DNA from: an uncultured Lachnospira sp.
GTDB lineage: Bacteria > Bacillota > Clostridia > Lachnospirales > Lachnospiraceae
Length of the DNA stretch: 32,434 bases
Direction: 5' to 3'
NCBI GenBank assembly: GCA_947628875.1
Contig: CANRBP010000005.1
Location: 1-32,434, forward strand
Of this stretch, positions 1-32,434 are shown in pieces. The translations under genes and the position numbers were made by a program. The notes under the pieces are model-generated. The model worked only from the letters and a program-made list of their open reading frames with translations. It had not been told where the DNA came from and did not search any database. Position 1 is the first letter of the stretch. Each line of letters starts with the position of its first letter.

Positions 1-779
1 CACTGGTCAAACGGCGCGTTTAGCGGCGTTGTGCAGTCATCGACACCAGTCATATACTTTATCTTTGTCGGCACGCTGTTGGCTTGCATGCGCTCATCTG
101 TAGGGTCAACCCTTGTGCCGTCAGCCAGTGTTTCAAGCTCTTCGAGTGCAATGGCAGGCGTTTCAGATGCATCTTCATAAATTATTACTTCCGTATCAAG
201 TGCGCAGTTTTCATAAATCCATTTGGCATCTGATGCTGCCATATATATGGAGCCGATATCGGCAGGACTTCCCAGGCGGTTGTATGCCGCAGTTATAAGC
301 CATGATGTATCCTGCGCCTGATAAGGCACGGAATGAAGATATGCCCCATTTCCAAGCCTGGACGCGTAATGGCCGTATACAGACTGTTCCAGGCGCCGCC
401 AGATATACTTTTCTGATACTGACGTTGTTCCTGTCTGCACATCTTTATGCACAGAACAACGGAATACTTTATATGCCTCAGTAAATTCCATATTCTGGCC
501 AAGCTTATAAACAGTCAGGAAATTCTGGCTTTTATTTACCTTAATCTGGTACTGGTGATTTTCTTCTACATAATTTGAACTGGATTCCGGTTCAGTATTC
601 GCGGCAGGTTCCGAGGAAGGCATCTGCCCCTCCTTTAGCGATTCCGTCCGCATGCTTGCAAACACAAAAATAACGGCTGCCAGGAATACAACCAAAATGA
701 TTGCATAAATTGTTGCATTGCCTCCCAGCAGCCACTTTTTAATGTCCACTTTTTTGATTTTCTGATATTTAAAATCCAT
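1..779 (-). CDS. Membrane-anchored L,D-transpeptidase (YkuD)-like protein, C-terminus truncated by window edge
   Basis: Not in the ORF track because it has no stop inside the window. Reverse-complement translation from ATG at 777-779 is open to position 1: MDFKYQKIKKVDIKKWLLGGNATIYAIILVVFLAAVIFVFASMRTES... (one TM segment), then YkuD-like ...NFLTVYKLGQNMEFTEAYKVFRCSV...YLHSVPYQ...YNRLGSPADIGSIYMAASDAKWIYENCALDTEVIIYED. Confidence 0.8.
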   Translation of the reverse strand, partial: MDFKYQKIKKVDIKKWLLGGNATIYAIILVVFLAAVIFVFASMRTESLKEGQMPSSEPAANTEPESSSNYVEENHQYQIKVNKSQNFLTVYKLGQNMEFTEAYKVFRCSVHKDVQTGTTSVSEKYIWRRLEQSVYGHYASRLGNGAYLHSVPYQAQDTSWLITAAYNRLGSPADIGSIYMAASDAKWIYENCALDTEVIIYEDASETPAIALEELETLADGTRVDPTDERMQANSVPTKIKYMTGVDDCTTPLNAPFDQ

Positions 780-797
780 AAAATCAATAATATCCTA

Positions 798-1433
798 TCA
801 TTTATTATTAAAATGTTTTTCCTTTAGTTCAATATATTTCAAAATCAATTCAATAGAACCATCAATTCCAAGTTCTCCGCTGTCCAGACAAAGATCATAG
901 CTCTTGGCTTCGCCCCACTTCTTGCTCGAATAATAGTTGTAATAACTTGCTCTGCGCTTATCAGTTTTCTGGATCAGATCAGCCGCCTTGGAATCGCTTA
1001 ATTCATAGAGGCGTTTAATTCTTTCGATCCTGTTTTCCATGCTGGCCTTTATCCATACGCTGATCGCAAACGGGTTATCCTCAAGCGCATAATCGGCACA
1101 TCTGCCTACTATAATGCATGATTCGCGCTCAGCCAGCTTTTTAATCGTATCAAACTGTGCAAGAAATACCTTGTGGTTAATAGGCATATCTACGTAAGAG
1201 CTTGTGTATCCAAGCGAATAAGTATCCATTACAAGCGAATATAAAAAGCTGTTTGTAGGTTTTTCATCTTGTGAGGCAAATAAATCTTCACAAAGGCCGC
1301 TTTGCTTTGCAGCCAGTTCCAGAAGTTCCTTGTCATAACATTTAATACCAAGACGCTCTGCAAGCTTGCTGCCAATCTCATGTCCCCCGCTTCCGAATTC
1401 CCTGCCGATAGTGATAACTGTCTTGTCGTCCAT
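798..1433 (-). CDS. Cytidylate kinase-like family protein
   Basis: N-terminus MDDKTVITIGREFGSGGHEIGSKLAERLG is a typical P-loop of the cytidylate-kinase-like family. Start taken at internal Met (track ORF extends to 1445). Confidence 0.85.
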   Translation of the reverse strand: MDDKTVITIGREFGSGGHEIGSKLAERLGIKCYDKELLELAAKQSGLCEDLFASQDEKPTNSFLYSLVMDTYSLGYTSSYVDMPINHKVFLAQFDTIKKLAERESCIIVGRCADYALEDNPFAISVWIKASMENRIERIKRLYELSDSKAADLIQKTDKRRASYYNYYSSKKWGEAKSYDLCLDSGELGIDGSIELILKYIELKEKHFNNK

Positions 1434-1600
1434 AATACTCCTCATTTCTGCGCTGCTTATTGCTCATTATTGTAAATTTGTGCCAAGAAGCGCTAAAATT
1501 AACCTTTGGTTTTTATATTATAAATATTATAAAACAAAACCGGATAAAAATCCATTAAATTTTATTTTTAAGTTAATTTAATGCATTATGACGTAAACAT

Positions 1601-2149
1601 TTATTCCTCCTCATAATGGTCAATATGCAGAAGAATATTCATCAAAAAATCTGATATATCTTTTGCCGACGGACTTGCAATAACGCTGTATTCGCGCGGC
1701 GTAACACATGCCATGCGCAGGTCGGTGTAACCTTTGGCAGAAAGCATATAATTTTTTGTCCAGTTAAGCTGTTCGATTGCTTTCTGAACTTCCATCGCCG
1801 GCTTGTTCCGAGTGATAATGATAAATGAAATATATGAATAAAGATGGTGTTTTACGGGATATTTCCCATCGCCGCGCACAAAATGCGGTTCAATCTTCTC
1901 AATAGCAAAATTTTTAAGCTCTTCCAGCTGCTCGCGATTGAGGCTGTCACTGTTAATAAAAAAAAGATGCTCAAAGGTACGAGAATCCCACAGTTTGGAG
2001 GAATCCCCCGTTGATTCATAACGGTTATTCTGATCGTAGCTGTATGCATAAATCACAAACTTTTTGCCGTCAAACCAATAATTGTGGTATATGTCAAATT
2101 TGTCTGAAATACTGTTAAGTATGATGTCGATAAACTCTTTTCTTCTCAT
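1601..2149 (-). CDS. Conserved hypothetical protein, 182 aa
   Basis: Complete ORF packed downstream of the RluA-family gene, same strand, no overlapping better ORF. No family recognised. Confidence 0.7.
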   Translation of the reverse strand: MRRKEFIDIILNSISDKFDIYHNYWFDGKKFVIYAYSYDQNNRYESTGDSSKLWDSRTFEHLFFINSDSLNREQLEELKNFAIEKIEPHFVRGDGKYPVKHHLYSYISFIIITRNKPAMEVQKAIEQLNWTKNYMLSAKGYTDLRMACVTPREYSVIASPSAKDISDFLMNILLHIDHYEEE

Positions 2150-2171
2150 TAACGTAACTCTCCTGTCATTA

Positions 2172-3104
2172 TCACCTGGAGTGCAGGATGCCTAAAATCT
2201 TTTCAAAATAATCCGGCAGCGGCGCTTCAAACTCCATATATTCCCCGGTTCTGGGATGAACAAATCCCAGAATTCTTGCATGCAGCGTCTGTCCGCAAAG
2301 CTTCCAGGGAGACTTTGTCTGGCTGTATACGCTGTCGCCAAGCAGCGGATGCCCGACAGATGCCATATGTACGCGGATCTGGTGCGTCCGTCCTGTTTCC
2401 AGGCTGCATTCCGCATATGCCATATCCCTGAAATTTTCCAGTACATGATAATGTGTTACTGCCTTTCTTCCGTTTCTGTAATTTACAGCCATCTTTTTCC
2501 TGTCCGCCGGATGCCTGCCTATTGGAGCGTCAATAGTACCCTCATTCTGGCTGAAACGGTTGTGGCAGATGCATTGGTATTTTCTTGTAATTGAGTGGAC
2601 GGCTAACTGGCTGGCGACAGCCTGATGCGCAAAATCATTTTTGCAGGCAACCAGTACCCCGGTTGTATCCTTGTCTATCCTATGGACTATGCCGGGCCGC
2701 AAAACGCCATTGATTCCAGAAAGTTTTCCGTTGCAGTGGTACATCAGTGCATTTACAAGCGTGTGGCTGTAATGCCCCGCAGCAGGATGCACGACCATAT
2801 CCTTCGGCTTGTTTATCACGATAATATCATCGTCCTCATACAGAATATCAAGCGGTATATTTTCAGGGACAATTTCCGTCTTTTCCGGTGCCGGTACAAC
2901 CACCTTCAGCTTATCATCATGCGATACCCTGTAGCTGCTTTTTACAGGTTCGTTGTTTACCAGCACACAAGAATCCTTTATCAGTTTTTGCAGAAATGAT
3001 CGCGAATAATTATCAAATTCCTCTGACAGGTATTTGTCTATCCTCTCCCCGTCCTCATTGGCGTCCACAAAAAGATAAAAACACTCCTGCTGGCCGTCCG
3101 TCAT
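2172..3104 (-). CDS. RluA/RluD-family 23S rRNA pseudouridine synthase
   Basis: S4-like N-terminus (ERIDKYLSEEFDNYSRSFLQKLIKDSCVLVNN) and catalytic motif GIVHRIDKDTTGVLVACKND; GRTHQIRVHMASVGHPLLGD. Start placed at MTDGQQE. Confidence 0.93.
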   Translation of the reverse strand: MTDGQQECFYLFVDANEDGERIDKYLSEEFDNYSRSFLQKLIKDSCVLVNNEPVKSSYRVSHDDKLKVVVPAPEKTEIVPENIPLDILYEDDDIIVINKPKDMVVHPAAGHYSHTLVNALMYHCNGKLSGINGVLRPGIVHRIDKDTTGVLVACKNDFAHQAVASQLAVHSITRKYQCICHNRFSQNEGTIDAPIGRHPADRKKMAVNYRNGRKAVTHYHVLENFRDMAYAECSLETGRTHQIRVHMASVGHPLLGDSVYSQTKSPWKLCGQTLHARILGFVHPRTGEYMEFEAPLPDYFEKILGILHSR

Positions 3105-3156
3105 TTTTCCTCCATTCCCGGGCCTGAAATACAAATCACTTTATTCATATTTCGGC

Positions 3157-3678
3157 CTAGAGCTTCATAAAATCATAATCATCTTCACTGTACACAAACA
3201 GCATCAAAAACCCAAGCATTATAAAACCGACTGTAATGTAGGCATCTGCAATATTAAATACAGGGAAATTTATCAGCTTAAAATAAATAAAATCACGCAC
3301 ATAACCCAGTGCAATGCGGTCTATAAAATTTCCAACCGCCCCTGCCCCAAGAAATGTGACCGCAGCCAGCAGCCATGCATACTTTCTGTTAAACGGCATC
3401 CTCGCCGCTGCCCAAAACAGAGCCGCAATAACAGCAGCCGAAACCAGCATAAAAAATATGCGTGATCCCGGAAACATGCCAAATGCAATACCTGTGTTTT
3501 CCAGGTATTCCAGCTGCAAAACATTTTTAATCAAAATAAAAGGCATCTTGCCTTTCAGTGCGCCGGCAGCCGCCTGCTTCGTCAGCAGGTCAAAAGCTGT
3601 CAGCATGGATAAGCATGCCAGAAAGACAAGCAGTGAGCGGAAACGTATAAACAAATCTTTACAAACATTTTTAAACAT
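3157..3678 (-). CDS. lspA: Signal peptidase II (lipoprotein signal peptidase)
   Basis: FDLLTKQAA, ENTGIAFGMF, GAVGNFIDRIALGYVRDFIYF...FNIADAYITVG with both catalytic Asp. Start MFKNV at 3676-3678, one nt after the aroB stop (3680-3682). Confidence 0.93.
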   Translation of the reverse strand: MFKNVCKDLFIRFRSLLVFLACLSMLTAFDLLTKQAAAGALKGKMPFILIKNVLQLEYLENTGIAFGMFPGSRIFFMLVSAAVIAALFWAAARMPFNRKYAWLLAAVTFLGAGAVGNFIDRIALGYVRDFIYFKLINFPVFNIADAYITVGFIMLGFLMLFVYSEDDYDFMKL

Positions 3679-3679
3679 A

Positions 3680-4777
3680 TTACAGAGGCTCCTGTATGAC
3701 CGCCGATAACGCGCGCCGCATTGTGCCATCGTCCACGGTCATGTCTATATATGCATTGCCGATGCCGTCAAGCAGGATAAACTTGACTTTTCCGGCATCC
3801 ATTTTCTTATCGTTCTTGGATACTGCAATTACTTCGTCCGCGTCCAGTCCTGATACCGTCAGCGGGAAGCCGTAAGCACTGAACATATCCATCGCATCAC
3901 TGAAATCTTCCTGCGTAACCAATCCGCGTTCACGGCAGACTGCAAGAGCTGCGACCATGCCAAGCACAACACATTCTCCATGATATAGCGAAAAACCGGT
4001 CAGCTTTTCAATCGAATGACCAAGCGTATGGCCAAAATTCAGAAGCGCACGATCACCCTTCTCTGTCGGATCAAATTCTACAACCTTCCGCTTTATATCG
4101 CAGCTGGCTGCAATCATCTCTTCAAGAACCTTAGGGTCATGCATTCGTATGCCTTCCGTATTCTCTGAAAGCCAGCTGTAATAATTCCTGTCCTTTATCA
4201 AGCCATGTTTAATTATCTCACCAAATCCGGAATTAAACAGCCTTGGACTCAGCGTGCTCAGCGTGGAAATATTCATATAAACAAGCTTAGGCTGGTGGAA
4301 CGCGCCGACCATATTTTTATACGCCCTGAAATCAACTCCCGTTTTGCCGCCTATGCTGGAATCAACCTGAGCCAGAAGTGATGTTGGCACTTGAATAAAC
4401 TGGATTCCGCGCAGGTAGCTGGCCGCCGTAAAGCCTACAAGATCGCCGACAACGCCGCCGCCGAGAGCAACCAGCATGTCCTTGCGGTCAAACCTGTTTT
4501 GAATTAAAAATTCATATACATCTTGGACTATATCAAGGTTTTTGTTAGCCTCGCCAGCCTGGAAAGTATATACATGCACGGCGTTGCCTGTTTTTTCAAG
4601 CTCATTTTTGACATCTTGCGCATAAAGCGGGCCGACATTACTGTCTGACACTACTGCCAGCTTACGGCCTGTGATGCCGAGAGACTTAACGCATTCTGCA
4701 AGCCGCGAAAAATCATGCTCAATCTCAATGTTATAAATAGGTATATCATGGTCATGTACAGTAATCGTTTTTGACAT
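3680..4777 (-). CDS. aroB: 3-dehydroquinate synthase
   Basis: GGGVVGDLVGFTAASYLRGI, GGKTGVDFRAYKNMVGAFHQP, FGEIIKHGLI, NFGHTLGHSIE, HGECVVLGM. Start set at MSKTITVHD; the track ORF extension crosses the upstream repeats. Confidence 0.95.
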   Translation of the reverse strand: MSKTITVHDHDIPIYNIEIEHDFSRLAECVKSLGITGRKLAVVSDSNVGPLYAQDVKNELEKTGNAVHVYTFQAGEANKNLDIVQDVYEFLIQNRFDRKDMLVALGGGVVGDLVGFTAASYLRGIQFIQVPTSLLAQVDSSIGGKTGVDFRAYKNMVGAFHQPKLVYMNISTLSTLSPRLFNSGFGEIIKHGLIKDRNYYSWLSENTEGIRMHDPKVLEEMIAASCDIKRKVVEFDPTEKGDRALLNFGHTLGHSIEKLTGFSLYHGECVVLGMVAALAVCRERGLVTQEDFSDAMDMFSAYGFPLTVSGLDADEVIAVSKNDKKMDAGKVKFILLDGIGNAYIDMTVDDGTMRRALSAVIQEPL

Positions 4778-4792
4778 TTTTGCCTCAATTCT

Positions 4793-4839
4793 GTGCTTAT
4801 GGCACATATGTGCTTTAGGCACGTTTGTGCTTTTGGCAC
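4793..4839. repeat. Three 13-bp palindromic units GTGC-N5-GCAC at exact 17-bp period, directly upstream of aroB
   Basis: gtgcttatggcac (4793-4805), gtgctttaggcac (4810-4822), gtgcttttggcac (4827-4839). Confidence 0.9.
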
Positions 4840-4854
4840 GTTTTTCTAAAAGGA

Positions 4855-4899
4855 GGCTGCCGCATTAAGATACATAAGATGTTATTTAATGCAGCAGCC
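4855..4899 (-). terminator. Hairpin between sepF and aroB (terminator or attenuator)
   Basis: Arms ggctgccgcattaa (4855-4868) and ttaatgcagcagcc (4886-4899). The single mismatch becomes a G-U wobble in the minus-strand transcript, giving a 14-bp stem; followed by CCUUUU. Confidence 0.6.
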
Positions 4900-4912
4900 C
4901 CGCCATTATCGG

Positions 4913-5464
4913 TTAGAATTTAGGTTCATTCTTATTGAAGGTAGACAGGTCAATGCCGCCTGCAACCAGTTCCGGTATATCGCCTGAAATATCTACATTC
5001 GGCGGCGTAACGAGGAATATGAAATTGGTGATCCTTTGCAGATTTCCGCGCATCGCGTAACATGAACCTGCTGAATAATCGACTATGCGCTGAGCAGTTT
5101 CAACATGGATACCCTCAAGGTTCAAAATTACAGCCTTGCCGCTCAAAAGCGTATCGGTGATCTCACTGGCATCTTCCATAGTCTCAGGACGGATAACAAC
5201 TACCTCTAACCCTCTTGTTCCTCCTGCCTTGATTGGAACGACTTTGCGTCCGGCTGCCTTAGGTTTGTCCGCCGGACGGCTGTCAAGATCATCTTCCTCA
5301 TCATCTTTGTACTTCCTGCTTCCGAAAAACAGATTTTTCCGCGCAGAGCCTTTTTCCTCATCATTCAAGCTGTAGTCTTCATCTTCGTAATCATCATCAT
5401 AGTCGTCATCATAATCATCATGCTGAAGCCGGAAAACATTAATCACACTATCAAAAATACCCAT
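4913..5464 (-). CDS. sepF: Cell division protein SepF
   Basis: Acidic linker then VVVIRPETMEDASEITDTLLSGKAVILNLEGIHVETAQRIVDYSAGSCYAMRGNLQRITNFIFLVTPPNVDI, classical SepF/YlmF core. Confidence 0.95.
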   Translation of the reverse strand: MGIFDSVINVFRLQHDDYDDDYDDDYEDEDYSLNDEEKGSARKNLFFGSRKYKDDEEDDLDSRPADKPKAAGRKVVPIKAGGTRGLEVVVIRPETMEDASEITDTLLSGKAVILNLEGIHVETAQRIVDYSAGSCYAMRGNLQRITNFIFLVTPPNVDISGDIPELVAGGIDLSTFNKNEPKF

Positions 5465-5484
5465 ATCATAACACTCCTAATCTA

Positions 5485-6174
5485 TTAATTATAGCTGCGC
5501 GCACCAAAAATTGCAGTTCCTACACGCACCAGTGTCGCACCCTCCTCGACAGCGATCGCATAATCATTTGTCATACCCATAGACAGGGCATCCATAAAGA
5601 CATTATCAATGTTTTTTTCATTGATGTCAACAGATAATTGCCTTAATTGGCGAAAATATTTTCTGTTTTCCTCCGCATTTTCCACATAAGGAGCGCTTGT
5701 CATAAGTCCTTTTATGCAGATATTCGGAAATGCAGCAATTTCACGGACTGCCTGTTCGACCTCCTGAAGCGCAAATCCAAATTTGCTCTCCTCCATTGCG
5801 GCATTGACCTCAAGCAGGATATTGGCTGTAATGCATTGCTTAACCGCTTCCTTGCTTATTTCGGCGGCAAGCCTTACAGAATCCACAGAATGGATAAGCT
5901 CCGCCCTGCCAACGACATATTTTACCTTGTTGCGCTGCAGATGTCCTATCATATGCCAGTGTATGTCATCTGGCAGCCGGCTGGTTTTGTCCACCAGTTC
6001 CTGCACGTAATTTTCGCCAAATTCACGCATTCCGGCCGCATAGGCCTCCTCGATCATGCCGACAGGTTTAGTTTTGCTGACGGCAACCAGCGTGACGCCT
6101 GACGGGTCGCGCCCGGCACGTTTGCAGGCGGCGGCAATCTCCTCCTGCACTTTTTGTATCTGTTCTGCCAACAT
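5485..6174 (-). CDS. YggS-family PLP-binding protein
   Basis: VTLVAVSKTKPVGMIEEAYAAGMREFGENYVQEL...WHMIGHLQRNKVKYV...LSMGMTNDYAIAVEEGATLVRVGTAIFG. Confidence 0.95.
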   Translation of the reverse strand: MLAEQIQKVQEEIAAACKRAGRDPSGVTLVAVSKTKPVGMIEEAYAAGMREFGENYVQELVDKTSRLPDDIHWHMIGHLQRNKVKYVVGRAELIHSVDSVRLAAEISKEAVKQCITANILLEVNAAMEESKFGFALQEVEQAVREIAAFPNICIKGLMTSAPYVENAEENRKYFRQLRQLSVDINEKNIDNVFMDALSMGMTNDYAIAVEEGATLVRVGTAIFGARSYN

Positions 6175-6189
6175 ATTGCATGCACCTCG

Positions 6190-7680
6190 CTAATAAATCA
6201 TTTTATTTGCCGTGTACTTTTCCGCATCCAGTACGATCCGGTCATAAATGGAAATGCCATGAGACACTCCTTTTCGGGAAATACAGTATTCATTGTTCTG
6301 ATCAATTATGTCAACAAGCTTAAATACAGTATATCCGGTATTTATGCAGTAAACGCCTTTCAGATTCTCTGTAGCGCCAATAATAAAACGGTCTGACGAA
6401 TCAGGCTTGATAATATTTGTGCCTGCGGTAAAACCTTCCTGGCTGACATACAGCATTGTATCCGTAGCCTTGTAAATGTCAGCCTCAACAAAGACAGCCT
6501 GAACCTCACCGTCCGCATACTGTTCGCAGATAAAACCGTAGGCGTTGCTGTTGCCGCCCTTAGTAATATACTCCGCCGGTATCGTATAAAACGGCATCTG
6601 CGTAATGGCAGAAAGAGGTATTTTCAATCCTGTCCTGCTGGCAGTAATAATCTCAACGTCCAGAAAACGCTCCTGTGCATAGCGTACCATATATTTGTCC
6701 AAACTGAGCCTGCCATAATAATAATCATCTTTATGGATAACCGAAAACGCAGCTGTTGTCGTCAGATTATCTTTTTTTATCCTGATGGTCAGAGATGTCC
6801 TGTTGGTAAGGTCATAAGCATCAATATCTTCCTGAGTCAGCGGGATAATGATATCCCAGTTTTCGCTTTCTATCATTTTGTATGCCGGATTGCCGGTAAC
6901 GACCAGGTCATTTGATTTTAATGTCTGCTTGCTGTAGCCTGAACTGTCAAAATCATCATGCGTTATCGTATCAGCCGTCTTGTCCTCATAGCCGTCAAGG
7001 TAGTACATTACAATGCCGGCTCCTTCTGTCTTGACTGTCTGGAACAGCGCTTCGCTTCCAGTGCTGGCGACAATAGATTCAATATTATCCATGATGCTCT
7101 CATTCATTGCCTCAAGGACGGCCGTATTGATATCAGCCTTTAAATCATAAATTTTTGAAAAATTATTTCCGTCATAGCCTGTTCTGAAATTGTTCAGCAG
7201 CGACTTTATTGATGACAGCCTCTGCGGCGAAAGCGAATTTTCACCGGACTGCGTATACTGGGAAAGTATTTCAGACACGCGGCCTGATTCATCAACCGTG
7301 TAGATCGTGTCCCCTTTTTTCACGCGCCCGCTCTCGCGCTGGTAATAATTGATATTTCCGGAATAATCGGACGCATATACATGTTCGCTGCGCAGCGCAA
7401 GTCCTGTATATACGGTGTCAGCCGTAAGCGAACCCGTATCTACCTCATATGTCTTTACATCCGCTTTAGTTATATACATTGTTATAAAGCATATTACATA
7501 AAATAAAACAAGCAAAAAAATAAATGCAGCCGCTTTTGGACGTTGCCTGTATTTAACAATTTTTCTGTGATTTTTAGAATAATTGCCTGATTTTTTATGA
7601 ACATTTTCATGACGTCCATGTGCTGCCTGCCGTCCGGCATTGGAGCGTGAGCGCCGCCTGTAATTTGTATTTCCCATCAT
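6190..7680 (-). CDS. HlyD-family-like membrane-fusion/adaptor protein with basic N-terminal cytoplasmic tail
   Basis: Highly basic N-terminus, one TM (AAAFIFLLVLFYVICFITMYI), then a barrel/lipoyl-like region (YTGLALRSEHVYASDYSGNINYYQRESGRVKKGDTIYTVDESG). Located upstream of yggS-sepF. Confidence 0.7.
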   Translation of the reverse strand: MMGNTNYRRRSRSNAGRQAAHGRHENVHKKSGNYSKNHRKIVKYRQRPKAAAFIFLLVLFYVICFITMYITKADVKTYEVDTGSLTADTVYTGLALRSEHVYASDYSGNINYYQRESGRVKKGDTIYTVDESGRVSEILSQYTQSGENSLSPQRLSSIKSLLNNFRTGYDGNNFSKIYDLKADINTAVLEAMNESIMDNIESIVASTGSEALFQTVKTEGAGIVMYYLDGYEDKTADTITHDDFDSSGYSKQTLKSNDLVVTGNPAYKMIESENWDIIIPLTQEDIDAYDLTNRTSLTIRIKKDNLTTTAAFSVIHKDDYYYGRLSLDKYMVRYAQERFLDVEIITASRTGLKIPLSAITQMPFYTIPAEYITKGGNSNAYGFICEQYADGEVQAVFVEADIYKATDTMLYVSQEGFTAGTNIIKPDSSDRFIIGATENLKGVYCINTGYTVFKLVDIIDQNNEYCISRKGVSHGISIYDRIVLDAEKYTANKMIY

Positions 7681-7843
7681 TTAGGCTCCGTTGTCAAAAA
7701 TCAATTACCATTTTAAAATTAAAACAGCAGCGCATATTCTGTCGAAGCGGCCGCGTTTAACATTAATTTCCATTATAATTTAACAGCTTTCAGCCACAAT
7801 AATACAAGTAACAACAACAAGATTAATCTTAGGAGGTATCATC

Positions 7844-8062
7844 ATGAACTCAAAAGGCTTTGATTATACAGCTCTTACAATTGTGATCATAGGTGCCATA
7901 AACTGGGGATTGATCGGCTTTTTTAACTTCAACCTGGTTTCATTTATATTTGGCCAGGCTACATGGATAAGCCGGATCATCTATGCAGTTGTCGGACTCT
8001 GCGGTCTGTACCTTGTCAGCGCATACGGCAGGATCACAGATATGAGCCAGCAGTCATTATAA
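7844..8062 (+). CDS. DUF378-type small membrane protein, 72 aa
   Basis: Strong RBS aggaggt upstream of ATG; two hydrophobic segments; ALTIVIIGAINWGLIGFFNFNLVSFIFG typical of DUF378. Confidence 0.85.
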   Translation: MNSKGFDYTALTIVIIGAINWGLIGFFNFNLVSFIFGQATWISRIIYAVVGLCGLYLVSAYGRITDMSQQSL

Positions 8063-8109
8063 AGGAAAAATATAATAAAACTTAACAGTCAAAGCTAAGT
8101 GTGAGGCAC

Positions 8110-8156
8110 AGTACTTCCCGGCAGGACGGCCTATGCCGCAAGCGGCCGGAAGTACT
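8110..8156. terminator. Inverted repeat between convergent genes, putative bidirectional terminator
   Basis: AGTACTTCCcGGC (8110-8122) pairs with GCCGGAAGTACT (8145-8156) with one bulged base; lies between a plus gene ending at 8062 and a minus gene ending at 8166. No strong U tract. Confidence 0.5.
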
Positions 8157-8165
8157 TCCCGCACT

Positions 8166-8561
8166 TTACTGATAAATTTCTCTCCATTCCATATCTCCGC
8201 GCTCAAGCGACTTTATCAGAAGTTCAGCTGTTGCGACATTGGTCGCAAGAGGTATGTTGTACATATCACAAAGCTTGCATACCTGGTCAGGGTTTGGATC
8301 ATGATCAAGCATGTTAACAGCTTCACGCAGAAAAATAACAAGATCTATCTGATTATGCTCTATCTGCACGCATAGCTGCTCAGTACCGCCAAGATGCCCG
8401 GCGAGGAATTTGTGAATGGACAGATTAGTCACCTCCTCAACCAGACGCCCGGTCGTCTCAGTCGCAAAAAGCTGGTTCTTATTCAAGATTCCCCTGTAAG
8501 CAATGCAAAAATTCTGCATCAGCTTTTTTTTGGCGTCATGCGCAATCAAACCAATATTCAT
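8166..8561 (-). CDS. Methylglyoxal synthase-like protein (catalytic aspartates substituted)
   Basis: IGLIAHDAKKKLM, LFATETTGRL, FLAGHLGGTEQ, HDPNPDQ, CDMYNIPLATNVATAELLIKSLERGDMEWREIY: MGS fold along its full length. Confidence 0.85.
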   Translation of the reverse strand: MNIGLIAHDAKKKLMQNFCIAYRGILNKNQLFATETTGRLVEEVTNLSIHKFLAGHLGGTEQLCVQIEHNQIDLVIFLREAVNMLDHDPNPDQVCKLCDMYNIPLATNVATAELLIKSLERGDMEWREIYQ

Positions 8562-8581
8562 AAAAATTCCTCCCCCTTCTT

Positions 8582-9721
8582 TTATCCTCTGAAGTCAGGT
8601 GAAAAAATGTCGTCATCACGCTCAACATTGCGCTGAAGGCTGATATTTAAAACAATGCCCATAGAAATAAAAGTAGATACCAGCGAAGTCAGTCCGTAAC
8701 TGAAAAACGGCAAAGGCAGTCCGGTATTAGGCATCAGCCAGGTCACGACACATATGTTAATAAAACTCTGGAAGGCGATATAGGCCGCAATGCCGCAGCA
8801 AACCAGGCGTCCTGCAAAATCCTTCGCCTTTATGGCAACAATTATACACTCTAACACTATCCATGACAATAGTAGAATTGTACAGCAGCAGCCCACAAAA
8901 CCTAATTCTTCGCCGATTACCGCAAAAATGAAATCCGTGTGCGCCTCTGCAATAAAATTGCCGTTCTTGAGTGAGGAAGGGTCGTCATTGTTCAGGCCTT
9001 TCCCGGACAGCTGGCCGGAACCTACAGCCTGTACGGAATATTCCTGCTGGTACGTGCCATCGCTGTATTTTTCCGGATCAATAAATGACATGATCCGGTC
9101 GCGCTGATATCCTTCAAGAAGCTTCTGATCGGGATTGCTGATATACAGCAGCAATCCTGCACTGATCGGCACCAGGATTAACAGGCTTATGCCGATGATC
9201 CGGTAACTCAATCCCGCGCAGAATATAATAGTCAGCAGTATCGTGATAATAACGATCGTTGTTGACAGGTCAGGCTGCGTAACGATCAGAAACAGCGGAA
9301 CAGCAAGCAGCGCAGCCAGTATCATCAAAAACTGCCAGGTATTCAGGCGGTCTTTGTAGATGGCAATCAGTTTGGCCGTAAACAGTATCAGCAGTATTTT
9401 TGAAAGCTCAGATGGCTGGAACTGGAAACCGTGTATATTTATCCAGCGCTGTGCGCCCTTTGACGATTTTCCTGCAATCGGGACAGCAATCAAAAGCGCG
9501 ATATTTACAAGATAACACAGCCAGTAAAATCTGAGCAGCCAGGTATAATCCACAAAGGAGATCAGCACCATCACTATGGTTGCAAGCACAAGGCCGATTT
9601 CCTGGCGCATGGTATAAGCAGGGTTTGCACTGTTAATTATAACGATGCCAAATACAGCCGTTATGATCAGCAATATGAAAAGCCTGAAATTATAGGAACG
9701 GAGCTGATATTTTTTTAACAT
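8582..9721 (-). CDS. rodA: Rod shape-determining protein RodA (SEDS glycosyltransferase)
   Basis: Multi-TM FtsW/RodA/SpoVE protein: GSGQLSGKGLNN, EAHTDFIFAVIGEELGFVG, MPNTGLPLPFFSYGLTSLVSTFISMGIVLNI. RodA rather than FtsW from mre/min/PBP2 context. Confidence 0.92.
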   Translation of the reverse strand: MLKKYQLRSYNFRLFILLIITAVFGIVIINSANPAYTMRQEIGLVLATIVMVLISFVDYTWLLRFYWLCYLVNIALLIAVPIAGKSSKGAQRWINIHGFQFQPSELSKILLILFTAKLIAIYKDRLNTWQFLMILAALLAVPLFLIVTQPDLSTTIVIITILLTIIFCAGLSYRIIGISLLILVPISAGLLLYISNPDQKLLEGYQRDRIMSFIDPEKYSDGTYQQEYSVQAVGSGQLSGKGLNNDDPSSLKNGNFIAEAHTDFIFAVIGEELGFVGCCCTILLLSWIVLECIIVAIKAKDFAGRLVCCGIAAYIAFQSFINICVVTWLMPNTGLPLPFFSYGLTSLVSTFISMGIVLNISLQRNVERDDDIFSPDFRG

Positions 9722-9770
9722 ACAAACGCCTCTTTCTGAACAATTTTAATTTATAGTCATTTGGAAGGCT

Positions 9771-10046
9771 TTACCGGTCGCTGCCGCGCATATCCTTAAT
9801 CGGTATATTGGCAAAAAGCGCCGGAACTGAACCGTTGTTATTGTCAGATTCCGTAGAAGTAATCTGAATATCAAGGCCTTCCGCATCTATAACCATATAT
9901 TTTGATATTACTTTTATAATATCATTCTTAATCATTTCCATGACTTCCGGGGAACAGTTTGCCCGGTCGGAAACCAGTAAAAGCTTAAGCCTGTCTTTTG
10001 CAACATCACTAGAGCCTTTTTTCTTAAATAAATCCATTAAGCTCAT
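9771..10046 (-). CDS. minE: Cell division topological specificity factor MinE
   Basis: MSLMDLFKKKGSSDVAKDRLKLLLVSDRANCSPEVMEMIKNDIIKVISKYMVID; immediately downstream of minD. Confidence 0.93.
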   Translation of the reverse strand: MSLMDLFKKKGSSDVAKDRLKLLLVSDRANCSPEVMEMIKNDIIKVISKYMVIDAEGLDIQITSTESDNNNGSVPALFANIPIKDMRGSDR

Positions 10047-10139
10047 CTTATTCTCCCATCTTAACTTAACCTGCGGATCCGCGCAGCGGCAAGATCCGTG
10101 CGTGAAAATGTTTTTCACACGTTCCTCCATGGCACATAA

Positions 10140-10949
10140 TTATTTTTTATCATTCTTAAACCAAGATGAAAACTTTTTAAAGAAGCCGCCCTTCCCGTTC
10201 AGATCAAGGAATGGCACTTCCTCGCCGATGATGCGCCTGCATATGTTCATAAATGCCCGTCCTGCAAGGCTGTCATCACCCACCAGCGGCTGCCCCTTGT
10301 TAGTGGCAACTACAATGTTCTCATCGTCCGGAACAGCACCGATCACGTTGAGCTGCAGTATATCGTTTACATCTTCAATTGACATCATTTCGCCGCGGTT
10401 TACCATATCCATGCGGATCCTGTTTACGATAAGATCCTCATGGTCTTTGAGGCCGTGCGCGTCCAGAAGCCCCACAATCCTGTCTGCATCCCTGATAGCG
10501 GAAACTTCCGGCGTTGTAACAACCAATGCCCTGTCGGCGCCTGCTATGGCATTTTGGAACCCCTGCTCTATTCCTGCCGGGCAATCCAGGATTATGTAAT
10601 CAAATCCTTCCGGATCCGCTTTAAGCTCGTCAAGCACTTTTATCATCTGCTCCGGCGTAATAGCAGACTTGTCCCTTGTCTGAGCAGTCGGCAGAAGATA
10701 CAGTTTTGGGCAGCGCTTGTCCGTGATCATAGCCTGCTTAATCCTGCAATTGCCTTCAACGACATCTACCAGGTTATAAACGATACGGTTTTCCAGGCCA
10801 AGCACGACATCAAGGTTGCGAAGTCCCGTATCTGTATCTACCATTACGACTTTTTTCCCCAGTTTTGCAAGCCCGGTACCTATGTTAGCTGTTGTAGTAG
10901 TTTTGCCAACGCCGCCTTTACCTGATGTTACAACTATTATCTCACTCAT
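10140..10949 (-). CDS. minD: Septum site-determining ATPase MinD
   Basis: VVTSGKGGVGKTTTTANIGTGLAKLGKKVVMVDTDTGLRNLDVVLGLENRIVYNLVDVVEG; amphipathic C-terminal helix FFKKFSSWFKNDKK. Confidence 0.96.
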   Translation of the reverse strand: MSEIIVVTSGKGGVGKTTTTANIGTGLAKLGKKVVMVDTDTGLRNLDVVLGLENRIVYNLVDVVEGNCRIKQAMITDKRCPKLYLLPTAQTRDKSAITPEQMIKVLDELKADPEGFDYIILDCPAGIEQGFQNAIAGADRALVVTTPEVSAIRDADRIVGLLDAHGLKDHEDLIVNRIRMDMVNRGEMMSIEDVNDILQLNVIGAVPDDENIVVATNKGQPLVGDDSLAGRAFMNICRRIIGEEVPFLDLNGKGGFFKKFSSWFKNDKK

Positions 10950-11088
10950 TTTTACCTCCATTCCTGCGCTTCCTTTTGCGCATAACGGGTTTGTGGCAGA
11001 AGCTGTAATGCATATGCACAAATCACGTTATTTTCTCCAAATATTTATTAAATTACAATATGCTGCAATTTTTATCAATGGTTTTTTG

Positions 11089-11769
11089 TCAATTTATATG
11101 GATATCTTCCAATACATTCTGATCCAGGTTCTCAATATAAATATTATTGTCCTCCACAAAGGCTATCTTCGGCTGGATTACCTTGTGCTTTCCTTTTTTG
11201 GCTGATACGCTGTCAGAACTCCTTGCGATCACGTCCCCGATTTTTATCTGCATCGGGTTCATTTCAAGTGCGACCACAAAAGCATTCTCATTTCCGTTTG
11301 CCCCGGCCGTGACATTGCCCCGCAGTCCGCCAAGGATAATGACATTGCCCTTCGCTATGACGCGCCCTCCGGGATTTACATCGCCCAGTATTATGATGCT
11401 GCTCTCAGCCTCAAGCACCTGCCCTGAACGAAGTGTTCCTTTGTAAAACTGGCCGGAAGATGCGTTCTCTTCGTTCTGCTTTTTTTCAAGCGCCTGGACA
11501 AAACGGGAATCCATATCCTCATCATTATCAAGGATACATACAATGTTAAGCTCTGTTACATCTGATATGACATTCAGGATTTCACACTGCTCAACCGTTG
11601 ACATTTTCCTGCCCTCAAATGCTACAGCCATGCTGGCGTTGCCAAAGAATTTCGCAGATTGCTGGAACTTTTCCTGAACCTGAGATTTTAATGATTCAAA
11701 ATCTTCCTGGGCATCCAGCACGACAACAATCCCATGTTTATTGCCTTTAATAACAACTGAATTTTTCAC
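11089..11769 (-). CDS. minC: Septum site-determining protein MinC
   Basis: C-terminal beta-helix GTLRSGQVLEAESSIIILGDVNPGGRVIAKGNVIILGGLRGNVTAGANG; adjacent to minD. Confidence 0.93.
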   Translation of the reverse strand: MKNSVVIKGNKHGIVVVLDAQEDFESLKSQVQEKFQQSAKFFGNASMAVAFEGRKMSTVEQCEILNVISDVTELNIVCILDNDEDMDSRFVQALEKKQNEENASSGQFYKGTLRSGQVLEAESSIIILGDVNPGGRVIAKGNVIILGGLRGNVTAGANGNENAFVVALEMNPMQIKIGDVIARSSDSVSAKKGKHKVIQPKIAFVEDNNIYIENLDQNVLEDIHIN

Positions 11770-11802
11770 TTCTGACTCTCCTAACTGTTATTTTGAATAT
11801 TG

Positions 11803-14571
11803 TTATTCTATCCCATAGTATATTTTGTAAACTTCAGCCATCAAATCAATGGAAGTGTTTGAAGTATATCCGTTTGGTATGGATACGGCCATGGCCACCT
11901 CTGGCGCATTGTAAGGCGCATAGCTGATCAGCAGCGAATGGTCAGGCTCTTTTTTGTTCTCCTGCGCCGTTCCGGATTTTGCTGCAATGGACAGGTTCAT
12001 GCGGCTAAGTGAAACATAAGAGCTGCCTGCCATTATCATGCCTGAATGGACTGCGTTCCATGTGCTTGCGGAGAGCTGCATCTGATTGGCAGCCTCCGCC
12101 TGGTTATCACGTACCAGATTGCCATCTGAATCTGTAATTTTGTCAACAAGCGTCAGGTTATAGCAAGTGCCTGAGTTGGCGATCGTTGACACATATCTTG
12201 CCAGATTGAGGCAGCTGTACAGGTGCGAACCCTGTCCGATGGCTGATGTGATTGCATTCGTATTTGACGCCGATGGCGCTTTTTCTGGTATTTCAATGCC
12301 TGAAAGCGTTGCAAGCCCAAGCTGTTCTGCATACTTCTGCAGCAGAGAAGTCCCATATGTGCTGTTGTAACGCCCGTTACTGCTGCATGCAAGCTCATAG
12401 CCTACATTATAGAAATATACATTGCAGGAGTCGCGTATGGCAGTCGGCACTGTCTCGCTGCCATGCCCGTATAACTGCCAGCAGCGTGGGTTCGGCGTGA
12501 CTTTCGTAAAAGCGCCGGAGCAATAATAAGTGCTTCCTGCACTGATAAGCCCGGTATCCATCGCAGTTATTGCTGAACATATCTTAAATGTGGAACCCGG
12601 CGCCGTCTGTGACTGTGTAGCCCAGTTATACAGCGGTGTTGATTTATCGCTGTTGAGCTGCCTGTAATATTCTGCGTCAACAGAGCCGGACAGCCGGTTA
12701 TTATCATAGCTTGGGTATGATACCAGCGCAAGGACATCACCATTGTTAGGATCCACTATCACGCATGAGCCGGAACACGGACGCAGCGCAAGCTGCGCCG
12801 GCGTGATCGTCTTTGTTTCGATTGCTTTTGATATAAAATCATATGCAGACTGACGGCCTGAGACGAGCGACTGGTAGTCATCATCGCTGTCAAGCACGCC
12901 CTGCTCAAACAGCAGCATGCACACCTGCCTTCCTGAAATGCTTCCCGATTCCACAAGATACTTGTACATTTTCTTATGGAAATCAGTGTCAGTTTCAAGT
13001 GCGTTAAAAATATATTCCAGCAGCGCGTCATATGACTCCTGAAGGCTGGTATACTGCTGCGTTGTCAGCGTTGTCATGTCTATCCAGTTTTTTGCAATCG
13101 CATATTTTAACAGTTCCTCAAGGCTTGTGGAATTTCCATCATTCCAGTTGCGGTATACGGAATCGTTCACATCAACATTATCGCTGTTAAAGATATTCTC
13201 CGCCCTCAGCAGATCCTTATAAATATACCATATATATGCCTGATTTTCTTCGCTGAGTTTCCCGTATTCGGTCGGCGAATCAGTCAGCTCCGCGTGAAGC
13301 CAGCTCATCGTAGCGCCTTTTTTCTGCTGGAAGGCAGAATAAATATTCCGCTCGTTCTCATGCTCTCCGGCAGCTATCTTATCAAGCGATACGATATTAT
13401 TGTCGATAAGCGCAAAATAAATTTCCTTGGCAGTGATGTAAATAGCAGATACATCTCCGGAACTGTTATATGTGTATTTGGTGTCGCCGTTTGTCATATT
13501 GTTCCGGATAATGGAAACAAGTTCATTTTCTATTGCTTCATATATAGCCTTCTGCCAGTTGATGTCAATTGTAAGATATACGTCATTTCCGGCCACGGCT
13601 TCTGTTTCATTTAAAACCTCGGTTATGCGCCCAACGGTATCGACATAAACTGTCCTTGAACCTTTTTTCCCGGACAGTTCAAGCTCCATTGACTGCTCAA
13701 TGCCGGTCTTGCCGACAACATCATTTGCCTCATAGGAGTCATTTTTTGCTTTCAGATCTTCCAGCTCAGATGATGATATGGTTCCTGTATAGCCAAGGAT
13801 CTGTGAACAGTAAACGCTGTCCACATATCTGCGTATATACTGCTCCTCCACAGTCACGCCAACAAGCTCTCCTGAATTTTCAAGGATCGCAGCAACCGTC
13901 TCATCAGAAACCTCATTGGCAATCGTAAATGCCATATACCTGTTGTAGGAATTGGCTGACATGCTAAGCCGCAGGCTGATTATTTCAAGCAGATGCTCCG
14001 GCGAACAGCTGTCCCTGTCAATGCCGTAGCGCTCGCATTCAAAATCAACCATCTGATTCGCTGTTGATGCTTTTTCTTCGTCCGTCAGCTCGCCGATTGT
14101 CGCCTTTCCGTAAGAATCCCTCTGGAACCTGAGAAGCGGCATTCCTGAAACAGTGTACTCAAACATGTCCTCTTCGCCATTATTCCCCGCATACTCTATC
14201 TGGAAATTATTGTAATAGCTGTCGCCTTTTGACTCGATTATCTGCAAAGTCTTTTCAATAGCATTGTTGACCGCTGCATTTTTAGTCTCATTATCCTTAT
14301 AAATGCCGCTGTCGCTTATTTTTACGGCGAACGCCAGATCGTTGTAGGCCAGCAGGACGCCGTTGCGGTCAAAAATCCTTCCTCGGGTCGCCGCCACGCT
14401 GGTTGTTTTCTTAATCGAATCTGACAGGTTTGTCATGTATGACTCGCCGTTGATTATCTGCAGAGTAAACAGGCGGTTGACCAGTATGCCGACCATAAGC
14501 GTAAAAACAAGTGCAAGCGGAAGCAGTCTTGATCTTAACAAACTAAGCACATAATCAAATATTTCTCTCAT
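11803..14571 (-). CDS. Penicillin-binding protein 2 (class B PBP) with a large insertion before the transpeptidase domain
   Basis: N-terminal TM; RGRIFDRNGVLLAYND; transpeptidase motifs APGSTFKIC (SxxK), SCNVYF (SxN), AKSGTAQE (KSGT). Start placed at MREIFDYVL. Roughly 245-aa insert encoded by about 12786-13525. Confidence 0.92.
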   Translation of the reverse strand: MREIFDYVLSLLRSRLLPLALVFTLMVGILVNRLFTLQIINGESYMTNLSDSIKKTTSVAATRGRIFDRNGVLLAYNDLAFAVKISDSGIYKDNETKNAAVNNAIEKTLQIIESKGDSYYNNFQIEYAGNNGEEDMFEYTVSGMPLLRFQRDSYGKATIGELTDEEKASTANQMVDFECERYGIDRDSCSPEHLLEIISLRLSMSANSYNRYMAFTIANEVSDETVAAILENSGELVGVTVEEQYIRRYVDSVYCSQILGYTGTISSSELEDLKAKNDSYEANDVVGKTGIEQSMELELSGKKGSRTVYVDTVGRITEVLNETEAVAGNDVYLTIDINWQKAIYEAIENELVSIIRNNMTNGDTKYTYNSSGDVSAIYITAKEIYFALIDNNIVSLDKIAAGEHENERNIYSAFQQKKGATMSWLHAELTDSPTEYGKLSEENQAYIWYIYKDLLRAENIFNSDNVDVNDSVYRNWNDGNSTSLEELLKYAIAKNWIDMTTLTTQQYTSLQESYDALLEYIFNALETDTDFHKKMYKYLVESGSISGRQVCMLLFEQGVLDSDDDYQSLVSGRQSAYDFISKAIETKTITPAQLALRPCSGSCVIVDPNNGDVLALVSYPSYDNNRLSGSVDAEYYRQLNSDKSTPLYNWATQSQTAPGSTFKICSAITAMDTGLISAGSTYYCSGAFTKVTPNPRCWQLYGHGSETVPTAIRDSCNVYFYNVGYELACSSNGRYNSTYGTSLLQKYAEQLGLATLSGIEIPEKAPSASNTNAITSAIGQGSHLYSCLNLARYVSTIANSGTCYNLTLVDKITDSDGNLVRDNQAEAANQMQLSASTWNAVHSGMIMAGSSYVSLSRMNLSIAAKSGTAQENKKEPDHSLLISYAPYNAPEVAMAVSIPNGYTSNTSIDLMAEVYKIYYGIE

Positions 14572-15085
14572 CAAAATTATGCATCCTCCTCTTATCCTTG
14601 CTGTACAGCTTTGTGTTGAGGTAAGCAAGCGGCTTATACAGCGCAACAAATACAATGGTCGTATAGATGACCTCCGGCAGTATGAACCGGGATATAAAAT
14701 ACATGGCGTTCAGCCTGTTGTGCAGCAGGAAGTTGCCGACATAGGACAAAAAACCGAAACTGAAGCTGCCGGCCACAAGCACTGCAAGCGGCACCAGCAT
14801 TTCATTCTGCTCATATTTCTGATAAAAAACGCCGGCAAAATAGCCGATATAGACAAATACCAGCGCGGAGAAGCCAAACAGGCCTGAAAAAAACAGGTCG
14901 TACAGGATTCCTGCAAAAAATCCGGCGAACATTCCCTCATTTTTGCCGTTCAAAAAACCGAATACTACAGGAAGGATTACAAGCAGGTTCGGCATGATGC
15001 CTCCTATGCAAACAGCTCTCCCCATTGACACCTGGAGGACATAAAAAAATAAAACTAAAACCAGTTCTGCAAGCTTTCTTTTCAT
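14555..15085 (-). CDS. mreD: Rod shape-determining protein MreD
   Basis: Multi-TM protein between mreC and PBP2: GIMPNLLVILPVVFGFLNGKNEGMFAGFFAGILYDLFFSGLFGFSALVFVYIGYFAG. Confidence 0.9.
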   Translation of the reverse strand: MKRKLAELVLVLFFYVLQVSMGRAVCIGGIMPNLLVILPVVFGFLNGKNEGMFAGFFAGILYDLFFSGLFGFSALVFVYIGYFAGVFYQKYEQNEMLVPLAVLVAGSFSFGFLSYVGNFLLHNRLNAMYFISRFILPEVIYTTIVFVALYKPLAYLNTKLYSKDKRRMHNFDERNI

Positions 15086-15113
15086 TTTAACAGATTCCTC
15101 CCCGGCTCTTTTT

Positions 15114-15968
15114 TCAGCCTTCCTCCAGCTTTTCTTTCTTCTGTTTGATGATCAGCACTTCCTGGATATGCGCAAAATCGACAGCAGGCAGCAAATAGCC
15201 GGACTGTGTCAGGTTGTTTGGGTCGGTTGCAACGTCCTTGGCATAACCTATCAGGATACCCTGCAGGTACTTGTCGCTGATATTGGAAGTCACAATCTTG
15301 TCTCCGTTGCGTATCTCCAATCCGCTCTTAAAATAACGCAGATGGATAAGTCCTGAATCCATCAGCTCAATGTCGCCCTCCACCGTGCATATATCCCCGG
15401 TGTCAATAAGCATCGCGCTGACATAGCTGTTATCCTCAATAATAGTTTTAACAATGGAGTAATTGAGTCCGACATCTGTTATGATGCCTACGAGCCCTCC
15501 TCCGGCGATCACATTCATATCTTTTTCAATGCCATCGCGGCTGCCCTTGTCTACCGTGAATGTGCTGTACCAGTTTGTTGATGTCGTTCCTATTACCCTT
15601 GCTGCGACCTTCTCATATCCCGGATACTTCTCATCAAGCTCGTAGAGCTGCCTGAGGCGATCCAGCTCATAACTTTCCTGCTTAAGCTGGTTATTTTCCT
15701 CGACAAGGCTGTCTACCTGCCCCTGCAGCTTTTTGTTCTCTTCAAGCACGCTGTTTAATTCCTGCAAGGTGTCATATTTCCCGGCAACCCAGAGCCCGAT
15801 GTAGTTCATTCCCTTCTGCAGCGGCATGACGACTGTTGAAACTGCATCCCTGAGCGGCGCAACCAGCCTGTCAGTAAAAAAGCTGGTGCCTATAAATGCC
15901 GCGCACAGGACTGTCACAGCTATAAGTATATATTTTGAATTCATGAGTGCAGATAATTTATTTTTCAT
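15114..15968 (-). CDS. mreC: Rod shape-determining protein MreC
   Basis: N-terminal TM, coiled coil, then VAARVIGTTSTNWYSTFTVDKGSRDGIEKDMNVIAGGGLVGIITDVGLNYSIVKTIIED. Confidence 0.95.
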   Translation of the reverse strand: MKNKLSALMNSKYILIAVTVLCAAFIGTSFFTDRLVAPLRDAVSTVVMPLQKGMNYIGLWVAGKYDTLQELNSVLEENKKLQGQVDSLVEENNQLKQESYELDRLRQLYELDEKYPGYEKVAARVIGTTSTNWYSTFTVDKGSRDGIEKDMNVIAGGGLVGIITDVGLNYSIVKTIIEDNSYVSAMLIDTGDICTVEGDIELMDSGLIHLRYFKSGLEIRNGDKIVTSNISDKYLQGILIGYAKDVATDPNNLTQSGYLLPAVDFAHIQEVLIIKQKKEKLEEG

Positions 15969-16002
15969 GGATACCGGCCCTTCACTGCTTATTCAAAATT
16001 TT

Positions 16003-17022
16003 TCAGTCATAAGTCTTATCCTGCGGCGTATATGCAATGCCTGCAAAATCAGGATTGCTTACAACGCCCATCAGTCCGCGTACAACGCTCTCAGATGGAT
16101 TTTCAACAATATTGACTGACAGGTTTGTTTCCTGGTTTATAAACTGTTCAAGGTTATTGATATTGGACGTTCCGCCCGACACGTAAATGCCGTTTTTAAT
16201 AATGTCCGCCGCCAGTTCCGGAGGCGTGCGCTCCAGTATCACTTTAATTGAATCCATAATAGAGTGCAGCGGATCAATTATCGCTGAATAAATCACATCT
16301 GACGATATATCAACGCTGACCGGCAGTCCGGAGAGTACGTTGCGTCCGAAACCCGGAGCAAAATGCTCGTCAATCTGGAGCGCGCTTCCCAGATCCTTTT
16401 TCAACCCCTCCGCCGTCTTAGAGCCGATCACAAGATTGTAAACTTTGCGTACATTGCTGATGATATTGTCATCAAGGCGGTTTCCTCCTATCTTGACGGA
16501 CTTGCTGATAACAATGCCGCCGAGAGACAGCACGGAAATCTCAGTAGTCTCCGCGCCGATATTGACGATCATTATGCCGCGTGACTTCGTAACATCAAGG
16601 CCTGCGCCGATGGCGTCAGCAACCGGTTTATCAACAATATAAATATTTTTGGCTTTCACTTTCGAGTCGGCAACCAGTTCATAAAACGCCCTCTTCTCAA
16701 CCTCAGTAACATCAGTCGGCACTGCGATATAAAAGTCTGTATTGCCGGAGAATTTTTTGTCGCCGTTGATCTTGTTAAAAAAGCTGACCAGAAGCGTCTG
16801 CATATGCTCAATATCTGCAATTACGCCAAATTTGACCGGAAAGGAGACAGAAATATTTTCAGGCGCCTTCTCATACATTTCATAAGCTTCATCACCAAAT
16901 GCCAGCAAGTCCTTTTTGTTTGCAATGGCAATAATATTCTTCTCATTTAAAATCTGATCTTTGTCCTTGCAGCACATTTTAAAATTGCTCGTGCCGATAT
17001 CCACGCCGTAAATATTTCCCAT
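16003..17022 (-). CDS. mreB: MreB-family actin homologue (divergent active site)
   Basis: VDIGTSNFKMC, AIGAGLDV, NIGAETTEISVLSLGGIVISKSVKIGGNRLDDNIISNVRKVYNLVIGSKTAEGLKKDLGSA, YVSGGTSNI; directly upstream of mreC. Confidence 0.92.
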   Translation of the reverse strand: MGNIYGVDIGTSNFKMCCKDKDQILNEKNIIAIANKKDLLAFGDEAYEMYEKAPENISVSFPVKFGVIADIEHMQTLLVSFFNKINGDKKFSGNTDFYIAVPTDVTEVEKRAFYELVADSKVKAKNIYIVDKPVADAIGAGLDVTKSRGIMIVNIGAETTEISVLSLGGIVISKSVKIGGNRLDDNIISNVRKVYNLVIGSKTAEGLKKDLGSALQIDEHFAPGFGRNVLSGLPVSVDISSDVIYSAIIDPLHSIMDSIKVILERTPPELAADIIKNGIYVSGGTSNINNLEQFINQETNLSVNIVENPSESVVRGLMGVVSNPDFAGIAYTPQDKTYD

Positions 17023-17041
17023 ATTACCGGACTCCTTTCGT

Positions 17042-17752
17042 TTACATATATTCTTTTTCTTTTAAACTTGTATAACTATTATCACCAATAATAATATGGT
17101 CTATCAGATGAATCCCCAGAAGTTCTCCGGCCTCAAGCACGCGCCGGGTAACAAGGATATCATTTCTGCTTGGCGTCGGATCGCCGCTCGGATGATTATG
17201 GAGCAGTATCACCGATACCGCGCCATACCTCAGCGCTTCTATAAAAACCTCTCTGGGATTAACCAGCGATGCATTAACTGTGCCGACAGACAGCACAGTA
17301 TCGCGCAGCAGGCGGCATTTGCCGTCAAGCAGCACCAGAACCAGATGTTCCTTGTCAAGTGTCCGCAGATCCTGCATATAATATTCAGCGACCGATCCCG
17401 GCGTTGAAAAATCCAGCTTTGCCGCGGCAGTCTGCTTGGCGATTCTTCTGGAAAGCTCGCAGATGCACTGTATCTGCACAGCTTTAACCTTACCCACGCC
17501 TTTTATGCTTAAAAGCTGCGGAACGGCAATGCGTGAAAGTCCGGTAAGATTACCGTTTTGGGCGTCACACAAAGTTAAAATCTTATCTGCCAGCTGTGTG
17601 GCATTCATTCCGGTCGTGCCGGTTCTTAAAATAACGGCCAGCAGCTCCGCATCGCTGAGCGCTGCCGCTGAATGAGCCATACATTTTTCATATGGCCTCA
17701 GCCCGCCGGCGTCACCGACTCCCGGCAGGCAGTCTTTTTGATAATTCATCAT
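17042..17752 (-). CDS. radC: RadC family JAB-domain protein
   Basis: HhH region LLSIKGVGKVKAVQI and JAB motif LLHNHPSGDPTPSRND. Confidence 0.95.
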   Translation of the reverse strand: MMNYQKDCLPGVGDAGGLRPYEKCMAHSAAALSDAELLAVILRTGTTGMNATQLADKILTLCDAQNGNLTGLSRIAVPQLLSIKGVGKVKAVQIQCICELSRRIAKQTAAAKLDFSTPGSVAEYYMQDLRTLDKEHLVLVLLDGKCRLLRDTVLSVGTVNASLVNPREVFIEALRYGAVSVILLHNHPSGDPTPSRNDILVTRRVLEAGELLGIHLIDHIIIGDNSYTSLKEKEYM

Positions 17753-17784
17753 CTCTGTCCTTTCCGGACAGGCAGATCGGAGAT

Positions 17785-18057
17785 TTAAATAAATTTGTAA
17801 ATAACAACCGCAAGAATCACGCCAATAATGCTTGCGATAGTGATTTTAATCTGCAATGCGAAGGTGACGACAAGAATGCCCAAATCAAGAACGAGCGCAT
17901 TTCCTGCATTGTTTATCCCGAACGTATTGCCGTAGGACAGCCATGACAGCCCCGGAACTTTAGCTGTCATCTCGGAGATGAGTCCCCCGAAAACAATGCC
18001 GATAAGGATAAAAAGCAGCAGCAGCCAGCCGTTCTTATATTTAGAAATATTACTCAT
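17785..18057 (-). CDS. DUF4321-type small membrane protein, 90 aa
   Basis: Two hydrophobic segments; GWLLLLFILIGIVFGGLISEMTAKVPGLSWLSYG; first gene upstream of radC-mreB. Confidence 0.7.
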   Translation of the reverse strand: MSNISKYKNGWLLLLFILIGIVFGGLISEMTAKVPGLSWLSYGNTFGINNAGNALVLDLGILVVTFALQIKITIASIIGVILAVVIYKFI

Positions 18058-18110
18058 ATAACTCCATTTCCGCCTTCACGGCTTTTCATTTACAAATTAA
18101 ACCAAGCTAA

Positions 18111-18138
18111 ATTATAGCACACCAATATCTAATTGTAT
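18111..18138 (-). promoter_or_regulatory. Candidate extended -10 promoter for the radC-mre-min operon
   Basis: Minus strand TGCTATAAT (TGnTATAAT; -10 = 18111-18116) with a weak -35 ATACAA (18133-18138, 16-nt spacer), upstream of the 18057 start codon. Confidence 0.4.
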
Positions 18139-18151
18139 AGAAAGTTTTTTG

Positions 18152-19453
18152 TCAAAGTTTGACTAATCCTTCCTCATAAAGTTTTTGCAGGCTCATCATA
18201 ATGCCAAACTTGGCATGGTACCATGTAAGGCCGCCCTGGAAAAATACGGAATACGGCGGTTTCATTGGGCCATCGGCGCTCAGTTCTATAGATGAACCCT
18301 GCACGAATGCTCCGGCCGCCATGATCACATCTGAATCATATCCCGGCATTGCCCATGGTTCAGGCGTCACAAAGCTGTCAACCGGCGCGGCCGCCTGTAT
18401 GCCGCGGCAGAATGCGCATAATGCCTCGGGCGTCCCGAGTTCGACTGCCTGAATAATGTCATAGCGCGGCTCAGTTCCGTTCGGAATCACCCTGAATCCA
18501 AGCTTTTCATAGATATTTGCGGCAAAAACTGCGCCTTTTAACGCGCCGGCAACAACTGTCGGGGCAAGAAAAAGTCCCTGGTAAAAGCTCTGGTTTACGC
18601 CAAGCGTAGCGCCTACCTCTTTTCCAAGGCCGGGTGACGACAGCCTGTATGCGGCCTGCTCGATATACTCCTCCCTGCCTGCGATATAACCGCCGCAAGG
18701 CGCCAGTCCGCCGCCGGGATTTTTTATGAGCGACCCGACTACCATGTCGGCGCCGGCCTCTGACGGCTCATGCAGTTCTACAAACTCGCCATAGCAGTTA
18801 TCGACCATGCATATAACGTCCGGCTTGATTTTTTTGATAAAAGATATAAGTTCACCTATCTTAGCTACCGAGAGCGTCGGCCGCTGCGCATATCCCTTGG
18901 AGCGCTGAATAGTGGCAAGCTTGGTATGGCTGTTGATGGCCTTTTGTATCAGCTCATAATCAAAACTGCCGTCCGGCAGAAGATCTACCTGCCGGTAATT
19001 GATGCCGAACTCTGCCAGGCTTCCCTTGGAAGGACGCAGCCCGATGATCTCATCCATCGTGTCATAAGGCTTGCCTGCCGGTGAGAGAAGTTCATCACCC
19101 GGCCTCAGATTGGCTGACAGCGCAACATTCAATGCATGGGTGCCGCAGGTGATCTGCGGGCGCACCAGCGCCGACTCTGTTTTAAAAATATCAGCATACA
19201 CTCTCTCAAGCGTATCCCTGCCGTCATCATTGTAGCCGTAGCCGCTGCTGCCTTTCATATGCATTTCAGCAACCCTGTTTTTCTGCATGGCGCTGACCAC
19301 TTTCATCTGGTTATATTCAGCGGTTTCATCTATATTTTCAAAGCGTTCGCGAAGTCCTGCCAGTATCTCCTCGCAAAAACCGTACACGCGCCTGTCAATA
19401 TGCAGCTGTCCGCAATAAATATCACTGATATGTTCCTTCATGATAGTCTCCAT
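18152..19453 (-). CDS. Methionine gamma-lyase family PLP-dependent protein (YnbB / 'aluminum resistance' family)
   Basis: PQITCGTHALNVALSANLRPGDELLSPAGKPYDTMDEIIG, ICMVDNCYGEFVE, VVGSLIKNPGGGLAPCGGYIAG (PLP lysine). Confidence 0.9.
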   Translation of the reverse strand: METIMKEHISDIYCGQLHIDRRVYGFCEEILAGLRERFENIDETAEYNQMKVVSAMQKNRVAEMHMKGSSGYGYNDDGRDTLERVYADIFKTESALVRPQITCGTHALNVALSANLRPGDELLSPAGKPYDTMDEIIGLRPSKGSLAEFGINYRQVDLLPDGSFDYELIQKAINSHTKLATIQRSKGYAQRPTLSVAKIGELISFIKKIKPDVICMVDNCYGEFVELHEPSEAGADMVVGSLIKNPGGGLAPCGGYIAGREEYIEQAAYRLSSPGLGKEVGATLGVNQSFYQGLFLAPTVVAGALKGAVFAANIYEKLGFRVIPNGTEPRYDIIQAVELGTPEALCAFCRGIQAAAPVDSFVTPEPWAMPGYDSDVIMAAGAFVQGSSIELSADGPMKPPYSVFFQGGLTWYHAKFGIMMSLQKLYEEGLVKL

Positions 19454-19494
19454 TTCTGTTATATTTCTGTTATGCCTGCGAGATGGCGTCAGTG

Positions 19495-20448
19495 TCAGAT
19501 TATTCCTTTTTCCCTGATCTGCGAGATCATAGCCTCAAGCATTTCATCTTGAGAATCGTGATGATCAGCATAATTTATCCATATAACTGATTTTTCCCGT
19601 TTAAACCATGTAATCTGCCTCTTTGCAAAGTTTCTTGTATGCTGGCTGATAAGCTCCTTTGCACGTTCGAGGCTGTAACTGCCGTCAAAATATCCAAACA
19701 GCTCCTTATATCCGATGCCCTGCATCGAAGTCATGCCGGGTTTGAGTCCTGCCGCCAGCAGCCCTCGCATCTCTTCTTCAAACCCCTGCGAAAACATTTC
19801 GTCCACGCGCCGGTTTATGCGCTCATAAAGGCGGCTGCGCTCATCATTCAGCACAAAATATACAAAACGGTAAGGCGATGTTTTTTCGCGCTGGCATTCA
19901 TTGTGCTCCGATATAGGCGTTCCCGTCTGATAATAGTATTCCAGCGCCCTGGCCACTCTCTTGACATTATTGTGATGTATCCTGCCTGCCGCTTCCGGAT
20001 CAACAGCCGCGAGCTGCGCGTGCAGGTACTCCGGCCCTTTTTCCCGTGCAAGCGCATAAAAACGCTCCCTGTATTCTTCTTCATTATCCAAAGTAAAATC
20101 AATATCATACAGGACAGACTGAATATAAAAGCCGGTGCCTCCCACAATCATAGGAATGCGGCCATGGCTGTATATTTCCCGTATCGCCTGTTTGGCCAGC
20201 TGCTGAAATTTTACAACATTAAACGGCTCTGATGGCTCAAGGCAGTCAACAAGGTAATGACGCACGCCGCACATCTGTTCCGGCCGTATCTTTGCCGTGC
20301 CAATATCCATATGCTTGTAGACCTGCATGGAATCAGCACTGATTATTTCTGCTCCTGCTGCCTGCGCAAGGCGCACGGACAATTCAGTTTTTCCAACTGC
20401 CGTAGGGCCTGTCAGTATGATTAAAGGTTTCTGCTCCGTCATGCTCAC
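19495..20448 (-). CDS. miaA: tRNA dimethylallyltransferase
   Basis: ILTGPTAVGKTELSVRLAQ, ISADSMQVYKHMDIGTAK, GIGYKELFGYF, FAKRQITWFKRE. Confidence 0.96.
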   Translation of the reverse strand: MSMTEQKPLIILTGPTAVGKTELSVRLAQAAGAEIISADSMQVYKHMDIGTAKIRPEQMCGVRHYLVDCLEPSEPFNVVKFQQLAKQAIREIYSHGRIPMIVGGTGFYIQSVLYDIDFTLDNEEEYRERFYALAREKGPEYLHAQLAAVDPEAAGRIHHNNVKRVARALEYYYQTGTPISEHNECQREKTSPYRFVYFVLNDERSRLYERINRRVDEMFSQGFEEEMRGLLAAGLKPGMTSMQGIGYKELFGYFDGSYSLERAKELISQHTRNFAKRQITWFKREKSVIWINYADHHDSQDEMLEAMISQIREKGII

Positions 20449-22370
20449 ACGATCCTTTTAAATTTTTTCTCTATCTCATATTTTGACATCATTATAAGCG
20501 TAGGCCTGCCATGCGGACAGTTATACGGGTTTTCGGCCTGCATAAGCTGTTCCATAAGCGCCTGAGCCTCAGCCAGCGACATTGCATGGTTGCCTTTGAC
20601 GGCGGCCTTGCATGAAATTGACGCCGCTTTTTCGGTGATGCGCTCCATATTTCCCTTATGGTTTTCGGTCAAGCCGTCAAGCAGATCGATCAGGAGCTGC
20701 CGGTAATCTGTCTCTGGAAGGCCTGCCGGAACGCCTGTCATTTTGTATGTGCCTGCGCCAAACGGCTCGATCTCATATCCAAGGCGTTTGAACGCATCAA
20801 GGTTTTCTTCCAGTACTTGAGCTTCCGCCTGCCTTAATTCTATGACCACAGGCAAAAGCAGCATCTGCGTATCAATATTTTGTTCTTCAAGTTTTTTCAT
20901 AAGCCGCTCATAAAGTATTTTTTCATGGGCAGCATGCTGATCCATTATATAAAATTTATCTTCATGCTCGATCAGCCAATATGTTGCAAAGAGCTGGCCT
21001 ATTATCCGGTACGACTGCCTGCCTTTTTCTGAAATAAGCGGAGTGTCAAGCAGGGAAAGCTGCTGTGCGGCCTCCTTTCTGGCATACATTGATGCTGCAT
21101 TGTCTTCCGAAGCCATCTGTGCTGAACGCACGGCCTCAAAAGGCTCAGGCAGGCGGATATCCGTTTTTTCCTGCGTATGCCGCGAAAACTGTTCAAACTG
21201 TTTAAACTGCGCAAACTGTTCAGGCTGAACAGTTTGAACAGTTTGTGCAGTTTGAACAGTTGTTTTTTTATCAGAATCCTCGCGCATGAAAGCCGTTTCG
21301 CGGCCGTATGTTTTGCGTGCAGCCTCTGTACTTCGCAGCTGCTGCCCGTTTTTGTCGGCTTCCAGGCTCACATGCGATGCAAGATCGCTGTTTTTAAGCG
21401 CCTCGCGCAGTGCTTCCTGTACGTAATGGACTACAAAATCATTCCTGGAAAAGCGTATCTCCATTTTTGCCGGATGGACATTGACATCGATCATTGACGG
21501 ATCCATCTTAAAATGGAGGACAGTGAACGGATAATTGTGCGGCATCATGCGGCCTTTGTAGGCATCTTCTATGGCTTTAGTTATAATTCCGCTCTTTATA
21601 TACCTGCCGTTAATAAAGTAATTTTCACAGGAACGGTTGCCGCGGCACACAGACGGCTTTGCGATAAAGCCTGATATTTCAATGTCCTGCGTCCTTCCGC
21701 TGACCTCTATCAGATTTGCCGTGATTTCGCGGCCGTAAATATTATAAATAATATCTTTCAGGTTCATATTGCCTGATGTGTGAAGCCTGTTCTGGTTGTT
21801 GCTTATAAAACGGAATGAAATGTCAGGGTGCGATAGCGCCAGATGCTCTACAAGCGCATTGACATACCCTCCCTCAGTCGCCGCCGTCTTTAAAAATTTC
21901 CGCCGCACAGGCGTATTATAAAACAGGTTCCTGACCAGAAATGTCGTCCCGTCAGGCGCGCCGACTTCATCAAACGACTTTTCCTCACCGCCTTCAATGC
22001 AGTAACGTGAACCTGTAAGGCTGTCCTGCGTCTTTGTTATCAGCTCAACCTGAGCCACTGATGCGATGCTTGAGAGCGCCTCGCCCCTGAATCCCAGGGA
22101 CGAGACTGTAAATAAATCCTCAATTGATTTTATCTTGCTTGTCGAGTGACGCAGGAATGCCGTGCTTATCTCGTCTTTGCTGATTCCGCAGCCGTTGTCG
22201 GTAACGCGTATAAGTGAAATGCCGCCGTCCTTTATCTCGACCGTTATCGCTGTTGCTCCGGCGTCAACGGCATTTTCCACCAGTTCCTTTACAACGGAGG
22301 AAGGACGTTCAACGACTTCGCCTGCGGCAATTTTATTAATAGTATCCTGATCAAGAAGCTGTATTGCCAT
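20445..22370 (-). CDS. mutL: DNA mismatch repair protein MutL
   Basis: IAAGEVVERPSSVVKELVENAVDAGA, GFRGEALSSIASV; endonuclease motif DQHAAHEKILYE. Overlaps the miaA start by 4 nt. Confidence 0.97.
   Translation of the reverse strand: MAIQLLDQDTINKIAAGEVVERPSSVVKELVENAVDAGATAITVEIKDGGISLIRVTDNGCGISKDEISTAFLRHSTSKIKSIEDLFTVSSLGFRGEALSSIASVAQVELITKTQDSLTGSRYCIEGGEEKSFDEVGAPDGTTFLVRNLFYNTPVRRKFLKTAATEGGYVNALVEHLALSHPDISFRFISNNQNRLHTSGNMNLKDIIYNIYGREITANLIEVSGRTQDIEISGFIAKPSVCRGNRSCENYFINGRYIKSGIITKAIEDAYKGRMMPHNYPFTVLHFKMDPSMIDVNVHPAKMEIRFSRNDFVVHYVQEALREALKNSDLASHVSLEADKNGQQLRSTEAARKTYGRETAFMREDSDKKTTVQTAQTVQTVQPEQFAQFKQFEQFSRHTQEKTDIRLPEPFEAVRSAQMASEDNAASMYARKEAAQQLSLLDTPLISEKGRQSYRIIGQLFATYWLIEHEDKFYIMDQHAAHEKILYERLMKKLEEQNIDTQMLLLPVVIELRQAEAQVLEENLDAFKRLGYEIEPFGAGTYKMTGVPAGLPETDYRQLLIDLLDGLTENHKGNMERITEKAASISCKAAVKGNHAMSLAEAQALMEQLMQAENPYNCPHGRPTLIMMSKYEIEKKFKRIV
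21186..21262. repeat. Near-perfect 77-bp inverted repeat of 9-bp units inside the mutL linker
   Basis: Arms 21186-21223 and 21225-21262 around g21224; 32/38 positions complementary by hand alignment, innermost 12 bp perfect (caaactgttcag g ctgaacagtttg). Confidence 0.9.
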
Positions 22371-22391
22371 GACCGCACTGCCCTCCTTTGC

Positions 22392-25067
22392 CTATTGGCC
22401 CTGCCATCTGTTTTTGATCCTGCCCTGCAGCTTATAAAGCGTATTGAGTGCATCGACAGGCGTCATCATGCTTATATCCATTTCGCGTATTTCCGAGATG
22501 ATGTCGTCATCACGCACCGTATCAAACAGCGACATCTGCCTCACTTCCAGTTCATTCACCTTTTTGTATGATGCATCAATATTTTTGACCTTTTTGGAAT
22601 ATTGAGCTATATCCTTTGCTTTCTGTGAAATGTCGGCATCGCTGAGCTGAACGACCAGCTGTCTGGCACGTTCGAGAACAGCGTCCGGTACGCCCGCAAG
22701 CTTGGCCACTTGTATGCCGTAACTTTTATCCGCCCCGCCTTTAACAATTTTGCGGAGGAATACAATATCATCTCCGCGCTCCTTGACCGCAATGCAGTAA
22801 TTATTTACGCCTGCAAGCGTGCCTTCCAGCTCGGTCAGTTCATGGTAGTGTGTTGCAAATAATGTTTTTGCGCCCAGTATTTTGGGGTTTACAATATGCT
22901 CAACTACAGCCCAGGCAATGCTGAGGCCGTCAAACGTGCTTGTTCCGCGGCCGATCTCGTCCAGTATCAACAGGCTTTTTGACGTTGCGTTTCTCAAAAT
23001 ATTTGCGACCTCCGTCATCTCGACCATAAATGTGGACTGGCCGGAGGCAAGATCATCAGATGCGCCTACCCTTGTAAAAATACGGTCAACTATGCCAATC
23101 ACGGCCGATGATGCCGGGACAAATGAGCCGATCTGCGCCATCAGCACGATAAGCGCCGACTGGCGCATATATGTAGATTTTCCAGCCATATTTGGCCCGG
23201 TTATGATTGAAAAACGGCTTCCGGCATTGTCGAGGTAGGTATCATTTGCGACAAACATTCCGTTATCCAGCATTTTTTCAACAACCGGGTGGCGCCCGTC
23301 TTTAATATTTATAACTCCCTTTTCGTTTATTTTCGGGCAGACGTAATTATTCTGCTGAGCAACAAGGGAAAGGCTGGCAAACACGTCAACCATCGCAATT
23401 ACCTTTGCGGTTGCCTGTATCCTTGCGGCTTCTGCGGCAACCTTTTCGCGCACATTGCAAAACAGCTCGTATTCAAGGCTGACAAGCTTGTCGTCTGCGC
23501 CAAGTATGACATCTTCAAGGTGCTTCAGCTCCTCAGTCATATAGCGTTCAGAGTTTGTAAGCGTCTGTTTGCGTATCCACGAATCCGGCACCATGGACTG
23601 GTATGACTTGGTTACTTCGAGATAATATCCAAAAACCTTGTTGTACTTTATGCGCAGGTTGCGTATGCCTGTATTCTGGCGTTCACGCTCCTCAAGCTGT
23701 GCCAGCCATTCTTTTCCCTCCGTCTTTGCCCTGCGCAGTTCATCGACCTCGCTTGAAAAACCTTCGCGTATTATGCCGCCCTCATGCACCATGACCGGCG
23801 GTTCTTCAATAATAGCTGAGTCCACAAGCGCAAAAATATCCGGAAGCACATCAAATTTTTCATAATATTGTTTAAGAAGCGGGCTTTTTAATTGCCCGAT
23901 TATTCTTTTAATATGCGGCAGCATTTCCAGAGAATTGCGGAAAGCGAGCAGATCGCGCGGATTTGCTGATTTGCAGCTTATCTTTGTAATCAGGCGCTCG
24001 AGATCGTAGACTGAATGCAGGTATTCCCTAAGTTCTTCCCTGTCAATCGCATGCTCGTTTAATTCCCCTACCGTCTCCTGCCGCCTGCATATTTCCTCCC
24101 TGTCGATCAGAGGCTGCTCAATGATTGTCCGCAGCGCGCGCGCTCCCATCGCTGTCTGTGTTTTGTCAAGCACCCAAAGAAGCGAACCGCGTTTTTGTTT
24201 TTCGCGCATTGTTTCCACAAGCTCGAGATTACGCCTTGACGAGCTGTCTATTAACATATATTTGCCCGTTGCATATGGCGTCAGGGTAACAATATGCTCA
24301 ATCGCAATTTTCTGTGTTTCATAAAGATAAATCATAAGCGCGCCGGCCGCCAGTATTCCGGTCGTATAGCCTTTGAGTCCAAGCCCGTCCAGTGAAGCGA
24401 GTTTAAAATGTTCCAGCAGCCTGCTGCGGCATGTATCTTCATGAAAATACCAGTTATCCAGCGTGTACATGGATATGCCCAGCTTTTCACTGACCGGTTT
24501 TAAATCAATCCCGCTCATGGCGAAATATTCATTTGTGATTATCTCAGACGGCACAAATTTGTTGATCTCATCAAGCAATTCGCTGCCGTTTTCCAGCTCC
24601 GTCACCAGATAATCACCTGTTGAAAAATCCGCAAGCGACAGTCCGATATTATCACCCAGGTAAACAATGCTCATCAGGTAATTATTTTTGGTTTCGTCCA
24701 GCGCCTGTGAATTTAAGTTTGTCCCCGGCGTTACAACGCGGATAACTTCGCGTTTCACTATGCCGCGCGCATTATGTGGATCTTCAACCTGCTCACAGAT
24801 AGCTACCTTGTGGCCGTTCGCAACTAGGCGGTTTATATATGACTCAGCCGCATGGTAAGGCACGCCGCACATCGGAGCGCGTTCCGCCTGTCCGCAGTCT
24901 TTTCCTGTAAGTGTCAGTTCAAGCTCCTTTGACGCTTCAACAGCATCATCAAAAAACATTTCATAAAAATCGCCAAGCCTGTAAAACAGGATACAGTCCT
25001 TATATTCCTGCTTAGTTGACAGATAATGCTGCATCATTGGTGAATATTCCGCCATTGTTTCCTCCAT
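22392..25067 (-). CDS. mutS: DNA mismatch repair protein MutS
   Basis: YLSTKQEYKDCILFYRLGDFYEMFFDDA, ITGPNMAGKSTYMRQSALIVLMAQIGSFVPA, LILDEIGRGTSTFDGLSIAWAVVE. Confidence 0.97.
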   Translation of the reverse strand: MEETMAEYSPMMQHYLSTKQEYKDCILFYRLGDFYEMFFDDAVEASKELELTLTGKDCGQAERAPMCGVPYHAAESYINRLVANGHKVAICEQVEDPHNARGIVKREVIRVVTPGTNLNSQALDETKNNYLMSIVYLGDNIGLSLADFSTGDYLVTELENGSELLDEINKFVPSEIITNEYFAMSGIDLKPVSEKLGISMYTLDNWYFHEDTCRSRLLEHFKLASLDGLGLKGYTTGILAAGALMIYLYETQKIAIEHIVTLTPYATGKYMLIDSSSRRNLELVETMREKQKRGSLLWVLDKTQTAMGARALRTIIEQPLIDREEICRRQETVGELNEHAIDREELREYLHSVYDLERLITKISCKSANPRDLLAFRNSLEMLPHIKRIIGQLKSPLLKQYYEKFDVLPDIFALVDSAIIEEPPVMVHEGGIIREGFSSEVDELRRAKTEGKEWLAQLEERERQNTGIRNLRIKYNKVFGYYLEVTKSYQSMVPDSWIRKQTLTNSERYMTEELKHLEDVILGADDKLVSLEYELFCNVREKVAAEAARIQATAKVIAMVDVFASLSLVAQQNNYVCPKINEKGVINIKDGRHPVVEKMLDNGMFVANDTYLDNAGSRFSIITGPNMAGKSTYMRQSALIVLMAQIGSFVPASSAVIGIVDRIFTRVGASDDLASGQSTFMVEMTEVANILRNATSKSLLILDEIGRGTSTFDGLSIAWAVVEHIVNPKILGAKTLFATHYHELTELEGTLAGVNNYCIAVKERGDDIVFLRKIVKGGADKSYGIQVAKLAGVPDAVLERARQLVVQLSDADISQKAKDIAQYSKKVKNIDASYKKVNELEVRQMSLFDTVRDDDIISEIREMDISMMTPVDALNTLYKLQGRIKNRWQGQ

Positions 25068-25091
25068 AAATAAATCGCGCTGTTTTTTCGT

Positions 25092-25143
25092 TAGTTTAGC
25101 GTTTAGTTTAACTATAGTATAACATTAGTTTAACGATAGTTTA
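25092..25143. repeat. Cluster of four TAGTTTA repeats between miaB and mutS
   Basis: TAGTTTA at 25092, 25104, 25126, 25137; tagtttaactatag (25104-25117) and tagtttaacgatag (25126-25139) differ at one base, period 22. Confidence 0.75.
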
Positions 25144-26582
25144 GTGCGCCCCATGTAATAAAATCCCCTGCATTCCTCAAGATATACCGGTATGATCTGC
25201 CCGATCGCTGATTCATCGGCCGGAAAATGAACAAGCATATTATTTGTCATTCTTCCTGTAACAAGTCCAGGCGAATGCTCGTCCTTACATTCAACAAGCA
25301 CTTTCTGTACAGTCTTTTCATACCGGCGGCTGACCTCATGGGATATTTCATTGATTACGGCGAGCAGCCTGTCAAAACGCTGGTGCACGATATCATCTGG
25401 CACCTGCTCCGTGCTTGCTGCTGCCGGCGTACCGGTACGCCTGGAATAAATAAAGGTATATGCGCTGTCGTATTTTGCTTTTCTTACTACATCAAGCGTA
25501 TCCTCAAAATCTTCCTCTGACTCTCCCGGAAAGCCAACAATAATATCAGTTGTAAGCGACACATCAGGTATCTTTTCGCGTATCCTGCTTACCAGGTCAA
25601 GATAGTGTTCCTTTGTATATTTACGGTTCATGCATTTGAGAAGCCTGCTGCTTCCGGACTGCAGCGGCAGGTGGATATGATTGCATATTTTTTCAGAAGA
25701 TGCCATCACATCAATAAGCTCGTCCGACAGATCCTTAGGATGCGGCGTCATGAATCTGATGCGTTCAAGCCCGTCAATCTGCTCAATATTGCGCAAAAGC
25801 TGTGCAAAGCTTACCGGATTTTCAAGATTTTTTCCGTAAGAATTAACATTCTGCCCCAGCAGCATGACTTCCAGTACGCCGTCCGCAACAAGCCGCCTTA
25901 TCTCGCACTCTATCTCATCAGGCGTCCGGCTCCGCTCACGGCCGCGCACATACGGAACAATGCAGTAGCTGCAGAAATTATTGCATCCGTACATGATATT
26001 GACGCCTGATTTAAACGGATATTTCCGCTGTGAGGGGAGATCCTCTACGATATCGCCGGATTCCCGCCAGATATTTATAACCTGGTCTTTCGTCTGCCAG
26101 TATGTATCAAGAAGTTCCGCAAGCATGAAAATATTGAAAGTACCCAGGATAATATCAACAAAACGATATGAGGATTGGATTTTTTTCACTACTTCCTGCT
26201 CCTGCATCATGCATCCGCATAACGCAATGACCATATGGGGATTTTTCTGCTTCAAGCGGCCTAACTCGCCAAGCCTGCCATAAACGCGCAGGTTCGCATT
26301 TTCGCGGACAGTGCATGTGTTATACAGCACAAAATCCGCGTCCTGAGAGTCAGCCGGGATATAACCTATTTTTTGCAGTATGCCGAGCAGCTTTTCGGAA
26401 TCCCTGGCGTTCATCTGGCATCCGAAAGTCTGTATAAAACAGGTGAGCGGCCGTCCAAGATCCTCCTGCATCTTCATTACTGACTGCCTGCATTTTTCGA
26501 TAAAGAAGTATTGCCTGGCAGGCTCCTCCATCGGCGGCTCTGCATTGATGTCTGTTTTGTTTAAATCAATTTCACTATACAT
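25125..26582 (-). CDS. miaB: tRNA-2-methylthio-N6-dimethylallyladenosine synthase
   Basis: TFGCQMNARDSEKLLG, NTCTVRENA, radical SAM GCNNFCSYCIVPYVRGRERSR. The track ORF begins at a TTG (26652-26654) inside a hairpin; the ATG at 26580-26582 (MYSEIDL) is more likely. Confidence 0.95.
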   Translation of the reverse strand: MYSEIDLNKTDINAEPPMEEPARQYFFIEKCRQSVMKMQEDLGRPLTCFIQTFGCQMNARDSEKLLGILQKIGYIPADSQDADFVLYNTCTVRENANLRVYGRLGELGRLKQKNPHMVIALCGCMMQEQEVVKKIQSSYRFVDIILGTFNIFMLAELLDTYWQTKDQVINIWRESGDIVEDLPSQRKYPFKSGVNIMYGCNNFCSYCIVPYVRGRERSRTPDEIECEIRRLVADGVLEVMLLGQNVNSYGKNLENPVSFAQLLRNIEQIDGLERIRFMTPHPKDLSDELIDVMASSEKICNHIHLPLQSGSSRLLKCMNRKYTKEHYLDLVSRIREKIPDVSLTTDIIVGFPGESEEDFEDTLDVVRKAKYDSAYTFIYSRRTGTPAAASTEQVPDDIVHQRFDRLLAVINEISHEVSRRYEKTVQKVLVECKDEHSPGLVTGRMTNNMLVHFPADESAIGQIIPVYLEECRGFYYMGRTKLSLN

Positions 26583-26644
26583 TCGGTTTTGACTTATTTT
26601 CCTTTCTGACTGATATTCAAAATAAGCGTCTTTTGGACTTAAAA

Positions 26645-26682
26645 GCTGCTGCAAAACGCCATATGGTGTATTTTGCAGCAGC
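26645..26682 (-). terminator. Hairpin terminator downstream of the GGDEF/EAL gene
   Basis: gctgctgcaaaa (26645-26656) / ttttgcagcagc (26671-26682), perfect 12-bp stem, followed on the minus strand by TTTT. Confidence 0.7.
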
Positions 26683-26706
26683 CATCTTGGATATACATGT
26701 CCGTGA

Positions 26707-28395
26707 TCAACGGTTCAGTATAAAAGTTTTCTCAAACGCTTCAGCGTTCATCGGCTTTCCGTAATAATAACCCTGTATGCAGTCAGGAGAGAGCGTCATC
26801 ACTTTGTCAAGCTCCGCCTGAGTTTCCACGCCTTCCACGCATATTTTTATGCCAAGGCTGTGCGCCATCTCAATGACATATTTTACAAGGATATAATTAT
26901 CATTTATCTCGTCAATGTTGTGGATAAACAGCCTGTCTATCTTAATAATGCTGAACGTCATATCTCGTATATATTTCAGGTTTGAGTAGCCTGTTCCAAA
27001 ATCGTCAATGGCAAGATCAAAACTCTGCCTGTTAAATGAATCAAGCACGCTTCTTACTGCATTATTGCTCTCGAGCTCGCCGCTCTCCGTCGCCTCAAAA
27101 ACGAGGTGGCAGTGATCCAGTCCGTGGTAATCCACGCATTCCAGCACATCTTTTAAAATATCGCTCTTTATGATCTGCACAAATGATAAATTAATGTTCA
27201 TCACATAATCCGGAACTGCTTCCACCCATTTTTTGCACTGTGAGACTGCCTGATCAATTATCCATCTTCCAAGCGGTATTATAAGCGAACTTTCCTCAAG
27301 CAGCGGCACAAACTCCACAGGCGACATAAAGCCGTACTTTGGGCTTGTCCAGCGTATCAGCGCCTCAGAACCGTGCAGCGTGTTATCCGCCGTATTTATC
27401 ACAGGCTGATAGTACAGCTCAAAGCCTTCAAAATTATTGGTTATGCTGCGCCTTAAACTTTCCTGTATATCAAGCTTGCGGATATAATTCTGGTAAACTT
27501 CCTCCGAGTATGCGGCAAATGTATTTTTTCCGCCAAGCTTTGCGCAGTGCAGCGCAAAACGCGCGTTATGCAGCACGGACTCAAGCGGATCCGTCTCGGT
27601 GTCAAATTCGCAGGCGCCTCCGGATATAGTGTAAAACAGCTGATATCCCTTCTGCTCTATATTTTTATCTACGTTGACGCGTATATTTTTATATAAGAGC
27701 TTGGCATCCTGAATGAAAGGCATCTTGCCGCCTGCGCAGAATATCGCAAATTCATCGCCGCGGAAACGGTAAATATGCTTGATATCCGCTATATTTTCTT
27801 TAATGCATGAAGCTATATCCGATAATACTTTATCGCCCATCTGCGTTCCATATTTTTCATTGATTTCTTTAAAATTGTCTGCGCCGATTAACAGTATAAA
27901 CCCCTGCGCACGCCCCTGCTGCTGGAGTTTCTTGTATTCCTGCGCCAGAACTACTTCGCTGTAAAGGCTTGTTATATTATCATATTTGTTTTTCTTGCCC
28001 AGTTCCGCTATGCTGCCAACCAAAAACAGGCACTTCTGATCCTTGTCATAAATGGTCTTGCCTTTGCAGCGGATCCATACCGGTTTCCCGTTTTTATTTA
28101 TCCACCGGTATTCCATGTTGTGTTCCGATATTTCTCTTTTTTTAAGACGGGACATATCCTCCTGCAATGCCGGCAGATCCTGATTGTAGATCACTTTTGA
28201 CAGGACATCTGAAGCATCGCTGAACATGTTTGTTTCCAGTGCAAACGCATTGACTGCCTGGCGGCTGATAGTGTAATAATCATTAGTCAGGTCGTATATA
28301 TACATATATTCATCTGTACAGTCGTCAATCACATTCAGGAGGTCTTCACATTTCATTACGCTTGATACTTTTTTATTTTTCCACATTCCCAACAC
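26707..28395 (-). CDS. PAS-GGDEF(degenerate)-EAL cyclic-di-GMP signalling protein
   Basis: PAS-like N-terminus (YRWINKNGKPVWIRCKGKTIYD), GGDEF-like YRFRGDEFAIF, EAL motifs SEALIRW, MNINLS, LVFEATES, AIDDFGTGYSNL, IIKIDRLFI, VEGVET, IQGYYYGKPM. Confidence 0.93.
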   Translation of the reverse strand: MLGMWKNKKVSSVMKCEDLLNVIDDCTDEYMYIYDLTNDYYTISRQAVNAFALETNMFSDASDVLSKVIYNQDLPALQEDMSRLKKREISEHNMEYRWINKNGKPVWIRCKGKTIYDKDQKCLFLVGSIAELGKKNKYDNITSLYSEVVLAQEYKKLQQQGRAQGFILLIGADNFKEINEKYGTQMGDKVLSDIASCIKENIADIKHIYRFRGDEFAIFCAGGKMPFIQDAKLLYKNIRVNVDKNIEQKGYQLFYTISGGACEFDTETDPLESVLHNARFALHCAKLGGKNTFAAYSEEVYQNYIRKLDIQESLRRSITNNFEGFELYYQPVINTADNTLHGSEALIRWTSPKYGFMSPVEFVPLLEESSLIIPLGRWIIDQAVSQCKKWVEAVPDYVMNINLSFVQIIKSDILKDVLECVDYHGLDHCHLVFEATESGELESNNAVRSVLDSFNRQSFDLAIDDFGTGYSNLKYIRDMTFSIIKIDRLFIHNIDEINDNYILVKYVIEMAHSLGIKICVEGVETQAELDKVMTLSPDCIQGYYYGKPMNAEAFEKTFILNR

Positions 28396-28414
28396 TCCCT
28401 ATTCCTGATTCATT

Positions 28415-29662
28415 TCATTGCCGGATCTGCCCGTTTCCCAGAATAATATACTTTCCTGTCGTCAGCGCATCAAGTCCCATAGGACCGCGCGCATGAATCT
28501 TCTGCGTGCTGATGCCGATCTCCGCTCCGAAGCCAAACTCAAAACCGTCCGTAAAACGCGTAGAGGCATTGACGTAAACTGCTGCCGCATCGATCTCGTC
28601 CAGGAACTTCTGAGCATGGCTGTAATTTTCCGTTATAATGGCCTCAGAATGGCCTGTATTGTACGTATTTATATGTTCAATAGCTTCTTCTATGCTGTCC
28701 ACGGTCTTTAGTGAAATGATGTAGTCCAGATATTCTTTGCCCCAGTCATCTTCGGACGCAGCTGTAATGCGGCTGTCCAGGCTGCATGCCCTCGCATCGC
28801 CCCGGATCTCGACATTTTTTTTGGCGAGGCAGTCTGTCAGCATGGGGATAAAAGATTCTGCAGCCGCTGAATGAACTACAAGCGATTCGCAGGCGTTGCA
28901 GACGCCTATCCGTTGGGTTTTTGCATTGTCAATTATCGCGCACGCCATATCAAGATCTGCAAATTCATCTACATAAATATGGCAGTTTCCGGTTCCTGTC
29001 TCAATAACCGGGACAGTGCTGTTTTGCACGACATTCTGTATAAGCCCGGCGCCGCCCCTTGGGATAATGACATCTACGTATGCATTCATGCGCATCAGTT
29101 CATTGACATATTTCCTATCCGTGTCGGTTATCAGCTGTATGGCATCAGGATCGAGGCCTGAGCCTGCCAGGCTTTCAGTGATGATCTCCACCAGAGCTCT
29201 GTTTGAGTTTATCGCATCGCTGCCGCCTCGCAGTATGACAGCATTGCCTGACTTAAAGGTAAGTCCGAAAGCATCAGCAGTCACATTCGGCCTGGACTCA
29301 TATATCATTGCAACAACGCCGAGCGGCACTTTCTTATAACCTATCCTGAGTCCGTTCGGACGTACCTTCACGCCTGTGATTTCACCGATCGGATCCGGCA
29401 GGCTGACAAGCTGCATAAGTCCCTGCGCCATTCCCTGTATGCGCGCATCTGTCAATGTCAGACGGTCTACAAGCGCCGGCTGCATATTGTTTTTAACAGC
29501 TTCATCAATATCTATCCGGTTTGCCGCCATGATTTTTTCCGACTGCGCCGCAATAGCCTCGGCCGCTGCACGCAGCGCCTCATTTTTTCTGGTAATATCC
29601 AGCTTTGCCATAAGCCTGGCAGCTTTTTGGGCACGTTTTCCTATGCATTCAAGTGATTCCAT
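28415..29662 (-). CDS. proA: Glutamate-5-semialdehyde dehydrogenase (gamma-glutamyl phosphate reductase)
   Basis: VPLGVVAMIYESRPNVTADAFGLTFKSGNAVILRGGSDA, RIGVCNACESLVVH (catalytic Cys), FGFGAEIGISTQKIHARGPMGLDALTT. Confidence 0.97.
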   Translation of the reverse strand: MESLECIGKRAQKAARLMAKLDITRKNEALRAAAEAIAAQSEKIMAANRIDIDEAVKNNMQPALVDRLTLTDARIQGMAQGLMQLVSLPDPIGEITGVKVRPNGLRIGYKKVPLGVVAMIYESRPNVTADAFGLTFKSGNAVILRGGSDAINSNRALVEIITESLAGSGLDPDAIQLITDTDRKYVNELMRMNAYVDVIIPRGGAGLIQNVVQNSTVPVIETGTGNCHIYVDEFADLDMACAIIDNAKTQRIGVCNACESLVVHSAAAESFIPMLTDCLAKKNVEIRGDARACSLDSRITAASEDDWGKEYLDYIISLKTVDSIEEAIEHINTYNTGHSEAIITENYSHAQKFLDEIDAAAVYVNASTRFTDGFEFGFGAEIGISTQKIHARGPMGLDALTTGKYIILGNGQIRQ

Positions 29663-30225
29663 GTTTCCTCCGTTCTGCAGATATCCTGCGTCTCCGTGAT
29701 GATGCGATCCGGTTTCCGGTCATGCGGTTCTGCCGCTATTGATTCCACGAGCTGGAAATCAAAACAGAGCGCTATTTTATAAAATTCCGTATGCGCGTTC
29801 AGGTAGCGGTCATAAAAACCTCCGCCATAGCCTGCCCTGTTGCACTGCCTGTCAAAAGCCAGTCCTGGCATAATCATCAGTCCGCCCTTTTCTTCCCACT
29901 CCGGCCGGAAATGATTGCACGGCTCTGGGATATTTTTTGTTCCCGGCACAAGCATGTCCAACGAGCTTATCTCGTGGAAGTGCATGTCAAGGCCGTAAAC
30001 CTTGGGAACAAGCACCGTCCGGCCTTGCGCAAGGCAGTCAGCGATCAATTCCCTGGTATCAAGCTCCCGGTTGCAGCTGACATAAACAAATATGCGCTCT
30101 GCTTCCTGAAATCTGTCCAATTCTTTCAGCCTGCAGATAGCCGCCCGGCTCCTGCTCCTTATGTCCTCGTCTGTATGCTTTTTTTTTTCAGTCCTGCCCC
30201 ACTGCCTGGCCTCTTCCTTCGTCAT
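29641..30225 (-). CDS. 5-formyltetrahydrofolate cyclo-ligase
   Basis: LIMPGLAFDRQCNRAGYGGGFYDRYL, LVPKVYGLDMHFHEI; overlaps the proA start by 22 nt. Confidence 0.93.
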   Translation of the reverse strand: MTKEEARQWGRTEKKKHTDEDIRSRSRAAICRLKELDRFQEAERIFVYVSCNRELDTRELIADCLAQGRTVLVPKVYGLDMHFHEISSLDMLVPGTKNIPEPCNHFRPEWEEKGGLMIMPGLAFDRQCNRAGYGGGFYDRYLNAHTEFYKIALCFDFQLVESIAAEPHDRKPDRIITETQDICRTEETWNHLNA

Positions 30226-30255
30226 CTGGCAGTTCCTTTCATTGATTTCTTAATA

Positions 30256-31395
30256 TTATGCCTTATTTCCCTTGCTGTTCGTAAATATCAGCAGTTCGTC
30301 AAAATGTGCAAGGCAATCCTCAAGCCTGCCTCGCGTCTTAAAAATAGCATGATGCATATCCGGAAAACGGAATACTTCTATATAGTCGTTTTCTGCCTGC
30401 ATAAAAAACATTTTCCGTACATGGCGCTGGGTAACAATAACATTGTCCGAAACATAACGCACCTTTACGTCATTTCTCAGCTTTATCTCGGTTTTCTGCG
30501 TATTCAGGTTGATAAAGCGAGTACCCTTCTCGGATTCCCGGCAGATGTACGGCACATTGTCGATCAGATAAATCCTGCTCAGATCCTCTAATCCGCCGCT
30601 GCTGTTGAGGCGGACTTTTTTAATCTTGTTCTCAACGTCATAAAGTATAACATCTTCGCTGCCGGAAGCTAAATCCTTTTTTTTATAAATCAGGCTGCCG
30701 CCGCAGCGTATTAAAATGGGCAGCACTGTCTGCCCATCGCTCTGGTCAAGTATGTCGATATAGACATTTTCAAGTCCAAGCACCAGATCCGAAACAAACT
30801 GATTTACATTGACAATGCCGATCATTTCATTGCTTATCTTAATAGCGCACTGATTGCCATCAAGTGCAATGATCCTGTCGATTCCCTTTTCTGTCAGCAG
30901 CGGATTGTATACATCCATGCTTTTTTTATTTTTTACATCATACAGCAGAAGCTCGAAATGCTGAGTTTCATCTTCAGCACTGCCGTATACAGTTTCAAAA
31001 AGGCAGTACATTCCATCAAATACAAAAACTTTCAGGAAAACCTGCTGTTTCAGCTGTTCCAGGCTTATCTTGCCTGTAAATAATACCTCCGGTTCTCCGT
31101 CAGCAGTGTTGTACCAGTAGTAATCCACTGCAAGCTCCTGTGCGTTTATCATTCTTGCTGACGTAAATACAAAATAGTCATGCTCTTTTTCGCCATATTG
31201 TATATCTGCAAGATTGAATTTTGGAATCTCCGGCAGTATCTCATACCGCTCATTAGTGGCAGGACTGAACATAAAAATTCTTTTCGCCTGAAAGCGGTCC
31301 AACTGCCGGGTATCATCAATCATCTGAAGAAGGAGCGCCCTGTTAAGCGGACTGTAGCTCCCTGCTTCAAAATTCTTGATTAATTTGATGTCCAT
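30256..31395 (-). CDS. Uncharacterised protein (~380 aa) in the proline operon
   Basis: Start MDIKLIKNF preceded by RBS GGAGG (31401-31405 on plus as cctcc). Tightly packed between proB and the cyclo-ligase gene; no family recognised. Confidence 0.8.
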   Translation of the reverse strand: MDIKLIKNFEAGSYSPLNRALLLQMIDDTRQLDRFQAKRIFMFSPATNERYEILPEIPKFNLADIQYGEKEHDYFVFTSARMINAQELAVDYYWYNTADGEPEVLFTGKISLEQLKQQVFLKVFVFDGMYCLFETVYGSAEDETQHFELLLYDVKNKKSMDVYNPLLTEKGIDRIIALDGNQCAIKISNEMIGIVNVNQFVSDLVLGLENVYIDILDQSDGQTVLPILIRCGGSLIYKKKDLASGSEDVILYDVENKIKKVRLNSSGGLEDLSRIYLIDNVPYICRESEKGTRFINLNTQKTEIKLRNDVKVRYVSDNVIVTQRHVRKMFFMQAENDYIEVFRFPDMHHAIFKTRGRLEDCLAHFDELLIFTNSKGNKA

Positions 31396-31422
31396 TAAAA
31401 CCTCCAACACATGTTTTGTAAT

Positions 31423-32277
31423 TTAAATCAGTTCCAGCAGATCAAACGACTGATCCTGATGCCTTAAAAACAGTGTCCCTACTTCTTCCCCATTCATAAT
31501 TGCCTGAATATTATCGAGCTTATTTCCATTCGTGATCACCATATCCACCCCAGAATTGTTAGCGATCTTCGCTGCGATAATCTTGGCTGCCATGCCGCCT
31601 GTGCCGACTCCGCTGCCTGATGATTCCTTCCCCATATGAATCAGGTCATCGCTTATATGCTCGACAAGGCTGATAAACTTTGCGCCTGGATTTTTATTTG
31701 GATCGTCCGTATACATTCCGTCAATATCCGACAGCAGAACTAAAAGATCTGCCTGGATAATGGAGGCAACGATTGCAGAGAGCCTGTCATTATCGCCAAA
31801 TGTCTGCACCTGCTCGATTTCTGATGTTGAAATGGTATCATTTTCATTGACGACCGGAATCGCGCCCATCTTCATCAGTTCATTAAATGTGTTTTCGGCA
31901 TTCTTGCGGCTTTCATCGTTCAGCATGACGCTTTTTGTCAGAAGAACCTGCGCGGCGACTGTGTTGTATTCCGCAAAAATCTTCTGATATACCATCATCA
32001 GCTTAGCCTGTCCGATAGCCGCACATGCCTGCTTCTCCGGAAGTCCTTCGGGCCGCCTGTGCATTCCTATTGTGTTGCGTCCGACTGCTATGGCACCGGA
32101 CGATACAAGCACGACATCCTTTCCGGAATTTTTCATATCCACCAGGATACGCACAAGCTTTTCAATCTTCAATAAATTCAGCCTGTCCGTCTCCGGGTGC
32201 ATAAGAGATGAAGATCCGATTTTTACCACAATTCTCTTTTTGGTTTTTAATGCTTCTCTTACGTTGCCCATAGCCAC
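31423..32277 (-). CDS. proB: Glutamate 5-kinase, short form without C-terminal PUA domain
   Basis: RIVVKIGSSSLMHPE, VLVSSGAIAVGRNTIG, PVVNENDTIS, TFGDNDRLSAIVA, GTGGMAAKIIAAKIA; ends soon after the kinase domain. Confidence 0.95.
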   Translation of the reverse strand: MAMGNVREALKTKKRIVVKIGSSSLMHPETDRLNLLKIEKLVRILVDMKNSGKDVVLVSSGAIAVGRNTIGMHRRPEGLPEKQACAAIGQAKLMMVYQKIFAEYNTVAAQVLLTKSVMLNDESRKNAENTFNELMKMGAIPVVNENDTISTSEIEQVQTFGDNDRLSAIVASIIQADLLVLLSDIDGMYTDDPNKNPGAKFISLVEHISDDLIHMGKESSGSGVGTGGMAAKIIAAKIANNSGVDMVITNGNKLDNIQAIMNGEEVGTLFLRHQDQSFDLLELI

Positions 32278-32336
32278 TCCTGAAGTAATCCAAATAAAAA
32301 TAATTTTTTATATTTTACACCATCTCGTTTAAAATG

Positions 32337-32434
32337 TCACCTGTCTTTCACAGAACTTTCAGAAATTCTCTGCGCAATCTGCTCCGCCGCCTTGATGCCG
32401 TCAACTGCGGCAGACGTGATGCCTCCTGCATATC
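32337..32434 (-). CDS. C-terminal fragment of a FAD-dependent oxidoreductase (truncated by window edge)
   Basis: Reverse translation ...YAGGITSAAVDGIKAAEQIAQRISESSVKDR* resembles the GAGYAGGI.SAA.DG FAD-binding C-terminus; only about 32 residues visible. Confidence 0.55.
   Translation of the reverse strand, partial: YAGGITSAAVDGIKAAEQIAQRISESSVKDR

Follow-up and report, generated by a model that had tools for sequence, protein, structure and literature searches.

The motif of L,D-transpeptidases (LDTs) is (S/T)XGC-phi-R, where X stands for any residue (PMC10434034, PMC12729407). Pseudomonas aeruginosa LdtPae1 contains a second YkuD domain (LdtPae11) that lacks the Cys and reads QLGKIR; those who described it proposed that this domain binds peptidoglycan (PMC10434034). 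Among cell-wall proteins, pseudoenzymes with a regulatory role are known for LytM peptidases, and the degenerate members of that group show that a wall enzyme without activity can serve as a regulator (PMC10336132). In the literature searched, which took in only a minority of subscription papers, LdtPae1 was the only pseudo-, inactive or degenerate YkuD protein found, and no stand-alone, conserved and syntenic family of pseudo-LDTs was found. The proteins described here are, judging from their sequences, such a pseudoenzyme family within YkuD.

The window analyzed (32,434 nucleotides, bases 1 to 32434 of its contig) belongs to a draft Lachnospira genome that is 72% complete. The pseudo-LDT gene occupies its first bases on the minus strand (positions 3 to 779), where an open reading frame of 259 codons runs from an ATG at 779 to base 3 and is still open at the contig end, past which lies the 3′ end of the gene; the window edge thus cuts the gene, as an earlier note on this DNA had reported. 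A scan for a promoter or terminator of its own gave no excess of sites over shuffles. The predicted protein begins with a Lys-rich cytoplasmic tail, followed by a transmembrane helix (residues 22 to 46, positions 642 to 716, minus strand) that is a helix in the AlphaFold2 model, hydrophobic in sequence and kept in orthologues, then by a low-confidence linker and by the YkuD domain (residues 77 to 200, positions 180 to 551, minus strand). The resemblance to YkuD that had been proposed was confirmed by Pfam (PF03734, 31.4 bits versus a cutoff of 23.4, E value of 3.3e-7), and the Pfam scan found no VanW domain (PF04294) in this protein. When modeled by AlphaFold2 with 30 relatives, the YkuD domain reached a pLDDT of ~95, and Foldseek matched the model to solved LDTs, the best being 4xxt (E value of 9e-8), with further matches to Ldt2 of M. 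abscessus, LdtMt2 (including the C354A and C354S mutants) and YkuD of B. subtilis. A search of the PDB with the single sequence found no match, and the profile search alone gave matches. In the complete orthologues L033 and L034, an Ig-like domain (PF16403) is located at residues 240 to 313; it is missing from many orthologues, and its start, truncated at the contig end, could be aligned to positions 3 to 68 (minus strand) of the window, which excludes the intact second YkuD domain farther downstream that had been envisaged. The window protein is therefore assigned to the YkuD family by descent and is predicted to be single-pass and membrane-anchored, with its YkuD domain on the extracytoplasmic side.

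Pseudo-LDTs share with the YkuD-family LDTs (LdtMt2, Ldtfm and B. subtilis YkuD) the fold, the HS(V)PY and DAKWIYENC landmarks and a membrane anchor of the Gram-positive type, but they are devoid of the nucleophilic Cys and of the motif Arg, and the His is often lost. In the window protein, Ser177 (TCC, positions 249 to 251, minus strand) stands in the Cys column of the alignment and Tyr179 (positions 243 to 245, minus strand) in that of the Arg, both substitutions having been read correctly in the earlier note; among 90 active-type outgroup sequences, the Cys is present in 100% and the Arg in 99%. These sequences also have the His of HSVPY in 100% (100% and 98% for the HS pair), and the window protein keeps this equivalent of the catalytic His as His149 (positions 333 to 335, minus strand), next to Ser150. 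Hence, the description of the protein as lacking both catalytic residues holds for the Cys and fails for the His, which lies upstream. The His of SHGC, which had been treated as diagnostic, has no such value, since X in the motif can be any residue and the active relatives among the Lachnospiraceae have SLGC, SAGC or SMGC, usually with Leu, Ala or Met in its place. Across the orthologues at the conserved locus, the Cys column is filled by Ser, Ala, Gly, Tyr or Glu, none of them has SHGC, and Cys and Arg are both missing in every syntenic copy, many of which are also without the His. The upstream His position was readable in 18 other congeneric orthologues, of which 12 have Tyr, Cys or Ser there; in other genera it is Gln. 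No orthologue has an Arg two residues past the Cys column. Trp127, Tyr138, Tyr153, Trp187 and Asn191 are kept at 96 to 100% in the orthologues, and the YkuD core positions are conserved as strongly as in active enzymes. Cys192, considered as a migrated nucleophile, was discarded, as it is also kept (89%) in the active enzymes. With the Cys and the Arg gone, the window protein is predicted to be catalytically dead as an LDT, even though its His is in place.

The gene follows at 18 bases a Cytidylate_kin2-like kinase gene (positions 798 to 1445, minus strand; PF13189, E value of 8.5e-61), which is its constant neighbor. Farther upstream are the conserved cluster rluD-lspA-aroB-sepF-yggS (positions 2172 to 6174, minus strand) and, in the same direction, the elongation and division genes rodA-minE-minD-minC-PBP2-mreD-mreC-mreB (positions 8582 to 17022, minus strand), named from the sequence of their open reading frames. 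The order yggS-sepF-aroB-lspA-rluD-(hypothetical)-kinase-pseudo-LDT was found in 19 Lachnospira-group genomes, counting that of the window, although fragmentary contigs show only part of it and aroB or the hypothetical gene is missing in some. The block that runs from PBP2 by way of minCDE-rodA to the pseudo-LDT is conserved in L148 and L151. Beyond the Lachnospira group, a Cys-less YkuD gene was found at the same place in eight genera of Lachnospiraceae (G138 and G434, G344, G402, G301, G061 and G384, G105, G256, and G086), nine genera in all, plus a Butyrivibrio metagenome-assembled genome (MAG) (L104). Most other genomes of the family that were checked had no YkuD gene at this place, and in G091 (L196) an intact active-type enzyme is located behind a 66% identical kinase gene, outside the rluD cluster. 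The kinase itself is far more conserved than the pseudo-LDT (78 to 91% identity in the genus, with matches in 180 of 200 family genomes). Two other genes of this region were also recorded. The one between rluD and the kinase gene (positions 1601 to 2149) codes for a protein of 182 residues that matches nothing in Pfam or NCBIfam; many congeners have it, at 49 to 76% identity, and others do not. The second, within the division cluster between yggS and a methylglyoxal-synthase-like gene (positions 6190 to 7680), codes for a HlyD_2-type membrane protein (PF12700) kept in congeners at 52 to 65% identity.

All 13 congeners that are at least 90% complete have the pseudo-LDT gene. Pairwise dN/dS values of its congeneric orthologues range from 0.06 to 0.21, a measure of the congeners rather than of the window lineage, whose gene is incomplete and whose nearest orthologues are ~50% identical, and the active paralogue of that genus gives values of 0.05 to 0.20. 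By this comparison, purifying selection acts on the dead protein about as strongly as on the active one. Phylogenetic analysis with the motif columns removed grouped G138 and L040 with the Lachnospira-group orthologues in one clade (99/92), whereas the remaining genera were placed insecurely on long branches. Other clostridial YkuD proteins without the Cys are encoded at unrelated loci (L062, 5887 to 6900; L102, 5731 to 6840; L107, 5734 to 6891; L106, 5548 to 6756), with the motifs VENVWL, QSSISL and NGYVWL; since the tree sets L062, L102/L107 and L106 apart from the window clade, pseudo-LDTs arose several times.

A location at the contig end of a draft genome that is 72% complete could indicate a sequencing or assembly error or a decaying pseudogene. 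However, Cys-less open frames are found at the same locus in 30 genomes, with the dN/dS values given above, so that this explanation is scarcely credible for the window gene and is refuted for the family; an error at the motif is excluded by a change common to the orthologues, and the argument of the earlier note that the conserved fold speaks against random decay has stood, as has its membrane-anchored pseudo-transpeptidase, now backed by nine genera, synteny, selection and the predicted fold. A different chemistry, for instance that of a serine acyltransferase or hydrolase using Ser177 and His149, would agree with the Ser in the nucleophile column of most orthologues and with the His-Ser pair that the window protein and its closest relatives keep, and the sequences may indeed be compatible with residual or different chemistry. 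Nevertheless, we regard it as highly improbable: more than half of the orthologues, although subject to the same selection, carry Tyr, Cys, Ser or Gln instead of the His, other genera have Ala, Gly, Tyr or Glu where the Ser would be, and the Arg is lost everywhere. One sequence does count against a dead enzyme: L021 (1 to 700; the same as L038, from Lachnospira sp. RGIG8490), which is probably an orthologue and falls among the pseudoenzymes, reads AGCVSL, with a Cys (TGC) although without the Arg. It is a fragment beginning at a contig end, with its neighborhood out of view, and its Cys could either have been retained or have arisen from a Ser codon, for example TCC. The YkuD domain might also be a mere spacer displaying an Ig-like domain at the surface, as several orthologues have a C-terminal PF16403 domain or a Thr/Ser-rich tail, but this is very unlikely, because 10 of the 18 congeneric orthologues stop at 232 to 242 residues, just past the YkuD domain and without the Ig domain.

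The earlier note had also proposed that the pseudoenzyme could regulate active LDTs; it would then be a regulator or allosteric partner of the enzyme of the same cell. An active paralogue (L112 to L123, HS...SLGCVR) was indeed found in 10 of the 13 congeners that are at least 90% complete, and the degenerate LytM regulators provide a precedent (PMC10336132). This paralogue resembles the pseudo-LDT in subfamily, transmembrane anchor, Ig-like C terminus and the genomes in which it occurs, but its catalytic residues are intact, it is located at another locus rather than adjacent, and it is absent from some congeners. Moreover, in eight genomes at least 95% complete that have the pseudoenzyme (G008, G012, G013, G138, G402, G061, G384 and G086), no other YkuD or VanW protein was detected, and one of them, G384, is closed (a single contig, 100% complete); G256 has only a VanW protein besides the pseudo-LDT. 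Some divergent YkuD proteins go undetected by the Pfam model, which overlooked the pseudo copies of G061, G384, G256 and G086, and an active enzyme that has diverged could likewise be missed, yet the active-type relatives in this family score far above the Pfam cutoff, and the family profile A3 found one copy only in each of G061, G384, G138, G402, G256 and G086. The lack of any other detected YkuD or VanW protein in the eight genomes weakens the regulation of active LDTs as a general role, which we consider unlikely.

Taken as a whole, the data make it probable that a catalytically dead YkuD LDT has been retained as a non-catalytic envelope component, one that probably binds or organizes the wall rather than crosslinking it. 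As far as can be told from sequence, a peptidoglycan-binding or scaffold role fits best, and of the two functions put forward earlier, the binding of stem peptides is a better fit than LDT regulation. What was once the active-site groove would hold a ligand without reacting with it, either stem peptides of peptidoglycan or a protein of the elongation or division machinery, and the bound pseudo-LDT might then tether or position wall synthesis at the membrane, in a manner similar to the degenerate LytM proteins (EnvC, NlpD and DipM). These work in a comparable way, as a dead peptidoglycan-enzyme fold kept for cell-wall control, although their fold is unrelated, their partners are known and it is hydrolases that they regulate. 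The second YkuD domain of LdtPae1 likewise lacks the catalytic Cys, but it retains the Arg and follows an active domain in the same fused protein, whereas the pseudo-LDT stands alone, is anchored by a transmembrane helix and is syntenic across nine genera. We suggest more tentatively, at slightly less than an even chance, that this is a vertically inherited, stand-alone family serving wall synthesis or division in Lachnospiraceae by binding stems or a synthase, without depending on any active LDT. The gene neighborhood is weak evidence of function, being rich in envelope genes yet including aroB, lspA and rluD, which are not wall-synthesis genes. Genomes with the dead copy and no live one detected offer a clean genetic setting for the study of non-crosslinking roles of YkuD proteins. 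Annotation by PF03734 labels such genes as L,D-transpeptidases, and inferences of 3-3 crosslinking or of carbapenem targets drawn from this label in gut commensals would therefore be wrong for the dead copies. A different and intact YkuD gene (SDGCVRL) was found between miaB and mutS in two Lachnospiraceae MAGs (L058, 4948 to 6492; L111, 4927 to 6492), and both flanking genes are also present in the window.
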